A stretch of 64,000 nucleotides of DNA, taken from contig NZ_BPQV01000016.1 of assembly GCF_022179465.1 (NCBI RefSeq), positions 62,001 through 126,000 of the forward strand, given 5' to 3'. The position numbers and the translations under genes were made by a program. This document shows, in pieces, positions 1 through 64,000 of the stretch (position 1 is the first letter of the stretch; each line of letters starts with the position of its first letter). This stretch comes from Methylobacterium organophilum (GTDB lineage: Bacteria; Pseudomonadota; Alphaproteobacteria; Rhizobiales; Beijerinckiaceae). Below the pieces are notes generated by a model. That model was given only the letters and a program-made list of their open reading frames with translations. It did not search any database and was not told the origin of the DNA.

Positions 1-132
1 TGAAAATCCTCCAGGATGGCCGGTGGCGGGAGAGGACCCTTCCAGAACGCGCCGTGTTCCAGGAAGACGGAGGATTCGTTCGGTTCGCTCGTCCGGCCCT
101 GGTCGGTCGGCCCCGGCTGTCGCGCGGGCGAG

Positions 133-342
133 CTAGACCGCCGGGGTTTCCGCACGGAGCCGCTCACGCACGATCACACGGCGCATATCGTTGCCGATCC
201 GAAGCCCGTCGAGGCGCAGGGCCTCGGCCTCGTCGCGATGGGGATAGCGCAGCGGTGCCTCCGGTGCGGGCCAGATCGACGCGAGGGCACCAAGACCTTC
301 CAGGAAGCTGCCAAAGCGCGTCTTGCGCTCATCTGAGGGCAT
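133..342 (-). CDS. Small hypothetical protein (69 aa)
   Basis: Short reading frame starting at an internal ATG; the frame can be extended upstream to 432, but that extension is Pro/Arg-rich and looks non-coding. The product is soluble and charged, with no signal peptide or membrane segment (MPSDERKTRF at the start, ending RLRAETPAV). It lies downstream of the response regulator gene on the same strand, about 100 bases away. I do not recognise the family. No strong Shine-Dalgarno precedes the start, so confidence is moderate. Confidence 0.5.
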   Translation of the reverse strand: MPSDERKTRFGSFLEGLGALASIWPAPEAPLRYPHRDEAEALRLDGLRIGNDMRRVIVRERLRAETPAV

Positions 343-441
343 CGAGGGTTCTCTGCCTTGCGGTCGCGGTTGCTGCATCTCGGGTGCAGGCTGCGGACCA
401 TGCCATGAAACGCGCGGCCTGCGTAGGGACATGACCCCCGC

Positions 442-1119
442 TCACCCCCGCCCGGTCGGCTGGTTCGGGTCGACCAGGTAGCCGAGGCCGCGCACGGTCT
501 GGATCAGGTCCACCGCGAGCTTCTTGCGCAGGCGACCGACGAAGACCTCGATCGTGTTGGAATCCCGGTCGAAATCCTGGTCGTAGAGATGCTCGGTCAA
601 TTCGGCGCGGGAGACGACCCGGCCGGTATGGTGCATCAGGTAGGAGAGCAGCCGGTATTCGTGGCTGGTGAGCTTCACCGGGTTGCCGTCGACGAAGACG
701 CGGCCGGAGCGGGTGTCGAGGGTCACGGGGCCGCAGGCGATTTGGCTGGTGGCGTGGCCGGCGGCGCGGCGCAGCAGGGCGCGCACCCGGGCCATCAGCT
801 CCTCCATGTGGAAGGGCTTGGTCACGTAGTCGTCGGCCCCGGCATCGAAGCCGTCGACCTTGTCCGACCAGCGGTCGCGGGCGGTGAGGATGATGACGGG
901 CGTCTTCACGCCCGCCCGGCGCCAGCGCTGCAGCACGGTGACGCCGTCCGCCTTGGGCAGGCCCATGTCGAGGATGATGGCGTCATAGGGCTCGTTCTCG
1001 CCGAGATAGCCGCCCTCCTCGCCGTCGAAGGCCTTGTCGGCGACGTAGCCGGCCTCCTCCAGGGCGTTGACGACCTGCCGGTTGATGTCCCGGTCGTCCT
1101 CGACGACGAGCAGACGCAC
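442..1119 (-). CDS. feuP: OmpR/PhoB-family response regulator, FeuP-like
   Basis: Two-component DNA-binding response regulator of 225 aa. The receiver domain (about 1-115) has acidic residues E7, D8 and D9, phospho-acceptor D51 (in IILDMGLP), T79 and K101. The C-terminal winged helix (about 128-220) has the trans-reg motif SNTIEVFVGRLRKK. The N-terminal pattern is close to FeuP of Rhizobiales (recalled, not searched). Translation begins at a GTG behind a good GAGGAGG site. A PepSY gene lies just upstream on the same strand, an arrangement common for PhoPQ/FeuPQ-type systems. The cognate kinase is not in the window and could lie to the left. Confidence 0.9.
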   Translation of the reverse strand: MRLLVVEDDRDINRQVVNALEEAGYVADKAFDGEEGGYLGENEPYDAIILDMGLPKADGVTVLQRWRRAGVKTPVIILTARDRWSDKVDGFDAGADDYVTKPFHMEELMARVRALLRRAAGHATSQIACGPVTLDTRSGRVFVDGNPVKLTSHEYRLLSYLMHHTGRVVSRAELTEHLYDQDFDRDSNTIEVFVGRLRKKLAVDLIQTVRGLGYLVDPNQPTGRG

Positions 1120-1162
1120 GTGAACCTCCTCGAAACCGTTGCGGGCCGCCCCACCCCCGGCC

Positions 1163-1540
1163 CTACCACTGCCCCGCGACCTGACCGGACTGGGCGTCGA
1201 CCATCACCTTCACGAACTGCCCGTCCCGCCGCAGGGCGGTGAGCAGGTAGACGAGGCCCTGGTCGTGCCGGCAGAGGGTGGCGCGCTGGATCTCGGCTCG
1301 GGGAATCACCTGCCGCGCCGCGCGGATCGCCGCAATGGGGGCGACGACGCGCTTGTCCGCCACCGCCTCGCGCAGGTCGGCGGGCGAGAGGCAGTCATCC
1401 CCCTTGTTCAGGGGTTCGCGGGGGATCTGCGGCTGCGCGGCGGTGACGGCGCCGGTCTCCTCGGCGAGCGGCCCAAGGCCGTCCGTCGCGAGGAGCGCGA
1501 CGGCCGGTACGGCGAGCAGCAGGACGAGGGTGAGACGCAT
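1163..1540 (-). CDS. PepSY-domain periplasmic protein
   Basis: 125 aa protein with an N-terminal hydrophobic signal sequence (MRLTLVLLLAVPAVALLA) and a C-terminal PepSY-like half ending FVKVMVDAQSGQVAGQW, with the typical V-x-x-(D/N)A-x-(S/T)G-x-V pattern. Two cysteines (in DDCLSP and TLCRHD) could form a disulfide. It is probably exported and may modulate the sensor partner of the adjacent regulator, 43 bases downstream on the same strand. A GTG at 1549 is an alternative start; neither has a clear ribosome site. Confidence 0.75.
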   Translation of the reverse strand: MRLTLVLLLAVPAVALLATDGLGPLAEETGAVTAAQPQIPREPLNKGDDCLSPADLREAVADKRVVAPIAAIRAARQVIPRAEIQRATLCRHDQGLVYLLTALRRDGQFVKVMVDAQSGQVAGQW

Positions 1541-1613
1541 GGGCGGCACTGTCGAGTTCAGGCACTGAATGCGCCCTGAATGGAGTCGGTTGCGCGGTGC
1601 GACGAAGGCGCCT

Positions 1614-1832
1614 TCACTCGGGCAGGATCACGGGCGCAATCCGCGTCCGCACCGCCTGCAGGGCGCGGCGGGCGAGGGCCTGGCCTTCGAGGGCGTCCTG
1701 GGCCGCCAGGCGCAGGGCGCCGAGCGAGCTCTCGAAGGCGCGCTGCGCGGCGCGCAGGCGCCCCTGCGCCGCCAGGCACCGGGCAGCCTCGCGCCGGCGG
1801 CGGATTCCGCGCGGGATCTCGAAGGGACCCAT
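1614..1832 (-). CDS. Small basic protein at the end of the GTA cluster
   Basis: 72 aa, Arg/Ala-rich and helical throughout, beginning MGPFEIPRGIRRRR. No signal peptide or membrane segment. An in-frame ATG lies four codons upstream (1844), but the GGAG site sits correctly for 1832. It is the last gene of the minus-strand run behind the lysozyme, so a phage-derived role is likely. The function is not recognised. Confidence 0.55.
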   Translation of the reverse strand: MGPFEIPRGIRRRREAARCLAAQGRLRAAQRAFESSLGALRLAAQDALEGQALARRALQAVRTRIAPVILPE

Positions 1833-1865
1833 CGTCGTCTCCATCGTCGTGAAACGGGGGGGGCG

Positions 1866-2219
1866 TCACGGCCGCGCCCGCCCCTGGATCTCGGCCAGGC
1901 GCCGCAGGATCTCGTCGAAACGGTCGCGGGCATGCCCGTCGCTGCGGTCGACCCCCTGCGCGATCTCCCCGACGAGCCGGGCCAGCTCCTCCAGCACGCG
2001 GCTGCGGGCCTCCAGGGCCGAGGCCACGGCGGCGTTGGTCTGGGAGGCCCGTTCCAGGGCGGTGGCGGTGCTGCCCGCCTCCTCGATCCGGGCCTGCGCC
2101 GCGCGCGTGCCCTCCCGGTGGAGATGCAGGCAGGCGAGCCCGAGCAGCACCGCGACGATCCAGCCCGCGCCCGCCTCGGACAGGAGCAGGCGCGCGGCCT
2201 CGATGGCGATCCGGTCCAC
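1866..2219 (-). CDS. Small membrane protein with coiled coil (possible holin/spanin-like)
   Basis: 117 aa starting at GTG behind a strong AGGAGG. One hydrophobic helix at about residues 17-33 (GWIVAVLLGLACLHL) is followed by a long predicted amphipathic/coiled-coil segment rich in Ala, Glu and Arg (about 35-115). One membrane anchor plus coiled coil next to a lysozyme gene would suit a spanin- or holin-associated lysis accessory, but this is inference from layout only. It is the third gene after g15/fibre on the same strand. Confidence 0.65.
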   Translation of the reverse strand: MDRIAIEAARLLLSEAGAGWIVAVLLGLACLHLHREGTRAAQARIEEAGSTATALERASQTNAAVASALEARSRVLEELARLVGEIAQGVDRSDGHARDRFDEILRRLAEIQGRARP

Positions 2220-2258
2220 GGGCGGCCTCCTGCGGCGTCGGGGCGGCCCGGCCCGCCC

Positions 2259-2765
2259 TCAGGGGCGGGCGAGGGCCGGGGCGAGGGTGTTGGCGCGGGT
2301 GGCCTCGGCTTCGAGCGGAAGGCTACGGAACACCTTCTCGGCGAGGCCCGTCTCGCCGCCGGCCGCCCGCACCAGCCAGGCCGGGGCCTGATCGAGGGCG
2401 CGCTGCACGGCCTGGGCGATCACCGCGGAGCCGAGGGGCACGGAGAGGGTGCGCCCGCGCGCCGCCCCGGCCACGGCGTTGAGCGCGTAATCCGTGGCGT
2501 TGCGCACCAGGCGCTCGACCAGGGTGCTGGTGACGAGGAAGCGCAGCGGCCCGGCGAGCCGCGCCGCGGCCCCCGCGGCGGCCGCGGCCAGGGCGGGCGC
2601 CGCGATGCCGCCGAGCGCCTGCAGGCCGGCGGTGAGGGCGTCGCCCCAGGGCAGCAGGATCTCCGCGCCCGCGGCACGGGCCGGGCTGCAGGCCCCGGCG
2701 AGGCCGAGGACGGACAGGGCGAGGAGGGCGGCAGGGGTTCGTGCGGGACGGTTTCGTGCGGTCAT
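2259..2765 (-). CDS. Exported/membrane-associated protein of the GTA lysis region
   Basis: 168 aa. Start ATG at 2765 has a CGGAGA site; the same frame is open upstream without support. The N-terminus is signal-like with a cysteine at residue 26 in GLAGAC, resembling a lipobox. An Ala/Gly-rich hydrophobic stretch at about 51-75 could span the membrane. Immediately downstream of the GH24 lysozyme, so a holin or lysis accessory is possible. Family not recognised. Confidence 0.65.
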   Translation of the reverse strand: MTARNRPARTPAALLALSVLGLAGACSPARAAGAEILLPWGDALTAGLQALGGIAAPALAAAAAGAAARLAGPLRFLVTSTLVERLVRNATDYALNAVAGAARGRTLSVPLGSAVIAQAVQRALDQAPAWLVRAAGGETGLAEKVFRSLPLEAEATRANTLAPALARP

Positions 2766-2791
2766 GGCGATGTCTCCGAACGGCGTGTGGG

Positions 2792-3379
2792 TCAGCGGCG
2801 GAAGAGGCGGGCGAGGGCGCGGCGCAGCCAGCCGGGCCGCGCTGCGGCGCCCGGAGGCGGGCTCTCGGCGGGGGGCGCCTGCGCGGGCCATGCGACCGGC
2901 TGCCGGTCGTCGCGGCGGGCACGGGGCAGGGCAGTAGCGTAGGGCGTGCGGAACTGGTCGTGTTCGCCTTGGCGGCGGGGGATCAGTGCGGCCGGCCGGT
3001 CCCACATCAGGATCGCCTGCGCCGCGCCGTCGCGATCGCCGTCCCGCAGGCGCCGCAGCACGGTGGAGCGCAGGAAGGCGGTGGGTCCGATGTTGAAGCA
3101 GAGGGAGACGAGGGCGTCGAAGGCGTTCTGCGGCAGGTCCTCGCCCGGGGATCCGGCGAGGGCCTCGCGCACTGTCCGGGCGTAGCGGGCCACGTCCCGG
3201 GCGAAGAGCGCGTCGCATGCCTGCGCCGTGATGGTCAGGCCCGGCACGACGACGGGTGGCCCCGCGGCGGCGGTGTGGCCGACGCCGATCGTCCAGATGC
3301 CGGCGGAATCGCGATAGGCCTCGAGCCGGCGTCCCTCGCGGGCGACGAGCACGGCGCGGCCGATGGGGCTGAGCTCCAT
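2792..3379 (-). CDS. GH24 phage-type lysozyme (endolysin)
   Basis: 195 aa muramidase of the T4-lysozyme family that cleaves the peptidoglycan glycan backbone. The catalytic triad pattern is present: E15 (REGRRLEAYRD), D24 and T30 in IGVGHT, spaced as E11/D20/T26 of T4 lysozyme. The catalytic domain covers about 1-150; the C-terminal 45 residues are Pro/Arg-rich. There is no signal peptide, so it would need a holin. ATG start with GGAG. Located directly downstream of the fibre gene, whereas the R. capsulatus GTA lysis genes lie at a separate locus (established knowledge). Confidence 0.92.
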   Translation of the reverse strand: MELSPIGRAVLVAREGRRLEAYRDSAGIWTIGVGHTAAAGPPVVVPGLTITAQACDALFARDVARYARTVREALAGSPGEDLPQNAFDALVSLCFNIGPTAFLRSTVLRRLRDGDRDGAAQAILMWDRPAALIPRRQGEHDQFRTPYATALPRARRDDRQPVAWPAQAPPAESPPPGAAARPGWLRRALARLFRR

Positions 3380-3416
3380 GGAAATCTCCGGCGATGGTCG
3401 AGGGACGAGACGGTCC

Positions 3417-4937
3417 TCAGCCCCGGCACAGGATCCAGACCTCGCCGCGGCCACCGGCGCCCCCCGGGCCGGAGGCCGCGCCGTTGCTGGCGCCCCCACC
3501 CCCGCCCCCGCCGCCGCCGGGAAGGCCGCCATTGCCGCCGGCACCGCCGGAGCCCGAGCCGTTGGCCGGTCCGGCCCCGCCGCCGCCGCCGCCGCTCGCA
3601 CCTCCGCGGATCCAGGCCTTGGCCGCCCCGTTGTTGCCGCCGAGCCCGACGGCGCCTCCTGCGGCGGTGACGGCCCGCCGTCCCGCATTGCCGAGGATGT
3701 AGCCCTGTCCGCTCGGGCCGCCGGCGGTCGCGGCCTCGCTCGCGGAGATGCCGCCGCCACCCCCGCCGCCGCCGCTGCCCTGGAGACCGTTTCCGCCGGC
3801 TCCGCCGGCGGCGGCGCCCGCGGAGCCGGTGCCGCCGCTGCCCACGGCCAGCGCGCTCAAGCCGCCTCCGCCCGTGCCGCCGCCGGCCGCCGCCGTGGCG
3901 CCTGCGCCGCCGGCGCCCCCGCCCAGGGCCGTCAGCAGGATGACGGAGCCGTTGGCGACCGTGGTGTTGCTCCCGGCCGTGCCGCCGCTGCCATTGGTCG
4001 AATCCGCGGTCTGGGCCGGTGCGCCGGCCCCGCCGGCGCCGATCGTGATGGCGAGCGTCGCCGGAAGGTCGTCGGCGAGGAATTCCTCCACGACCAGGGC
4101 GCCCGCGCCGCCGCCCCCGCCTCCGGCCCGGACCGTGCCGGCGGCGCCGCGGCGCCCCGCGCCGCCCCCGCCTCCGCCACCCATGGCGAAGATCGTCACC
4201 ATACGCGCCCAGGCGGGCCTCTCCCAGGTGCCGGAGCCGGTGAGGGCCGTCACCTCCGTGCGCAGGGCGCCGCGCTCGAAGCTGACGAGGCCGCTGCTCC
4301 GGTCGACGCTGAAGGCGGTCGACCAGGCACTTCCGTCGGCGCTGACCCGGAGGCTCAGGTCGTCGCTGCCGACGAGCCCGATTTCCGCCCGGCCCGAGAA
4401 GGCGCTCTGGAGCAGGAGGGACAGGACATTGGCGGCCCCCTCCTTGTTGAGGGCGTAGCGCAGATCCCCGCTGCCGCCCTCGGCGGCGGGCCTGGCGGTC
4501 CAGAGGGCCTTGTTGAGGCGGGCCGCGAAGGGATTCTGCGCATCCGCCTGCGTGCCGATCCCGAGAAGAGCGAGGTTCTGCAGCCCGGCGATCGTGCTGC
4601 GCAGGTCGATCCAGGCGGAGCCGGTGAAGGCGTAGAGGGCGCCCTCGTCGAGGAGGAAGGCGCACCAGCCCGGCCGGGGTGCGTAGCCCGTCCAGACGCC
4701 GTCGCGGAAGGCGGCGACCTGCCCCGACAGGCCGCTCCAGGCCCCGGTCGGGTTCGCCGCGAGGACGAGGTAGCGGTCCCCCTCGTTCGGCGCGGCGGGC
4801 GGCGCCGCGAGGTCCTTGTCGAGGCAGGCGAGCTGCACCAGCGCGTCGAGGTCGGCGAGCGCCTCGTTGTGGGTGACGTGCTTCTGGGCCTGCCCCGCCG
4901 CGAGCAGCGGCAGGCGCAGGTTCTCGGTCTCTGCCAT
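3417..4937 (-). CDS. DUF2793 tail-fibre-like protein with polyglycine C-terminal domain
   Basis: 506 aa. Residues 1 to about 110 form a DUF2793 domain (MAETENLRLPLLAAGQAQKH, the hallmark start), common after the GTA tail gene in Rhizobiales. The middle is unassigned. From G253 to about 500 the protein is almost wholly Gly/Ala/Ser/Asn, with many runs of 4-8 glycines separated by short hydrophobic segments, ending GEVWILCRG. Such polyglycine segments are known in phage adhesins (for example the Gp38-type polyglycine-II sandwich), so receptor binding at the tail tip is a reasonable inference. ATG with GGAG, 42 bases after g15. Confidence 0.85.
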   Translation of the reverse strand: MAETENLRLPLLAAGQAQKHVTHNEALADLDALVQLACLDKDLAAPPAAPNEGDRYLVLAANPTGAWSGLSGQVAAFRDGVWTGYAPRPGWCAFLLDEGALYAFTGSAWIDLRSTIAGLQNLALLGIGTQADAQNPFAARLNKALWTARPAAEGGSGDLRYALNKEGAANVLSLLLQSAFSGRAEIGLVGSDDLSLRVSADGSAWSTAFSVDRSSGLVSFERGALRTEVTALTGSGTWERPAWARMVTIFAMGGGGGGGAGRRGAAGTVRAGGGGGGAGALVVEEFLADDLPATLAITIGAGGAGAPAQTADSTNGSGGTAGSNTTVANGSVILLTALGGGAGGAGATAAAGGGTGGGGLSALAVGSGGTGSAGAAAGGAGGNGLQGSGGGGGGGGISASEAATAGGPSGQGYILGNAGRRAVTAAGGAVGLGGNNGAAKAWIRGGASGGGGGGAGPANGSGSGGAGGNGGLPGGGGGGGGGASNGAASGPGGAGGRGEVWILCRG

Positions 4938-4979
4938 GCGGGGCTCCGTCGTCGAGGGGCTTCGGGAAGAGGCGGCCGT

Positions 4980-7900
4980 TCAGGCCATGCGCACCGGCAG
5001 GCGCGCCTGTGTCGCCGGGCCGGGGCCGGTCACGGCGCCGAGCTGCGCCACCGAAACGGTCAGCGTGTCCTGCGGGCCGCCGAAATCGGCGCTCTCCTGC
5101 GCCTGGGCGTAGAGGGCGCTCGCTTCGTCCGTCTCGAAGCTGCGCAGGGCGCTGCCATCCGCGCCCAGGATCGTGACGCGGTAGCGCTCCGGCGCGTCGA
5201 GGGGGATCTCGGCGGCCTCCCAGGCATCGGCGTCGCGCAGCGCGCGGCGGATCCAGGAGAGCCGCACGCCCTCCGCCTCCCGCCGCGCCCGCAGATGCAC
5301 CGGAGACAGGGGCCGGTAGGCCAGGAGGCCGGCGCTCGCCTCGAAGCCGGTGGAGGCCGGATCGGCGGGATCGCGCTCGGCGGGCACCGCCCGGTAGCGG
5401 AAGGCCCGTCCGGCCTCGTCCAGGCGCTCCACCAGGGGCTGCACGGCCCCGTCGTCGAGACGCACGAGCAGGCTGCCGGCGGGGGCGGTCCGCGCCGCGG
5501 CGGCCTCGCTGCCGGCGAGCCCCCGCAGCAGCCGGGACAGCCGCCAGCGGCCCGCGCCGATCAGCGCCACCCCGGCGGCCGCGAGGATCTCGACCGTGCC
5601 GTCCGGGGCCCGCAGGGCGAACAGGTTGCCGCCGCCGAGGGCCTCGGCTTCCGGGATCGCCGCGAACCCCTCGGCATGGCGCAGGGCGACCTCGAAGCCG
5701 GCCCCGCGGTCGAAGCGCCAGAGCGGGCCGGGCGGCAGTGCCGTCAGCGTTTCCCCGAGGCAGGCCGGATGCTCGATCAGGCGCTGCAGGGCGAGGCCGG
5801 CGCCCTCGCCCTCCGACCGCCAGAGTGCGACCCGGCCGGGCCAGGGATCGGCGGCCACCGCCACGTATTGCAGGGCGGGCGGCGTGCCCTGGGCGATCGG
5901 CAGGTCGAGGGCGACGGCGAAGGGCGGCCCCGGCAGGGCGGGCGGCGTGCGCCGCGGCGGCGCGGTCCCGGACGCGGCGGCGGGGCTGTCGGAGGCCGGC
6001 GGCACCGCCCGCGCCTCGATCCGCCGCCCCGCGGCCGAATCCGCGATCCGCTCGATCCGGTAGAGGCCGCCTCCGGATTCTTGGGGCAGGATCAGGCGGT
6101 CCCCCGGCTCCGCCGCGATCTGCCGGGGGCTGAGCGTCAGGCTCGCGCTGTCGCGGCCGGCCAGGGCGGTCTCCAGCACTGCCTCCGCCAGATCCTGCGC
6201 GCTCGCCCGCCGCGTCACTACGGCCGTGTCGAGGCGGCTCTCCCGGCGGCGCTGGCCGCCCGGGCGCAGGGCGGCGGCGGTGGCGCGCCGGTAGTCCGGG
6301 TTCTCGGAATCGGTGAAGGCGACCGCGACCGAGCGGGGCAGCTCGCTCTCCTGCGCCCGCACGAAGCGAAGCGGCGCCTCCCCGTCGCGCGGGCGCACGA
6401 GGTCGTCGGCCCGGAGCGTCAGCGCGGCGGCGCGGCCGGGGCCGCGGATGGTCAGGGTGCCGGCGCCCGCGCGCACGTCGAGGCCGAAGAGCTGGACGAG
6501 GGGTTCGAGGGCGCCGCGGGCGGAGAGCGGCCGGTCGATCACGTAGCCGTCGAGGAAGCCCGCCGCCTCGCAATCGAGCCCGCCCGCCTGGCCGAAATCG
6601 GCCAGGATCGCCGCGATCAGCCGGTCGAGCTCCATCCCCTCGATCCGGCCCGTGAGCCAGTGGCCGCTGCGCCAGTTCTCCGCATCCGCCCAGACGCCGT
6701 CGAAATCCGGGAAGGCGGGGAAGGGCCGCGCATCCCAGCACCAGGCGAAGAGGCGTGCCGGATCCACCATGCGGCCGGGGAAGGCGGCGGCCTCCGGATT
6801 GTGGGCCGCCTCGAAGCCCGCCATGGCGGGATCGAAGCGGGCGAGGATCGCCTCCAGGCCCCGGGCCTGGATCAGGTCGTCGCGGAATCCCCGCGAGAAG
6901 GGCGGCAGGGCGTTCTCGGAGGACTTGGCGTCCGGGAAGGCGTTCGGGCCGTTGCTGCCCCGGTCGACGGCGGGGATGCCGATCTCGGTGAGCCAGATCG
7001 GCTTGCTCCCGGGCACCCAGGCGGTGGCGCCCGTCTCCACCCCGTTCTCCCGCTCGACATGCGGGTTCGACCACCAGGAGACGAGGTCCTTGGCCCGGTA
7101 GGTCCAGGGCCGGCCATAGGCCCCGTCCGTGATCGGGGTGCGGATCTGGGCCGCCCGGTCGGCGGCGCTGGCATAGAACCAGTCGAAGGCCTCCCCCGAT
7201 CCGAGCCGGCCCTTCAGATAGGCGCGGTCGTAGATCTCCGACGCCTCGGCGGCGTCGCGATGCGCCGTGCCGTCGCGCCAGTCGGTGATCGGCGGGTAGT
7301 AGTCGATGCCGACCGCGTCGAGGGCCGGGTCGGCGAAGAGCGGGTCGAGGGGGAAGCGCAGGCTCGCCCCGTCGTCGCGGATATGGGCGCCGTACTCGGT
7401 CCAGTCGGCGGCGTAGACGAGCATCACCGACGATCCCAGCCGTGCCCGCACGTCCTGGGCGAGTCGGCGGAAGGCGGCGACCGCCGGATAGGCGCCGCCG
7501 GGGCCGCGCACCCGGGTCAGCCCGACGAACTCGCTGCCGATCACGAAGCCGGAAAGCCCCCAGGCGGCGGCACGGTCGGCATAGTGCAGGACCATCCGGC
7601 GATAGCCCTCCGCCCCGTCGAAGAAAGCGGCGACCTGCTCGGCGGCGGCCGCCGTTCCGTCGACGCTGCCCGGCGCCCCGGGGGCGGGATGGCAGGTGAT
7701 GCGCCCCCGCCAGGGATAGGCCGGCTGCGGCTGGTCCGGCGCCTGTGGGTCGGGCAGGGCGTTGCCGGCGGGCACGTCCATCATCACGAAGGGGTAGAGC
7801 ACCACCTTGAGCCCGCGCCGCGTCAGCTCCGCGACGAGGCGTTCGAGGGACGCGTCGTCCGGCGTGCCGCCATAGGCCGGCCCGCCTCCGGGCCGCGTCG

Positions 7901-8873
7901 AGACGGCCCGGGCGGTGGCACGCGTCAGGCCGGCGACGCTCCAGGCCGCGCCGAAGGTGGCCTTGCGCGTCGAATCCACCCGCGGCGTCAGGGTGCAGGC
8001 GCCCGCCCGCAGGTCGTCGCCGAACCAGCTGACCACCACCGACACCGCCTCGAGCTTCGGGCAGAGCGCCTGCAGGGCGTCGAGGGAGGCGACCACGTCG
8101 CTCGCCCCCTGGAGCTGGAAGCGGTTGGCCGGCTTGGTCGCCCCGAACCCGGCATCCTCGGTGACGGGGCGTGGGTCGAGCCCGAATTCCGTCGCGCCGG
8201 GGATCAGGCAGACCGCCCGCAGGTGGCTGGCCAAACCGGCCACGGGGCGGATCACCTCGAAGGCGAATTGCGGGATGCGGTTGCCGAACTCGGCCAGGGC
8301 TAGGTTCTCGAACACCACATAGGCGAGCCCGCGATAGGCCGGGGCGTTCTCCGCCCCCTCCTTGGCGACGATCAGCGGGTCCGGCATCTGGTCCGGCCCG
8401 CCGCGATGCACGCGGTAGCTCAGCCGGGTCAGGTCGAGCTCGGTGCCGTCCGCCCAGATCCGGCGCACCAGGGCGATCTCCCCGGCGCAGAGCCCGACCG
8501 CGAGGCTGACGGAATAGCTGTAGGCGGTGGTCACGACCTTGCGGCCGCCCCCGCCCTTCGAGCCGGACTGCGTGCGCGTCACCGTGGTGTTGGCGGTCTC
8601 GAGGGGCCGCGTCGCCCAGATCAGGGTGCCGCCGAGGCGGGCGCGGCCGTAGAGGCGGGGAATGGGATCGCCCTCGGTCGAGGTCAGGCCGGCGAGGTCG
8701 GTGAGCCGCGGCCCCTCGACGAAGCGGGGGCCGGGGGCGCCGGGGCCGAACAGGGCGCGGTCGAGCGCCCCGCCGGCCGCCGCGCCGAGCACCTGCCCGA
8801 TCCCGGCCCCGATCGGGCCGCCGAGGGCCGCGCCGATGGCGGAGCCCGCCGCCTGCAGGACCAGCGTGGTCAT
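4980..8873 (-). CDS. GTA gp15: TIM-barrel/tail hub protein
   Basis: 1297 aa, the largest GTA gene and typical for the 'glycoside hydrolase/phage tail' family. The N-terminus carries glycine-zipper-like segments (IGAALGGPIGAGIGQVLGAA). The central part holds the GTA TIM-barrel-like domain with the WLTEIGIPAVD motif (E about 630). The C-terminal half is phage-tail-like with beta-rich repeats. The ATG at 8873 overlaps the stop of g14 by 4 bases (ATGA), fixing the start; an upstream extension of the frame is rejected. It forms the tail hub/baseplate and may act on the cell wall during DNA delivery. Confidence 0.93.
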   Translation of the reverse strand: MTTLVLQAAGSAIGAALGGPIGAGIGQVLGAAAGGALDRALFGPGAPGPRFVEGPRLTDLAGLTSTEGDPIPRLYGRARLGGTLIWATRPLETANTTVTRTQSGSKGGGGRKVVTTAYSYSVSLAVGLCAGEIALVRRIWADGTELDLTRLSYRVHRGGPDQMPDPLIVAKEGAENAPAYRGLAYVVFENLALAEFGNRIPQFAFEVIRPVAGLASHLRAVCLIPGATEFGLDPRPVTEDAGFGATKPANRFQLQGASDVVASLDALQALCPKLEAVSVVVSWFGDDLRAGACTLTPRVDSTRKATFGAAWSVAGLTRATARAVSTRPGGGPAYGGTPDDASLERLVAELTRRGLKVVLYPFVMMDVPAGNALPDPQAPDQPQPAYPWRGRITCHPAPGAPGSVDGTAAAAEQVAAFFDGAEGYRRMVLHYADRAAAWGLSGFVIGSEFVGLTRVRGPGGAYPAVAAFRRLAQDVRARLGSSVMLVYAADWTEYGAHIRDDGASLRFPLDPLFADPALDAVGIDYYPPITDWRDGTAHRDAAEASEIYDRAYLKGRLGSGEAFDWFYASAADRAAQIRTPITDGAYGRPWTYRAKDLVSWWSNPHVERENGVETGATAWVPGSKPIWLTEIGIPAVDRGSNGPNAFPDAKSSENALPPFSRGFRDDLIQARGLEAILARFDPAMAGFEAAHNPEAAAFPGRMVDPARLFAWCWDARPFPAFPDFDGVWADAENWRSGHWLTGRIEGMELDRLIAAILADFGQAGGLDCEAAGFLDGYVIDRPLSARGALEPLVQLFGLDVRAGAGTLTIRGPGRAAALTLRADDLVRPRDGEAPLRFVRAQESELPRSVAVAFTDSENPDYRRATAAALRPGGQRRRESRLDTAVVTRRASAQDLAEAVLETALAGRDSASLTLSPRQIAAEPGDRLILPQESGGGLYRIERIADSAAGRRIEARAVPPASDSPAAASGTAPPRRTPPALPGPPFAVALDLPIAQGTPPALQYVAVAADPWPGRVALWRSEGEGAGLALQRLIEHPACLGETLTALPPGPLWRFDRGAGFEVALRHAEGFAAIPEAEALGGGNLFALRAPDGTVEILAAAGVALIGAGRWRLSRLLRGLAGSEAAAARTAPAGSLLVRLDDGAVQPLVERLDEAGRAFRYRAVPAERDPADPASTGFEASAGLLAYRPLSPVHLRARREAEGVRLSWIRRALRDADAWEAAEIPLDAPERYRVTILGADGSALRSFETDEASALYAQAQESADFGGPQDTLTVSVAQLGAVTGPGPATQARLPVRMA

Positions 8874-9340
8874 CGCGGCTCCTCCCGGTCGGGAAAGCGG
8901 AAGGCGGCCGCGAGGTGCCGGCGCCACCAGGGGGTGAAGGCGATCTCGGTGACTGCGGCGCCGTCCTGGGCATGCACCATCGCCTCCGGGCCGGTGGCGA
9001 TGGCGCAGTGCTTGGCCGGCAGATGCGCCCGGAAGGCGAAGAGCAGCACGTCGCCGGGCGTCGGCCGGTAGCCCGGCCCCGCGGGAATCGGGATCAGGTG
9101 GCGCCGCGCCGCCTCGGCCAGCAGGTCGCGCCCGCCGGGCACGGCCTCGGCCCAGCCGGCGGGATAGGGCGGCGGCACCTCCGGCTCGGCGCCGTGGATC
9201 TCGGCCCAGACTCCGCGCACGAGGCCGAGGCAGTCGCAGCCGACCCCCTTCAGGCAGGCCTGGTGCCGGTAGGGCGTGCCGATCCAGCCGCGCGCGGCGG
9301 CGACGATTCTTTCGCGCAGGCGCGGGGAAGCGGGCGGCAT
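8870..9340 (-). CDS. GTA gp14: NlpC/P60 cell-wall peptidase
   Basis: 156 aa NlpC/P60 hydrolase of the phage tail type. The nucleophile cysteine is in GVGCDCLGL (C37 of the DC-x-G motif) and the catalytic His is in AKHCAI (about H111). It is expected to cut peptide bonds in peptidoglycan so the tail can reach the periplasm. ATG with GGAGG. Couples translationally to g15 through a 4-base overlap. Confidence 0.93.
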   Translation of the reverse strand: MPPASPRLRERIVAAARGWIGTPYRHQACLKGVGCDCLGLVRGVWAEIHGAEPEVPPPYPAGWAEAVPGGRDLLAEAARRHLIPIPAGPGYRPTPGDVLLFAFRAHLPAKHCAIATGPEAMVHAQDGAAVTEIAFTPWWRRHLAAAFRFPDREEPR

Positions 9341-9396
9341 GGGCGATCCTCCGCGCGACGGGACGGAACGACGGGTCGGGTGGGCGTTCGGCCGCC

Positions 9397-10290
9397 TCAG
9401 CGGAACAGGCTGCCGCCGTCGAGGCCGGGGCCGCCGCTCGGGGCGGGGCGCAGCACGAAGTCGTTGCCGGGCATGTGCGGGAAGCCCTGGAAGTTGAGCC
9501 CGTTGGCGAACTTTTCGCGGCAGGTGGCGAAGGCCTTGTCGCAGCCCGCGGTCAGGGTGACGGCGTCGCCGGCGGCCACCGTGCGCGCCGGGGCCTGCCA
9601 GAGCTCCAGCAGGATCTCGGTCCCCGTCCCCGCCTGGGTGCGGATGTCGGCGGAGAGCCCGGCATTGGCGCCCGTCTCCCAGGCGAGGCGCCCGCCGCCG
9701 AACCAGCCCTCCGCGACGGCAGCGGCCAGGCTCACCCGCAGCCGCGTCGCGGACGCGATCTCCGCGACCGTGCCGGTGCCGCGGTAGCGCGGATCCGTCA
9801 GGTCCACCCCGCAGCGGGCCTCCCCGAGGGCGGCGTCGCAGGCTGCCCGGAAGGTGCGGCCGGATTCCGCGTCGAGCCGGTGCATCGGCCCGCGCAGCTC
9901 CGCCACGAAGGCGGTCCCCGCCCGCCGGATCTCCCCGATCTCGGCGCGATCGAGCAGCAGCCGGGCCTCGGGGGCGCGCCAGTCGACGAGCCAGGTCTCG
10001 ACGGAGGCCCCGTCATAGAGCCCGGCGGCGACGTCGGCTTCCGCGATCGCCGCGGCGCTGAGCGCCCCGGCCACCTCGCCCCCGCCCACGGCGAAGCCGA
10101 GCTCGGCGCTCGCCTCCGCCGCCTCCAGCCCCGTGCGGGCGGCGAAGGCGGTGCCGTCGAAGGCGAGGTCGCGGTCGTGGTCGGTGAAGCCGAGGGCGAG
10201 CCCGTCCCGGCGCAGCAGCCGCCAGCAATGGCACAGGGTCGTCGCCCCGCCGGCGAGCCGCGCGGCGAGGTCGGGAGGAAGGGCGCGCAT
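9397..10290 (-). CDS. GTA gp13: DUF2163 tail protein
   Basis: 297 aa, typical length for the DUF2163/phage baseplate 'FAD-like' family in GTAs. Cysteines in ACDAALGEARCGVDL, TLTAGCDKAF and ATCREKF match the iron-sulfur ligand set reported for RcGTA baseplate gp13 (established knowledge; ligand assignment inferred). It ends at GGSLFR. Normally it directly follows g12; here 1.17 kb of AT-rich foreign DNA lies between them, and the start has only a weak CGGAAG site, so its expression may differ from its neighbours. Confidence 0.9.
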   Translation of the reverse strand: MRALPPDLAARLAGGATTLCHCWRLLRRDGLALGFTDHDRDLAFDGTAFAARTGLEAAEASAELGFAVGGGEVAGALSAAAIAEADVAAGLYDGASVETWLVDWRAPEARLLLDRAEIGEIRRAGTAFVAELRGPMHRLDAESGRTFRAACDAALGEARCGVDLTDPRYRGTGTVAEIASATRLRVSLAAAVAEGWFGGGRLAWETGANAGLSADIRTQAGTGTEILLELWQAPARTVAAGDAVTLTAGCDKAFATCREKFANGLNFQGFPHMPGNDFVLRPAPSGGPGLDGGSLFR

Positions 10291-10417
10291 GCAACTACTT
10301 CCGGCTTAGTGGGGAAAAGACCTCAACGAAGGTCCAGCGTCTTGCATTTGTGAACTTAGAGCACTGCAGAGGAAGCGGCCCATTCTCGGGCTGCTATTGT
10401 TCACGTTATGTTCTTAT

Positions 10418-10975
10418 ATGAGAAGAATCTGGTGGTTCGCGATAGCAATGGGCTTGTTCAGTCTTCCGATTGGCACTAGGTTTGCTGTCGCAGAGGAGCG
10501 TCTGATGCGGGATTTGCGATCAGAACTTAGAGAGCGAATCGCCGAAATTGAGTCGGAGATGCGAGAGGCGATTCAAGCATATAATCGCCAGAAAGAAGAG
10601 ATTGATCGGGCATACGCTGAGCGGACTGATCCTCTTGAGGAAGAGCGCCAAGTTATCAATAATTTGCTTATCATTCAACAAAGGAAATTGGGCGAAAAGC
10701 CATCCGCCTCTACTCCAATTGAGTCGTTATCAAGTTTTTTAATTCAGCAGACTCGGAAGATTGGCCGTATCTCAAAGGAAGATCTTCGAATTTCTGCCGT
10801 TAAAGCTGGGTATTTTTCAGTGGACGATGGCGGTGGTAGAGTTGTTCATGCGACACTTCTAAATCTGGTCCGTAGTGGACGTCTTCAAGAGTATGATGAC
10901 AGTACTTATTCGGTGCCATCGAAGCCTGATTTGTTAGTTTCTGGCGCTTCGCGAGTCGAGGGAGTATTTAAATGA
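10418..10975 (+). CDS. Orphan secreted coiled-coil protein inserted in the GTA cluster
   Basis: 185 aa from ATG 10418; a TTG at 10397 is an alternative. The N-terminus is a signal sequence (MRRIWWFAIAMGLFSLPIG, cleavage probably before AEERL). A highly charged coiled coil covers about 28-95 (LRSELRERIAEIESEMREA and onward). The C-terminal 80 residues could fold as a small winged-helix-like domain (ISKEDLRISAVKAGYF). Codon use is visibly AT-rich compared with the flanking GTA genes, and the strand is opposite to them, so it was probably acquired separately. Function unknown. No clear ribosome site. Confidence 0.7.
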   Translation: MRRIWWFAIAMGLFSLPIGTRFAVAEERLMRDLRSELRERIAEIESEMREAIQAYNRQKEEIDRAYAERTDPLEEERQVINNLLIIQQRKLGEKPSASTPIESLSSFLIQQTRKIGRISKEDLRISAVKAGYFSVDDGGGRVVHATLLNLVRSGRLQEYDDSTYSVPSKPDLLVSGASRVEGVFK

Positions 10976-11457
10976 AAAAAGGTTGCTCTCCGGGGTAGGT
11001 TCAACCCGAGAGAGAAATAGTCGAGCCGGACACTCCCTGGTTCAGAGGGAGCGCCGGCTCGGCCAGAACCACACATCACGAACGCTTCCGGTTCGGAAGT
11101 CCCTGATGCGCAGCCACACGTTCAACGTCGCATCTCAGGGACGAATTTTCAAGCCGGCAGCATCCCACCATACCGCGCACTTGCGGAGGATATGTCATGC
11201 CTGCCGAGTTTCCCTGTAGTCGTCAGACAGCATGCTATATTTTGCACGCCGTCTTAGTGTTGGGCTGGAGCCAATCTCGCACAGCTTTTCACTTTTGCGT
11301 TAATGGCGGTACTGTGTCAAAAATTGTAAGAGGTCTCGTACATCAAGGGGCGTCGCCTCTGCCATTCTAATATTATTTGGTCGAGACTAGTATAAATAGT
11401 CTTGACCAATTTTATTAATATAAATAATATAGTTCAATAAAATAATAGAAGTATTTA
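10976..11457. other. AT-rich intergenic segment with structured DNA
   Basis: 480 bases without a convincing gene between the orphan coiled-coil gene and the end of g12. The first 170 bases hold three consecutive hairpins (listed separately). The last 100 bases are extremely AT-rich, with runs such as AATTTTATTAATATAAATAA, and reach right up to the TAG stop of g12. No transposase or clear terminal inverted repeat was found. Confidence 0.6.
11022..11141 (+). other. Three-hairpin structured element
   Basis: Hairpin A pairs CGAGCCGG (11022-11029) with CCGGCTCG (11054-11061) and contains an inner stem CTCCCT/AGGGAG. Hairpin B is CTTCCG-GTT-CGGAAG (11085-11099). Hairpin C pairs TCCCTGA (11100-11106) with TCAGGGA (11135-11141) and continues TGCG/CGCA inside. 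This much order in 120 bases suggests a structured RNA or a folded DNA site rather than chance. The strand is not determined; it lies downstream of the 10,418-10,975 gene and could also shape its 3' end. Confidence 0.5.
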
Positions 11458-12093
11458 CTATAGCACAACCTCGATCAGCGGCACCCGCGGGATCTCCCCC
11501 GCGGTGAAGGCGGCGAGATCGATGGTCAGGTCGTCGGTGTCGAAGCGGACCGGCACGTCGAACTCGTAGCCGGCGGTGATCGCCGCGCCGCTCGGGGGCG
11601 CCGCCGTGAAGACGACGAGGCCGGTGGCCGGGTCGCAGGCGAAGGCGGAGGCCGCGCGCTCGACTCCGTTCACCGCGACCCGCACGCTGCCCGCCACCGG
11701 CTTTCGGATCGGGCGCAGGTAGGGGAGCGGCCCGTCGCCATAGGTCTTCACCAGGGAAAAGCCCTTCGTGCTGCCGTCCCCCGTGCCGATCCGCTGGTCG
11801 AGGGGCGTGACCGGCGCGCTCGGCGGGCCGGAGCGGTGGTCCACCCGGTCGCGGTAGCGGAAGCCGTAGAGCCGGCCCCGCCGCGCCTCGAAGAAGCCGA
11901 GCACCGCGTGCAGGGCGTCCAGGGTGCGGATGCCGAGCCCGGCATCGTAGCGCCGGCGCGAATCCGCCCAGCGGCTGTTGCGGTGCTCCCGGCCCGAAGC
12001 CAGGGTCACGATCTCGGTGAGCCGGCTCGGGCCGCCGCTGCCCTTCAGCGCCACGTCGAGGGGGAAGCGCACCTCGTGGAAGTCGTCGGCCAT
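11458..12093 (-). CDS. GTA gp12: DUF2460 tail protein
   Basis: 211 aa, the DUF2460/TIGR02217 family (FHEVRFPLDVALKGSGGP start, RNSRWADSRRRYDAG and YGFRYRDRVDHRSG motifs), a distal tail protein of GTAs. ATG start at 12093, 9 bases after the tape measure stop. It ends EVVL-TAG exactly where the AT-rich insertion begins, so the insertion junction may have supplied or preserved the stop codon. Confidence 0.92.
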   Translation of the reverse strand: MADDFHEVRFPLDVALKGSGGPSRLTEIVTLASGREHRNSRWADSRRRYDAGLGIRTLDALHAVLGFFEARRGRLYGFRYRDRVDHRSGPPSAPVTPLDQRIGTGDGSTKGFSLVKTYGDGPLPYLRPIRKPVAGSVRVAVNGVERAASAFACDPATGLVVFTAAPPSGAAITAGYEFDVPVRFDTDDLTIDLAAFTAGEIPRVPLIEVVL

Positions 12094-12102
12094 GACGCGT
12101 CC

Positions 12103-12732
12103 TCACAGCGCGCGCCGGCCGCGGGCGACGGCCCGGGCGAGGGTGGCCGCCACCTGCGCCTCCGAACGGCGGAAGCTCTCCGCATCCGGCGTGCTGATGT
12201 TGACGGTGACTGCGACCGGGCGCTCGCCCCCGGAGGCGGCGACGCCCAGGCGGCCGTCGCTGCCCCGGCGGAGGGGCATCACCGCCTCCGGCCCGGCCTC
12301 GCCCATCAGCCCGGTGCCGTTGGCGAGGGGGAAATAGGTCGGCGCGGCCACGATTCCGCCGGCCGCGAAGGGCTGGACCCGGCCGGAGGCGATCCCGCCC
12401 GGGAAGGCGGCTCCCTTGGCGTAGGCCGAGACCCGGCCGTTCTCGATCACCCCGCCCCGGGCCAGCGCCTCGTCGGCGCCGGAGAAGCGGCCGAGCACCT
12501 GCGTGACGAGGTTGGCCACGCTCCGCCTCACCGGCACCGCGGCGGCCCGGAGGGCGAGGCCGGCGAGCCGGGTCGAGAGGGTGTCGAGCACGCTGTCGAG
12601 CTGGCGTCCCGCGCTGAGGGAGCTCGTCAGGGCCTGGGTCAGGGAGCGGCCGAAGCTGCGGGCGAGCCTGTCGAGGGATTCGAGGCTCTTCACGCGCTCC
12701 GCGTCGCTGCGGGTGGCATCGTCTTCGGCCAT
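12103..12732 (-). CDS. GTA gp11: short tail tape measure protein
   Basis: 209 aa tape measure protein of GTA size; it sets the short tail length and probably channels DNA. The N-terminal half is helical (LESLDRLARSFGRSLTQAL); the middle is Gly-rich with the typical FAAGGIVAAPTYFPLANG and MGEAGPEAVMPL motifs. ATG with AGGA. Tightly packed between the tail chaperone and g12. Confidence 0.9.
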   Translation of the reverse strand: MAEDDATRSDAERVKSLESLDRLARSFGRSLTQALTSSLSAGRQLDSVLDTLSTRLAGLALRAAAVPVRRSVANLVTQVLGRFSGADEALARGGVIENGRVSAYAKGAAFPGGIASGRVQPFAAGGIVAAPTYFPLANGTGLMGEAGPEAVMPLRRGSDGRLGVAASGGERPVAVTVNISTPDAESFRRSEAQVAATLARAVARGRRAL

Positions 12733-12744
12733 GCGGCGTCCTCG

Positions 12745-12963
12745 TCAGCAGGGATCGGGATGGGCGGCGACGAGCCGGTCGAGATCGGCCCGGGTCGCGG
12801 CGGGGGCGGGCCGCGGCCCGGCCGCGGCGGCGAGTTCCCGCGGCGTCGCTGCCCAGAAGGCGGCGGGCGTCCAGCCGAGGCGGTTGAGGGCGAGGGCCAT
12901 CGCGGCGTCCCACGGGAAGGCGAAGGCCTGCGCCTCCGCCGCCGCCCCTCCCGTGGGGCTCAA
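12745..12963 (-). CDS. GTA gp10.1: phage tail assembly chaperone
   Basis: 72 aa, recognised by the FPWDAAMALALNRLGW and PAAFWAATPRELAAA motifs of the small GTA tail assembly chaperone (TIGR02216-type). The likely start is TTG at 12963, which overlaps the stop of g10 by 4 bases (TTGA), a classic translational coupling. No ATG in frame gives a complete domain. Confidence 0.82.
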   Translation of the reverse strand: MSPTGGAAAEAQAFAFPWDAAMALALNRLGWTPAAFWAATPRELAAAAGPRPAPAATRADLDRLVAAHPDPC

Positions 12964-13289
12964 GGGCGGGGGGCGTCCTCCGCCGTGCCGAAGGCGGCCT
13001 CCACCGCTTCGCCCAGCGCCCGCACGATCGCGTCCAACCCGCTCGCCAGGGGCAGGGCGGCCACGGCCCGGTCGTCCAGGGCGTGGCCGCCCCCGCGCAG
13101 GGCGGCGCCGAGCAGGGTGATCAGGTCCCGGCTGCGCAGGCGCCCCTCCGCGAGGCGCCCGGCCAGCGCCACCGCATCCGCCGCCTGGAAGGCCTCCTCC
13201 AACTCGGCCAGGGCGCCCAGCGTGAGGCACAGGGTGTAGCGCTCGTGGCCGAGCACCAGGGGCACCTCGCCCCGTCTGCGGTTCGCCAT
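12960..13289 (-). CDS. GTA gp10 family protein
   Basis: 109 aa 'gene transfer agent family protein' (MANRRRGEVPLVLGHERYTL start, LTLGALAELEEAFQ motif), a tail completion or assembly component in RcGTA. It starts 3 bases after the major tail protein stop and is coupled to the tail chaperone gene through a 4-base overlap. Confidence 0.88.
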   Translation of the reverse strand: MANRRRGEVPLVLGHERYTLCLTLGALAELEEAFQAADAVALAGRLAEGRLRSRDLITLLGAALRGGGHALDDRAVAALPLASGLDAIVRALGEAVEAAFGTAEDAPRP

Positions 13290-13292
13290 GGC

Positions 13293-13703
13293 TCAGGCCG
13301 CCGTGAAGGCGAGGGCGCCGGCGGATTCGAGGGTCATGTCGTAGGTGACCTCGCCGGCATGGTCGCCGCGGTATTCGAGGCTCGTGACCTGGAACGGCCC
13401 CTCGATCGTGCCGAAGGCCGGCACCACCACCTGGAAGGTCTCGATCGCCCCGTCGAAGAACAGGGCGCGCAGGCGCAGGTCCGAGGCCTCGTCGCGGAAG
13501 ACGCCCGCCCCGGTCACGGAGGCGCGCCGCACCCCGGCGCCCGCGAGCAATTCGCGCCAGCGCCCGGCGGAATCGGCGTTGGTCACGTCCACGCTCTCCG
13601 CGTTGAAGGCGATCTGCCGGGCGCGCAGGCCCGCCACCGCCACGAAGCCGCCGCTGCCGTTGCCGGCCCGCAGCAGCAGGTCCTTGCCCTTCTGTGCGCT
13701 CAT
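13293..13703 (-). CDS. GTA gp9: major tail protein
   Basis: 136 aa, TP901-1/GTA-type major tail tube subunit: begins MSAQKGKDLLLRAG, has FNAESVDVTNADSAGRWREL and ends in beta strands (EVTYDMTLESAGALAFTAA). Length is typical for this family. ATG start; the longer upstream frame is not supported. It builds the tail tube from stacked hexameric rings. Confidence 0.92.
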   Translation of the reverse strand: MSAQKGKDLLLRAGNGSGGFVAVAGLRARQIAFNAESVDVTNADSAGRWRELLAGAGVRRASVTGAGVFRDEASDLRLRALFFDGAIETFQVVVPAFGTIEGPFQVTSLEYRGDHAGEVTYDMTLESAGALAFTAA

Positions 13704-13713
13704 GGGATCCCCT

Positions 13714-14124
13714 TCAGGCGATGGTTTCGGTGACGGCTTCGAAGGCGAGCACCGCCCGCGTCTCGCCGGTGGCGGCGTCGCGGGCGGCGCTGGTCCGGGC
13801 GATGCGGAAGCTGACGAGGGCATGGCCCTGCGGCGCGGGCGCGCCCGTTTCGAGGCGGGCCGCGACGGCCTCGGCCGCCTCCAGGGCGCTGCGGGCGGAG
13901 CCGGGCCGGCCATGGATCACGAGGTCGAGGGCGTGGCGATGGCGCCGTGCCCCGTCGACGGAATCGTCGCGCGCCTCCGCGGGGCCGAACACGGCATAGA
14001 CGGGGGCGGCGCCCCGGGGCGGCTCGTCGTAGAGCCGGACCTGGCCCCCCATGAGGGCGGCGAGGGCGGTATCGCCGGAGAGGCGCGCGAGGATCGCGCC
14101 GCGCAGGGCGAGGAGCGGGCTCAC
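13714..14124 (-). CDS. GTA gp8: DUF3168 tail completion protein
   Basis: 136 aa DUF3168 protein (VSPLLALRGAILARLSGD start, HALDLVIHGRPGSA motif), the head-tail or tail terminator family. The GTG start at 14124 overlaps the adaptor gene stop by 4 bases (GTGA), which decides the start. Confidence 0.88.
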   Translation of the reverse strand: MSPLLALRGAILARLSGDTALAALMGGQVRLYDEPPRGAAPVYAVFGPAEARDDSVDGARRHRHALDLVIHGRPGSARSALEAAEAVAARLETGAPAPQGHALVSFRIARTSAARDAATGETRAVLAFEAVTETIA

Positions 14125-14462
14125 GGCAACGCCTCCGGCAGGATCTCCTCGACCAGGCAGACGAGGTCGCAGCCCCGCCCGTCCGGATCCTCCGCGCTGC
14201 GGATCGCGAAACGGCGCGGCCCGGCGGAGAGGCGCATGGCCGGCGTGATGCCGGCGCGGAAGCGCAAGGCGATGCGGTGGGTGCCGATGCGGTCGGCCCG
14301 GCCGCCGCGGATCTGCGTCTCGGCGCCGAGCGCCTGCATCGCCCCCCACAGGACCGGGCCGGCCTCGTAGCGGCGGATCCGCCCGCCGAAGCCGTCCGGC
14401 GTGTCCACGGGCTGTTCGAGCACGAAGCGTCGCCGCCGCGCGCCGATGGGCACCTGCGTCAT
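14121..14462 (-). CDS. GTA gp7: head-tail adaptor (stopper) protein
   Basis: 113 aa member of the phage head-tail joining family: MTQVPIGARRRRFVLEQP, then D-x-x-GG (DTPDGFGGR), a WGAMQALG segment and RFAIRSAEDPDGRG. Links the connector to the tail. ATG start, 23 bases after g6. Confidence 0.92.
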   Translation of the reverse strand: MTQVPIGARRRRFVLEQPVDTPDGFGGRIRRYEAGPVLWGAMQALGAETQIRGGRADRIGTHRIALRFRAGITPAMRLSAGPRRFAIRSAEDPDGRGCDLVCLVEEILPEALP

Positions 14463-14485
14463 GGTCGGGGTTCCTGGTGGGCGGG

Positions 14486-15067
14486 TCAGAGCCGGAGCCG
14501 GCGATGGGGCGCGATCAGCGCCAGGGCGGTCTCGGGCAGGGCGGTGCGGCGGCCGGGGCCGTCGCCGCGGTTCTCGAAGGCGTCGGCCACGGCGAGGCGC
14601 AGGGCCTGGAGCAGGGGCGCGGGCACCGGTGGCCCCGGCTGCGGCCCCGCCCCGCCGCAGCCGGCGCTCAGCTCGATCAGGGCCGCGCCGTCGCCGAGCG
14701 GAGGCCGCTCTCCGGTCAGGAGGAGGCAGGGCGCCTCCCAGGGATCCGGCCCAAGCCGCAGGAGGCCGGCGGGCAGGGGCGTCGCGGTGCCGGCGGCATC
14801 GACCCGCTGCGCGCTCGCGATGCCCGTGAGCGGGCTCAGGGGCACCGGCACCACGCCGCAGGCCGGCCAGGCTGTCAGGGTGATCCGCCAGCGTCCCTGA
14901 ACCAGCAGGCGCCGGCTCTCGGCCTCCACCGCCTGGCGGGCGGCGGTGATCAGGCGGGCGAGGAGGTCGTCCTCGTCCGTGTCGTCGGGATCGAGGCGCA
15001 GATGGCCGCGCATCTCGGACAGGCTCACCGGCTCGACGGCGCTGCTGTCGACGCGTATCGGGGTCAA
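14486..15067 (-). CDS. GTA gp6: head-tail connector protein
   Basis: 193 aa gp6-like connector (TIGR02215/PhiE125-type): PVSLSEMRGHLRLD, two-helix segment DDLLARLITAARQAVE and a conserved middle (WRITLTAWP). The best start is TTG at 15067, preceded by an excellent GGGAGG site at 7 bases and giving the family-typical N-terminus (L/M)TPIRVDSSAVEPVSL. It is separated from the capsid gene by the two protease genes, so it needs either read-through over 1.8 kb or its own promoter. Confidence 0.87.
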   Translation of the reverse strand: MTPIRVDSSAVEPVSLSEMRGHLRLDPDDTDEDDLLARLITAARQAVEAESRRLLVQGRWRITLTAWPACGVVPVPLSPLTGIASAQRVDAAGTATPLPAGLLRLGPDPWEAPCLLLTGERPPLGDGAALIELSAGCGGAGPQPGPPVPAPLLQALRLAVADAFENRGDGPGRRTALPETALALIAPHRRLRL

Positions 15068-15109
15068 GGCATCCCTCCCGTTCCTCTCGTCTCGCCGGGA
15101 CCGCTTCCG

Positions 15110-15871
15110 ATGGCCGCTTCCCGTCCCGCCGGCCCGCGCCGGATCGCGGCCCGCCTCGGCCTCGTCGGGGCCCTGGCCTGCGCCCCGGGGCCGGCCGGCG
15201 CGATCGTCGGTGGCCGGGAGGCGGCGGACACGGATCTCGCCCGCGCCGCGGTGATGGTGCTGACCTCGTCCGGGGGCGTGTGCACCGGCGTGGTGGTGGC
15301 CCCCGACGCGGTGCTCACCGCGGGCCATTGCGTCGCCGGGGCGGCGCAGAACCGGGTCCATTTCCGCGACGAGGCGGGGCAGCCGGTGCTGATCGAGCCC
15401 TCGGCCCGCCTGGTGCATCCGGGCTACGACGCGGACGCGATCCGCGGGCGCACCCGCTCGATCGACCTCGCCCTGCTGCGCCTGCCCGCAGCGCTGCCCG
15501 CCCGCTTCCGGCCGGCGACGCTGGCGCAGGACGTGCCGGGGGCGGGCACCCCCCTCGAACTCGGCGGCTACGGCGCGGCCCGGGACCGCGACCGCAAGAG
15601 CCTGGGCCGCTTCCGCATCGCCACGCTGCCGGTGGTCGAACCCTACGGGCCGAGCCGCATCCTGCTCTGGCTCAAGGCGCCCCGCGCCGGGGGCTGCAAC
15701 GGCGATTCCGGCGGCCCGATCGTGCAGGGAGGCGCCGTGGTGGCGCTCGCCGCCTGGGTGAAGGATGCCTGCGGCGGCCTCACCCAGGGCATCCTGCTCG
15801 GCCCGCAGCGCGGCTGGATCGACGCAACGCTTCGCCCCTGGGGCGCCGGGGCGTCCTGGCGCGGGCCCTGA
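15110..15871 (+). CDS. Secreted trypsin-like serine protease A
   Basis: 253 aa S1-family protease. The signal peptide runs to A31, and cleavage there would release a mature protein starting IVGG, the classic activated trypsin N-terminus, so export itself could activate it. Catalytic residues: H73 (LTAGHC), D119 (SIDLALLRL), S200 (CNGDSGGP). It lies on the strand opposite to the GTA genes, starts 42 bases from the divergent g6 start and is followed by a second protease of the same family. The longer upstream frame is an antisense shadow of g6. Confidence 0.9.
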   Translation: MAASRPAGPRRIAARLGLVGALACAPGPAGAIVGGREAADTDLARAAVMVLTSSGGVCTGVVVAPDAVLTAGHCVAGAAQNRVHFRDEAGQPVLIEPSARLVHPGYDADAIRGRTRSIDLALLRLPAALPARFRPATLAQDVPGAGTPLELGGYGAARDRDRKSLGRFRIATLPVVEPYGPSRILLWLKAPRAGGCNGDSGGPIVQGGAVVALAAWVKDACGGLTQGILLGPQRGWIDATLRPWGAGASWRGP

Positions 15872-16058
15872 GGGCGGCGAGCGGGTCTCCCCCTGCTTCC
15901 GCGGGGTTTCGCCCGAGGGCGGACGGCCCGCGCGCCGTGCCTGATGGCACGGATCCGGCTTCGGCCCGGTCCGGCACGGGGAACCTCAGCTTGGCCGCCG
16001 AATTGGGTTCGGATACGCTGAATCGAATCGGAGCGCGCTTGGGCGCGGGAGAGGCAGC

Positions 16059-16883
16059 ATGGTTTCGATCCCCGTCCGCAGGCTCGCGCTCGGCGCGCTG
16101 CTGGCCCTCGTGCCGCTCTCGGCGCAGGCGGTGGTGCAGGGGCAGGTCGAGCGCGATCCCGGCGGCCTGCGCGCCTCGGTGGTGCGCGTCGAATCCACCC
16201 AGGGCGAGATCTGCTCCGGCACCCTCATCTCCCAGGACGTGGTGCTCACCGCCGCCCACTGCGTGATGCACGAGGCCGGCTACAACGTCGTGGTGGTGGA
16301 TCCCTCCTTCCGCCAGCGCCGCATTCGCGCGGTCGCCGCGGCGATGCATCCCGATTTCGTCTCCGGCACCACGCCGGAGGACCAGCCGGGCATCGATCTC
16401 GCGCTTCTGAAGCTCGCCCAGCCGGTCGGCCCGGGCTTCCGCCCCCTCGATCCCCGCGGCGGCGCCATCGGCACCGGCGATTCCGTGGACATCGCCGGCT
16501 TCGGCGTGGTGGCGGAGAACCGCCGCGGCACGGCGCGGACGCTGCGCACCGCCCATCTCGTCTCGATCGGCTCTCTTCAGGTCGCCAACCGGGTCACCGT
16601 GGTCACCGATGCCCGCCGCATGGCGGAGACGGCCGGGGCCGGCGCCTGCCTCGGCGATTCCGGCGGCCCGATCCTGCGCGGCGGCCAGATGGTCGGCGTG
16701 GTGAGCTGGTCGAGCGGCGCCATGCGCCAGGACCGGCGCGCCCGCACCGCCTGCGGCGGCTTCACCGCGGTGACCCCCACCGCCGAGCATGCCGGTTGGA
16801 TCTCGTCCCGGGCGGCGGAGCTGGAGGCGATGCCCGCCGCCAGCGCCCGCTCGGAATGGATGGCCCGGCCGGGGCGGCGCTGA
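16059..16883 (+). CDS. Secreted trypsin-like serine protease B
   Basis: 274 aa S1-family protease with a signal peptide (ALGALLALVPLSAQA, cleavage about A24) giving a mature start VVQGQ. Catalytic triad H67 (LTAAHC), D113 (GIDLALLKL), S201 (CLGDSGGP). It shares layout and motifs with protease A, 187 bases upstream, suggesting an old duplication or paired acquisition. It ends 28 bases from the convergent capsid gene. Substrate unknown. Confidence 0.9.
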   Translation: MVSIPVRRLALGALLALVPLSAQAVVQGQVERDPGGLRASVVRVESTQGEICSGTLISQDVVLTAAHCVMHEAGYNVVVVDPSFRQRRIRAVAAAMHPDFVSGTTPEDQPGIDLALLKLAQPVGPGFRPLDPRGGAIGTGDSVDIAGFGVVAENRRGTARTLRTAHLVSIGSLQVANRVTVVTDARRMAETAGAGACLGDSGGPILRGGQMVGVVSWSSGAMRQDRRARTACGGFTAVTPTAEHAGWISSRAAELEAMPAASARSEWMARPGRR

Positions 16884-16911
16884 CGCGCCCCGGCTTCCGC
16901 TCGCGCCGCGC

Positions 16912-18180
16912 TCACGCGGTGAACTTCAACAGCTTGATCGCGTCGAAGTCCTGCACGCCGCCGCCGACCCGCTTGGTGGTGTAGAACAGCACGTAGGGCT
17001 TGGCGGAATAGGGGTCGCGCAGGGTGCGCAGCCCCGTGCGGTCCACCACGAGATAGCCCCGCCGGAAATCGCCGAAGGCGACCGAGAGGCTGCCCGTCGC
17101 GAGGTCGGGCATCGCCTCGGCCTCGGCCACGGGGAAGCCCATCAGGGTCGCGGCCCGGTCGGCGGCCAGCGGCGGCTGCCACAGGTAGTTGCCGTCCGCG
17201 TCCTTGAACTTGCGGATCGTGCTCTGCACCCGCCGGTTCATCACGAAGCTCGCCCCCTGCCGGAAACCCGCCCGCAGGGCGTAGACGAGGTCGAACAGCA
17301 CGTCGGAGGGGTTGCTCGCCGGGAAGGCGCCGTTGGCGCCGGTGGCGACGAAGCCGAGCTTGCCCGGCACCCAGGCGCTGTTGGCCACGGTGTCGTAGGC
17401 GAGGAAGCCCTTGGGCCGGCCGCTGCCGCTGCCGGTGACGAAGGCGACGCTCTCCTGCTCGGCGAAGACCGTCTCGATCTCCTCGGCCAGCCAGGCGTCG
17501 ATGTCGACCACCGCGTCGTCGAGCAGCGTCTGGGTCGCCGCCGGCATGGCGTAGAGCTCCATGGCCGGGAAGTTCAGCTCGGTCAGGGGCGGGCTGTCGG
17601 TCTGGGGGCGTGGGGCGGTCTCGGCCACCCAGCCCGCGGCCGGCCCGGTCGCCGAGAAGGCCCGCTTGTACTGGCCGCCGGAGATCACCCGCACGGAGGC
17701 GATGGCGCGGATCGGCGAGATCGTGGCCAGCCGGCGCAGCACCTCGCGCTCGACCATGCTCGGCACGAGGTAGCCGCCATCCGGCCCGGAGCCGGCCGAG
17801 AGCGCCTTCTCCTCCAGCCGCTTCAGGCCGGCGCTCTCGCCGGCCCGCATGTAGAGGTCGAAGGCCGCCTTGTGCTCGCTGGCGCCGGCCACCCGGCGGG
17901 TCCCCTCCGGGTCGGCCAGGGGCGGGCGGGCACGGTCGAGGCTGATCCGGTCGAGCCGGTTCTTGGCCTGGTCGAGGGCCGCGTCGATGCGGGCGAGCTT
18001 CTCCTCCGTCACCACGTCGGCGGAGAGCCGGGTCTCGATCTGCCCGAGCCGGGCGTCGTTGGCCTCCTTGAAAGCCTCGAAGGCGCGGCCGAGCTCGTCC
18101 AGGGCGCTGTCGACGCCGCCGAGCGCCGCCTTGTTCTCGAGGGACTTGGTTTCGATCGCGAAGGGGATCTGTCCGGTCAT
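16912..18180 (-). CDS. GTA gp5: HK97-fold major capsid protein
   Basis: 422 aa. N-terminal coiled-coil scaffold-like region (about 20-80) rich in Glu/Lys, then the HK97 capsid fold from about residue 130 (GGYLVPSMVEREVLRRL, SVRVISGGQYKRAF, VTGSGSGRPKGFLAY, FVMNRRVQSTIRKFKDADG). RcGTA capsids lose an N-terminal piece on maturation (established). ATG start 7 bases after the prohead protease stop. Confidence 0.95.
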   Translation of the reverse strand: MTGQIPFAIETKSLENKAALGGVDSALDELGRAFEAFKEANDARLGQIETRLSADVVTEEKLARIDAALDQAKNRLDRISLDRARPPLADPEGTRRVAGASEHKAAFDLYMRAGESAGLKRLEEKALSAGSGPDGGYLVPSMVEREVLRRLATISPIRAIASVRVISGGQYKRAFSATGPAAGWVAETAPRPQTDSPPLTELNFPAMELYAMPAATQTLLDDAVVDIDAWLAEEIETVFAEQESVAFVTGSGSGRPKGFLAYDTVANSAWVPGKLGFVATGANGAFPASNPSDVLFDLVYALRAGFRQGASFVMNRRVQSTIRKFKDADGNYLWQPPLAADRAATLMGFPVAEAEAMPDLATGSLSVAFGDFRRGYLVVDRTGLRTLRDPYSAKPYVLFYTTKRVGGGVQDFDAIKLLKFTA

Positions 18181-18187
18181 GAGGGCC

Positions 18188-18715
18188 TCAGAGGTGGGAG
18201 GGCGTGGCGGAGCGGGGCGAGATCCGGCCCGGGGGGCCGGGCGGCGGATGCAGGCGGCCGGCGCAGCGGCGCAGCCGCGCGGCGAGGTCGATGGTCGGGG
18301 CGGCCTTGGCGGAGCGGGTGGCGATCCGCGCCCCCGGCTGCAGGGGGAAGCTGACCAGGGAGATCTCCCAGAGATCGACGGCCAGGAGCCGGCGGCCGCC
18401 GCGGGACGGCGCCGCGCGCACGGTCCGGAAGCCGATGGAGAGCCCGTCCAGCGCTCCTTCGCGCAGGAGCGCGTCGAGTTCGCGGGCCCGCTGCACGGCG
18501 AGGTTCAGCCGCCCCTCGACCCGCAGGCCCCTGCCGTCCTCGCGCAGGGCCAGCCAGGCGCCGATGGGCTCGGCCGCGTCGTGCTGCCAGAGCATGCGCA
18601 CGCCCGCCGGGCCCCGCCGGGCGAGGCTGTCCGCGAAGGCGCCCGGCATCACCGTGTCGCGCCCGAGATCGGGCACGCCGAACAGGCTGGCATAGCCGGT
18701 GAAATGGCCATCCAT
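18188..18715 (-). CDS. GTA gp4: HK97-family prohead protease
   Basis: 175 aa maturation protease. Catalytic His in MLWQHD (H45) and Ser in DGLSIGF (S93), with a downstream acidic residue in LWEISLVSFP. It cleaves capsid scaffold segments during head assembly. The ATG at 18715 gives a full domain; the very long upstream frame is a shadow of the portal gene. Confidence 0.93.
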   Translation of the reverse strand: MDGHFTGYASLFGVPDLGRDTVMPGAFADSLARRGPAGVRMLWQHDAAEPIGAWLALREDGRGLRVEGRLNLAVQRARELDALLREGALDGLSIGFRTVRAAPSRGGRRLLAVDLWEISLVSFPLQPGARIATRSAKAAPTIDLAARLRRCAGRLHPPPGPPGRISPRSATPSHL

Positions 18716-18747
18716 CGAAAACCTCGGCGCTGGGAGGAAGGGGGTGG

Positions 18748-19905
18748 TCAGGCGGCGGGCGTGCCGGCCGGCGGGTAGCCCAAAGCCTCGCGCTTCTCGT
18801 CCGGGCTGAGGAAATCCGCGCCCTGGAGGCGGCGCCAGAGGGATTCGCGCTCGGCGGCCAGCGCCTCGATGCCGTCGAGATCGGGCACCAGGGCGGCGGG
18901 GCCGAAGGCCGGCTCCAGCCAGCCGGCGAGGGCGGCGGCGGTGCGGCGCACCAGGGGGATCACCGTCTGGCGGTAGAAGGCGCGGTTGGCCTCGGCGTAA
19001 TTGGCGTGGGTGTTGTCCCCCGGCAGGCCGAGGAGCAGGGGCGGCACGCCGAAGGCGAGGGCGATCTCCCGGGCGGCGGAGGCCTTGGCCTCCACGAAAT
19101 CCATTTCCTTGGGCGAGAGTGCCAGCGGCTTCCAGTCGAGACCGCCATCGAGGAGCAGGGGCCGGCCGGCATTGGCCGCGCCCTGGTAGCTCGCCTCCAG
19201 TTCCCCCTTGAGCCGGCTGAACTGCGCGTCGCTCAGCGAGGCCCCGGAGGCGGGGGCGAAGACCAGGGCGCCGGAGGGGCGCGCCGCGTTGTCGAGCAGC
19301 GCCTTGTGCCAGGCGCCGGCCGCGTTGTGGATGTCGAGGGCGACGGCGGCCGCCTCCACCGGTGAGAGGCCGTAATGGTCGTCGAGGGGATTGAAGGTCT
19401 TCAGGTGCAGGATCGGCGGCACCGGCCCCGCCTGCTCGTAGCGGACGGGCCGTCCCCCGGCGGAATATTCGTAGGCGGTGGGCCAGCCGTCCGGCCCGGC
19501 GATCACCCGCATCCGGTCGGGGCGCAGGGCGTAGAGGGCGCGGGGGGCGCCGTCGAGGAAGACCGCTTCGAGATAGGCGTTCCCGGCGATCATCAAGTGC
19601 CCGTAGACGCCCTCCAGGAAGCCGGGGCCGCCCTCCCGCGGGTTCGGCCGGGCGAGCAGGGCGAGGAGCGGATGTCCCGCCTCGCCGCCCTCCAGGGTGA
19701 GGGGCAGGCTCGCGGCGGATTCCGCGACGAGGCGCACGGCCCGGTGGGCGATGGCGTTGCGCTGGTAGCCCTCCCGGGCGAAGGCGCCGACATCCCGCGT
19801 CATCCAGACGGCGGGGGCGTCGCCGTAGAGGGCGAGGCTCGCCCCCTTCACGGCGGGCGCGGAAAAGCCCGCGGCCCGGACGAGCCGCGCGAGAATGTTG
19901 GGCAT
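18748..19905 (-). CDS. GTA gp3: portal protein
   Basis: 385 aa HK97-family portal protein: YQRNAIAHRAVRLVAESAASLPL, GNAYLEAVF, HLKTFNPLDDHYGLSPVEAA and GVPPLLLGLPGDNTHANYAE are hallmark segments. Forms the dodecameric DNA entry ring. The ATG at 19905 follows a GCGGAG site. A 200-base palindrome-rich gap separates it from the terminase gene. Confidence 0.95.
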   Translation of the reverse strand: MPNILARLVRAAGFSAPAVKGASLALYGDAPAVWMTRDVGAFAREGYQRNAIAHRAVRLVAESAASLPLTLEGGEAGHPLLALLARPNPREGGPGFLEGVYGHLMIAGNAYLEAVFLDGAPRALYALRPDRMRVIAGPDGWPTAYEYSAGGRPVRYEQAGPVPPILHLKTFNPLDDHYGLSPVEAAAVALDIHNAAGAWHKALLDNAARPSGALVFAPASGASLSDAQFSRLKGELEASYQGAANAGRPLLLDGGLDWKPLALSPKEMDFVEAKASAAREIALAFGVPPLLLGLPGDNTHANYAEANRAFYRQTVIPLVRRTAAALAGWLEPAFGPAALVPDLDGIEALAAERESLWRRLQGADFLSPDEKREALGYPPAGTPAA

Positions 19906-19950
19906 CGGGGGCTCCGCGGGTGGAGGTTCGGTCGAGGCGGACGCACCTTT

Positions 19951-20065
19951 CCTCCCCCACTCGGGGGAGGTGGCCGCGAAGCGGACGGAGGGGGCCGTGG
20001 CTTCCGGCCTCGCGCCCGCGGCCCACTCCACCCCGCTTCGCGCGGTTCCCCTCGCCCAGGGCGAG
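19951..20065. repeat. Palindrome-rich extragenic repeat between terL and portal
   Basis: Three nested or consecutive inverted repeats: CCTCCCCC/GGGGGAGG (19951-19958 with 19963-19970), CGCGAAGCGG (19975-19984) with CCGCTTCGCG (20033-20042), and CTCGCC-CAG-GGCGAG (20051-20065). The layout resembles the extragenic palindromic repeats scattered through Methylobacterium genomes (recalled, not searched). No gene is seen here. Confidence 0.6.
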
Positions 20066-20104
20066 GAGAGGGGCGGCCATCGCGTCCATCGTCCGGAAGC
20101 ACGC

Positions 20105-21463
20105 CTATAGCCGCCGCACCTGCGGCGCGGCGGGCGGCGTCAGCATCAGGTGGGTCAGCGCCCAGACCAGGGCGTCGAGCCGGTCGGGGGAGGCGCCGGT
20201 GGAGAGGCCGCCGGGGCCGAAATCGCAGAGTTCGTCCTCCAGGGCCGGGAAGGCGCCGACATGGCGCACCCGGCCCCGGGCGTAGAGCAGGGCGACCGGC
20301 TCGGCCCGCAGGTACTTTCCGCGGCTCGCCCGCACCGGCACCACCGGCACGGCGGCGTCGATCTGGGCGAGCACGGCGGCGACCATCTCGCCGCCCTGGT
20401 TCACCTCCACCACCAGGGCATCGGCCGCGAGCCGGTGGTAGAGGGCCAAGGCGGCCCCGGCCCAGGCCTCCGGGCGCGCCCGGTCGAGGCTGGCATCGGC
20501 GAGCACGTAGGCGATGCCGTCCTCGGCGAGGCCCGCGGCGACGAGGCCGCAGGCATCCGCCCCCGCCCCGGAGCTGGCCGGCGGGTCGAGGGCCACCGCG
20601 ATGCGCATCAGCGCCGGGGCCCGGGCGACGCGGCCGGCCTCGATCAGCGCCCGCGACCAGAGCGCATCCGGCCGGTCGTCGATCAGCACGCCGTCGAGCT
20701 CCTGCCGCCCGAGCCGGGTGCCGGCATAGCGGCCGACGATCGTGTCGAGGAAGCCCGGCGCCAGGTTCATGGCGTTGTCGGCGGTGCGCGCCCGGCTCAC
20801 CGCGACGCGCGGGTCGGCGAGCAGCCGGCGGATCAGCGGCACCGGCCGCGGGGTGGTGGTCACGAGGCCCCGGGGCCGCGCCCCGAGGCGCAGGCCGAAC
20901 TGGATCATGTCCCAGGTGGCCTCCGCATGGCGCCACTTGGCGGCCTCGTCGGCCCAGGCGGCGCCGAACTGGGGTCCGCGCAGGGAATCCGGCTCCTCCG
21001 CCGAGAAGGCGAGGGCCACGGCGCCGTTGGCGAAGGTCAGCCGGCGCCGCGAGGGCATCCAGTCGGGCCGGGCCGCGCCCCGCCGGGGCAGGGCGAGCAG
21101 GCCGGAGGGGCCGTCGATCATCACGTCGCGGACATCGGCGAAGGTCTCGCCGACCAGGGCGATGCGCCCCACCGGCGCGGGCGTGAAGGCGGGGTCGCCC
21201 AGAGCCAGCGCCCGCACCCATTCGGCCCCGGTGCGGGTCTTGCCCGCCCCGCGCCCGCCGATCACCGCCCAGGTGGTCCAGTCGCCCTCCGGCGGCAATT
21301 GATCGTCCCGGGCGAGGAAGAGCCAGTCCTGCGCCAGGGCCCGCACCGCCTCAGGCGGCAGGCTCGCCAGGAAGGCCCCCAGCCGCCCCGTCCGCGAGAA
21401 CCGCCGCAAGGCGTCGCGCGAGGTCGTCGCGGAGGGCGGTGAGATCGGTGTCAGATCCCCCAT
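20105..21463 (-). CDS. GTA gp2: terminase large subunit
   Basis: 452 aa packaging motor. Walker A GGRGAGKTRTGAEW (69-82) and Walker B-like GAAWADEAAKW (D172/E173) form the ATPase. The C-terminal RNase-H-like nuclease carries acidic residues in VALDPPASSGAGADACG and DRLDALVWAL. It packages headful segments of host DNA in GTAs. The ATG at 21463 overlaps the small terminase gene by 113 bases; a shorter start cannot be excluded. Confidence 0.95.
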   Translation of the reverse strand: MGDLTPISPPSATTSRDALRRFSRTGRLGAFLASLPPEAVRALAQDWLFLARDDQLPPEGDWTTWAVIGGRGAGKTRTGAEWVRALALGDPAFTPAPVGRIALVGETFADVRDVMIDGPSGLLALPRRGAARPDWMPSRRRLTFANGAVALAFSAEEPDSLRGPQFGAAWADEAAKWRHAEATWDMIQFGLRLGARPRGLVTTTPRPVPLIRRLLADPRVAVSRARTADNAMNLAPGFLDTIVGRYAGTRLGRQELDGVLIDDRPDALWSRALIEAGRVARAPALMRIAVALDPPASSGAGADACGLVAAGLAEDGIAYVLADASLDRARPEAWAGAALALYHRLAADALVVEVNQGGEMVAAVLAQIDAAVPVVPVRASRGKYLRAEPVALLYARGRVRHVGAFPALEDELCDFGPGGLSTGASPDRLDALVWALTHLMLTPPAAPQVRRL

Positions 21464-22052
21464 CCGCCCCGTCTCCCGTGTCCCGAGGGCCTCCGGCCCG
21501 TTCGTCGGCGTCGAGCGCGTCGAGCAGCCGCTTCAGGCCGCCGAGATCCCGCAGCACCCGGGCGGAATCGATCACCGCCGCGCCCTGCCCGTGCAGGGCG
21601 GCGTCGAAGGCGGCGATCTGCCGGGCGACATGCGCCCGCAGGGCCCGGTTGAGCGCCCGCGCATCGGGCGCCTCCTCCCCGAGGGGCGCGACGGCCGGCG
21701 GCGGCGCCCGCAGGGCGGGCCGGCGCGGGGGCAGGCCGCAGGCGCGGAACAGGTTCTGGGCGGAGCTCGGCCGCACCCCCATCGCCTCGGCGAGGTCCTT
21801 CGGGTCGACCCGCGGCTCGTAATAGAGCCGGGCTACCGCCTGCAGCCGGCTCTCGGGCCAGTTGGCCGGGCTCAGCGCGCCGCGGCCGGCGACCTTCGGC
21901 TTGCGCCAGCCGCCGGCACTGTTCCAGGTGCTGACCGTCTTGGGCGACACGCCGGTGCGCCGGCCGATCTCCACCAGGGTCAGGGCGGTGTCGCGCAGCA
22001 TCGCCTCGACGGCCTGGCGCGTCTCGGCGCTGTAAGGGCTCGGAATCCGCAT
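21351..22052 (-). CDS. GTA gp1: small terminase subunit
   Basis: 233 aa from ATG 22052 (MRIPSPYSAETRQAVEAML). The N-terminal helix-turn-helix (ALTLVEIGRRTGVSPKTVSTW) and a second HTH-like segment (DPKDLAEAMGVRPSSAQNLF) fit a DNA-recognition subunit; the C-terminal half is helical. First gene of the GTA cluster. In RcGTA, small terminase changes are linked to the loss of sequence-specific packaging (established). A start at 22094 would add 14 residues. Confidence 0.88.
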   Translation of the reverse strand: MRIPSPYSAETRQAVEAMLRDTALTLVEIGRRTGVSPKTVSTWNSAGGWRKPKVAGRGALSPANWPESRLQAVARLYYEPRVDPKDLAEAMGVRPSSAQNLFRACGLPPRRPALRAPPPAVAPLGEEAPDARALNRALRAHVARQIAAFDAALHGQGAAVIDSARVLRDLGGLKRLLDALDADERAGGPRDTGDGADGGSDTDLTALRDDLARRLAAVLADGAAGGLPGEPAA

Positions 22053-22092
22053 CACCCCCCGCCGTCTCGTCACACTTCTTGAGCGTGGGATC

Positions 22093-22143
22093 ACCCTAGC
22101 CGAGGAGCGTCACGCTGTCAATCATAAATTCCTATAATAGGAA
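22093..22143 (-). promoter_or_regulatory. Candidate GTA promoter with upstream palindrome
   Basis: On the minus strand TTGACA (22121-22116) is followed after 17 bases by TAGGGT (22098-22093), placing transcription start about 35 bases before the small terminase ATG. Just upstream sits a perfect 15-base palindrome, TTCCTAT-A-ATAGGAA (22129-22143), centred near -50 and AT-rich in a GC-rich genome. That is a position expected for an activator. The regulator is unknown, and the palindrome also lies upstream of the divergent kinase gene. Confidence 0.5.
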
Positions 22144-22351
22144 AAATGTCCGATATTCTCTCCGCCGAACGGCGGGCCGCTCGCCTTGCTGGCGCCGCGC
22201 CCGGCCCGTCGCCGGCGAAATGCCCCATATCCGCAGCGCCCTAGGCCGATGCGATCCCGGTTTCCCCGGCCGGAACGGCGCTACCCTCGACACGTTGACC
22301 GCCGGGTGCCCGGTGTGGTTCAGGCGGGCCGTGAAGCTGGGCGGGTCGCGT

Positions 22352-23383
22352 ATGGTCGGGGCGGCAACGGGCGAGGAGCGGGAGGGCGGCGGGATCCGCG
22401 ACGACTTCCGGCGATTCGCGGATTTCGTCCCGCTCATGATGTGGCGCTGCGACGCGGCCGGTCAGGCGATCCATCACAACGAGTGCTGGCTCGAATTCAC
22501 CGGGCGGAGCCTGGAGGAGGAGCTCGGGCAGGGCTGGCGCCAGGGGCTGCATCCGGACGACTTCGCCCGGCACGCGGCCCTGGTGGACGAGGCCTTCGCC
22601 GCGCGGAAGCCCTTTACCGTGGAATTCCGCCTGCGCCGGCATGACGGGGCCTATCGCTGGCTGCTCGACACCGCCCGGCCCCTGGTCGAGGACGGCGCCT
22701 TCGCCGGCTATATCGGCTCCTGCTTCGACATCACCGACCGCAAGCATGCCGAGGAGCATGCCGAGGCGGCGCTCGCCGAGAAGGAGACGCTGCTCGCGGA
22801 GATCTATCACCGCGTGCGCAACAATCTGCAGGTGATGGTGAGCCTGATCGGCCTCTACGGCCGGGCCGCGCCGGAGCCCTGCCGCGGCAGCTTCGATGCC
22901 CTCGGCCAGCGGGTCCGGGCGATCGCCCTCGTGCAGCAGCACCTGCACGAGGCGCCCCACATCGCCTCCATCGACCTCAAGGACTATCTCCACCGCCTCG
23001 CCTCCGGGCTCGGGCAGCTGCGGCGGGCCGGGCGCATCGGCGTGACGGTCGAGGGGCGGGGCACGAGCATCGTCGAGCCGCGCATCGCCAACGCCCTCGG
23101 CATGATCGTGGCGGAGATCGTGGCCGAATGCCTCGACGCCACGGCGGAGACGGTGGCCTGCACCATCGCCATCACCCTGGAGGCCCCCCCCGGTGCCCCG
23201 GTGCAGCTCGCGATCGTGTCCGGCGAGACGACGGCGATCGCGCGGCCGGGCGTGCCCAAGCTCGGGCCGCGCCTCATCGCGGCCTATGCCGCCCAGGCGG
23301 AGATCGCCGTGCGGGGCGAGGCCACCAAGGCCGATCCCCTACTGCTCCAGCTGCCCGAACCCCGGACGCAGGGGAGGGCCTGA
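22352..23383 (+). CDS. PAS-domain HisKA_2-type sensor kinase with degenerate ATPase domain
   Basis: 343 aa, cytoplasmic. A PAS/PAC fold covers about 15-135 (PLMMWRCDAAGQAIHHN, FRLRRHDGAYRWLLDTARPL, YIGSCFDITDRK). The HisKA_2 dimerisation helix has phospho-acceptor H153 (LLAEIYHRVRNNLQVMVSL). The C-terminal domain is odd: the N-box position reads AEIVAECLDA without the usual Asn, and no clear D-x-G-x-G box follows. It may be a phosphotransferase or pseudo-kinase like ChpT rather than an active kinase. The start at 22352 is chosen for a GGGCGGG site; upstream starts are possible. Confidence 0.8.
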   Translation: MVGAATGEEREGGGIRDDFRRFADFVPLMMWRCDAAGQAIHHNECWLEFTGRSLEEELGQGWRQGLHPDDFARHAALVDEAFAARKPFTVEFRLRRHDGAYRWLLDTARPLVEDGAFAGYIGSCFDITDRKHAEEHAEAALAEKETLLAEIYHRVRNNLQVMVSLIGLYGRAAPEPCRGSFDALGQRVRAIALVQQHLHEAPHIASIDLKDYLHRLASGLGQLRRAGRIGVTVEGRGTSIVEPRIANALGMIVAEIVAECLDATAETVACTIAITLEAPPGAPVQLAIVSGETTAIARPGVPKLGPRLIAAYAAQAEIAVRGEATKADPLLLQLPEPRTQGRA

Positions 23384-23467
23384 CCTGGGCTCCCCCTGCG
23401 GGCCGGTCTCGTCCACGGCGGCATCACCGACTATATGGGGGCCTCGCGAAGACCGGCCGGACCCCGC

Positions 23468-23899
23468 ATGCTGCCTCCCATCGAGACCATCATCGAGAAT
23501 TTCGCCTTCATCGACGACGCGATGGATCGGTACGAATACGTGATCGAGCTCGGGAAGGCGCTGCCGCCCCTGCCCGAGGCGCTGCATTCCGAAACGAACC
23601 GCGTCCATGGCTGCGAGAGCCAGGTCTGGCTCGACGTCTCCCTCGATCGCGCCGGTGCCGGGCCGCAGCTCGCTCTCCAGGGGGACAGCGATTCCCAGAT
23701 CGTGAAGGGATTCGTTGCGCTCATGGTGGCGCTCTACCGCGGCAAGAGCCCCGAGCAGGCCGTGACGACGGACGGGTTCGATCTGCTCAAGCAGCTCGAT
23801 TTCGGCGCGCACATCACCTCCAAGCGCTCGAACGGCGTCCGGTCCATGGTCGAGCGCATCCAGCGGGATGCGCGGCGCTTCGCCGCCGAGGCCGCCTGA
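23468..23899 (+). CDS. SufE-family Fe-S assembly protein
   Basis: 143 aa SufE/CsdE-type sulfur acceptor that takes persulfide sulfur from a cysteine desulfurase. Active cysteine C49 in the conserved VHGCESQVWL. Other family marks: YEYVIELGKALPPLP and DSDSQIVKGFVALMVALYRGKSP. It starts 84 bases after the kinase gene on the same strand. No suf cluster is nearby, so it may act alone with a distant desulfurase. Confidence 0.93.
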   Translation: MLPPIETIIENFAFIDDAMDRYEYVIELGKALPPLPEALHSETNRVHGCESQVWLDVSLDRAGAGPQLALQGDSDSQIVKGFVALMVALYRGKSPEQAVTTDGFDLLKQLDFGAHITSKRSNGVRSMVERIQRDARRFAAEAA

Positions 23900-23995
23900 C
23901 GATCGGGTCCGGCCCGGGGCCGGATCACGCCCCGGCCGAGGGGGCGCCCTTCCCCGGGGCGGGGAAGGGACGGCGGTGTTTCCCCCTGAACCGGC

Positions 23996-24859
23996 TCAGG
24001 CGGAGGCGTCGGCCGCGCGCCAGTGGCGCGCGCGGGCGCGCTCCGGGCCGGTCGCCTCCGGCGCGAGGCCGTAATGCTCGGCGAGCCGCCGCAGGGCGAT
24101 GCGGACCACGACCTTGGCCGAGCGGGCCGGCCAGTCGCGCTCGCTCTCGATCTGCTCCAGCCCCTTCAGGAAGCCGCACAGGTCGATCAGCAGGCCCGAC
24201 AGGTCGGCGCCGACGGCGCGCAGGGCCCGGTCGGTACGCTGGCGCGCCGCCACGACCCGGTCCGAGCCCGCGGCCGGATCGCGCGGGCCGCCGCCATCGA
24301 CCCGCAGCGTATCCCAGGTCTGGCCGAGGCTCGGCAGCATCTGCGCCGCGGTGAGGTCGCGGCGCAGGCGCTCCCCCGCCTCGAAGGCGGCGGCGTCGAT
24401 CAGGGGAATCCCGCCCCGCCCGCGCCGCCGGGCCATCCACGCCAGGGGGCTCTCCGCCGCGTCGCGCAGCCTTACGGCGCCGCCCTCGGGGGGCGTCTCC
24501 GCCACAAGGGTGAGGTGCTGCGCCCGGAAGGCCTCGCCCTCCGGCGCCTCGGCGCGCCGCAGGCGGGCGCGTCCCGCCGGGCTGATCCGCAGGCGGTCCC
24601 CCGGACCGCCGCCCTCGACGAGATCGGCCGCTCGCAGGCGCTCGACCGCGGCACGGCTGAAGCGGCCGCCGCCCAGGGAGATGCCGCCGCGCGCGCGCCG
24701 CACGCAGATCCGCCCGCTCTCGACCGGATCGGGGAAGGCGTAGGCTTCGTCCTCGCCGAGGGCCGCGAGCAGGCGCGCTGCCTCGCGCCCCAGCGGGCGG
24801 CCCGTTCCCCCATCTTGCTCCCGGCGGCCGTCAGACCGCTTTGTCATCGCAATGTTCAT
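23996..24859 (-). CDS. DUF6456-domain protein
   Basis: 287 aa. The C-terminal 100 residues match the alphaproteobacterial DUF6456 pattern ([55 protein letters not shown]). The N-terminal half looks like a helix-turn-helix region ([31 protein letters not shown]). Probably cytoplasmic and DNA-associated; function not known. Starts at 24847 or 24871 are alternatives. Confidence 0.75.
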
Positions 24860-24984
24860 GATATGTTCCAAACGCGATCCGCAATTCGGGGACGGGCGTC
24901 CCCAGGGAGCGAGAGCTATCAGAAAATAATCCTAATTCAAGACTTGACGCCTGATCGGTCGAGGGCGCACGGGGCTGGGGGGCG

Positions 24985-25179
24985 CTATTCGCGCGCGGCC
25001 GGCTTCGTCGGCGGGTGCCTCAGAGCCTCTTCGATCTCTTCCTCGGACTTGCCGCGCACGGCGTAGCCCATGCGCTCGAAACGCTCGATCAGCGTCTCGC
25101 TCTCGGTCGCCTTGCGGGCGGCCCATTCGGCAAGGAGGGCATTCGTCTTGCCGAGCTGCTCGGAGGGATCGTCGTCCAT
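24985..25179 (-). CDS. Small conserved-type hypothetical protein (64 aa)
   Basis: Acidic, helical 64 aa protein (DDDPSEQLGKTNALLAEW, ERMGYAVRGKSEEEIEEALRHPP). No signal or membrane segment. ATG start without a clear ribosome site. It lies between DUF6456 and the mucR terminator on the same strand. Family not recognised. Confidence 0.6.
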   Translation of the reverse strand: MDDDPSEQLGKTNALLAEWAARKATESETLIERFERMGYAVRGKSEEEIEEALRHPPTKPAARE

Positions 25180-25247
25180 CGCCGGAACAATCGGCGAGGA
25201 TGCACCGCGTTCCCGATCTTTCCTGTTGATAAGGGCGTTCCATGTGA

Positions 25248-25282
25248 AAACCCCGGCCGGGACAGAGGCCCGGCCGGGGTTT
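25248..25282 (-). terminator. Rho-independent terminator after mucR
   Basis: A perfect 14-base stem (AAACCCCGGCCGGG with CCCGGCCGGGGTTT) around a 7-base loop, followed on the minus strand by TTTTCAC. It sits 30 bases beyond the mucR stop. Confidence 0.85.
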
Positions 25283-25312
25283 CGAGGTCGATGGCGCGAC
25301 GCTTGCCGACGG

Positions 25313-25750
25313 TCAGGCGGCTTCGTCGTAGCTGCCGTTGCGGGTCTGGCCCAGGCCGATCGCCTTGGCGAGGTCGGAGCGGGCCTTGGCGTAGTTCGGC
25401 GCGACCATCGGGTAGTCGGGGGAGAGGCCCCACTTCGCCCGGTACTGCTCGGGGGAGAGGTCGTACTTGGCGCGCAGGTGCCGCTTGAGCGACTTGAAGG
25501 TGCGGCCGTCCTCCAGGCAGACGATGTAGTCGGGCATCACCGACTTCTTGATCGGCACGGCGGGCTGCTGCGGCGCGGCCTCGACCGGCTTCTCCTCGAC
25601 CGCGCCGGTGGCGATCTGCGTGAGAACGGCGTGGACCCGCTTCAGGAGCTGAGGAAGCTCGGTGGGTGGAACCGGGTTCCGGGTGACGAAGGCCGAGACG
25701 ATGTCGGCCGCGAGTTCGATCAGGTCCACCGCTTTCTCGTTTTCTTGCAT
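25313..25750 (-). CDS. mucR: MucR-family transcriptional regulator
   Basis: 145 aa Ros/MucR zinc-finger regulator. The N-terminal oligomerisation helix is LIELAADIVSAFVTRNPV; the DNA-binding C-terminus reads YIVCLEDGRTFKSLKRHL followed by YDLSPEQYRAKWGL and YPMVAPNYAKAR, with Cys and two His of the finger visible. MucR acts as an H-NS-like silencer of AT-rich and acquired genes in alphaproteobacteria (established). A second ATG three codons upstream (25759) lies closer to an AAGGGG site and may be the true start. Confidence 0.93.
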   Translation of the reverse strand: MQENEKAVDLIELAADIVSAFVTRNPVPPTELPQLLKRVHAVLTQIATGAVEEKPVEAAPQQPAVPIKKSVMPDYIVCLEDGRTFKSLKRHLRAKYDLSPEQYRAKWGLSPDYPMVAPNYAKARSDLAKAIGLGQTRNGSYDEAA

Positions 25751-26154
25751 GATTGGCATCATCCCCTTGGCACGCAGCAGGCCGCGAGGCTGCGCGTCCG
25801 GCCCATGACGGCACAAGACGGCAACCGCCCCAGCGAGGAAACCCATCGCATCGCCGGCCCGACTGCAAATTCTCCGATAGATGTGGCATCCCCCTCTGCC
25901 ACGTTACTGACTTAGGCCATCGGGTTTCAGGTCGCAAGACAGGGCTGGCATGCACGGATACGTGAAGAGGACTTCATCCGACCGACGTGGTGGGTTTCCG
26001 CACTTGCGTTGAGCCTCCTGAAGCGGTTGCAGATGCTCTTGCGGCGGGCGCCACTTGTGTCGAAGCCGCAGGCGAGACACATGCCGGCTCCGGCCCGGCA
26101 GGGAGGCGAACTCCCGGAAACGATGCCCGAAGCGATGCCCATGGAGCGAGAGCC
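25751..26154. other. Intergenic region upstream of mucR and the S9 peptidase
   Basis: About 400 bases between divergent genes. It must contain both promoters, but I see no clear consensus pair or operator. An AT-rich patch around 25,865-25,885 (AAATTCTCCGATAGATG) is a plausible MucR self-binding zone, by analogy only. Open frames here have no protein-like composition. Confidence 0.4.
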
Positions 26155-28335
26155 ATGACCGACACCCCGCCCACGATCCCGCCCTTCGCCCTGCCTCCGC
26201 AGGCGCCGGTCGCGGAGGCGAGGCCCCGTCCCTTCCATCTCCACGGATGCGAGGTCGCGGACGACTATGCCTGGCTGAAGGCGGCGAACTGGCGGGACGT
26301 GCTCAAGGACCCGGCCGCCCTGGACGCGGATATCCGCGCCTATCTCGAGGCGGAGAACGCCTATGCCGAAGCGGCGCTGGGGCAGGCCGCGGCACTGCGC
26401 AAGGCGCTGGTGGCCGAGATGCGCGGGCGCATCCGCGAGGACGATGCCAGCGTGCCCGAGCCGGACGGGCCCTACGCCTATTACGTCCGGCACCGGGAGG
26501 GCGGGCAGCATCCGCTGATCTGCCGCCGGCCGCGCACGGTGGTCGTGCTGCCCGGCCAGGGCGCCGAGACCGCCGCCGAGGGCGGCCCGGAGGAGGGCGA
26601 GGTGATCCTGCTCGACGGCGACAAGCTCGGCGAGGGGCTTCCCTTCTTCGAGATCGCCGGGACGACGCATTCCGACGACCACGCCTTCCTGGCCTGGGGC
26701 GCCGACACCAAGGGCTCCGAGCTGCACACGATCCGCATCCGCGACCTCGCCACCGGCGAGGACCTGCCCGACCGGGTCGAGGAGACCGCCGGTCAGGCGG
26801 TGTGGTCCACGGACGGGTCGGTGTTCTTCTACGTGGCCCTCGACGAGAACCACCGCCCGGCCCGGGTGATGCGCCACCGGGTCGGCACGCCCCAATCCGA
26901 GGATGCGGTGGTCTACGAGGAGGCCGATCCCGGCTTCTTCGTCCATATCGGCAAGACGCAGTCCGGCCGCTTCCTCACGGTGATGGCGAGCGACCACGAG
27001 ACGTCGGAGGTGTATCTCCTGGAGCGCGCCGCGCCCGAGGGCCCGCTGACCTGCGTCGCCCCCCGCGAGGAGCGGCTGATGTACTCCGTCGAGCATTGGG
27101 GCGAGTATCTCGTCCTGCTCACCAACGCCGACGGGGCCGAGGACTTCAAGATCGTCACCTGCCCGCTCGCGCAGACCGCCCGCGAGAACTGGCGCGATGC
27201 CGTGCCCCACCGGCCGGGCGTGTTGATCGGTCACCTGCACGTGCTCGGCAATCACCTCGTGCGGCTGGAGCAGGAGAACGCCCTGCCGCGCATCGTGGTG
27301 CGGGACCTGAAGGGCGAGGAGCACACGGTCGCCTTCCCCGAGGAGGCCTATTCCCTCGGCCTCTCCACCGGCTACGAGTTCGAGACGGCGCGCATCCGCT
27401 TCACCTATTCCTCGATGACGACGCCGTCGGAGACCTACGACTACGATTGCGTCACCCGCGGCCGGCACCTGCGCAAGCGCCAGGTCGTGCCGAGCGGCCA
27501 CGAGGCCGGCGCCTACGTCACCCGGCGCCTCTTCGCCACCGCGCCGGACGGGGCGCAGGTGCCGATCTCCCTGCTGCACCGGCGCGACACGCCCCTCGAC
27601 GGCTCGGCGCCGCTCCTGCTCTACGGCTACGGCTCCTACGGCGCGTCGATGTCGGCCGCCTTCCGCACCAACCCGCTCTCCCTGGTCGATCGCGGCTTCG
27701 TCTACGCCATCGCCCATGTCCGCGGCGGCACGGAGAAGGGCTGGGGCTGGTATCTCGACGGCAAGCGCGAGAAGAAGCCCAACACCTTCACCGATTTCGT
27801 GGCCTGCGCCCGCGCCCTGATCGAGGCCGGCTACACGTCGCGGAAGCGCATCGTCGCCCATGGCGGCAGCGCCGGCGGCATGCTGATGGGCGCCGTGGCC
27901 AACCTCGCCCCCGAGCTGTTCGCCGGCATCGTGGCCGACGTGCCCTTCGTCGACGTGCTCAACACCATGCTCGACGCCGACCTGCCGCTCACCCCGCCGG
28001 AATGGCCGGAATGGGGCAATCCGGCCGAGAGCGAGGCGGCCTTCCGGACCATCCTGTCCTACTCGCCCTACGACAACGTGGCGGCCAAGGCCTACCCGGC
28101 GATCCTGGCGCTGGGCGGCCTCACCGATCCCCGCGTGACCTACTGGGAACCGGCCAAGTGGGTCGCCCGGCTGCGCGCCACCATGACCGGGGGCGGCCCG
28201 GTCCTCCTCCGGATCAACATGGAGGCGGGCCACGGCGGCGCCGCCGGGCGCTTCGACCGCCTGGAGGAGGTCGGCCTGATCTACGCCTTCGCCCTCATGG
28301 CCGCCCAATCGGCCTCCGACCCCGCCTCCGCCTGA
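26155..28335 (+). CDS. ptrB: S9 prolyl oligopeptidase family, oligopeptidase B-like
   Basis: 726 aa serine peptidase cleaving short peptides, probably after basic residues. The N-terminal beta-propeller region (about 60-420) is followed by an alpha/beta-hydrolase domain. Catalytic residues: S572 (HGGSAGGML), D658 (LGGLTDPRV), H693 ([10 protein letters not shown]). The motifs [18 protein letters not shown] and [19 protein letters not shown] are typical of oligopeptidase B. Cytoplasmic, no signal peptide. The ATG at 26155 has a GGAG site; the frame is open 168 bases further upstream without support. Confidence 0.93.
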
Positions 28336-28354
28336 CCCCTGCGGCCATCGCGGG

Positions 28355-28382
28355 CCGGCCCTTCGTTGAAACGGAGGGCCGG
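28355..28382 (+). terminator. Hairpin between S9 peptidase and ilvD
   Basis: CCGGCCCT (28355-28362) pairs with AGGGCCGG (28375-28382), with further pairing of CGTT/AACG inside the loop. It is probably a terminator for the peptidase gene, although only TTCG follows, so it could instead be a leader structure of ilvD. Confidence 0.5.
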
Positions 28383-28448
28383 TTCGTGAGAGAGGGGGCG
28401 CAGCGGCGCCTCTCGAAGCCGACCCCTTCCAAAAAGACCCGCCACGCC

Positions 28449-30287
28449 ATGCCCGCCTATCGCTCCCGCACCACCACCCACGGCCGCAACATGGCCGGCG
28501 CCCGCGGCCTGTGGCGCGCCACGGGCATGAAGGATTCCGATTTCGGCAAGCCGATCATCGCGGTGGTGAACTCGTTCACGCAGTTCGTGCCGGGCCATGT
28601 CCATCTGAAGGATCTCGGCCAGCTCGTCGCCCGCGAGATCGAGCAGGCCGGCGGCGTCGCCAAGGAGTTCAACACCATCGCGGTCGATGACGGCATCGCG
28701 ATGGGCCATGACGGCATGCTCTACTCGCTGCCCTCCCGCGAGCTGATCGCGGATTCCGTCGAGTACATGGTCAACGCGCATTGCGCCGACGCCATGGTCT
28801 GCATCTCGAACTGCGACAAGATCACCCCCGGCATGCTGATGGCGGCGCTCCGCCTCAACATCCCGGCGGTCTTCGTCTCCGGCGGCCCGATGGAGGCCGG
28901 CAAGGTCGTGATGAAGGGCGTCACCCGCAAGTTCGACCTCGTCGACGCCATGGTGGCCGCGGCCGACGACCGGATCTCGGACGAGGACGTGGCCGTCATC
29001 GAGCGCTCCGCCTGCCCGACCTGCGGCTCCTGCTCGGGCATGTTCACCGCCAATTCCATGAATTGCCTCACCGAGGCCCTCGGCCTGTCCCTGCCCGGCA
29101 ACGGCTCGGTGCTGGCGACCCATGCCGACCGCAAGCGCCTCTTCGTCGAGGCGGGCCACCTGATCGTCGATCTCGCCCGCCGCCATTACGAGCAGGACGA
29201 TGCCAGCGTGCTGCCGCGGGCCATCGCCACCATGGCCGCCTTCGAGAACGCGATGACCCTCGACATCGCCATGGGCGGCTCCACCAACACGGTGCTGCAC
29301 CTGCTCGCCGCCGCGCACGAGGCCGGGGTGAACTTCACCATGGCCGATATCGACCGGCTCTCGCGCCGGGTGCCGGTGCTCTGCAAGGTCGCCCCGGCGG
29401 TGGCCGACATCCACATGGAGGACGTGCACCGGGCCGGCGGCATCATGGGCATCCTCGGCGAGCTCGACCGCGCCGGCCTGATCGACCGCTCGGTCGGCAA
29501 TGTCGGCTCCGGCACGCTCGGCGCGGCGCTGGACCGCTGGGACGTGACCCTGAGCCGGAGCGAGGCCGTCCAGACCTTCTACCGCGCCGCGCCCGGCGGC
29601 GTGCCGACCCAGGTCGCCTTCAGCCAGGAGTCGCGCTGGGACGAGCTCGACACCGACCGCGCCGCCGGCGTCATCCGCGACGCCGCCCACGCCTATTCCA
29701 AGGATGGTGGCCTCGCCGTGCTCTACGGCAACCTCGCCGAGGACGGCTGCATCGTGAAGACCGCGGGCGTCGACGCCTCGATCCTCACCTTCACCGGCAC
29801 GGCCCATGTCTTCGAGAGCCAGGACGCGGCGGTGGACGGCATCCTCAACGGCCGGGTCAAGGCCGGCGAGGTCGTGCTGATCCGCTACGAGGGCCCCCGC
29901 GGCGGCCCGGGCATGCAGGAGATGCTCTATCCGACGAGCTATCTGAAATCGAAGGGGCTCGGCAAAGCCTGCGCCCTCGTCACGGACGGGCGCTTCTCCG
30001 GCGGCTCGTCGGGGCTCTCCATCGGCCACGTCTCGCCGGAGGCGGCGGAGGGCGGCCTGATCGGCCTCGTCGAGCAGGGCGACCGGATCGAGATCGACAT
30101 CCCGAACCGGCGCATCCACCTCGCCGTGGACGAGGCGGTGCTCGCCGAGCGCCGCGCCGCCCGGGACGCGGCGGGCTGGCAGCCGGCCGCCCCGCGCAAG
30201 CGCAAGGTCAGCACCGCGTTGCGCGCCTACGCCATGCTCGCCACCAGCGCCGCCAAGGGCGCCGTCCGCGCCCTGCCGGAGGGCTGA
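28449..30287 (+). CDS. ilvD: Dihydroxy-acid dehydratase
   Basis: 612 aa iron-sulfur enzyme of valine, leucine and isoleucine synthesis (2,3-dihydroxy acid to 2-oxo acid). Cysteines C122 (SNCDK) and C195 (in CPTCGSCSG, 189-195) match the cluster ligands of the E. coli enzyme in position. Other marks: [18 protein letters not shown] and [21 protein letters not shown]. Full length. Convergent with the AsmA gene. Confidence 0.97.
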
Positions 30288-30423
30288 GGGCAGGGCCGGT
30301 CGAGGCACGTCGGTCCGGTCTAAGGCGCTCCCTTCCGCGCGCGGCGATCTGTGAATGCCATCGCCGCTGGCGGGGCGAGAGCGACCCGGCTCGACCGCAG
30401 CCCTCGACCGAAGCCGGCCTTGG

Positions 30424-33400
30424 CTAAGGCTGCGGGGCCGGCTCCGATGTCGTCGGCTCGGCCGGGTTGTGGGCGGAGGGCGTGGCGGCGCGGCGGGCCT
30501 CCTCGTCCTCCCGTTGGCGGGCCTGGCGGGCGGCTTCCTCCGCCGCGGCCTGGCGCGCCCGGCGGGCGGCGTCTTCCTGAGCCGCCTTCTCCTGGGCCGC
30601 TCTCTCCTGAGCGGCCTTGTCCTGCGCGGCCTTCTCGGCGGCTTCCTTCTCCGCCGCGGCCTTGAGGGCGGCGGCGCGGGCGCGATCCATCTCGATGCGG
30701 GCGCGGCGGCGCTGGCGCTCGACCTGATCGGCCTCGAACATCTCGATCTTCTCGAGTTCCCGCTGCAGCACCAGGGCGGCGAGGCCGTTGGTGAGGGGCG
30801 CCGGGTCGGTCTGGCGTTCCGGCGCGGTCAGCGGTCCCGCGAAGCCGAGCTGGATCGCCGGCGCCGCGCCGGGCCAGCCCTTCGGCGCGCCCGCGCTGAC
30901 GAGGGTGCCGCGGGCATCGAGGCGCCGGCTGCGCAGGTCGATCCCGAGGGTGCCGGTCCAGCGGGCCGGTCCGAGGGCCAGGGTGAGGGGGGCGCTGCGC
31001 AGGCTGCCGCCCACCAGCGTCGTGCTCGTCGTCACGGGCTCGGCCTGCGTGAGCGCCCCGGCGGAGAGCTCTTCCGCGAGGAGGCCCTGGAGCCGGCCCT
31101 CGCGCAGGGGATCGTCCTCGCCGAGCGCCCGGGCCAGGGTGCGGTCGATCGCGGCGGGGTCGGCCCCGGGCAGGGACAGGCCGGCCAGGGTCAGGCGGCC
31201 CTCGCCCGCGAGATTTCCGACGAGGGCGGCCGGGCTCTCCCCCGTGCTGCTGAAGCGCAGGTCGCCCGAGACGCGGCCCTTCAGCGGCCCCTCGCCCACG
31301 AGATCCGGGAGCGCGGCCTCGGTGAGCGTGGCCTCGCCGGAGAGGGAGGCCCCCTTCGGCAGCCGCATCAGCCGCAGCCCGCCCGACAGCTTGCCCCCGG
31401 CGAGATCGGCGGAGAGGTCGCGCAGGGTCAGGGTCTCGCCCTCATGGGCGAGGTGGAACGTGCCGTTCCGCGCGGTCAGGCCCCGGCCGAGATCGAGCTC
31501 GCCGACCTGGAGGTCGAACACCATCCGCGGCGTCGGCGGCGGCGCGGCGAAGCGGGCGGTCGACCAGCCGGCCGCATCCGCGGCGGTCCCGGGATCGGTC
31601 GGGAGGATCAGGGCGGCGGCGAGCAGGGGCAGGGAGAGCCGGCCGAGGCTGGCGCGCCCGGTCAGGGCGCCGTCGTAGCTGCGGCTCAGGCTCGCCGAGA
31701 GGGGCACGCCCGCCACCCGCCCGCTCAGATCGGCCCGCGCGTCCCGGTCCTTGCGCGAGAGGGCGAGGGTCAGCTCCGCCCGCAGCGGCGCGGAGAGGAC
31801 GACGGCGCTGCCGGCCAGCGTCAGGAAGGGGGTGAGATCCGGGGTCTCGATGCCGATCGTCCCGTTTTCCGGCGCCGAGAGGTCGTCCGCGAGCAGGATC
31901 GGCCGATCGGTGGAGAGGGCGAGGCCGGCGAGGTTGCCCCCGATCGAGAGGCCGAGCAGCCCCGCGCCTTCGGGCTTCGGCGCCCCGGGGGCGGGGGGCG
32001 CGTCCGGCACCCGGCGGGCGGCGATGCGCAGCCGGGCCGGCTGGCGCAGGGCCACGATGTCGTCGCGGCCGAACCAGTCCGAGGCCCGGGGCGTGGCCGC
32101 GTCGATCTCCGCGGATTCGATCCGGCCGGCCCGGCTCAGGGCCGCGCCGTCGAGGCTGCCCCGGGCGGCCTTGCCCTTGGCCGCGATGCGGAGGGAATCG
32201 GTGTCGCCGGCGGCGCGCTCCAGGGTCAGATCGAGATCGAGGGGGCTCTCGCGCAGCACGTTCGGCAGCAGCCGCATCTCGGGGATGCCGAAGCGGTCGA
32301 CCAAAGCGAGGAGGGGCGCCGCGGCAGGCGCGGCGACATGGCCCGCGATCCGGCCCGAGCCGTCCGGTGCGATCCGGCCGGAGAGCCGGGCGCTGGCGCC
32401 GGCCAGATCGGTGACGTCGAGGCTGTCGACCACCAGGGCGGTCCCGTCGGACTGGATCCGCGCCGCGATGCGGCCGTTCCCCGAGCCGGTCGGGCCGTAG
32501 CGCACGTCCCGCGCCTGGATCGTCAGGCCGAGATCGCTGCGGCGCAGGCCGGCCCGCAGGGCGTCGAGGGAGGGCAGTTCCGCGATGTCGAGGCCATGGG
32601 CGGAGATCTGCGCCTCCAGCCGCCCCCGGCCGTTCGGCGCGCCCGCCGCGTAGCGGGCATTGCCGGCGAGGCGCAGGTCGCCGAGCGACAGGCGCAGATT
32701 CGAGAGGGAGAGATCCGCGCCCGCGAGCGACAGGTCCGTGGCGAGCCCCAGCGTCCGGCCGTCGAGCAGGTTGGCCAGGGTCTCGGGGCCGCCGGCCCGG
32801 TTGAGGAAGCGGCCGAGATTGGCCGAATTGACGGCCTCGACATCGAGATGGCCGGAGAAGCGCAGGGCCTGGGCCAGATCGGCCTCGCCGGACGCGTCGA
32901 GCCTGGCCCCGCCGGGGCCGGTCGCGGTCAGCCGCCGCAGGACGAGGCCGCCGCCGCGGTCGAAGGTGCCCTTGAGGGCGAGGCCCGACCATTCCTCCAG
33001 GCCGAGGGCCACGCTGTCGACGGCGAGCTCGAGATCGAGGAGCACCGGCAGGGCCAGGCCGGTTTTCGGCAGGCCCCGGGCGAGCCAGGCCTGTCCCGCG
33101 GAGGAGATCAGGAAACCGTCGATGTCGAGCCGGCGCGCCTCCAGGTTCAGGCCGGCCCGCCAGGTCCGCAGGTCGATCTGGCCCGTGCCCGACAGGCGCA
33201 TCGTGCGGCCGCCCGGGTCGATCTCGGCGGCGACGGTCTCGAAGCGGGCCACCGGGCCCCGGGCCTTGAACTTGCCGGTCAGCGAGAAGGGCAGGTAGGG
33301 GCCGGCGATCTGGCTGGGGGGGCCGACCACGAGACGGGCCGAGCCCTCCGCCTCCGGCATCGCCACGCCCTCGGCGGCCCCCGGGACCGGCCGCAGGGAG

Positions 33401-34053
33401 AAGCGGGCATCGGCCTCGAAGCGGGGCCGCGTCTCGCCCCCGCCGGTGACCTTCGCGGTCAGGCTCCCGTCCGGGCCGAGGGCGCCGGTGGCGACCCGGA
33501 AGGGGGTGCCGTTGGACGAGCCCTCGACCTGCCAGGGGCCGCTCAGGGCGGGGGCCTTGAGGTGCACGTCCTCGGCCCGGATCTGGTCGGTGCGGCCCGT
33601 GGCCGGCACCTGCGTCGTCACGGCGAGCTGCTGGACCTGGAGATCCTCGATCACGAGGTCGCGCCGCGTCCCCTCCGCGAGGTCCAGCGGCAGGGCGAGG
33701 GCGTTCCCCTCGGTGACCGGCACGGTCAGCTCGGCCCGCCCGACCCGGGTCTCGGTGAACCGGAACTCGCCCTTGAGCAGCGGCGTGAGCGCCACCTCGG
33801 CCTTCACGAAGCGCGCGTCGAGGGAGAGGCTGCCCTCCTGCCCGAGGACGAGCCGGTCCAGCCGCAGCCGCGGGGACGGCAGCAGCCGCACCGCGATCTC
33901 GCCCTCGCTGCGGGCCGCCATGCCGAGCGACCGGCTCACCGCCCGGTCGACGAAGGCGCGCCGGGCGGTCCAGTCGATGAAGGGCGGCAGCGCGAGGGCG
34001 GCCACGAGAACGAGGATGACGGCCCCCGCGAGCGCGGTCAGGAGATCACGCAC
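30424..34053 (-). CDS. Large AsmA-family envelope protein
   Basis: 1209 aa. One N-terminal membrane helix (about 5-24, TALAGAVILVLVAALALPPF) then the AsmA domain (LPSPRLRLDRLVLGQEGSLS, LTPLLKGEFRF) and a long repetitive beta-rich body. AsmA-like proteins are thought to shuttle lipids between inner and outer membranes (established for the family). Unusual C-terminus: after about 1110 it becomes an Ala/Glu/Gln/Lys/Arg coiled coil with repeated AAQEKAAQE-type units. GTG start, convergent with ilvD. Confidence 0.88.
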   Translation of the reverse strand: MRDLLTALAGAVILVLVAALALPPFIDWTARRAFVDRAVSRSLGMAARSEGEIAVRLLPSPRLRLDRLVLGQEGSLSLDARFVKAEVALTPLLKGEFRFTETRVGRAELTVPVTEGNALALPLDLAEGTRRDLVIEDLQVQQLAVTTQVPATGRTDQIRAEDVHLKAPALSGPWQVEGSSNGTPFRVATGALGPDGSLTAKVTGGGETRPRFEADARFSLRPVPGAAEGVAMPEAEGSARLVVGPPSQIAGPYLPFSLTGKFKARGPVARFETVAAEIDPGGRTMRLSGTGQIDLRTWRAGLNLEARRLDIDGFLISSAGQAWLARGLPKTGLALPVLLDLELAVDSVALGLEEWSGLALKGTFDRGGGLVLRRLTATGPGGARLDASGEADLAQALRFSGHLDVEAVNSANLGRFLNRAGGPETLANLLDGRTLGLATDLSLAGADLSLSNLRLSLGDLRLAGNARYAAGAPNGRGRLEAQISAHGLDIAELPSLDALRAGLRRSDLGLTIQARDVRYGPTGSGNGRIAARIQSDGTALVVDSLDVTDLAGASARLSGRIAPDGSGRIAGHVAAPAAAPLLALVDRFGIPEMRLLPNVLRESPLDLDLTLERAAGDTDSLRIAAKGKAARGSLDGAALSRAGRIESAEIDAATPRASDWFGRDDIVALRQPARLRIAARRVPDAPPAPGAPKPEGAGLLGLSIGGNLAGLALSTDRPILLADDLSAPENGTIGIETPDLTPFLTLAGSAVVLSAPLRAELTLALSRKDRDARADLSGRVAGVPLSASLSRSYDGALTGRASLGRLSLPLLAAALILPTDPGTAADAAGWSTARFAAPPPTPRMVFDLQVGELDLGRGLTARNGTFHLAHEGETLTLRDLSADLAGGKLSGGLRLMRLPKGASLSGEATLTEAALPDLVGEGPLKGRVSGDLRFSSTGESPAALVGNLAGEGRLTLAGLSLPGADPAAIDRTLARALGEDDPLREGRLQGLLAEELSAGALTQAEPVTTSTTLVGGSLRSAPLTLALGPARWTGTLGIDLRSRRLDARGTLVSAGAPKGWPGAAPAIQLGFAGPLTAPERQTDPAPLTNGLAALVLQRELEKIEMFEADQVERQRRRARIEMDRARAAALKAAAEKEAAEKAAQDKAAQERAAQEKAAQEDAARRARQAAAEEAARQARQREDEEARRAATPSAHNPAEPTTSEPAPQP

Positions 34054-34205
34054 AGGTCTTGGTCCGCTCGACGCCCGGCCCCGCCCTCCGGGGCCGGCTC
34101 AAGGGGATGCGGCGGCCGCCGGAACTCTCCGTCCGGCCGGCCCCTGGCCCCCGGCGTGGCCTTAGCACAGCCCGTGGCTGTCCCGCACCTCGCCTCTGCC
34201 ACGCT

Positions 34206-34460
34206 TCAGCGGTAACGGGGTGCGACGGTGGGGCCGGTCGGCTGCGGGCCGAACAGCTCGTTGCGCTGGATCTGCATCCGGGTCTGGTTGTTCTCGAAGG
34301 TCTGCTGCTGCTGCAGGCCGCGGATCTGGTTCTGGTTCTGGAACGACTGGTTGGTGAAGTTCGAGGAGGCGTTGCCCCCCGAGATCTGGGCGAGCGACGG
34401 GCCCGCCCCCGCGAGCAGGGCGGCGGCGGCGAGCAGGGCGGGAAGGGTGGGGGCGCGCAT
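34206..34460 (-). CDS. Small secreted Gln/Asn-rich protein
   Basis: 84 aa. Signal peptide to about A24 (LLAAAALLAGAGPSLAQ), then a mature 60 aa chain dominated by Asn, Gln and Ser (SNFTNQSFQNQNQIRGLQQQ) and a Pro-rich tail. AGGAG site before the ATG. Periplasmic or surface protein of unknown role; it is divergent from the uvrD gene. Confidence 0.75.
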   Translation of the reverse strand: MRAPTLPALLAAAALLAGAGPSLAQISGGNASSNFTNQSFQNQNQIRGLQQQQTFENNQTRMQIQRNELFGPQPTGPTVAPRYR

Positions 34461-34597
34461 GGCGGCTCCTGCGTTGGGTCCGTCTCGAGGGAGGGATCGT
34501 CGAGGCATGTGTCGTCTCATGGGGACGACGCGGGGGAAAGGCCCGGAGTTCCGATCCCGTCTCGACGACGTTCGCGTTTTGGTCCAGGGAGGCGGCC

Positions 34598-36955
34598 ATG
34601 AACCATCAGCCCGACGACATGGGGCGCGACGCGCCCGAAGACGGTGCCGCTCCGTCGATCGCCGCCCGCGCCATGGCCGCCCTGCGGCCCGGGGGGGCAC
34701 CCTACCTCTCCGGCCTCAATCCCGAGCAGCGCCGCGCGGTCGAGGCGACGGAGGGGCCTGTCCTCGTCCTGGCCGGGGCCGGCACCGGCAAGACCCGCGT
34801 GCTCACCACGCGGATCGCCCACCTGATCGCCACCGGCAAGGCGCGCCCCTACGACATCCTGGCCGTCACCTTCACCAACAAGGCGGCGCGGGAGATGAAG
34901 CACCGCATCGGCCAGCTGGTCGGGCCGGCGGGGGAGGGGATGCCCTGGCTCGGCACCTTCCACGCCATCGGCACCAAGATCCTGCGCCGGCACGCCGAGC
35001 TGGTCGGGCTGAAATCCGACTTCACGATCCTGGGCACCGACGACCAGCTCCGCCTGATGAAGCAGGTCATCGCCGACCAGAACGTCGACGAGAAGCGCTG
35101 GCCCGCCCGGGCGCTCGCCTCCGCCATCGACGGCTGGAAGAACCGGGGCCTGTCCCCGGAGCAGGTGCCCCCCGGCGAGGCGCAGGCCTTCGCCTTCGGC
35201 AAGGGCGGGGCGCTCTACACCGCCTATCAGGAGCGCCTGAAGACCCTCAACGCGGTCGATTTCGGCGACCTGCTGCTGCTCTGCCTCAAGCTCTGGCGGG
35301 AGAACCCGGACATCCTGGCCAACTACCAGGACCGCTTCCGCTACGTCCTGGTCGACGAGTACCAGGACACCAACGTCGCCCAGTACCTGTGGCTGCGGCT
35401 CATCGCCCAGGCGCGCCGGAACGTGTGCTGCGTGGGCGACGACGACCAGTCGATCTATGGCTGGCGCGGGGCGGAGGTCGACAACATCCTGCGCTTCGAG
35501 CACGACTTCCCCGGAGCCGTCGTGGTCCGCCTGGAGCGTAACTACCGCTCCACCGGCCACATCCTCGCAGCCGCCTCGGGCCTCATCGCCAAAAACGAAA
35601 GCCGCCTCGGCAAAACCCTGCGCACTGAGGACGTTCCCGGCGAGCCGGTCACCGTCACCGGTGCCTGGGATTCGGAGGAGGAGGCCCGGCTCATCGCCGA
35701 GTCCATCGAATCCTTCCAGCGGAAGGAGCATCCGCTCTCCGAGATCGCGGTGCTGGTGCGCATCTCGGCGCAGATGCGCGAGATCGAGGACCGCTTCGTC
35801 CAGCTCGGTCTGCCCTACCGGGTCATCGGCGGCCCGCGCTTCTACGAGCGGGCGGAGATCCGCGACGCGCTCGCCTATCTGCGCGTCACGGCCAACCCCG
35901 CCGACGACCTCGCCTTCGAGCGCATCTTCAACACGCCCAAGCGCGGCCTGGGCGACGCGACCCTGCAGACCCTGCACGCCTTCGCCCGCGCGGACCGGAT
36001 CCCGCTGCTCGCCGCCGCCCGCAAGCTGATCGAGACCGACGAGCTGAAGCCCCGCGCCCGCTCGATGCTGCGCGGCCTCGTCGAGAGCTTCGCCCGCTGG
36101 GCCAGGGCCGTGGAGAGCCAGCCCCATTCCGAGGTAGCGCAGACGATCCTCGACGAATCCGGCTACACGGAGATGTGGCAGAAGGACCGTTCGGCCGATG
36201 CGGCGGGGCGGCTCGAGAACCTCAAGGAGCTGGTGCACTCCATGGAGGAATTTCCCGATCTCGGCGCCTTCCTGGAGCATGTCTCCTTGGTCATGGAGGC
36301 GAGCGAGGCGGAGGGGGCCGACCGTGTTTCCCTGATGACGCTCCACGCGGCCAAGGGACTCGAATTCGACACCGTGTTCCTGCCCGGCTGGGAGGACGGC
36401 CTGTTTCCCAACCAACGCGCCCTCGACGAGAGCGGGCGGGCCGGGCTCGAGGAGGAGCGCCGCCTCGCGCATGTCGGGCTGACCCGGGCGCGCAAGCGCG
36501 CCAAGCTCTCCTTCGCGGTCAATCGGCGCATCCACGGGCTCTGGTCCTCGACCATCCCGTCGCGCTTCATCGACGAACTGCCCCCTTCCAGCGTCGACGT
36601 GATCGAAGCGCCCGCGCATTTCTCCGCCGGGGCCTCGCGCTTCGACCGCAACCCCACGCCCTTCGGCTCCTCCTACAGCACCCCCGGCTGGCAGCGGGCC
36701 CAGGCCCAGACCGGCGGCAGCTTCGGCGCGAGCCGGGGGCCCGGCGGCCGGTCGGGCGGCGGCCCGCGCCAGATCGAGGGGGAGCTCGTCGCCAAGTCGA
36801 CGGCTAGTTCTTCGGCCTTCTCGGGCGGCATGCGGGTCTTCCACACCAAGTTTGGTCCCGGAACGGTTGCAGGAATCGACGGTAACAAGCTGACCGTTGA
36901 CTTCGACAAGGCCGGTCGCAAGATGGTGCTCGACAGCTTCGTCCAACCCGGATGA
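34598..36955 (+). CDS. uvrD: UvrD/PcrA-type superfamily 1 DNA helicase
   Basis: 785 aa 3'-5' helicase for nucleotide excision and mismatch repair. Motifs: Q-motif SGLNPEQRRAVEA, Walker A AGAGTGKT (59-66), TFTNKAAREMKHR, Walker B VDEYQDTN (D253/E254), DDDQSIYGWRGAE, ERNYRST, LMTLHAAKGLEF and VGLTRARKRA. The C-terminal Tudor-like tail (VFHTKFGPGTVAGIDGNKL) is typical of UvrD/PcrA. ATG with AGGGAGG. Confidence 0.96.
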   Translation: MNHQPDDMGRDAPEDGAAPSIAARAMAALRPGGAPYLSGLNPEQRRAVEATEGPVLVLAGAGTGKTRVLTTRIAHLIATGKARPYDILAVTFTNKAAREMKHRIGQLVGPAGEGMPWLGTFHAIGTKILRRHAELVGLKSDFTILGTDDQLRLMKQVIADQNVDEKRWPARALASAIDGWKNRGLSPEQVPPGEAQAFAFGKGGALYTAYQERLKTLNAVDFGDLLLLCLKLWRENPDILANYQDRFRYVLVDEYQDTNVAQYLWLRLIAQARRNVCCVGDDDQSIYGWRGAEVDNILRFEHDFPGAVVVRLERNYRSTGHILAAASGLIAKNESRLGKTLRTEDVPGEPVTVTGAWDSEEEARLIAESIESFQRKEHPLSEIAVLVRISAQMREIEDRFVQLGLPYRVIGGPRFYERAEIRDALAYLRVTANPADDLAFERIFNTPKRGLGDATLQTLHAFARADRIPLLAAARKLIETDELKPRARSMLRGLVESFARWARAVESQPHSEVAQTILDESGYTEMWQKDRSADAAGRLENLKELVHSMEEFPDLGAFLEHVSLVMEASEAEGADRVSLMTLHAAKGLEFDTVFLPGWEDGLFPNQRALDESGRAGLEEERRLAHVGLTRARKRAKLSFAVNRRIHGLWSSTIPSRFIDELPPSSVDVIEAPAHFSAGASRFDRNPTPFGSSYSTPGWQRAQAQTGGSFGASRGPGGRSGGGPRQIEGELVAKSTASSSAFSGGMRVFHTKFGPGTVAGIDGNKLTVDFDKAGRKMVLDSFVQPG

Positions 36956-37316
36956 GGCGTGCCGCCGGAGCCTGCGGGGTTCTCTCCGTGGGATCCGGTT
37001 CGCCCCGGGAGGGCGCGTGCCGCGATGGAAGCAGGGTCGCCGCGATCCGCCCACCGCGCCGAGATCGGCGCCAGATTCATCACCTCTTCATCTTTGCGTC
37101 ATGCCCCCGTCGCCGGCGCCTGCAAGAAGCGTTGCAGTAAAGCCGCGATCCACAACCAATCTTTCCCCGCCTGGAACCCACCCGAGGCGATTGGCTTTGC
37201 TCTTGCAACGCAGCTTCCCGCTGCGGCGGCGTACTCGGCCACGGCACAGGAGACATCACAAGAAGACGGCAGGTCCCAGGAACGAGTTGCTCAAGTCCAA
37301 GGTGGAGTGTTGATCG
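36956..37316. other. Intergenic region before phoH
   Basis: 361 bases without a supported gene. Contains the phoH upstream region; no clear promoter pair or terminator hairpin was found. Small open frames here lack protein-like composition. Confidence 0.4.
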
Positions 37317-38033
37317 ATGAAGAGACGACGCGCACGGCTTGAACTGGTTGAAGATCGCACCACGCGGATACACCGGACCCGTTTCGACGAAGAACGTCAC
37401 CTCGCTCCCATACAACCCCTGACCGACAAGCAAGCCCAGTACCTCGACGCGCTCGCCCATCACCCTCAAGTCATCGTCCTCGGCCCGGCCGGCACCGGGA
37501 AGACCTACATCGCCGGCACCCGCGCGGCCGATCAGCTCCGCCAGCGCCGGATCTCGAAGGTGGTCATCACCCGGCCCAACGTTCCCTCCGGCCGCTCCCT
37601 GGGCTTCTTCCCGGGTACCCTCGAAGAGAAGATCGCCCCCTGGGTCGCCCCCCTCACCGAGACCATGAAGGAGCGGATGGGCGCCGCCGCCTTCGAAATC
37701 GCCGTGAAGACCGGCGACATCGAAGTGGTGCCCTTCGAGGTGATGCGCGGCCGTACCTTCAAGAACTGCCTCGTGATCCTGGATGAGGCGCAGAACACCA
37801 CCACCCAAGAGATCAAGATGTTCCTGACGCGCATCGGCGACGATTGTCAGGTCATCATCAACGGTGACGTCTCGCAAACGGACCTGCGCGAGACCTCCGG
37901 CCTGCGCACCGTCATCCATCTCGTGAAGAGCCGGATGATGAACATCCCGATCGTCGAGTTTACCCTGGAGGACATCGTCCGCTCGGGCATCTGCGCCGAA
38001 TGGGTGAAGGCCTTCGAGGAAACCCGTCTCTGA
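37317..38033 (+). CDS. phoH: Short PhoH-family ATPase
   Basis: 238 aa PhoH-like P-loop protein. Walker A GPAGTGKT (56-63), Walker B LVILDEAQN (D156/E157), plus TRPNVPSGRSLGFFPGT and INGDVSQTDL. It consists almost entirely of the ATPase domain and lacks the KH-domain extension of YbeZ-type members, so it resembles the stand-alone PhoH enzymes thought to act on RNA. Good GGTGGAG site. Followed by a strong terminator. Confidence 0.92.
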   Translation: MKRRRARLELVEDRTTRIHRTRFDEERHLAPIQPLTDKQAQYLDALAHHPQVIVLGPAGTGKTYIAGTRAADQLRQRRISKVVITRPNVPSGRSLGFFPGTLEEKIAPWVAPLTETMKERMGAAAFEIAVKTGDIEVVPFEVMRGRTFKNCLVILDEAQNTTTQEIKMFLTRIGDDCQVIINGDVSQTDLRETSGLRTVIHLVKSRMMNIPIVEFTLEDIVRSGICAEWVKAFEETRL

Positions 38034-38041
38034 TGCCGATC

Positions 38042-38070
38042 CGTCGCCGGGCCGCTGAGGCCCGGCGACG
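38042..38070 (+). terminator. Rho-independent terminator after phoH
   Basis: Perfect 12-base stem CGTCGCCGGGCC / GGCCCGGCGACG with a GCTGA loop, followed by TTCCTTTCTG, 8 bases after the phoH stop. Confidence 0.88.
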
Positions 38071-38507
38071 TTCCTTTCTGTGGCATTTCGCCAGGCCCGC
38101 CTCGCGCCGAGCCGTTCCGGGCGCGCCGAGGCGCCGACGCCATCCGGCACGTGCGGATCGAGACGCCCGCTCCGAGCCTGCGGCCTCTTCGTCCCGAAGT
38201 GCTTCGTCCCTCCTCGTGCAGGCCCGTGACCGTGACGACGGCAGGGCTTTGCCAAAGAGCGAAACCCGCCGCGTCCCGTCGCCGGCGGCTGCCTTGCGCC
38301 TCGCGCGGCGACACGCCTCCCACGCTCCGAACACACGTTGGTGAACCGGCGATCATTGCAATCTCCGGGTGAACCAATGGTCAAGCTGGCGGGTTGTGGG
38401 GTGGCGAGCTGCGCGGGAGCTTCGCGATACAAATGGTCTCCATCGCCCCTGGGCCGGAGATCGCACCGGCTGCCGCAACCGGATCAGAGAGAACGGGAGT
38501 CCCTCAG
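38071..38507. other. Intergenic region upstream of the Met/His/Arg-rich peptide gene
   Basis: About 440 bases with no supported gene. GGTGAACC occurs twice as a direct repeat 28 bases apart (38340-38347 and 38368-38375), about 140-170 bases before the downstream start, and may be an activator site. No confident promoter hexamers. Confidence 0.4.
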
Positions 38508-38753
38508 GTGAGGAAACTGACTTTGGCCATCGCGCTTGCGGCTTCGCTCGGCGGCGCCTTCGCGACCTCGGCTTCGGCCGCCCCGGGGGCTCCCATGGGT
38601 GTCACCGCCGGTAGCACCGTCGAGACCGTGCAGATGACCCACCGGGAGCGTCGCATGATGCGCCACCGCATGGAGCGCCGCATGATGCATCGTCACATGC
38701 ACCGCAAGATGATGCACCGGCGCATGATGCATCGCCGCATGCACCACATGTGA
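38508..38753 (+). CDS. Secreted Met/His/Arg-rich small protein
   Basis: 81 aa from GTG 38508 (GGGAG site 8 bases before). Signal peptide to about A24 (LAIALAASLGGAFATSASA). The mature C-terminal 40 residues consist almost only of Met, His, Arg and Lys, in a near-repeat of MMHR/RMHR units, giving regularly spaced Met and His side chains. Such a strip could bind copper(I) or another soft metal, or bind polyanions. Family not recognised. A strong terminator follows. Confidence 0.75.
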   Translation: MRKLTLAIALAASLGGAFATSASAAPGAPMGVTAGSTVETVQMTHRERRMMRHRMERRMMHRHMHRKMMHRRMMHRRMHHM

Positions 38754-38760
38754 TCGGTTC

Positions 38761-38790
38761 GAGGAGCCCTTCGGGGCTCCTCTTTCGTTT
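38761..38790 (+). terminator. Rho-independent terminator
   Basis: GAGGAGCCC-TTCG-GGGCTCCTC (38761-38782) followed by TTTCGTTT, 7 bases after the Met/His/Arg-rich peptide gene. The symmetric stem may also serve the convergent L,D-transpeptidase gene. Confidence 0.88.
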
Positions 38791-38829
38791 CGGGTGGCGT
38801 CTCCGCGACGAGGGGGCGGTTTCGCCCGT

Positions 38830-40314
38830 TCAGTTATGCGGCGCGGCAGAAGCTTGGGGCTTGGTCGCCGCCGGCACGTCCTTCTTCGCGACGGGGGCGG
38901 CACCGTCCTTCCGGGCGCCCGTGTGATGGGCGGGGCCGGCCGTCTTTGCCTCGGCCGCTTTGGTGTCCGTCGGCTTGGTCTCGGCGACCTTCGTGCTGGA
39001 CACTGCGGCCGTCGTCGTGGGTGCGATCGCTTCGGCGGCCTGCGCAGCGCTGGAAGCGTTGCTGAACAGGTTACCGAGCAGCTTCTTGTACGTGCTAGGA
39101 TCGCCCTCGGCGTCGGCCACCGAGATCCGGGCCGGGGTCGCGGCGGGCTTGGCGGTTTCCGCCGGAGCCGGCTCCTGCTTGGCAACGACGGTGGCGGCCT
39201 TGGTGTCCTTGCCCTTCTTGCCCGGCGCTTCCTTGATGGGGGTGGTGGGCGCGGCGGCCATCAGGACCGGGCGTCCCTTGGCGTCGACCTCGATCTCCTG
39301 CGGACCGGCGGCCAGACTCTCCGGCCGGCTCACCTCGCCGAGATTGTGCCGGGCATATTCCTTGGCCGCGTAGGCGAGTTCCTTCTCCTTGTCCTTCTCG
39401 GATTCGGTCAGGCTCGCCAGGGCATTCTGCGGCGGCTGCGGTCGGAAGACCGGGTTCTGGCCGCCATCGTCGTAGACGATGCGCATCGCCGGGGTGCCCT
39501 TGGCGACGAGCTCGGCGACCTCCTGGGCGTCGCGGCTGCTCTTCTCGGCCACGACCGGGTCGACCCGCGGCGTGCAAGAGCCGGCCGCGACGTCGTTGCC
39601 GCCGAACACGTAGCGCCGTCCGCAGACATTCACCCGCGGCTCGTCGCGCAGGGCCTCGAAGTAATCCGAGCCTTCCTTCAAGTTCTTCCAGAAGGGCGCG
39701 TTGGGATCGTTGCGGGAGCGGGCGATGTTCGACGCCGTCATCCGGAAGGGATAGGATTGGAACTGGAACGCCCGCTGGCCGCCGGCGAAGGCCTCGCGGG
39801 CGATGGCGTAGATCTCCGACATCGAGGCGTCCGTCATCGCGAAGCAGCCCGCCGACGAACAGGTGCCGTGCACCATGATGTAGTTGCCGGTGCGGCCGTT
39901 GGCGCGGTCGAAGTTGTTCGGATATCCGACGTCGAAGGACAGATAGTAGGACGAGTTCGGGTTCATCTGACCCGGGGTGATCGTGTAGAAGCCCTCCGGC
40001 GCCTGGCGGTCGCCCTGCTTGGTCTTGGGGCCGAGCTGGCCCGACCAGCGGCAGATCGGATAGGTTTTGAGCAGCGCGTAGCGGCCGTCGCTGCCGCGCT
40101 TCCACACTTCCATCTCCGCTTCCTTCTTATAGGCGCGGATCAGGATCGGGTCGCTCTGCGACATGCCCTTCTGCTGCATCAGCGAGAGGGTCTGCGGCGG
40201 GATCGGGGTCAGGCTGCGGGTCGAGGCGCCGCCGAGCAGGCCGCCATCCTGGCAGGCACCGAGGGAGATTGCCATCGCGGCGGCGGCGATCACCGCCAAC
40301 GGACGCACAGCCAT
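38830..40314 (-). CDS. L,D-transpeptidase (YkuD) lipoprotein
   Basis: 494 aa. Lipobox SLGAC with C21, so probably anchored in the outer membrane facing the periplasm. The YkuD catalytic motif is at YIMVHGTCSSAGCFAMTD (H149, nucleophile C157). It would make 3-3 cross-links in peptidoglycan or attach proteins to it. From about 290 onwards the chain is low complexity, rich in Ala, Lys, Pro and Thr (KEAPGKKGKDTKAAT and similar), a likely wall-spanning linker. ATG with GAGGACGGGG. Confidence 0.9.
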   Translation of the reverse strand: MAVRPLAVIAAAAMAISLGACQDGGLLGGASTRSLTPIPPQTLSLMQQKGMSQSDPILIRAYKKEAEMEVWKRGSDGRYALLKTYPICRWSGQLGPKTKQGDRQAPEGFYTITPGQMNPNSSYYLSFDVGYPNNFDRANGRTGNYIMVHGTCSSAGCFAMTDASMSEIYAIAREAFAGGQRAFQFQSYPFRMTASNIARSRNDPNAPFWKNLKEGSDYFEALRDEPRVNVCGRRYVFGGNDVAAGSCTPRVDPVVAEKSSRDAQEVAELVAKGTPAMRIVYDDGGQNPVFRPQPPQNALASLTESEKDKEKELAYAAKEYARHNLGEVSRPESLAAGPQEIEVDAKGRPVLMAAAPTTPIKEAPGKKGKDTKAATVVAKQEPAPAETAKPAATPARISVADAEGDPSTYKKLLGNLFSNASSAAQAAEAIAPTTTAAVSSTKVAETKPTDTKAAEAKTAGPAHHTGARKDGAAPVAKKDVPAATKPQASAAPHN

Positions 40315-40654
40315 GGGGAACCCCGTCCTCTCGCAATCGCCTGCGGGTTGTCCCGCGCAGGCGCCACTCCCCACCCCATTAGCCCGGTTAAACTTACCTC
40401 GGTGTTACCGCAAGCGGCCAAGCTTACCCGTCGGGTCTCAGGTCAGATGACTCTGATTTCAGGCGAATCCGCGGCGGAACCGCGCCATCGAAGCGGGTTC
40501 TCCAGCCCGGCGAAGGGGATAGCGGGGCCCGTGCCGCGGATTTCTCGTGGAGGCCTCGGTGAGCCAAGGAGGGGGAAGCCGGGCCATGGACCCTTAAGCG
40601 GAACGTAAAAGGTTCCAACGCCTAGTCTGTGTCAAAACGACGCAGCGCGTCCGC
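40315..40654. other. Intergenic region between accA and the L,D-transpeptidase gene
   Basis: 340 bases, both flanking genes on the minus strand. It should hold the transpeptidase promoter and the accA terminator; neither shows a clear consensus by eye. No supported gene. Confidence 0.4.
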
Positions 40655-41614
40655 TCAGAGCTTGCGGCCGATCTCTAGGAACTTCTGGGCACGCCGGTCG
40701 CGGATCTCGTCGCTGCTGAGGCCGTCGAACTCGGCGAGCGACTCGGCGAGTGCCGCGCCGGCTGCGGCCAGGACGCTGTCGCGGTCGCGATGCGCGCCGC
40801 CGGTCGGCTCCGGCACGATCCGGTCGATGATGCCGAGGCGCAGGAGATCCTGCGCGGTGATCTTCATGGCGGTGGCGGCATCGTGTGCGCGACCCTGGTC
40901 CCGCCACAGAATCGAGGCGGCGCCCTCCGGCGAGATCACGCCGTAGATCGCGTGCTCCAGCATCAGCACCTTGTTGGCGGTGGCGATGGCGATGGCGCCC
41001 CCCGATCCGCCCTCGCCGATGACGACGGCGATGTTGGGCACGCCGAGGGCGAGGCAGGCCTCGGTCGAACGGGCGATGGCCTCGGCCTGGCCCCGCTCCT
41101 CCGCCTCGATGCCCGGGAAGGCGCCGGCGGTGTCGACGAAGGCAAGGACCGGCAGGCCGAAGCGGTCGGCGGTCTCCATCAGGCGCACCGCCTTGCGGTA
41201 GCCCTCCGGCCGGGCCATGCCGAAATTGTGTCGCAGGCGCGCTTCCGTGGTCGCCCCCTTCTCCTGGCCGATCACGCAGACCGGGCGGCCGCGGAAGCGG
41301 CCGAAGCCGCCGACGATGGCCTCGTCCTCCCCGAAGCTGCGGTCGCCCGCGAGCGGGGTGAACTCGTCGATCAGCCCGGCGCAGTAATCGACGAAATGCG
41401 GGCGCTGCGGGTGGCGGGCGACCTGCGTCTTCTGCCAGGGCGTCAGGGCGGCGTAGATCTCGGAGAGGGCGGCGGCGGCCTTGGCCTCGAGCCGCCCGAC
41501 TTCCTCGCTGATCGAGACGGCGCCGTCGCGCTGGCCCATGGCGCGCAGTTCTTCCACCTTCGCTTCCAGCTCGGCGACCGGCTTCTCGAAGTCCAGGTAG
41601 GAGCGCGTCGCCAT
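40655..41614 (-). CDS. accA: Acetyl-CoA carboxylase carboxyltransferase subunit alpha
   Basis: 319 aa, standard length. Transfers the carboxyl group from biotin to acetyl-CoA in the first step of fatty acid synthesis, together with AccD (not in the window). Hallmarks: SYLDFEKPVAELEAKVEEL, RPHFVDYCAGLIDEFTPLAGDR, FVDTAGAFPGIEAEERGQ and GEGGSGGAIAIATANKVLMLEH. The ATG at 41614 fits the family; the frame is open upstream. Confidence 0.97.
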   Translation of the reverse strand: MATRSYLDFEKPVAELEAKVEELRAMGQRDGAVSISEEVGRLEAKAAAALSEIYAALTPWQKTQVARHPQRPHFVDYCAGLIDEFTPLAGDRSFGEDEAIVGGFGRFRGRPVCVIGQEKGATTEARLRHNFGMARPEGYRKAVRLMETADRFGLPVLAFVDTAGAFPGIEAEERGQAEAIARSTEACLALGVPNIAVVIGEGGSGGAIAIATANKVLMLEHAIYGVISPEGAASILWRDQGRAHDAATAMKITAQDLLRLGIIDRIVPEPTGGAHRDRDSVLAAAGAALAESLAEFDGLSSDEIRDRRAQKFLEIGRKL

Positions 41615-41853
41615 GGTCGAGAGCGGTTCCTGAGAGCGTGCGTGAAGGGGCCTCGCCCGAGGCGGGCCTGCGCGAAGCGTGGTGCGCGGTGTTGGCGAAG
41701 CGGGCACCGGTGTCAACCGCTCCGCTGCTCCCGGAGCCTTGAGAGCCGGGTCCGAGCGTTTCACGAACCGGTCGATTTCGCGTTGCCGTTCCCGCGATGC
41801 GGCACAACTATCCCGACGGATCGCGCGAGGCGCGGAAATCGGAGACCTGATCG

Positions 41854-42639
41854 ATGATCTTGAAATCCAAGGCCGCGGTGGTGACGGGTTCCACGAGCGG
41901 CATCGGTCTCGCCGTCGCGCGAGGCCTCGCGCGGGAAGGGGCGGACGTCGTCCTCAACGGCTTCGGAAAGCCCGAGGACATCGAAAAGGCGCGGGCCGAG
42001 ATCGAACGGGAGTTCGGCGTCCGCGCCATCCATTCCCCGGCCGACATGTCGAAACCGGATCAGATCGCGGCGATGATCGCGCAGGCCGAGGAGACCTTTG
42101 GAAGCGTCGACGTGCTCGTGAACAATGCCGGCATCCAGTTCGTCTCGCCGATCGAGGAATTCCCGCCGGAGAAGTGGGATGCGATCCTGGCGATCAATCT
42201 CTCCTCGGCCTTCCACACCATCCGCGCGGCGGTGCCGGGGATGAAGAAGCGCGGCTTCGGGCGGATCGTGAACATCGCCTCGGCCCATTCCCTGGTCGCC
42301 TCGCCCTACAAGTCGGCCTATGTCGCGGCCAAGCACGGCATCGTCGGCCTCACCAAGACGGTGGCGCTGGAGGTGGCGGGCCAGGGCATCACCGCCAACT
42401 GCATCTCCCCGGGCTATGTCTGGACTCCGCTCGTCGAGAGCCAGATCCCGGACACGATGAAGGCGCGTGGCCTCACCAAGGAACAGGTGATCGAGGATGT
42501 GCTGCTGAAAGCCCAGCCGACCAAGGAGTTCGTGACGGTCGATCAGGTCGCTGCCACCGTGATCTATCTCTGCTCGGAGGCTGCCAAGCAGATGACCGGC
42601 GCCAACCTCGCCCTCGATGGCGGGTGGACGGCGCAGTAG
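41854..42639 (+). CDS. bdhA: 3-hydroxybutyrate dehydrogenase
   Basis: 261 aa short-chain dehydrogenase oxidising 3-hydroxybutyrate to acetoacetate with NAD, in polyhydroxybutyrate breakdown. NAD motif TGSTSGIG (11-18), NNAG (90-93), catalytic S143, Y156 and K160 (SAYVAAKHG), and the BdhA-like end QMTGANLALDGGWTAQ. GGAG site before the ATG. Divergent from accA. Confidence 0.94.
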   Translation: MILKSKAAVVTGSTSGIGLAVARGLAREGADVVLNGFGKPEDIEKARAEIEREFGVRAIHSPADMSKPDQIAAMIAQAEETFGSVDVLVNNAGIQFVSPIEEFPPEKWDAILAINLSSAFHTIRAAVPGMKKRGFGRIVNIASAHSLVASPYKSAYVAAKHGIVGLTKTVALEVAGQGITANCISPGYVWTPLVESQIPDTMKARGLTKEQVIEDVLLKAQPTKEFVTVDQVAATVIYLCSEAAKQMTGANLALDGGWTAQ

Positions 42640-42659
42640 CGCCGCCCTGGTACGAGGAG

Positions 42660-42690
42660 CCTTCGCGGCACCGCGATGATGCCGCGAAGG
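42660..42690. terminator. Bidirectional hairpin between bdhA and the CsbD-like gene
   Basis: CCTTCGCGGCA (42660-42670) pairs perfectly with TGCCGCGAAGG (42680-42690) between two convergent stop codons. No clear T run, but the position fits a shared terminator. Confidence 0.65.
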
Positions 42691-42702
42691 CGAGGCCTGC
42701 GC

Positions 42703-43059
42703 TCAGCGGCGGCCGTGCAGGAGCAAGGCGAGGCCGTAGCCGACGGCGCCCGCGATCAGCAGCGCCAGGAACGGGCTCTCCTCGACGCGGCTCTCCACCG
42801 CTGCGCGGCCGTCCCGCAGATAGGTGCCGCCGTGCTGGCGCACGCGGTCATAGGCGTCGCCAGCATAATCGCCGACATCGTCCGCTACGTCGCGCAGGGT
42901 GTCCTTGGCCTGCCCGTAGGCCTGCTGCACCCGGCCCTCGGCCTCGCGGTAGCGGCCTTCGAGCGAGGCCCGGTTCGAGCCAACGGCATCGCCGACCGCG
43001 CCCTGGACCCGGCCGCCGACATCCTTGGCGGCGCCGACGATGCGATCCGTGTCAACCAT
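42703..43059 (-). CDS. CsbD/DUF883-like stress protein with membrane tail
   Basis: 118 aa. The N-terminal 60 residues are CsbD-like (DRIVGAAKDVGGRVQGAVGDA, RVQQAYGQAKDTLRDVADD). The C-terminus has a single hydrophobic helix (FLALLIAGAVGYGLALLL, about 97-114), as in DUF883/ElaB-type ribosome- or membrane-associated proteins. GGGAG before the ATG. Probably stress induced, by family analogy. Confidence 0.82.
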   Translation of the reverse strand: MVDTDRIVGAAKDVGGRVQGAVGDAVGSNRASLEGRYREAEGRVQQAYGQAKDTLRDVADDVGDYAGDAYDRVRQHGGTYLRDGRAAVESRVEESPFLALLIAGAVGYGLALLLHGRR

Positions 43060-43253
43060 GATGGAACTCCCTTGGGGTTCGCGCCATCTCGGGATCCGGT
43101 CCGTCGGATCCCGCGGCGCGTCGCTGACAGAACGTCCGAACCCGCAATCGGTCCCGCTTGTCCGTCGATTTCCCCGAAAGCCCTCCGCGGCCCGTCTCCA
43201 GGGGCCATGCCCACCGATCGATCGAACCGCCGCGCCGCACGGCCGGCAGGCCG

Positions 43254-44447
43254 TTACAGCGGATCGGACGGCGCCCAGACGCGGTGGGGCCGCTCGATGC
43301 CCCGGAACGTGAACGACCCGAGCGCCCGCAGCCCCTCCCGACAGCGGGCGGCGAAGGCGTCGGACAGCAGCAGCGGCTGGTCCAGCTCCGCGCAAAGCTG
43401 CTCGATCCGGCTCGCCTCGTTCACCGCCGAGCCGATGATCGTGAAATCGAGACGCCGGTCCGTGCCGACATTGCCATACACGACCGGCCCGTAATGCAGC
43501 ACGATGTCGGCCTTCAGCTCCGGCAGGCCGGTGCGCGCCCGTGCCAGATTGAGGGCGCCGTTGCGTGCGAGGGCCTCGCGCGCCGCCCGGAACGCGCCGG
43601 CGCAGGCCGGGCAGGACGGGGCTTCGGGATCGGAGACGGGGAAGATCGCCAGGAAGCCGTCGCCCAGGAACTTCAGCACCTCCCCGCCGTGACGCGTCAC
43701 CGGCTCGCCGAGGGCGTCGAAATGCTCGTCGAGCCAGCTGACCACGTGGGGCGGTGCGTGGCGGTCGGCCAAGGCCGTGAAGCCGCGCAGATCCGTGAGC
43801 AGGATCGCGGCGGGCACCATCGCGCCCTGGCCGCGCCGCATCTCGCCGGACAGAACCCGCTCCGCCGTGCGCGTGCCCAGATAGGTGCCGACGACCTCGC
43901 GCAGGGTGTGCGACAAGGCGAGCTTCGCCGTGACCAGGGCGAGCGAGGGGACGAGAGCCGCCAGAACCGCGGCCTCGGCTTCCGAGAATCCCTCCGCGCG
44001 GTCGGTCGCGAAGGAGATGCCGACGCCGGACAGGGCGGTCCCCGGCGCGAAGCCCGTCAGGTGGAGCAGGTAATCGGTGGCCCCCGCCGCGCGCAGTTCC
44101 GCCAGAAGCGGCAGGTTCGGGTACGCGTCGCCATCCAGACGCCAGCGCGCGTGGGTCTGCTCCGACGCGTGCAGCCAGGCGATGGGGCTGCGGGCGAAAA
44201 CGTCTTCGCCTTCGGGCCCGTGGGCGGTGGACGAGAGGCTGAGACCTTCGCCGCAGCGCCAGGCGAGGCTGACGCCGCGAAACAGCGGATCGATCGTGGG
44301 GACGGACAGGCTGGCCCGCCACAGGGGGAGCCCGACGGCCGAGAGCGCCTCGCAGAACTCGGTGAAGATCTCCTCGCTCTCATCCGAGGCCGTCGCCCGC
44401 GCCACGAGGCGGCGTTCGATGTCGTGGATCGGGCTGGGAATGCGCAT
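43254..44447 (-). CDS. Class III adenylate cyclase
   Basis: 397 aa. The N-terminal half (1-180) is an unassigned sensor-like region; the C-terminal cyclase domain has metal-binding D219 (ILLTDLRGFTALAD) and D263 (FLGDGFLAIF), K259 before it suggesting ATP rather than GTP, and the transition-state motif FTIIGSAVNEASRIE. No membrane segment. The small N-terminal region may bind a ligand. Last chromosomal gene before the integrated element. Confidence 0.9.
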   Translation of the reverse strand: MRIPSPIHDIERRLVARATASDESEEIFTEFCEALSAVGLPLWRASLSVPTIDPLFRGVSLAWRCGEGLSLSSTAHGPEGEDVFARSPIAWLHASEQTHARWRLDGDAYPNLPLLAELRAAGATDYLLHLTGFAPGTALSGVGISFATDRAEGFSEAEAAVLAALVPSLALVTAKLALSHTLREVVGTYLGTRTAERVLSGEMRRGQGAMVPAAILLTDLRGFTALADRHAPPHVVSWLDEHFDALGEPVTRHGGEVLKFLGDGFLAIFPVSDPEAPSCPACAGAFRAAREALARNGALNLARARTGLPELKADIVLHYGPVVYGNVGTDRRLDFTIIGSAVNEASRIEQLCAELDQPLLLSDAFAARCREGLRALGSFTFRGIERPHRVWAPSDPL

Positions 44448-44658
44448 GACGCGGGCATCTTACCCGCGAAGCGCACCCGATCCAGCCTGCCGACCGGACA
44501 GGGCCGACGACCTCTGCCGTCGGGAACCCGGGGTGGTCGGAAAATCGCGGAAGGCGGCAACGCCGGGCGTCGCCCGACCGGACCACGGCCCCAAGGGCCA
44601 TGGCGAATGCGAGCTCAGCGGCAGGGCGTCAAAAGGGCCGACGCTTCGGCAAGTGGGT

Positions 44659-44705
44659 TGGAGCGGGCGATCGGGATCGAACCGACGACATTCAGCTTGG
44701 GAAGC
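44659..44705 (-). other. Attachment site: 3' half of a tRNA-Gly(CCC) gene
   Basis: The minus strand reads anticodon loop TTCCCAA, stem GCTGA, variable region, T arm GTCGG-TTCGATC-CCGAT and acceptor strand CGCCCGCT-CCA. Upstream of the loop only two bases fit; the 5' acceptor strand (GCGGGCG expected), the D arm and most of the 5' anticodon stem are absent. This is not a functional tRNA but the copy left when an element integrates into the 3' end of a tRNA gene. Confidence 0.8.
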
Positions 44706-44841
44706 GCTCCTAACTACCTGACGGCACGAACCCCCGTTCCCCGACGCACAACCGCGGAAGGAACGTGTTGTGCGGACCAGAGAGCGTATCGCGACCACGG
44801 GATCCGATCCCCGCGGCCGCGCTGAATCGAAGGTCACCCGC

Positions 44842-44871
44842 GGCCTTCCTCCCTCGCTGGAGGAGGGGGCC
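44842..44871 (+). promoter_or_regulatory. Hairpin covering the ribosome site of the primase gene
   Basis: GGCC-TT-CCTCC pairs with GGAGG-AGGG-GGCC, enclosing the only Shine-Dalgarno of the gene starting at 44874. The structure would hide the ribosome site, suggesting translational control of the element's replication gene. Confidence 0.4.
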
Positions 44872-44873
44872 GC

Positions 44874-45803
44874 ATGCTGCCTCTGACCCTTCGCGAGATC
44901 GCCGTGGCCCTGCGCGGCGAAGTGGCCGGGCGGCAGGTGCTCGCCCCGGGCCCGGGCCACAGCCGCAAGGATCGGAGCCTGAGCGTCCAGCTCTCCCCGA
45001 GCGCGCCTGGTGGCTTCCTGGTCTTCAGCCATGCCGGCGACGATTGGAGGGCGTGCCGCGACTACGTCGCCCAGGCCCTCGGCTATGCCGGCGACTGGTG
45101 GCGCGGCGAGGAAGTCGACGAGGCGGAGTTGCAGCGGCGAGCCGAGGCGCGTGAGCGGGCCGAGCTGCGGCACGCGGCGGAGACGGCGCGCCGGCAGCGC
45201 TTCGCCCTCGGGATGTGGAACGAGGCCGGCGACCCGGCAGGCACCATCGTCGAGGCATACCTGAACAGCCGCGCCCTGGATCTGCCGCGCGATATCACCG
45301 GCGCCGTCCTGCGCTTCCACCCGCGCTGCCCCTGGGAGCAGGGGACGATGCCCGCGATGGTCGCCGCGGTCCGCGACGTTCGCACGGGCGCGATCATCGG
45401 CGTGCACCGCACCGCCCTGACGCCCGAGGGCCGGAAGCTCGGTCGCAAGATCTTCGGCACCGCCGCCGGTGGCGCCGTCATGCTCGACCCGCTGGACGCG
45501 ATCGGGCCGACCCTCACCGTAGGGGAGGGGATCGAGACTTGCCTCGCGGCGCGCCAGGTCGGGCTGGCCCCCGTGTGGTCGCTGGTCTCCAGCAGCAACC
45601 TCGGCACGCTCCCCGTCCTCGACGAGGTGTCGCGGATCACTGTTCTGGCGGAGGTCGACACCTCGCCGACCCGGCCCAGCGCGACCGCCTGCGCCAAGAT
45701 CGGCGCCCGCTGGGACGCGGCGCGCCGCACCGTCGATTTCCTCTATCCACCGGAGGGCGCGAAAGACTTCAACGACGCCCTCATGATGGGAGGTGCCGTC
45801 TGA
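44874..45803 (+). CDS. Toprim-domain primase-like protein
   Basis: 309 aa. The N-terminal region resembles the zinc-less primase/DUF7146 segment of prophage primases (RKDRSLSVQLSPSAPGGFLVFSHAGDDW). The Toprim domain at about 205-300 has E218 (GEGIETCLAA), acidic D262 in LAEVDTSP and the end KDFNDAL. Probably synthesises primers for replication of the element. The next gene overlaps its stop by one base. Confidence 0.87.
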   Translation: MLPLTLREIAVALRGEVAGRQVLAPGPGHSRKDRSLSVQLSPSAPGGFLVFSHAGDDWRACRDYVAQALGYAGDWWRGEEVDEAELQRRAEARERAELRHAAETARRQRFALGMWNEAGDPAGTIVEAYLNSRALDLPRDITGAVLRFHPRCPWEQGTMPAMVAAVRDVRTGAIIGVHRTALTPEGRKLGRKIFGTAAGGAVMLDPLDAIGPTLTVGEGIETCLAARQVGLAPVWSLVSSSNLGTLPVLDEVSRITVLAEVDTSPTRPSATACAKIGARWDAARRTVDFLYPPEGAKDFNDALMMGGAV

Positions 45804-47386
45804 TGCGGTCGACGCAAACGATCGAGAAAGACCGCTTCATCCGGGCACGGCGCGAGACCTACTCCGCCCCCGACAAGCAGCGGCAGGCCGTCCAGCCGAT
45901 TCCGTTGCCGGTCGAGCGCGACCGCCTGGACATCGCCCCGGCGATGAGCGCGGCCCCCGTCTTCCCCGTCGAGCGCCTGCCGACGCTGATGCGGGACGCG
46001 GTGGCTGCCCTCGAACAGCACGTGCAGGCCCCCCGATCGCTCTGCGCCCATTCGGTGCTCAGCGCGTCGATGCTGTGCGTCCAGGGCCTCGCGAACGTGG
46101 GGGTGGCGAGCCTGCCCAGCCCGCGGCCGCTGTCCCTGTTCATGCTCGCGGTGGCCGTCTCCGGCGAGCGCAAGAGCGCCTGCGACGACCTCGCCCTCTC
46201 CGCGGTCTCCCGCCACGAGGCCGAGATGCGGGCGCAGCACGAGGAGGAGGCCCGGACCTACCGGGCCGCCCATGCGGCCTACGAGGCGGAGCGCCGCAAG
46301 ATCGAGCGCAACAACAAGGTCTCCCATGCCGAACGATTCCAGATGCTCAAGGACCTGCACGAGCCGCAGACCCCGTTGCTGCCGGTGATCCGCGCGAAGG
46401 AACCGAATCTCGAAGGGCTGCTGAACGTGCTCTCCCAGGGCCGCGCGAGCCTGGGCATCTTCACCAGCGAAGGCGGTCAGTTCCTAGGCGGCCACGGCAT
46501 GACGGCCGAGACCAAGACCCGCACCGTCACCGGCCTGTCCGAGCTCTGGGATACCGGCTCCGCACAGCGGATCCGGGCGAAGGAGACGCTGTTCTTGGCG
46601 GGGCGCCGCGTCGGCATCAGCCTCGCCGCCCAGCCGCAGATCGCCGCGGCCCTGCTCGGTGACGAACTGGCGAAGGATCAGGGCTTCGTCGGCCGCTTCC
46701 TCGTCACCATGCCCGAGAGCACGATCGGCCAGCGGACGATCCGGCCCACCGATCCCGAGAACGACGAGCGCCTGCGGGCCTTTCACAGGCAGTGCCGCAA
46801 GCTGCTCAACGCCCCTCTGCCCCTGAGGGACGGATGCCGCAACGAACTCGACCCGCCGGTGATCGGCCTCTCGTCGGAAGCCTGGACGGTCTGGCGCGGG
46901 TTCGCTCAGGCGGTGGAGGAGGGATGTCGCCCGGCCGGCTGCTGGGTCCCGATCCGCTCCGCGGCGCTGAAGATGGCCGAGAACGTCGCGCGCATCGCGG
47001 GCATCCTGGCCGTGTTTCAGGATCCCGACGTGGTGCGCCGCGAGCCCGACGAGGGGATCGACGGCGAGACCATGGCCGCAGCCTGCGCGGTCGGGAACTT
47101 CTACCTGGCGGAGGCACTGCGCCTGACCGGGCACGCCATCCTCGACCCGGAAACCCTCGCGCAGAACGAGATCGCTGAGTGGTTGAGCGCGGAATACGGC
47201 GGCGGCCTGATCGCACCGAGCTTCATCCAGCGTCTCGGTCCCAGCCACCTGCGCACGGACGCCGAGACCGTGCGCCGCCGCATCGGCGCCTTGGTCGGCT
47301 TCGGACGGCTGGAGCCGGCCGGCCCGCAGGAGATCGATGGCAAGCGATACCGCGAGACCTACCGTGTCCTCGGCGGGGAGGCCTGA
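45803..47386 (+). CDS. DUF3987 (YfjI-like) replication protein
   Basis: 527 aa DUF3987 protein, the usual partner of Toprim primases in prophages and thought to be a helicase-like replication factor. Motifs: LFMLAVAVSGERKSACDDLAL (P-loop region, degenerate), IRAKEPNLEGLLNVLSQG, FTSEGGQFLGGHGM and GRFLVTMPES. The C-terminus has an HTH-like end. The ATG overlaps the primase stop (TGATG), so the two are coupled. Confidence 0.88.
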   Translation: MRSTQTIEKDRFIRARRETYSAPDKQRQAVQPIPLPVERDRLDIAPAMSAAPVFPVERLPTLMRDAVAALEQHVQAPRSLCAHSVLSASMLCVQGLANVGVASLPSPRPLSLFMLAVAVSGERKSACDDLALSAVSRHEAEMRAQHEEEARTYRAAHAAYEAERRKIERNNKVSHAERFQMLKDLHEPQTPLLPVIRAKEPNLEGLLNVLSQGRASLGIFTSEGGQFLGGHGMTAETKTRTVTGLSELWDTGSAQRIRAKETLFLAGRRVGISLAAQPQIAAALLGDELAKDQGFVGRFLVTMPESTIGQRTIRPTDPENDERLRAFHRQCRKLLNAPLPLRDGCRNELDPPVIGLSSEAWTVWRGFAQAVEEGCRPAGCWVPIRSAALKMAENVARIAGILAVFQDPDVVRREPDEGIDGETMAAACAVGNFYLAEALRLTGHAILDPETLAQNEIAEWLSAEYGGGLIAPSFIQRLGPSHLRTDAETVRRRIGALVGFGRLEPAGPQEIDGKRYRETYRVLGGEA

Positions 47387-47387
47387 G

Positions 47388-48125
47388 ATGAGCACGCCCT
47401 CGCTCTTCGATCCGTTCGAGGCGCTGGAGGCCGCCAGACGCGCCGCGGCGGAGCCCTCGGAACTTTCGCAGGAACTTTCGCAACGGCCTGCGAAAGGAAA
47501 TCATGAGCGGTATCAAGAGGTTGATCGAGGTTTCGCAGCTTTCGCAGCTTTCGCAGGCGCGAATTCGTGCGATGGCTCGCGCCCACCCGTGCGTGAAGAA
47601 GAAGAAGAAGATTTTTCTCTTTCTTTTCAGATACTTACGCGAGAGAGCGGGGGCTCTGAAGCACCCCAAACCGAGCGGTCCGACAGCACCCTTGCGAAAG
47701 TTGCGAAAGCTGCGAAAATTCCAGCAAGTGTTTGTGAAAAAACAATAAACTGCAAATCCGACGCTGCGAAAGTTTCGCAGCACGGTCTGCGAAAGTGGCG
47801 CGCCGGCCTGGAGCGCATGGCGCCTGATCGGATGCCGTGCCCCGGCTACCGATACGACGAGTGGGCTCGCGTGCTGGCGCGATGCCTGCGCTTCCTCGAC
47901 CTTTTCGGGGAACAGGCGGAGGCCTTGGGTTGGACGGCACCGCACCTTTTTGGCGTGCACCCGGTCGCCGGAATCGTCCGCGTCGACGCCTGTGGCGCGC
48001 TCGTCCTGCCGTCCGGCGGCGAGCCCCGCCTCCTCTCGGCGACGGAGATCCAGCTCGGGCACCTCACGCATCGCGAGAAGCCCGGGCAGCCGGCCGGGAT
48101 CCTGATCTGGGAGTTCGACCGATGA
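47388..48125 (+). CDS. Element protein with embedded iteron-like repeats (candidate initiator)
   Basis: 245 aa. The N-terminal half is low complexity, because the DNA carries many copies of TTTCGCA/TGCGAAA and an AT-rich stretch; it reads as ELSQELSQ, FAAFAAFAG, EEEEEDFSLSF and LAKVAKAAK. From about residue 140 it looks like a folded domain (PGYRYDEWARVLARCLRFLDLF, GVHPVAGIVRVDACGALVLPSGGEP). It follows the DUF3987 gene by one base and overlaps the next start by 4. Lambda O is a known initiator gene that contains its own origin, so an initiator role is proposed here by analogy. Confidence 0.75.
   Translation: MSTPSLFDPFEALEAARRAAAEPSELSQELSQRPAKGNHERYQEVDRGFAAFAAFAGANSCDGSRPPVREEEEEDFSLSFQILTRESGGSEAPQTERSDSTLAKVAKAAKIPASVCEKTINCKSDAAKVSQHGLRKWRAGLERMAPDRMPCPGYRYDEWARVLARCLRFLDLFGEQAEALGWTAPHLFGVHPVAGIVRVDACGALVLPSGGEPRLLSATEIQLGHLTHREKPGQPAGILIWEFDR
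47464..47794. repeat. Twelve TTTCGCA/TGCGAAA repeats flanking an AT-rich segment (candidate origin)
   Basis: TTTCGCA starts at 47464, 47476, 47531, 47540, 47549 and 47773; its complement TGCGAAA starts at 47489, 47693, 47702, 47711, 47765 and 47788. Two blocks are tandem 9-base units (three copies each, at 47531-47555 and 47693-47717) in opposite orientation. Between them lies AT-rich sequence (47,595-47,635), and a second AT-rich patch is at 47,728-47,757. The 7-mer is read in different codon phases (LSQ versus FAA), so it is conserved as DNA, not as protein. Confidence 0.75.
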
Positions 48126-48379
48126 TCGCTCCCGCCGACCGCTTCGGCCCTTGGGCCCCCGACCTCGACCACGCCGAGCGCCTAGCACGTCTGCGCAGCC
48201 TCCGGGCCATCACGCACCTCTGCACCGGATCGCGAGGCGACCGCCTCGCTGCCGAGCTGCGCCAGGCGGAGCAGGATGCTGCCCGCCTCCCCGCAGCCCT
48301 GAACGAGCTCAACGCGCTTGCGGCCCTCGACCGCCGGCAGGTGCTTGCCTCGTTCGCTCGTCTCCACCGCTCAACCTGA
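48122..48379 (+). CDS. Small helical element protein (85 aa)
   Basis: 85 aa, all-helical, Ala/Leu/Arg-rich (DHAERLARLRSLRAITHLC, RLAAELRQAEQDAARLPAAL). The ATG overlaps the upstream stop by 4 bases (ATGA), marking one operon with the replication genes. Function unknown. Confidence 0.7.
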   Translation: MIAPADRFGPWAPDLDHAERLARLRSLRAITHLCTGSRGDRLAAELRQAEQDAARLPAALNELNALAALDRRQVLASFARLHRST

Positions 48380-48390
48380 AAGGAAAACCC

Positions 48391-48648
48391 ATGTCCGACC
48401 TCAACAGACAGCATTCCTCCATTGTTCGTGAATGGGACGAAGTGGATGGCCTGAAGACCGTGCTTCGCTCCAATTATGATGACGGCTCGGTCATCTTCCT
48501 CTGCATCGAAAACAGGCCGGGCAATACGTACGATGAAATCATGCAGATCACTCAGGGCGAGGAGTTCGCCGGCCGGTGCGGCGCCGTCGTGCATCGCGCC
48601 CTTCAGATCGCCAGCGACGCCCGGCGCTCTGCCCAGGCTGGAACGTGA
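48391..48648 (+). CDS. Small hypothetical element protein (85 aa)
   Basis: 85 aa from ATG 48391 with a good AAAGGAAAA site. Predicted mixed alpha/beta (TVLRSNYDDGSVIFLCIENR). Same strand and spacing as the replication operon. Not recognised. Confidence 0.7.
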   Translation: MSDLNRQHSSIVREWDEVDGLKTVLRSNYDDGSVIFLCIENRPGNTYDEIMQITQGEEFAGRCGAVVHRALQIASDARRSAQAGT

Positions 48649-48783
48649 TCGACGATAGGGGGCGAGCCTCCCCTTCAGTCTCGGGGGCCGGCGCGGGCCG
48701 CCCTGAATGCCCTCGTGGCGCTGGACCGGCGGTGCGTGCTCGCCGTCTCGCCGCCCTTCACCGACCAGCCTGAGGAGCCGCCC

Positions 48784-49095
48784 ATGCCCCGCACCGCGTC
48801 AGACAGAGGCATGTGGGTCTACGCCCCTTCCCAGGGCGGCACGCTCGCCGAGATCGAGGCCGGGCTGCTGCGGCTCCTCATCGCCTGCCAGCCGCACAAG
48901 GACCGCTCGCCGATCGCCGCCGCTTACCGGAAAGCCATGCGCAACCTTGCCCTGCGGGTGCTCGTCATGGGGAGCGCGCACACCCTCGACTACCTCATGG
49001 CCCGCCTCTGCGACAGCGACCCGCACCGCGGGCCCGGCCGGGAGCGCATCCTGCAGATGGCGTGGTCCGGCCTGCCGGGAGTTCGCGAGCCGTGA
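48784..49095 (+). CDS. Small helical protein coupled to the PAPS-reductase-like gene
   Basis: 103 aa (MPRTASDRGMWVYAPSQGG start, then two helices LAEIEAGLLRLLIACQPHK and YRKAMRNLALRVLVMGSAH). GGAG before the ATG. Its stop overlaps the next gene's GTG by 4 bases, so the two products are probably made together and may interact. Family unknown. Confidence 0.65.
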   Translation: MPRTASDRGMWVYAPSQGGTLAEIEAGLLRLLIACQPHKDRSPIAAAYRKAMRNLALRVLVMGSAHTLDYLMARLCDSDPHRGPGRERILQMAWSGLPGVREP

Positions 49096-49865
49096 TCGAC
49101 CAGACCCGAGCAGCACTCGCCGGGATCTTCGAGCGTCACCAGCGCGTGTTCCTGGCCTTCTCCGGCGGCAAGGACAGCCTAGCGCTCGCCTGCCTCTGCG
49201 AGCCCTGGCGCGACCGGCTGGCGCTGCTGTGGGTCAACACGGGGTACATGCTGCCGGCCATGGTGGAGTTCGTCCGGGGGCATCGCGACCGCTACACGCT
49301 CGTAGAGCTGGCGCCGGCGCGCCCCATGACCGAGCAGTGGCGGGAGGCGGGCACGCCGGCCGACATCGTGCCGATCGAGCACCTTGCGGGCATCGGCTGG
49401 CGCGAGCCTCCCCTGCAGCCCTGGACCACGTGCTGTGCCGCCAACCGCGTGCAGCCACTCATCACCCATGCCGAGCAAGCCGGCGGCCCGTGCGCGCTCC
49501 TATTCGGCCAGAGGCGGAGCGACGGTGGCGGCACGCTCGAGGGCCTGCAATCCATCCTGCCCGCACGGATCGAGGTCGCCCTACCGCTGTGGGCCTGGAG
49601 CACGGCCGATGTGCTCGCCTATGTGGCCGAGCAGGGCATCCAGCTCCACCCGCACCACGACGAGTGCCCGACCAGCATCGAATGCACCTGCTGCCCCGCC
49701 AACCTCTCGCTGGAAAAGCTTCGGCTCCTCGACCGGGTGCAGCCCGACGCGGCCGCCTTCATCCGCACGACGGCGCGCCAATCGCTCGCGCATGCCGCGG
49801 GCAAAGCCGCAGAGATCGCCGTCGTCCTCGATGGCACCGGTCGAGCTGCCCGGGAGGTCAGGTAG
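49092..49865 (+). CDS. PAPS-reductase-like PP-loop protein with Fe-S-type cysteines
   Basis: 257 aa from GTG 49092 (GTGA overlap). PP-loop FSGGKDS (23-29) binds an adenylated substrate. A CC pair (C114/C115 in TTCCAANRVQPL) and a C-terminal CTCC cluster (C198-C201) imitate the CC...CxxC ligands of [4Fe-4S] APS/PAPS reductases. Phages often carry such proteins; suggested roles include sulfur modification of nucleic acids (DndC is a relative) or redox protection. No dnd partner genes are here. Confidence 0.82.
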   Translation: MIDQTRAALAGIFERHQRVFLAFSGGKDSLALACLCEPWRDRLALLWVNTGYMLPAMVEFVRGHRDRYTLVELAPARPMTEQWREAGTPADIVPIEHLAGIGWREPPLQPWTTCCAANRVQPLITHAEQAGGPCALLFGQRRSDGGGTLEGLQSILPARIEVALPLWAWSTADVLAYVAEQGIQLHPHHDECPTSIECTCCPANLSLEKLRLLDRVQPDAAAFIRTTARQSLAHAAGKAAEIAVVLDGTGRAAREVR

Positions 49866-50598
49866 GCCCGCTGGCCGGCTCGGAGATGAAGCGCAGGAAT
49901 CCATCGCCTTCCGCGGTAGAGCGCTTCGCCAAGAGGCCGCCCCCGCTCATCGTGGTGTTCAGGGCTGCGCCATCTGTCAGGCCCTCGTCCTCAAGGTCCT
50001 TCACGACACGCCGCAAAAGGCGCTCATTCTCGCCGATTTCCGGCAACGCTGCGAAGAGGACGGTGCTGAGGGAGCCCATCATCATGTTCTCGGCCCTGGC
50101 GACCATGGCCGGGACGGCGGCCGGATTGGACAGCATCTTGAGCACCCTGAGGTGCAGGCCGGAGAATCGGTCTACGTAGACCAGGAAGGCACCTCGCAGC
50201 ACGTCGTCAATCTGCACGCCGGCAGCGGTATTGAGCACGACGTTGCGCAGGGCCTCCAGCTTCTCGGCCCGGTGTGTCTTCATCGCCATCTGGGTCGTTT
50301 CGAAGACGATGCTCACGAACTCTTCGTTCTCGCCGAGGTGGTTTGGATCGAACCCGTCGAGCCGATCCTGCAACTCTCGCAGGCCCTCGCCGATGCTGTT
50401 GAACCAGTTGTTTCGGCGCACCTCCATCGGCAGGCGCACCGCGTTCTTGAGGATCGCCTGCACTGCCGCAGGGCCAACGACCGGCACGACGAGTCCGGCC
50501 GCCGCGCCGATTGTCCCCATCGCCATCTCGCCCGCCTTCGAAAGCCCGTCACTGGACGGATAGGCCGGATCGACTTTCTTCGGCTTCTCGTCGCTCAC
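49858..50598 (-). CDS. Glycine-zipper protein of unknown function
   Basis: 246 aa from GTG 50598. A hydrophobic, Gly/Ala/Val-rich segment at about 25-50 (MAMGTIGAAAGLVVPVVGPA) may insert in membrane. The middle is helical with THRAEKLEALRNVVLNTAAG and FLVYVDRFSGLHLRVLKML, a pattern I recall from widespread unknown accessory proteins. Overlaps the convergent PAPS-like gene by 8 bases. It ends a minus-strand run of small genes. Function unknown. Confidence 0.75.
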   Translation of the reverse strand: MSDEKPKKVDPAYPSSDGLSKAGEMAMGTIGAAAGLVVPVVGPAAVQAILKNAVRLPMEVRRNNWFNSIGEGLRELQDRLDGFDPNHLGENEEFVSIVFETTQMAMKTHRAEKLEALRNVVLNTAAGVQIDDVLRGAFLVYVDRFSGLHLRVLKMLSNPAAVPAMVARAENMMMGSLSTVLFAALPEIGENERLLRRVVKDLEDEGLTDGAALNTTMSGGGLLAKRSTAEGDGFLRFISEPASGPT

Positions 50599-50601
50599 TG
50601 G

Positions 50602-50931
50602 CTACCACCCCGCGTTTCGCAGCATCCGCTCGCTGAGCTTCGTCGTCTCTTCCAAATCGCGGGTCGCCCGCTTGATGAGACGCTTGAGAGCTACGTAGCG
50701 CGCCGAGTGCCGCCCGTGCTTCCACGTCGAGCGCTTTGACCGAGCTAGCCCTTCCGCTGTTCTCGGCCCCGTGCTCGCACCTCCGTGCATCCGGCACCGG
50801 CCGTTCGCCATTGCCGGGCCCTCGCAGGAGAAGCCTTTCCGGGTACGGGCGCAGCACCGGGGCGTAGCGTGCGCCAAGGCCATCGCCGTCCGCCAGCTGT
50901 GCGTAAGGGGTTCGTCAGCCACGTCAGCCAT
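50602..50931 (-). CDS. HGG-motif small phage protein
   Basis: 109 aa with CCARTRKGFSCEGPAMANGRCRMHGGASTGPRT: Cys/His pairs and the HGGxxxGP signature of a very common prophage protein family of unknown role, possibly zinc binding. The C-terminus is helical and basic. Ends 3 bases before the next start and overlaps the upstream gene by 8. Confidence 0.8.
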   Translation of the reverse strand: MADVADEPLTHSWRTAMALAHATPRCCARTRKGFSCEGPAMANGRCRMHGGASTGPRTAEGLARSKRSTWKHGRHSARYVALKRLIKRATRDLEETTKLSERMLRNAGW

Positions 50932-51586
50932 CCTGCCCCCCTCGCCCTCGCCGGCCCTTGCCCCCGCCCCCTACGGTCCCGCCGATGACGGCCTGACCAC
51001 CCTCGCCGACGGTGTTGTACTGCACCACGACCGTCTGCCGGCCGCCCGAGCGCACGCGCTGAAGGGTCTGCATGCCGGCCTGAAAGGATCCCGTCAGCCG
51101 AGCGAAGGTGCCGGCCATGCGGTTCGCCTCGGCGCAGGTGGCCTGCCGCTCCGAGCCCGTGCAGCGCCCGGCATGGTCCAGCAGGTGGCGCATGACCATC
51201 GCCGCCTTCATAGCCGCGACGTGCGCGGTTCCGAGCTGATGGGCCAGCATCCGCTCGAGGCTGTCGGCCGCCTGGATCGCGTCGGCCGTGTCGAGCGCCA
51301 CCTCGAGCGACCCGGCTTCATGCGCCAGGTCAAGCCGGTCCCGGCTGGCATCGGCCGCGACGGCATCCGGATTCGCCAGCGTGTCGAGCAGCGCCGGCAA
51401 GGTCTGGGTCGCGAAGTCCTCGTCCGGCAGCAGCTCGCCGCCGACCGTGCGGGGCCGCTGCGGCGGCAGGGCTTCCCGGGCGCGCGCCTCGAACCGATCG
51501 GCGATCCCGGAGGGGGCGCCCTGTTCCTCCGCCCTGATGCGGGCGGCGCCGAGGAGCGCGTCCCCGGCCCTCTGTCTCTTCACCAT
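50924..51586 (-). CDS. Hypothetical phage protein with QTVVVQ-type tail
   Basis: 220 aa, largely helical, ending in a Gly-rich tail (RQTVVVQYNTVGEGGQAVIGGTVGGG). Genes with this tail are often found directly before HGG-motif genes in alphaproteobacterial mobile elements (recalled). ATG start; 8-base overlap with the HGG gene shows coupling. Function unknown. Confidence 0.72.
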   Translation of the reverse strand: MVKRQRAGDALLGAARIRAEEQGAPSGIADRFEARAREALPPQRPRTVGGELLPDEDFATQTLPALLDTLANPDAVAADASRDRLDLAHEAGSLEVALDTADAIQAADSLERMLAHQLGTAHVAAMKAAMVMRHLLDHAGRCTGSERQATCAEANRMAGTFARLTGSFQAGMQTLQRVRSGGRQTVVVQYNTVGEGGQAVIGGTVGGGGKGRRGRGGQDG

Positions 51587-51655
51587 GGCGCTTGGCTCCG
51601 TCGGAACCGGATCGGGAGGTGAGCGAGGCGGCGCTGTGCCCCTCGCCCAACCGGG

Positions 51656-51904
51656 TCAATATTTCTCGACGCGAAGCACGCGCGTTCGGCTCACCGGACT
51701 CTCGTTGCGCGCCCAATAGTAGTCCTTCTCCTCGTTGTAACCCCTGACCTTCCAGTTATCGGTGTCGTCGTTCAGCAGGCGATGCACCTCCGCGACGGCC
51801 TCGGCGTGTGTGGGGAAAGGCCGCGAGATGACCGCACGTCCACCCATCTGCGATGTGATCCGCTCCGGAACCGCATATTCTGCGATGATGCACGTCATGT
51901 TCAT
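51656..51904 (-). CDS. Small hypothetical protein (82 aa)
   Basis: 82 aa alpha/beta protein (CIIAEYAVPERITSQMGGRAV, WKVRGYNEEKDYYWARNE) with a good AAGGGA site. First bases of its upstream region are AT-rich. Not recognised. Confidence 0.7.
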   Translation of the reverse strand: MNMTCIIAEYAVPERITSQMGGRAVISRPFPTHAEAVAEVHRLLNDDTDNWKVRGYNEEKDYYWARNESPVSRTRVLRVEKY

Positions 51905-51982
51905 GTCCCTTCTCTTAAAATCATTGCTGAACGCATCATTTCTATACGCGGCAGCGCGCTAAATATAGACTGCTGCGGCCTC

Positions 51983-52315
51983 TCAACTTGGAATATCTAC
52001 GCTTCTAAGCCCTTTGCGGGACAGATCCGCGCCCGCTCGCATCGCCACGCTCGGTCCGCCCCGGCGATTGTCCGCGAGGCGGCGGGCCTCCGGGTCCGAG
52101 CAGGGCTGCCAGCCCGTCACCCGCCATCCGGCCGGCACGCGGCTCCAGTGCGGGGCGGGGTGGCGCACGCTGGTGCGATCGATCCACGAGGCGCCGCGGG
52201 CGATGCTGGTCGCCAAGCGCTCGCCGGCGTCCACCCAGCGCTCCAGCCGCAGATCCACCGGGCGGTCGCGGGGCGCGGTCTCTAGGGGAAGCCAGTTCGA
52301 CACGGTGGCGGGCAT
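51983..52315 (-). CDS. DUF551-like small phage protein
   Basis: 110 aa from ATG 52315 (GGAG 6 bases before), beginning with the common prophage pattern NWLPLETAPRDRPVDLRL and ending with a W-R-V-T-G-W strand (PAGWRVTGWQPCSDPEARRL). Alternative GTG at 52360. Role unknown. Confidence 0.65.
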   Translation of the reverse strand: MPATVSNWLPLETAPRDRPVDLRLERWVDAGERLATSIARGASWIDRTSVRHPAPHWSRVPAGWRVTGWQPCSDPEARRLADNRRGGPSVAMRAGADLSRKGLRSVDIPS

Positions 52316-52687
52316 TCGGAGCTCCACGAGATAGGCGGCCTGCGGCCGCTCGCGGCTCACATAGTGCGTTGGCGCGCCTCAGGAATCTGTGGTCCGATCA
52401 GGCGCGCCGGCCCGCGTCGCTGAGCCCGTCTCTATGGTGGCGACCCGCTTGGGCTATCCGGCCGCCACGCCTCGGCAACTTGCTCGTCCTCGCTGGCGAT
52501 AGTGTCGCCTGTCAGCCGCGCATGGAAGGGCTATTGGCAGCGGCGCGAGGCGTGCGACTCTCGTATGCCCAAAGCGTGGTTTTACAACCGCACAAGCTGT
52601 GGAATATGAAAGGCGCTCGGGAACGGCGCTTGTCGCCGTTCATTGCCGAAGTATGGTCGCGAACCTGGGGGCGCGGAGGGAATCGTT
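52316..52687. other. Non-coding region with inverted repeat upstream of the Fic module
   Basis: 372 bases between divergent genes. A perfect inverted repeat GAACGGCG-CTTGT-CGCCGTTC (52621-52641) lies 47 bases before the small gene at 52688 and could be an operator of the Fic module. An open frame over 52,369-52,752 has shadow-like composition and is not called. Confidence 0.5.
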
Positions 52688-52894
52688 ATGGCGGATCGGA
52701 AGCAGTTTCTAAGCGTGCTGCGACCCGACCCGGAGTTGGTGGGCATGCTTGATCGTGCGCGTGAGCGTCCGGTCACGGAGGCTCAACTCCAAGAGCAGCG
52801 CATAAGTTTTGCATTTGGTAATGCAATGGGTGCGGAAGACATCACCAAAGAGAGCGTGAGAGAGGCTTCCAAGCACATCAGGCTGAGAGCCTAG
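52688..52894 (+). CDS. Small protein upstream of Fic (candidate antitoxin)
   Basis: 68 aa from ATG 52688 (GGAGGGA site). Contains EQRISFAFGNAMGAEDITKE, where S-x-x-x-G-N is reminiscent of, but not identical to, the inhibitory S/T-x-x-x-E-G/N motif of Fic antitoxins such as VbhA. The C-terminus is a basic helix. The next gene, 48 bases away, encodes Fic, with a terminator in between. An antitoxin role is inference. Confidence 0.65.
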   Translation: MADRKQFLSVLRPDPELVGMLDRARERPVTEAQLQEQRISFAFGNAMGAEDITKESVREASKHIRLRA

Positions 52895-52901
52895 AATTCT
52901 G

Positions 52902-52930
52902 AAAGCCCGCGAAAGCGGGCTTTATTTATT
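52902..52930 (+). terminator. Rho-independent terminator between small gene and fic
   Basis: AAAGCCCGC-GAAA-GCGGGCTTT (52902-52923) followed by ATTTATT. A stem this strong would cut transcription into fic. Confidence 0.88.
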
Positions 52931-52942
52931 TGAGGATAAATT

Positions 52943-53563
52943 ATGTCTGTTAGGGAAAAAGATAACAAAGAACTATTTAAGCGCGTCCAAGAGCAAAACC
53001 TGCTACGGCAATATGATCTTTTGACTAATTGTATAGAAATAGGGCTTGAGAAAGGTATTGAGTCCTTCGACAAATACACTCTCTGGTCGCTCAATCATGT
53101 GGCGGTGTCAAATATTGCTCAGTTCGGAGGGCGATATAGAGAGCAGCCTATTTATGTAGGCGATCACGTGCCTCCGCATTTTTGTAAAGTATCAAACATG
53201 ATGGACCAGATGTTCTCGCTGGTTCACGAGAATTGGACGCTCAGCGATCATCCAACGCTTCTGCCGGCTTACGTTCTGTGGCGCTTAAACTGGATACACC
53301 CCTTTGTGGAGGGGAATGGCAGAACGGCTCGTGCAGCATGCTATTATTTGATATGCATGAAGTATGGAGCTCTTCTTCCAGGCAGAAAAATAGTCCCTGA
53401 ACGGATTAGAGAAGACAGGAAACCCTACTATGCCGCACTAAAAGCCGCTGATCAGGCGTGGGAAGCTGGCCACTTTGACTTTGGCGAACTCGCCTCCTAC
53501 CTAGAAAAACTTCTAAAAGCTCAACTTGCCGAAGCCGCATCGGAAGAATTTCCATCTGCCTAA
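52943..53563 (+). CDS. Fic-family AMP transferase-like protein
   Basis: 206 aa with a complete Fic motif HPFVEGNGRTAR (119-130); H119 is the catalytic His that activates the target hydroxyl for AMP transfer from ATP. No obvious inhibitory helix motif inside the protein, so control may come from the small upstream gene. Clearly AT-rich compared with flanking DNA, suggesting a recent separate acquisition (a moron). AGGA site before the ATG. Possible toxin or phage-exclusion factor. Confidence 0.88.
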   Translation: MSVREKDNKELFKRVQEQNLLRQYDLLTNCIEIGLEKGIESFDKYTLWSLNHVAVSNIAQFGGRYREQPIYVGDHVPPHFCKVSNMMDQMFSLVHENWTLSDHPTLLPAYVLWRLNWIHPFVEGNGRTARAACYYLICMKYGALLPGRKIVPERIREDRKPYYAALKAADQAWEAGHFDFGELASYLEKLLKAQLAEAASEEFPSA

Positions 53564-53652
53564 TAATACAGGTAGGCGCGCTATATAAATATTTCCTTAG
53601 AAGCATGCCCCCGCGCACATCGCGGCACAGCTACTATCTTGGCGAGGCACCC

Positions 53653-53940
53653 TCAAGGGGGGCGGTAGCCGTGCTGAGCTACGTGAACGATGGCTTGGCG
53701 GAGCGCGGTTTTCGAAGGCTCGGTCCGCTGATCCAGACGCTGATCCAGCGTCCTGCGCACGATGCCGGGATCGGCGCGCTCGGCGTCGCGGATCTGGCGG
53801 GCCTCGTGAATGGCTTTTCGGGTGAGGCCGAGGTCGGCAACTGTCGCTTCAACGTTCCCCTCGGGAACCTTGAAGTTGCGACCGCCCCCATGACCGGCGA
53901 CCTCACCACGCTCCTGCGCAGCGTCGTACTCATCGGCCAC
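53653..53940 (-). CDS. Prophage protein, DUF3102-like
   Basis: 95 aa as given from GTG 53940, but the frame stays open upstream (ELTALLQRIAAAV precedes) and overlaps the end of the HTH gene, so the true start may be further right. Core: ADEYDAAQERGEVAGHGG, LTRKAIHEARQIRDAERADPG, often seen beside replication or excision genes of alphaproteobacterial prophages (recalled). Function unknown. Confidence 0.65.
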   Translation of the reverse strand: MADEYDAAQERGEVAGHGGGRNFKVPEGNVEATVADLGLTRKAIHEARQIRDAERADPGIVRRTLDQRLDQRTEPSKTALRQAIVHVAQHGYRPP

Positions 53941-53969
53941 CGCCGCGGCGATGCGTTGGAGAAGCGCCG

Positions 53970-54251
53970 TCAGCTCATGGATCTCTGGGCGACCTTCGTG
54001 GCGGCCGAGAACGGGGCGGAGTCGAGGAAGGCCTCCAGGTCGCAGTGACGGATGACCGTGCTGCTGCCGATCTTCCGCGAGGGGATCCGGCCGTCCTTGA
54101 TGTACTCGAACAATGTCGAGCGGCTGATGCCGATGGCCGCCGCTGCATCTTCTATCCGGTACGCGAGCGGCACGAACACCGGGCCGCGACGGCGGTGCGC
54201 CTCTGCTTCGGCGACGCCGCCCGCGCGCTCCCTCGGGCGCTCACTGCGCAT
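53970..54251 (-). CDS. Excisionase-like helix-turn-helix protein
   Basis: 93 aa MerR/Xis-type winged helix: VPLAYRIEDAAAAIGISRSTLFEYIKDGRIPSRKIGSSTVIRHCDLEAFLD. The domain covers about 28-80. Such proteins direct excision or act as small regulators in integrated elements. Divergent from the SOS operon; the next gene overlaps or follows closely. Confidence 0.83.
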   Translation of the reverse strand: MRSERPRERAGGVAEAEAHRRRGPVFVPLAYRIEDAAAAIGISRSTLFEYIKDGRIPSRKIGSSTVIRHCDLEAFLDSAPFSAATKVAQRSMS

Positions 54252-54651
54252 CGTCAGCTCCTGCTACACCAAGCTGCGGACAGCCATCGTTGAGCCAGCG
54301 CAGCAGCCTGCCAGTGTCAATGTGCACCCCATCGTCGCCCAGGCTTCTTAACGGACAATTGCATGCCCTGATAAGCGGCGGATCGGTCGGGATGGTAGCC
54401 GGGGCGGGCGGTAAGCGCCTATGCCCGAACGAGCACAGGGTTCGAGCCGTCAGAACTGTCCGACTAGGGCTGCATATTTTCCGGCGAATCCAGCCTCTTG
54501 ACGCCCCAGCGTCACGCTACCCCGTCAAGCCCCGTCGACTGATTCCTCCCCGCTTCCCCCGATCTTCGACGGGCGCCGGATCGTGCCTTGACCGGATGCG
54601 ACCGATGGTTTTGTTCTTCTTTCGTTCTCAATTTCCGGGACGGAGGCAGCC
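54252..54651. other. Control region of the SOS operon
   Basis: 400 bases between the divergent excisionase-like gene and the SOS operon. A LexA box lies near the right end (separate entry). TTGACC at 54588-54593 could be the -35 element for rightward transcription; the LexA box would then cover the -10 region. No gene found. Confidence 0.55.
54613..54627 (+). promoter_or_regulatory. LexA (SOS) box
   Basis: GTTC-TTCTTTC-GTTC, an exact match to the alphaproteobacterial LexA site GTTC-N7-GTTC (established consensus), 25 bases before the ATG at 54652. It should make the small gene-umuD-umuC operon DNA-damage inducible. Confidence 0.88.
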
Positions 54652-54861
54652 ATGGCGACCGCGTCGCAGATCCAGACCGTTGCTGCCATGAGCGAGGCCG
54701 AGGTGGCAGCCATCGCCTATCTCGAAGCCGCGGAGGGAGACACGAAGCGGGCGCTCGCCTTCGCCATCGAGGATCTGCTGCGGGTCGAGCAGGACCTCGC
54801 CGAGATGCGCAGGGCCGTCTCGCAGGGCTACGTCCGCGCGGGCCGGCCGGAGCACGGGTGA
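54652..54861 (+). CDS. Small protein leading the SOS operon (69 aa)
   Basis: 69 aa helical protein (MSEAEVAAIAYLEAAEGD, ALAFAIEDLLRVEQDLAEMRRAVSQGYVR). CGGAGG site before the ATG. First gene after the LexA box and 6 bases before umuD, so co-induced. May be a regulator or accessory of the mutagenic polymerase; family not recognised. Confidence 0.75.
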   Translation: MATASQIQTVAAMSEAEVAAIAYLEAAEGDTKRALAFAIEDLLRVEQDLAEMRRAVSQGYVRAGRPEHG

Positions 54862-54867
54862 CAGCGG

Positions 54868-55341
54868 GTGGCAGGCTCATGGGCTGCGGGAATCAGACAT
54901 GTCGACGAGCTGCCGTCGGCGGGTGACGGTACGGTGCGCGTGCCCCTCGTCGGGCCCGCGCTATGCGCGGGCTTTCCGAGCCCGGCCGACGACTTCCTCG
55001 AAGGCGTCCTGGAGCTGCCGCGCTGGCTCGTGCCGAACCCGCCGGCCACCTTTCTGATGCAGATCCGCGGCGACAGCATGCGCGGGGCCGGCATCCACGA
55101 TCGCGACCTCGCCTGCGTCGACCGCAGCCTGACTGCCGCGCATGACAGCGTCGTCGTGGCCGTGGTCGAGGGCCAGCTCTCCTGCAAGCGCTACCTCGTC
55201 GAGCACGGCCGCCCGCGGCTTGCCTTCGACAACGACGCCATGCCGGTCTTCGTCCTGGACGAGGACGGCTTCGCCGAGATCTGGGGCGTGGTCCGCTTCA
55301 CGATCCGCTGGCACATCGCCCGGGCCGGGATCGGCCGGTGA
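54868..55341 (+). CDS. umuD: UmuD-like LexA-family peptidase
   Basis: 157 aa. Self-cleavage site at A34-G35 ([12 protein letters not shown]), nucleophile S70 (IRGDSM) and general base K107 (LSCKRYL), the standard Ser-Lys dyad. RecA-stimulated cleavage would activate the polymerase partner. GTG start chosen; later GTG codons are possible. Overlaps umuC by 4 bases. Confidence 0.92.
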
Positions 55342-56669
55342 GCGACCCGGCGGCACGCCTGCGCGATCGGATCGGCGGCGGCCGGGCCATCGCCCTGATC
55401 GACGGTAACAGCTTCTATTGCTCCTGCGAGCGCGTGTTCGACCCGCGGCTTTCGGCCGTGCCGCTGATCGTGCTCAGCAACAACGATGGATGCGCCATTG
55501 CCCGCACGGCCGAGGCCAAGGCGCTCGGCATCAAGATGGGCGCGCCGTTTTTCATGATCCGCCAGCTCTGCCAGACGCAAGGCGTGCGGGTCTTCTCCTC
55601 GAACTACACCCTCTACGGGGACATGAGCGCGCGGCTGAACGCGATCTATCGCGACGCGACGCCCGACGTGGAGGTCTACTCGATCGACGAGAGCTTCCTC
55701 GACCTGACCGGCTTCACCCGGCGCGACCGCATCACGCTCGCCCTCGATGTCCGAGCGACGGTGCGCGCCTGGACCGGGATCCCGACCTGCATCGGCATCG
55801 GCCCGACCAAGACGCTCGCCAAGCTCGCCAACCACATCGCCAAGAGCGTCCCGGAACTCGGCGGCGTCTGCGACCTGACCGATCCCACAGCCTACGACCA
55901 CTGGCTGCCGCGCATCCATGTCGGCGCGCTATGGGGAATCGGCCGGGCCTCGCTCGCCAAGCTCGAGGCGCTCGGCATCGATAGCGTGGCAGACCTGCGC
56001 GACATCGACCCGCGCCCTGTGCGCAAGGCCCTCACGGTGGTGGGCGAGCGCATGATCTTCGAGCTCCGCGGCGTCTCCTGCATCGGGCTCGACCTGGTGC
56101 CGGCCCGGCGCAAGGGCTGCGCGGTGACCCGCTCCTTTGCCGGCCGGGTGACCGAGCAGGGCATGTTGGAGCAGGCGATCGCCGCCCACGCGGCCCGGCT
56201 CGGCGAGAAGCTGCGGCGCGAAGGACTGGCGACCAACCACGTCACGGTCTTCTACCATACGAGCGAGCATGACCGCGGCGAGCCGCAGCGCTCGATTCAA
56301 ACCGTCGTCGGGCTGCCGGAGGCGACGAACGACAGCCTGTCTCTGATCAAGGCTGCGCAGCTCGGCGTGGCCCGCACCTGGCAGCCGCAAGGCGTGTCGC
56401 CCTGGCGCTACGCGAAGGCCGGGGTGCTGGCGACGGATCTCGTGCCGCTGGAGGCCGCACCGCGAGCACTGATCGGCCGACTCGACCGCGATCGCTCCGG
56501 CCCGCTGATGGCGGCGCTGGACGCCTGCAACGCACGCTGGGGCCGCGGCACCGTCGTGCCGGCCCGAGCCGGGCTGGAGCGCGCTCGCACGGACTGGTCG
56601 ACGAAGTTCGAGATGCGCTCGTCGCGCTACACGACGCAGGTCGCGGAGTTGCCGACCGCCTGGGCGTGA
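55338..56669 (+). CDS. umuC: UmuC-like Y-family DNA polymerase V catalytic subunit
   Basis: 443 aa error-prone polymerase for translesion synthesis. Metal ligands: D22 ([15 protein letters not shown]), D117 and E118 ([10 protein letters not shown]). DNA-binding helix-hairpin-helix part: [14 protein letters not shown] and [18 protein letters not shown] start with GTGA overlap. Carried on the element under LexA control, so it may raise mutation rates of host and element during damage. Confidence 0.95.
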
Positions 56670-56855
56670 ATCGTCACGGCAGCCACCCCACCAGCCGGCC
56701 GAGCGTGCGCGATCACGTCGAGCATGACGATCAGGAGATCAATCGGCGTCAGGAAATCCCGGTTAGTAAAACGACGCCTCATTACAACCTGCAATTCGTG
56801 GACTGATCAAAGCACATCCGTCAGCATTCCCTAATGCGAAATCGAGTCGAGGCAG

Positions 56856-57053
56856 ATGGCCTTGCCCTCAAAATTTCTCATAGATGATGAATTAGAGCAG
56901 GCATTGCTTGATCTGCATGATTTGGTGATCGAGCTAAGAAGTGTGTCGCAAAATGAAAATTATGCATGGCTTGCAGAGCCGCTGAGAAAAATACTCATCG
57001 AAATTGGATATATCTTCGGAGAAATTCTAAAAGCCCGGCCGACTGAGCATTGA
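56856..57053 (+). CDS. Small acidic hypothetical protein (65 aa)
   Basis: 65 aa, helical, AT-rich codon use (LIDDELEQALLDLHDLVIEL, LRKILIEIGYIFGEIL). GAGGCAG close before the ATG. Its 3' end overlaps a convergent small frame by 59 bases; at most one of the two may be real. Not recognised. Confidence 0.5.
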   Translation: MALPSKFLIDDELEQALLDLHDLVIELRSVSQNENYAWLAEPLRKILIEIGYIFGEILKARPTEH

Positions 57054-57201
57054 TGAGTTTCATCGTCCGCCGAACGGCCCGGAAGAGAAACGGTGCGGGT
57101 TGAGGTCGTGGGCGCCCCGGATTGCGATAGCGCTCCGGCAGCCCGGGATCCGCCGCCTTCAGGTAGCGCTCGAAGCGCTGGGCGGGCTGTTCGTCAGCCA
57201 C
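56995..57201 (-). CDS. Small basic hypothetical protein (68 aa)
   Basis: 68 aa from GTG 57201 (ADEQPAQRFERYLKAADPGL, RYRNPGRPRPQPAPFLFRAV). It follows the 304 aa gene on the same strand by 33 bases. Weak ribosome site and an antisense overlap with the 56,856 gene lower confidence. Confidence 0.45.
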   Translation of the reverse strand: MADEQPAQRFERYLKAADPGLPERYRNPGRPRPQPAPFLFRAVRRTMKLINAQSAGLLEFLRRYIQFR

Positions 57202-57234
57202 GGATCACCGGCGCGCCAAGGATAAACCAGCAGA

Positions 57235-58149
57235 CTACTCTCTGGTGCCGCTCTTCTCCGTCTCGACGGGCTCGCACTCCAGCTCCGACACAACCTCCAC
57301 CTCGACCCGAAAATGCAGGTCGAACCGGTGGGCGTTCTGGGCCAGCAGGCGCCGCGCCGCTTCGGTCGCGGCAGTCCGGCTGCTGAACCGTTCCTCGATT
57401 GAATCGACCTCTCTCTCCGCGTTGCGATCTTCGCTGACGTGCCAAACCGTCAGCCTGGCGAACCAGTCGCCACGGCCGGTACGACGACGCGCCTTGAGCT
57501 CCCGCTCGTGTTCGACCAACGCCGCCAGTCCCTCGTAGCAGCCCTGCTCCGACCGGTAGATCCGGCCCTGCTGCCGAAGGGCGAACGCCAACCCCTTCAA
57601 CGCAGGCTCGCTCAGGTTCTCAATCTCGTTGCCGAATTTGCCGAGGTTGACCTCGATCTTGACCAGGAGATCGCGCGCATCCCGGGTGAGCGGGGGCTCT
57701 TTCGGAACCTTGCCTTTGACCGCCTGGACTGCCCCCGCTTCCTGACCCTTTCGCCATGGCCAGACGGCAGCGGTGATCCGGTCGAGGTCTTCGGCGGTGA
57801 CGTTCCAGGTGTTCCGCCTGCGCCACTTCTGACGCTCGATGTTCGGCCGCAAGTCGACCACCTTGCCGCGCGGATTCTCGGCGAGTCTGTCGTAGAGCGG
57901 AAGCCCGGTGACATCGTCGACCTGCAAAAGGCCGGCATCATCGAACTTCCAGATGAGGCCGCGCGCATCAAGGATGCGAACCGGCTTGCCTGCCTCGTTC
58001 TCAAGCACGACCTGAGCGACCCGCTGCGTGGTGCCGGCAAACTCGGGGATCGCGTCGTCATGGCCGCGGAGCGCATCCGCGACGCGCAGAGGGACGAGTT
58101 TTAGGGCGCCGCCTTCCTCGAAGACGTAATGGCGAATGCTGATGGCCAT
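57235..58149 (-). CDS. Hypothetical element protein (304 aa)
   Basis: 304 aa from ATG 58149 (GGAGCAGGG site). The N-terminus (MAISIRHYVFEEGGALKLVP) and middle look beta-rich; a charged helical region follows (LVKIEVNLGKFGNEIENL, LAALVEHERELKARRRTGRG). The C-terminal 70 residues could be a separate alpha/beta domain. No signal or membrane segment. Family not recognised; it lies between umuC and the repressor. Confidence 0.72.
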   Translation of the reverse strand: MAISIRHYVFEEGGALKLVPLRVADALRGHDDAIPEFAGTTQRVAQVVLENEAGKPVRILDARGLIWKFDDAGLLQVDDVTGLPLYDRLAENPRGKVVDLRPNIERQKWRRRNTWNVTAEDLDRITAAVWPWRKGQEAGAVQAVKGKVPKEPPLTRDARDLLVKIEVNLGKFGNEIENLSEPALKGLAFALRQQGRIYRSEQGCYEGLAALVEHERELKARRRTGRGDWFARLTVWHVSEDRNAEREVDSIEERFSSRTAATEAARRLLAQNAHRFDLHFRVEVEVVSELECEPVETEKSGTRE

Positions 58150-58249
58150 GCCCTGCTCCCCCAAGCCGAGGCGAGCTTAGGCGGTTCGGCAGCGGCGCGG
58201 CAACGGCCTAGGACCTACGCGCTGCCTTGGTCGCTTCTGAGAACATCTA

Positions 58250-58531
58250 TCAATGCTCGCCCCGCGTCCCGTCGGCCCGGTTGCGGAAGCGGATGCCCGC
58301 GCCCCCTCCGTTCTCGGGGATGAACTCCAGGCCGGCGTTTTCTAGAGCAGCGATTACGGCCCGCACGTTGTTGGGCATGCCGGTGGCTGGCCCCTCAGAG
58401 GCCTCCATTCTCTTCAGAGTTGGGACAGAGATCGATGCGGCGGATGCAAGCTCTGCCTGACCAAGCCCGAGGAGGGTTCGAGCGGCTGCGATTTGCCGTC
58501 CCGATACCGCATTTTGATCTTTTTGGCTCAC
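58250..58531 (-). CDS. XRE-family repressor-like protein
   Basis: 93 aa with an N-terminal HTH: RQIAAARTLLGLGQAELASAASISVPTLKRMEASEG, then a short conserved tail (VRAVIAALENAGLEFIPENGGG). Typical compact regulator of alphaproteobacterial prophages. GTG start with AGG. Divergent from the gene at 58,599; the shared 67 bases hold a promoter with an operator-like dyad, so it probably regulates both directions. Confidence 0.88.
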   Translation of the reverse strand: MSQKDQNAVSGRQIAAARTLLGLGQAELASAASISVPTLKRMEASEGPATGMPNNVRAVIAALENAGLEFIPENGGGAGIRFRNRADGTRGEH

Positions 58532-58546
58532 AGTGACCTAAAAGGG

Positions 58547-58575
58547 TTGACAGATGCCAGGGAATGATCCATAAG
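58547..58575 (+). promoter_or_regulatory. Rightward promoter with operator-like dyad
   Basis: TTGACA (58547-58552), 17-base spacer, CATAAG (58570-58575), placing transcription start near 58,582. Immediately downstream AAGTA-N9-TACTT forms a small inverted repeat over the expected start, a plausible repressor operator. Confidence 0.6.
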
Positions 58576-58598
58576 TATCACAACGGTACTTTCGGTCA

Positions 58599-58937
58599 AT
58601 GGATCGGCCCACCATGTCCTCCACCCGCACCCTCTCCTGGAACGCCGCCCTCCGCGACATGCGCCGCGACCCGGCTGCCGATGCCGCCGCCCGCCGCGTC
58701 CACCTGCGCCGCGAGGCGTTCGCGAACGCCGCCTTCCAGAGCATCCGCCGCGACCGCGCCCAGCGCCCGCTGGTCGTCGCCGGCAAGTTCGACCGCTCCG
58801 CCATCATGGCCGCCGCGGTCCGCATCGCGAAGCTCAACCAGTCCGTCACCGGCGCCACCTGGGCCGCTGCCATGGCCTCCGCGCTCAAGGGCGCCTGGAA
58901 GGCCGCCAAGGAAGCCCGTCTCCTCTCCGCTCACTGA
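58599..58937 (+). CDS. Small element protein (112 aa)
   Basis: 112 aa, basic and helical (TLSWNAALRDMRRDPAAD, AFQSIRRDRAQRPLVVAGKF, RIAKLNQSVTGATWAAAM). First gene after the promoter at 58,547; start could also be ATG 58614. Not recognised. Confidence 0.68.
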   Translation: MDRPTMSSTRTLSWNAALRDMRRDPAADAAARRVHLRREAFANAAFQSIRRDRAQRPLVVAGKFDRSAIMAAAVRIAKLNQSVTGATWAAAMASALKGAWKAAKEARLLSAH

Positions 58938-59033
58938 TCGCCTGCCCCTGACCGCCACGAAGCGCTGACGGCGCCGGACGACCTCCACCCCATCACCACC
59001 CGAAGCCTTCCACGAGCCCTCTCAGGAGCCCGA

Positions 59034-59606
59034 ATGATGTCCTATGCCCTGATCCCGAACTTCGCCGCCCGGGCGCCCGCCTCGGCCGAGCGTGTCCCCT
59101 ACTTCGCCGACCGCATCCTGCAGGCGATCGACGCCCACGACGAGGGATGGTCCATCGTCCAGGCGGCGCTGCCCGGCGAGCAGCGGCGGGCCGCCGAGGA
59201 GGTCTACGGCGACGCCCTCGACCTGCTGCTCTCCACGCCCTGCGCCACCCGTGCCGGTGCCTTCGCCCTGCTCAAGCACCTGCGCTGGTGGCTCGAGGAG
59301 GAGGCCGGCAACGCCGAACTGATCGGCTTGCCCTACCGCCTGGCGGAGGCCCGCGAGGCCGAGCTGACGCTGCTGCTGGGCTGCGACGGCCCGCAGCGCA
59401 TCCCGGTCGCCCTGCCGTCCGGCCGGCTGGTTTCGGTGGCGGTCGACCCGACCCCGCCCGCGCGCCCCGTGATCGAGGCGGGCCCCGCGCCGGCGCCGGC
59501 CTTCCAGCGCTTCGGCCGCGCCGCCGCCTCGGCCGGCGAGCTGCTGGCCTGCCTCGCCCTGATCGCCGGGGGCACCTTCGCCGTCGGCCTCGCCACCTGG
59601 CTCTGA
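59034..59606 (+). CDS. Hypothetical protein with C-terminal membrane anchor (190 aa)
   Basis: 190 aa. Helical N-terminal domain (RILQAIDAHDEGWSIVQAAL), and a single C-terminal hydrophobic helix (ELLACLALIAGGTFAVGLA, about 168-186). AGGAG site; two ATGs in a row. Not recognised. Confidence 0.7.
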   Translation: MMSYALIPNFAARAPASAERVPYFADRILQAIDAHDEGWSIVQAALPGEQRRAAEEVYGDALDLLLSTPCATRAGAFALLKHLRWWLEEEAGNAELIGLPYRLAEAREAELTLLLGCDGPQRIPVALPSGRLVSVAVDPTPPARPVIEAGPAPAPAFQRFGRAAASAGELLACLALIAGGTFAVGLATWL

Positions 59607-59667
59607 GCCGGTCCCGCAACGCCGCGGGCCGGCCACGCCCGCGGGTCCCCTCTCTGGAGATCCCACC

Positions 59668-60180
59668 ATGCGCAATCCCCTGAAGCGCCTCGCCTCGCGC
59701 GAGCCCGGCAAGCCCTCCCTGCGGGAGCGGATGGCCGCCACCCGCGAGAAGTTCGCCCAGCACCTTCGGGTTCACCGTGCGCTGCGTGCGCCGGGGCCGG
59801 AGGCGAAACCCGGGGGATCGTCGCTCCCGCACACAGTCACCGACATCGCCCCGCGCGCCATCGAGCTCCGGCCGGATCCGATCTTCGCCGTGATCGAAGA
59901 GGCGCGACGCCTCGTCCAGGTGCACGACCGGCTGCTCGCGGTCAGTGGCGACAAGGCCGCCGACGACCCGTCCCAACGACCGACGGACGAGGCTCACGCG
60001 GCGCTGTGGGCCCACATCGAGGACGTGCTGCTGACGACGGTTCCGCTCACCGCCGCGGGCTGCCAGGCGCTCGCCCGCTTCGCCGCTGAATTCGCGCGGG
60101 ATCAAGGCGCGCCGCTCGTCGCCCCGCCACCGACCAGCGAACCGGTGCTCGACCTCATCGCCCGCTCGCCCCTGCTCTGA
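59668..60180 (+). CDS. Hypothetical element protein (170 aa)
   Basis: 170 aa from ATG 59668 (GGAG site). Begins basic (RNPLKRLASREPGKPSLRER); the C-terminal half is a helical domain (DPIFAVIEEARRLVQVHDRL, TAAGCQALARFAAEFA) found also in the next gene's style. No known family. Confidence 0.68.
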   Translation: MRNPLKRLASREPGKPSLRERMAATREKFAQHLRVHRALRAPGPEAKPGGSSLPHTVTDIAPRAIELRPDPIFAVIEEARRLVQVHDRLLAVSGDKAADDPSQRPTDEAHAALWAHIEDVLLTTVPLTAAGCQALARFAAEFARDQGAPLVAPPPTSEPVLDLIARSPLL

Positions 60181-60248
60181 CCCGCCGCCACCGCGCGGTG
60201 CCCATCTCGCCGCGCCTCGCCCTGATCCCCGATTCCGGAGGCCGTCCC

Positions 60249-61124
60249 ATGCCCTCGCTCAACCTTTCGCATATCGTCCGTCGCAACCCCGACCGGGTGA
60301 CGCTCAAGGAGCGCGCCGACCGCCTCCGGGCCTCTGCCGCGCGCGTCATCCGGCGCGGGCGCGAGACCGCCCCGGCCGCCGACCCGCCACCGGCGCCGAG
60401 CCCGGGCGCGGCGATGCTTGAGGCCATCATGGCGGAGTGGAGCGGCGAGTGGACCGCCACCACGCGGGCCACCGCCGGCCAGGATACGCCCGAGACAGAG
60501 GCTGCCTGGCGGCGCGCGGATGAGCGTCGCCTCAGGCTGCTCCGAGCAGCCGAAGCGCTCCCCGCGACCAGGGACAATGTCCCGGCGAAGGCCCTGGCGC
60601 TGGCCTGGATCGAGCACGTCGAGCTCGAGGGGATACGCCGGAGCCGCGAGGACTATGCGACCGACGGGAAGCTCGCCTTCGACATCAACGCCGCGCTGAC
60701 GGAGACCGATGCACCGGCCGGTTCGGGCTCGCTTGCCTCCCGGTTCGCGCCCGCCATCGCGGCCAGCTTCGATATCGGGGCTCAGAGCCTGCAGACGCTG
60801 GCATTTCTTCACGGCGTGGCGGTGCTTCTCGGCGAGGTGGCGACGGCGGCCACCTGCCAGCCCCGATGCTCGGACGGCGGGCATTTCGGCGCCGGCTACA
60901 ATGCGGCCGGACACCTCGCGGACTTCGTCGACACGCTCTGCGGCCAGATCGCCCGGCAGATCCAGCAGGAGGCCCGCCAGCGCGTGCCGGCGGACCGCTT
61001 CGACGCGGCGCACAAGCTCGGGATCCTCGCCCAGTCCGTGGCCGAAAGCGACGAGCCCAGCGAGATGCAGGCCTTCGCCGCCGACCTCCACGCCGAGGCC
61101 GTGAGGATCGCCCGAAATGGCTGA
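60249..61124 (+). CDS. Hypothetical element protein (291 aa)
   Basis: 291 aa from ATG 60249 (CGGAGG site). Shares a basic start with the preceding gene (SLNLSHIVRRNPDRVTLKER). Helical throughout with a conserved-looking stretch (SFDIGAQSLQTLAFLHGVAVLLG). Probably from the same expanded family of small prophage proteins. Overlaps the next start by 8 bases. Confidence 0.7.
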   Translation: MPSLNLSHIVRRNPDRVTLKERADRLRASAARVIRRGRETAPAADPPPAPSPGAAMLEAIMAEWSGEWTATTRATAGQDTPETEAAWRRADERRLRLLRAAEALPATRDNVPAKALALAWIEHVELEGIRRSREDYATDGKLAFDINAALTETDAPAGSGSLASRFAPAIAASFDIGAQSLQTLAFLHGVAVLLGEVATAATCQPRCSDGGHFGAGYNAAGHLADFVDTLCGQIARQIQQEARQRVPADRFDAAHKLGILAQSVAESDEPSEMQAFAADLHAEAVRIARNG

Positions 61125-61407
61125 CGTGATCCCGTTCACCCCTCGGCGGCCCGCGCCTCCGGCTCCGACGCCGCTGCAGAGCCGCACTCTCCGCGACAGA
61201 ATCGAGGAGGCAGCGCAGTCTGCCCTCGACACCGCCGACCACCTCATCGCCATCCTCGATGACATGGACGGCGAGGCCGATCTCGAGGGTGGCGGCGACG
61301 AGGAGCCGTCTCTCGGCGCGCCTGAGGGGTGCCCCTCTCAGGTCGTCTACTTCCGCGGGGGCGACCGCGACCTCGAACACGACACCCAGCAGGAGCACAC
61401 CCGTTGA
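61117..61407 (+). CDS. Small hypothetical protein (96 aa)
   Basis: 96 aa: Pro-rich start, helix LRDRIEEAAQSALDTADHLI and an acidic middle (DDMDGEADLEGGGDEEPS). Coupled to the previous gene by overlap and to the next by TTGA. Not recognised. Confidence 0.62.
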   Translation: MADVIPFTPRRPAPPAPTPLQSRTLRDRIEEAAQSALDTADHLIAILDDMDGEADLEGGGDEEPSLGAPEGCPSQVVYFRGGDRDLEHDTQQEHTR

Positions 61408-61583
61408 AGACCCGGATCACCATGCGCGCCGCCCTCGCCCTCGGCCTGCCCGCCGTCGCGCGGGGCCTCGGCCGGATGCGCCGCTGGACCCGCGCCTTGC
61501 CGGTCCGCGCCGGTCATGAAGCCGGGCGCGGCAACGTCGTCACCGCAGCGGGCCTGATCGCCCTCTATCTCGTGGGGTTCTGA
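61404..61583 (+). CDS. Very small basic protein (59 aa)
   Basis: 59 aa from TTG 61404 overlapping the upstream stop; ATG 61422 is the alternative. Arg-rich centre and a short hydrophobic end (VVTAAGLIALYLVGF) that could touch the membrane. Modest support. Confidence 0.5.
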   Translation: MKTRITMRAALALGLPAVARGLGRMRRWTRALPVRAGHEAGRGNVVTAAGLIALYLVGF

Positions 61584-61836
61584 TGCCGGCAGCCTGCTTG
61601 TAATCTTTGCTAGGAAAGCGGAGAGGCCAGCCGGCTGGCACCCACGATGAGGTGGGATTTGGGGGCGGCATAAGCTGAAGTGTTAAGCCTCGCTTTCATC
61701 GTGAAATCAGAAAATTTCAGACCAATATCAGCGGTGTCTCAGGACCTGTCTTGGTGGGCGTGGTGACCTGCGTGCCGGGAGGCCGAGCAAATCGGCTCCC
61801 GACGGCCACAATCACCAGATGCTTAGGAGACAAGCT

Positions 61837-62199
61837 ATGACTACTACGCACAAACTCGCATCCGCCTTCTTCTTTGCGGTTGTGTCGGGCCTGTCGTTCG
61901 CTGGCCCCGCTTCTGCCCAAGTCCTCCCGGGCTCGGGTACTATGCCAAACGACGGATGGGTCGTTGCAGGACTTTATCAAGCTTGCGGCGGAGAGCCTCG
62001 ATGTATGGCAGCAGCGTGGGCGACTGTGGAAGTCACGCGCTGTCGTCAAGGCATCGGCAACCCGGGCGGATGCTTCGGCCCGAATGGGGAGATCATGCGG
62101 GCTCTCAACAACATGCGGAATGACGTCATCTATGGGCCGAGCGACAGCAACGACCTCGTTGGTCGCGACGGCTGGCTTCGGAGAAGGTTGGGTTTCTAA
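61837..62199 (+). CDS. Small secreted protein (120 aa)
   Basis: 120 aa. Signal peptide to about A27 (SAFFFAVVSGLSFAGPASAQ); the mature part has four cysteines (YQACGGEPRC, TRCRQG, GGCFGP), probably two disulfides, and ends NDLVGRDGWLRRRLGF. GGAGA site before the ATG. Less GC-rich than neighbours. A moron-type exported gene of unknown role. Confidence 0.75.
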   Translation: MTTTHKLASAFFFAVVSGLSFAGPASAQVLPGSGTMPNDGWVVAGLYQACGGEPRCMAAAWATVEVTRCRQGIGNPGGCFGPNGEIMRALNNMRNDVIYGPSDSNDLVGRDGWLRRRLGF

Positions 62200-62337
62200 C
62201 CTGTGCGGCAGCCTTAACACCGTGCGTGGGGGGGGCGCAGAGTTCCGCGCCGATGATGCGATCCGAGAGAAGGCCGGCCATCAGTCGTCCGCTGCGCCCC
62301 CGTTGCTTCCGGGCGTCCCCCGCCCCATCCTCACACC

Positions 62338-62553
62338 ATGCCCCGCTGGCTCGAAATCGGCCTGACCCTTCTCGTCTTCACCGCCGCCATGACGGTGTTC
62401 GGCTGGGGCCTGGAGGCGACGGTTCCCCAACTTCACGACTGGTTGCTCGAACGGACAGGGCATGCCGGGGTTTGGGGAGTCCTGCTGGTCTTCTTCGCCG
62501 TATGCGCGGTTGCGGCCTGGTCCGGTCACCGGAAGCCGAACGGGCGAACCTGA
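62338..62553 (+). CDS. Small two-helix membrane protein (71 aa)
   Basis: 71 aa with two hydrophobic segments (IGLTLLVFTAAMTVFGWGL and GVWGVLLVFFAVCAVAAW) separated by a short amphipathic loop. The 3' end overlaps the convergent virion-protein gene by 28 bases. Could be a holin-like or superinfection protein; inference only. Confidence 0.6.
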   Translation: MPRWLEIGLTLLVFTAAMTVFGWGLEATVPQLHDWLLERTGHAGVWGVLLVFFAVCAVAAWSGHRKPNGRT

Positions 62554-64000
62554 GGCCGGACGCGCTCGGACTGCGCCCGGGTCGAGGCGTTCGCCCCCAG
62601 CGAGGCCCCGTGCCCGAGTTGCCCCGCGATGCGCTCGGATGCCGCGCGGCCGGTGATGGCGGCGAGCAACTGCTCGAGCGTGTCTCCCTGGCCCATGGTG
62701 ATCGCGCGGGCGAGCTGGCGGTTGCGGGCGAGGTCCGCTTCCCGACCGGCCGCGTTCGCCGCGAGCTTCGCGCCGCCGAGCCCGAGCTTCGTCAGGAGCG
62801 CGGTCGCCCCCGCCATCGGCCCGCCCACGGCGCCGGCCACACCCGGCACGATGTCTGCGGGCTGCCCGTTCAGGCTGCGCACGGCCACGTCGTCGGCGGC
62901 GCGCTTTCGCAGCTCGGTCATGGAGTTCTCGACGATCCGGCGGTGCGAGGCGTCGAACGCCCCTTCGCGCTCCACGGCGCCGACGAGGGCCTGCGCCGGG
63001 TCCTCGCCGAACACGGTGGCGAGCCGGGCCCGGTTCCAGTCGCCTTCGCCCTTCACCGCCTTGGCGAGCGCCGTGCGATCGTTGGCCGTGGTGCCGACCA
63101 GTCGATCGACCTCCGCGCGCAGGCCCTGCCGCTGTGCGTCCGCCACGGCCGGCGCCATCGCCTCCGTCTCTTGCGCGAGAAGGCCGGGCCGCACCGATTC
63201 CCGCCCGCTGTTGAGCAGGGTCTGCCCACGGTCGAAGGCCTCCCGTTGCTGGAAGAAGCCTTGCGCCGTGCGGTTCGCCTCGCGGTAGCCCGGCACATGG
63301 GCTTCGAGGGCGTCGTTCAGGCCACGACGCACCGCCGTGAGGGCGCGAAGCTCGCTACGGGCCGCGCTGCCCTGCTGGGCGCGGACGGTGGCGATCATCG
63401 CGTCGAGAGCTTCCTTGGCGTTGTGCAGGGCCTCCGGCCGGCGGTCGGGAACCTGGGCCCGCCCGACACCCGGCACCTCCGCCTCGGTGTGGAGGAGGTT
63501 CCAGGCCCGGCGAAGGGCCGAGGATGCGCCGCCCTTCTCGGTTTCTCCCAGCCGCCCGATCGCAGCGAGCACGTCGGACGTGTCGACGGGTGCGGTGCTG
63601 CGCAGCGCCTCGCCGTACATCGGCGGCACGGCCTGGGCGTAGGAGCGGTCGATCGCATCATGAAAGGCCGCCGGCTCGACGCTCGGGCCGAGATTCCCGT
63701 TCACGTCCGAGGCAAGCCGGGCGTTGGCATCCCGGGCGCGCTCGACGATCGGACGGGTGACGGCCTCGCGGGTGTCGTGCAGCACGGCGAGGCCCTGGGC
63801 GCGACCCTCGAAGGCGGGCGAGGCATCGAGCAGCATCGCGCCCGGCCCGAGTTCCGCCAGCCGCGCCCGCACGGGCTCGGGGCCGCCCGCGTTCCGGAAG
63901 TCCTCGGCGAGCTTCGCCAAGGCGCTGCGCCCGATGCCCGCCGGCGCCGGGGCGGCACGGCTGGCGACCGCCTCGGCCGCCTTGCGGATGCCGGCGCCAG
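62526..64000 (-). CDS. Large phage virion/DNA-injection-type protein, 5' end cut by window
   Basis: At least 490 aa; the frame is open through the right edge, so the N-terminus lies outside. Long helical segments (RNAKEALDAMIATVRAQ-like, RRIVENSMTELRKRA), a Gly/Ala-rich membrane-like patch (GVAGAVGGPMAGATALLTKL) and a Gln/Arg end (RAQSERVRPQVRPFGFR) resemble internal virion or ejection proteins of podophages. First hint that structural genes of the element begin here. Confidence 0.7.
   Translation of the reverse strand, partial: GAGIRKAAEAVASRAAPAPAGIGRSALAKLAEDFRNAGGPEPVRARLAELGPGAMLLDASPAFEGRAQGLAVLHDTREAVTRPIVERARDANARLASDVNGNLGPSVEPAAFHDAIDRSYAQAVPPMYGEALRSTAPVDTSDVLAAIGRLGETEKGGASSALRRAWNLLHTEAEVPGVGRAQVPDRRPEALHNAKEALDAMIATVRAQQGSAARSELRALTAVRRGLNDALEAHVPGYREANRTAQGFFQQREAFDRGQTLLNSGRESVRPGLLAQETEAMAPAVADAQRQGLRAEVDRLVGTTANDRTALAKAVKGEGDWNRARLATVFGEDPAQALVGAVEREGAFDASHRRIVENSMTELRKRAADDVAVRSLNGQPADIVPGVAGAVGGPMAGATALLTKLGLGGAKLAANAAGREADLARNRQLARAITMGQGDTLEQLLAAITGRAASERIAGQLGHGASLGANASTRAQSERVRPQVRPFGFR

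Follow-up and report, generated by a model that had tools for sequence, protein, structure and literature searches.

Replication modules of mobile elements

The closest described systems are the replication modules of PICI and SaPI elements. According to passages of two papers, the initiator-helicase gene is directly followed by an AT-rich stretch that lies between two sets of short iterons, and a primase adjoins the helicase or is fused to it (PMC6092414, PMC7581432). Passages of the second paper add that the C-terminal domain of SaPI Rep recognises iterons directly downstream of rep, that Rep appears to be bound as two hexamers, and that the C-terminal domain of Cch2 binds its putative origin (PMC7581432). 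Origins can also lie within coding sequences. In the excerpts available, the lambda origin has 19-bp repeats bound by O dimers inside gene O (PMC5043065), and oriV of repABC replicons lies within repC, the repC in question being without iterons (PMC3155836). The DUF3987 and DUF927 domains are predicted helicases of mobile elements in passages of PMC5862659, and DUF3987 is listed among the primase markers of marine satellites (PMC10803314), the available portion of which does not use the word 'iteron'. In the part of the literature that was searched, no paper contained both 'iterons' and 'DUF3987', and no description of an array of the type reported below was found.

A repeat array behind a primase and a helicase gene

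We analysed a 64-kb stretch of Methylobacterium organophilum DNA (hereafter the window; L001 in the locus tables), for which an earlier note had proposed an iteron-type replication origin. The array consists of 12 exact copies of TTTCGCA or its complement TGCGAAA within 331 bp (47464-47794; Table 1), and our recount reproduced the number given in that note exactly. One further copy, on the minus strand at 47733, differs by a single mismatch. Elsewhere in the 64 kb the 7-mer occurs four times; chance alone would give 3.8 in the whole 64 kb (100 shuffles, largest 9). The array is the densest 7-mer cluster in the window (331-bp windows, 50-bp steps), followed by CGGCGGC with nine copies near 3.6 kb. 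The latter lies in a very G+C-rich stretch (3501-4038), where CGGCGGC/CGCCGCC has 17 overlapping or nine non-overlapping copies in about 330 bp. The chance figure of 0.04 offered earlier holds for one named 7-mer only and ignores the choice of 7-mer; the enrichment itself is upheld, as none of 2000 mononucleotide shuffles of the array stretch gave a 7-mer above four copies. An Rfam search gave no match.

Six copies lie on each side of a 137-bp spacer. The inner triple in 9-bp steps and its inverted counterpart are exact, as had been reported, with a mirror centre near 47624, and the outer three copies per side stand in looser order. Mirror symmetry in the window is modest (four pairs, p = 0.019). 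The A+T content of the spacer is 43%, against 29% in the remaining ORF and in the helicase gene, so that the centre, earlier called AT-rich, is richer than its surroundings and is better called AT-richer. The copies are read in two codon phases per strand (LSQ, GFA/AFA, PAK, LAK, VAK, AAK, VSQ and LRK), in agreement with the differing phases noted before.

The gene order is primase, DUF3987 helicase and then the 245-aa ORF that holds the array, which confirms its placement directly after the primase and DUF3987 genes. The helicase start was set at ATG 45803, with GGAGGTG ahead of it, and the first repeat lies 77 bases past the helicase stop codon. Downstream of this module (52943-56669), the window encodes a Fic-domain gene, an S24 peptidase (umuD-like) and a Y-family polymerase with DUF4113 (umuC-like).

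Table 1. Features of the candidate origin module (window coordinates)
Feature	Position	Strand	Basis
Primase gene, 309 aa (DUF7146 + Toprim_3; PHROG 510 DNA primase)	44874..45803	+	Pfam, PHROGs
DUF3987 helicase gene, 527 aa, proposed self-loading initiator helicase	45803..47386	+	Pfam; PHROG 2373 DNA helicase; MCM-like AAA+ model
Probable C-terminal winged helix of the helicase, codons 449-522, proposed repeat reader (inferred)	47147..47368	+	structure model
245-aa ORF, array in its 5' half	47388..48125	+	ORF list
Outer left repeats: 47464+, 47476+, 47489-	47464..47495		exact 7-mer copies
Inner left triple TTTCGCA, 9-bp steps (47531, 47540, 47549)	47531..47555	+	exact copies
137-bp AT-richer spacer, candidate melting region	47556..47692		base composition
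Inner right inverted triple, 9-bp steps (47693, 47702, 47711)	47693..47717	-	exact copies
Outer right repeats: 47765-, 47773+, 47788-, plus one-mismatch 47733-	47765..47794		7-mer copies
C-terminal 'GW..LFG' domain of the 245-aa ORF	47766..48122	+	relatives' alignment; no known family found

Like the PICI/SaPI modules in the passages cited above, the window thus has its array immediately 3' of a helicase gene, a primase gene next door and six plus six copies around a spacer, which here is only AT-richer. Unlike them, its helicase is by Pfam a DUF3987 protein only, not DUF927 (as SaPIbov1 Rep) or Pri-Rep, and the DUF3987 and DUF927 profiles match weakly in hhalign (probability 27%, E 0.0007). 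The array also lies inside a coding sequence. The 9-bp steps, and the 12-site mirror found in some relatives, may be further differences. Among the part of the window's ORFs that was scanned, there was no match to int, stl/alpA, terS or capsid interference genes. The best reading is that the window carries an element whose helicase-plus-origin module is of the PICI/SaPI type, the helicase being a DUF3987 protein and the origin lying within the gene that follows. We put the probability that the array is the replication origin of a mobile element, with the upstream DUF3987 helicase as its initiator, at roughly two in three.

The repeats follow helicase genes

We collected 52 distinct members of the 'GW..LFG' domain family, including that of the window. 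Repeats were significant (at most 2 of 200 shuffles; helicases identified by Pfam) in 25 of the 32 members whose available upstream flank encodes a helicase (DUF3987, DUF927 or AAA_25), the seven others being L007, L012, L040, L051, L057, L073 and L084. Without a helicase upstream they were significant in 2/20 (WL1 and L022).

From the helicase side, significant repeats lie 3' of 31 of 43 DUF927 genes and 14 of 40 DUF3987 genes, and control stretches within the same helicase genes have none (0/83). The test stretch was 450 bp starting 50 bp before the helicase stop, and the control ran from 450 to 900 bp before it. These 83 rows (DUF927 at E <=1e-80, DUF3987 at E <=1e-30, enough flank) are partly non-independent (L115/L121/L123 and L116/L160; second DUF927 frames in L159 and L160), and the AAA_25 loci, four with enough flank, are excluded. 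The 45 positives include a few that are rich in A+T or reach just four copies (e.g. L156, L158, L143). The genome that holds the window has a second DUF3987 gene (L111, G000:C6:247896-248954), which is without a significant repeat array.

Presence of the C-terminal domain makes no significant difference behind DUF927 genes (13/16 with it, 18/27 without; Fisher p 0.48). Repeats behind DUF3987 genes are commoner with the domain (7/11 vs 7/29; Fisher p 0.03), the loci with the domain having mostly been found through it. The C-terminal part of an array-covering ORF may be a different domain (L112, L120) or lack any recognisable domain (L118), and in L149, L154, L161, L168 and L172, among others, no frame on the helicase strand is open across the array. 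Because the repeats follow helicase genes, also where the C-terminal domain is absent, we assign the array to the helicase, on these sequence comparisons firmly for DUF927 and by a weaker margin for DUF3987. The proposal that the 245-aa product is the initiator is not supported, the indirect evidence being against it: arrays stand behind helicases without this family, with another C-terminal domain or with no open frame, and their letters track the helicase (see below). The iteron origin proposed with it probably stands, as part of a primase-helicase module. Relatives with a helicase upstream mostly keep the array while its letters and the peptide change, which bears out the suggested selection on the DNA; homologues that keep the peptide repeats and lose the 7-mer were not seen.

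A circular plasmid of Methylobacterium sp. WL1 has an array of 13 sites, 10 exact and three with one mismatch (L035, NZ_CP042822.1, about 33627-33913; L018 1819-2105). The plasmid has no DUF3987, DUF927 or AAA_25 helicase despite the array, and no replication protein was evident in the 10 of its 47 annotated proteins that were scanned. Its GC skew has a minimum at 19.9 kb and a maximum at 3.1 kb, with no turn at the array near 33.7 kb. In blastn against plasmids, the window array had no match and the WL1 array matched only itself. One possibility is that this orphan array uses a helicase supplied in trans.

The protein that covers the array

The 245-aa protein has no match in Pfam, PHROGs or NCBIfam, and two relatives have none in NCBIfam either. 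Compared with the PDB by sequence, the family gave short weak matches only (best E 0.0037). In the phage and viral collections the protein had no phage match and no viral-contig relative; the L012 domain likewise had no phage match, and a search with an alignment gave no viral-contig relative. The sole relative from the phage collection, a relative of L075 (MT835519, L093), has a DUF927 gene and the domain, and no significant repeats. Plasmid records with relatives of the protein number 21 in Methylobacterium and one in Methylorubrum. The 'GW..LFG' domain also occurs as stand-alone genes on Methylobacterium plasmids, at times beside umuDC.

In L112 and L120, both 3' of DUF927, the array-covering ORF has a different C-terminal domain, whose sequence in each case includes W(I/L)NRNP.PS..G.C.HCG. 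It is preceded by a short (D/E)ERA stretch, which many members of the 245-aa family have as well, as do L110 and L116; one kind of linker seems to be followed by interchangeable domains. L043 has tandem repeats as an inverted pair (GTTTGGC/TTTGGCC; about 2203-2390) ahead of the domain gene; they apparently precede the probable start of that gene and are not in its linker.

Tallies from the genome searches are lower bounds, because only some first-look candidates were scored per genome: the 245-aa protein is present in at least 9 of 199 genomes, the domain in at least 10 of 385 and at least 19 of 397, DUF3987 in at least 10 of 150 and at least 20 of 318, and DUF927 in at least 8 of 150 and at least 17 of 318.

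Repeat letters change with the helicase

The array letters are TTTCGCA in L008, TTCCCAC in L010 and TTTCCCG on the WL1 plasmid, with further letters across the Alphaproteobacteria. By eye, a loose T(G/T)TNNC(A/C) pattern is common among the arrays of the three helicase classes (for example TTTCGCA, TGTAGCA, TGTCCCA, TGTCACA, TGTTACA). Same-strand copies are read in more than one codon phase in 25 of 35 ORF-borne arrays. The motif set was defined by at least four copies and at most 3 of 100 or 2 of 200 shuffles, with exceptions of up to 15 of 200 shuffles (L037, L051, L057, L063, L072, L076, L081 and L083); the best 7-mers AAAAACA, CGGCGGC, CCGCCCG, ACCCCGC, CCTGGCG and TAAAAAA were taken out manually for low complexity or a high G+C content.

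Loci of one helicase class have more similar motifs than loci of different classes (45 motifs, p = 5e-5; four of 49 removed at 70% identity). This link between class and letters holds among 23 loci that all have the C-terminal domain (p = 5e-5) and among 22 without it (p = 0.003). Presence of the domain does not significantly predict the letters within DUF927 (27 motifs, p = 0.07). Mantel correlations of letters with helicase identity are significant in both helicase classes; these and the partial tests used 49 motifs with at least four copies, helicases with >=90% identity being dropped. In 12 domain-bearing DUF927 loci, the letters are correlated with the helicase C-terminus (r = 0.45), the helicase core (r = 0.33) and the domain (r = 0.31, p = 0.02). 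In partial tests on the same loci the helicase signal given the domain is r = 0.35 (p = 0.004), and the domain signal given the helicase C-terminus is r = -0.03 (p = 0.59). Among eight DUF3987 loci with the domain no partial signal was significant.

A shared geometry under different letters

Across loci, tandem 7-mer pairs number 453 at 9 bp; no other period between 7 and 15 bp has more than 36. Locus entries in which a tandem pair has an inverted partner pair number 21 at 9 bp, two at 8, one at 15, 17 at 18 and none at 10-13, several entries being the same place; the 18-bp pairs are expected from triples of 9-bp steps. The AAA_25 arrays have 8-bp steps more than 9-bp ones.

Mirror symmetry is significant (p <=0.01) in eight of the 40 arrays listed (L010, L038, L053, L112, L118, L120, L154 and L161) and not at that level in the other 32, and five loci, with close relatives among them, have a single exact inverted copy or none. 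In L118 (TTGGTCA) all 12 exact sites are mirror-paired. L010 and WL1 match the L118 distances within about 2 bp, so that three loci with different letters have one mirrored geometry; an outer site deviates in WL1, a site is reversed in L010, and both have one additional site with one mismatch.

Predicted fold of the helicase

The structure model gives the window DUF3987 helicase an MCM-like AAA+ core, at 10-15% sequence identity to MCM, and a probable C-terminal winged helix. The modelled C-terminus consists of helices 449-465, 472-478 and 487-499 and strands 503-511 and 514-522, with pLDDT 85-95 in 10-residue blocks over 451-520. Structural matches that reach residues 523-525 have an rmsd of 7.7-11.7 A, and the winged-helix pattern was read from the secondary structure of the model. 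By sequence, DUF3987 gave only a weak 36-residue P-loop match in the PDB. To our knowledge, sequence-specific iteron binding is not a property of MCM.

The DUF927 relatives align with the solved structures 8tch and 5dgk, which we take to be SaPI Rep and SCCmec Cch, respectively. Both are absent from the 50 structural matches listed for the helicase model, a list that excludes neither. One DUF927 relative matches NCBIfam SCCmet_Cch1, far below the model cut-off.

Other readings of the array

The C-terminal domain of the 245-aa protein could bind the repeats in its own gene and recruit the helicase, much as in lambda, where the available excerpts likewise place initiator repeats inside a gene of the replication operon. 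The window and 25 of the 32 family members that have an upstream helicase do have the repeats in this gene; arrays inside gene O (PMC5043065, in part) and an oriV inside repC (PMC3155836, in part) are precedents, the latter also for a coding-sequence origin in Alphaproteobacteria. The higher frequency of DUF3987 arrays with the family (7/11 vs 7/29), the domain and array of WL1 without a helicase, and the uncorrected correlation of letters with the domain in the 12 DUF927 loci point the same way. We nevertheless consider this reading improbable: repeats remain significant at 18 of 27 DUF927 loci that lack the domain, some of which have a different C-terminal domain or no such domain; 18 of 20 domain genes without a helicase upstream lack them; and letters follow the helicase class among domain-bearing loci, with no partial correlation left for the domain in DUF927 loci. 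Unlike in lambda, relatives here keep the array without the covering gene product and the repeats do not covary with that product. The PICI/SaPI layout, where the initiator helicase gene is directly followed by the origin, is a closer parallel than the lambda O likeness drawn earlier. As to a RepC-family initiator, no RepC family was found for the 245-aa protein by Pfam, PHROGs or NCBIfam.

An operator, a partition (parS-like) site or an incompatibility site of another element protein would also suit short inverted and direct mirrored repeats, and the WL1 array without a helicase is compatible with it; the tie to replicative helicase genes of different families and the covariation of letters with the helicase make such a non-origin role quite improbable as well. 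The inverted triples might instead be kept as an mRNA hairpin that regulates the helicase operon. The window stretch folds better than its shuffles (z -6.8, 0/100 as good) and its arms are nearly complementary, yet between arms the 7-mer cores match at 243 of 252 positions while the two-base spacers match at 28 of 48 against 21 expected from composition (12 loci), and with the five loci that have at most one exact inverted copy, a hairpin seems very unlikely. Least plausible is a peptide-level repeat, in which the protein would need FAA/LSQ/LAK-like repeats: a 9-bp step does equal three codons, but copies on either strand fall into several codon phases (more than one same-strand phase in 25/35 loci), and the step persists without an open helicase-strand frame in L149 and L168.

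Proposed working of the origin and implications

From the computed array, its geometry, its tie to helicase genes, the correlation of letters with the helicase and the helicase model, we infer how binding, a two-hexamer arrangement, melting and replication could proceed at a helicase-borne origin. The helicase would form an MCM-like AAA+ ring and contact the repeats, spaced by 9 bp, through its C-terminal winged helices; two hexamers would be bound in opposite orientation, one per side of the spacer. The 12 sites in two sets of six equal the number of subunits in two rings of six, which is suggestive. The AT-richer spacer would melt between the hexamers, the Toprim primase of the neighbouring gene would prime, and host polymerases would extend. 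The repeats would be read through as a variable linker ahead of a small conserved domain. As the letters drift with the helicase, each element's origin would be private to its own helicase. The module is then best read as a helicase with its probably functional origin covered by a reading frame, in place of the new initiator protein with its origin envisaged before.

A broader generalisation is tentative, and we hold it at less than even odds. DUF3987 and DUF927 proteins could be MCM-like initiators that load themselves, a bacterial equivalent of MCM double-hexamer loading that is laid down in the DNA sequence. Two opposed rings would together present twelve winged helices to a mirrored array of 12 sites, each subunit reading one. 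Such origins would be widespread in Alphaproteobacterial mobile elements, diversifying in letters with the base-pair geometry kept and repeatedly covered by short ORFs, and orphans such as WL1 could use a helicase in trans.

The little-studied DUF3987 helicases gain a candidate job and a visible DNA target. If the reading is true, the known helicase-plus-origin layout extends to another helicase family. Repeats in 9-bp steps, often mirrored, that directly follow an MCM-like helicase gene could serve as a signature for the origins of unnamed Alphaproteobacterial islands, prophages and plasmids, and if two rings load on the array, it would offer a simple system for the head-to-head placing of paired replicative helicases.
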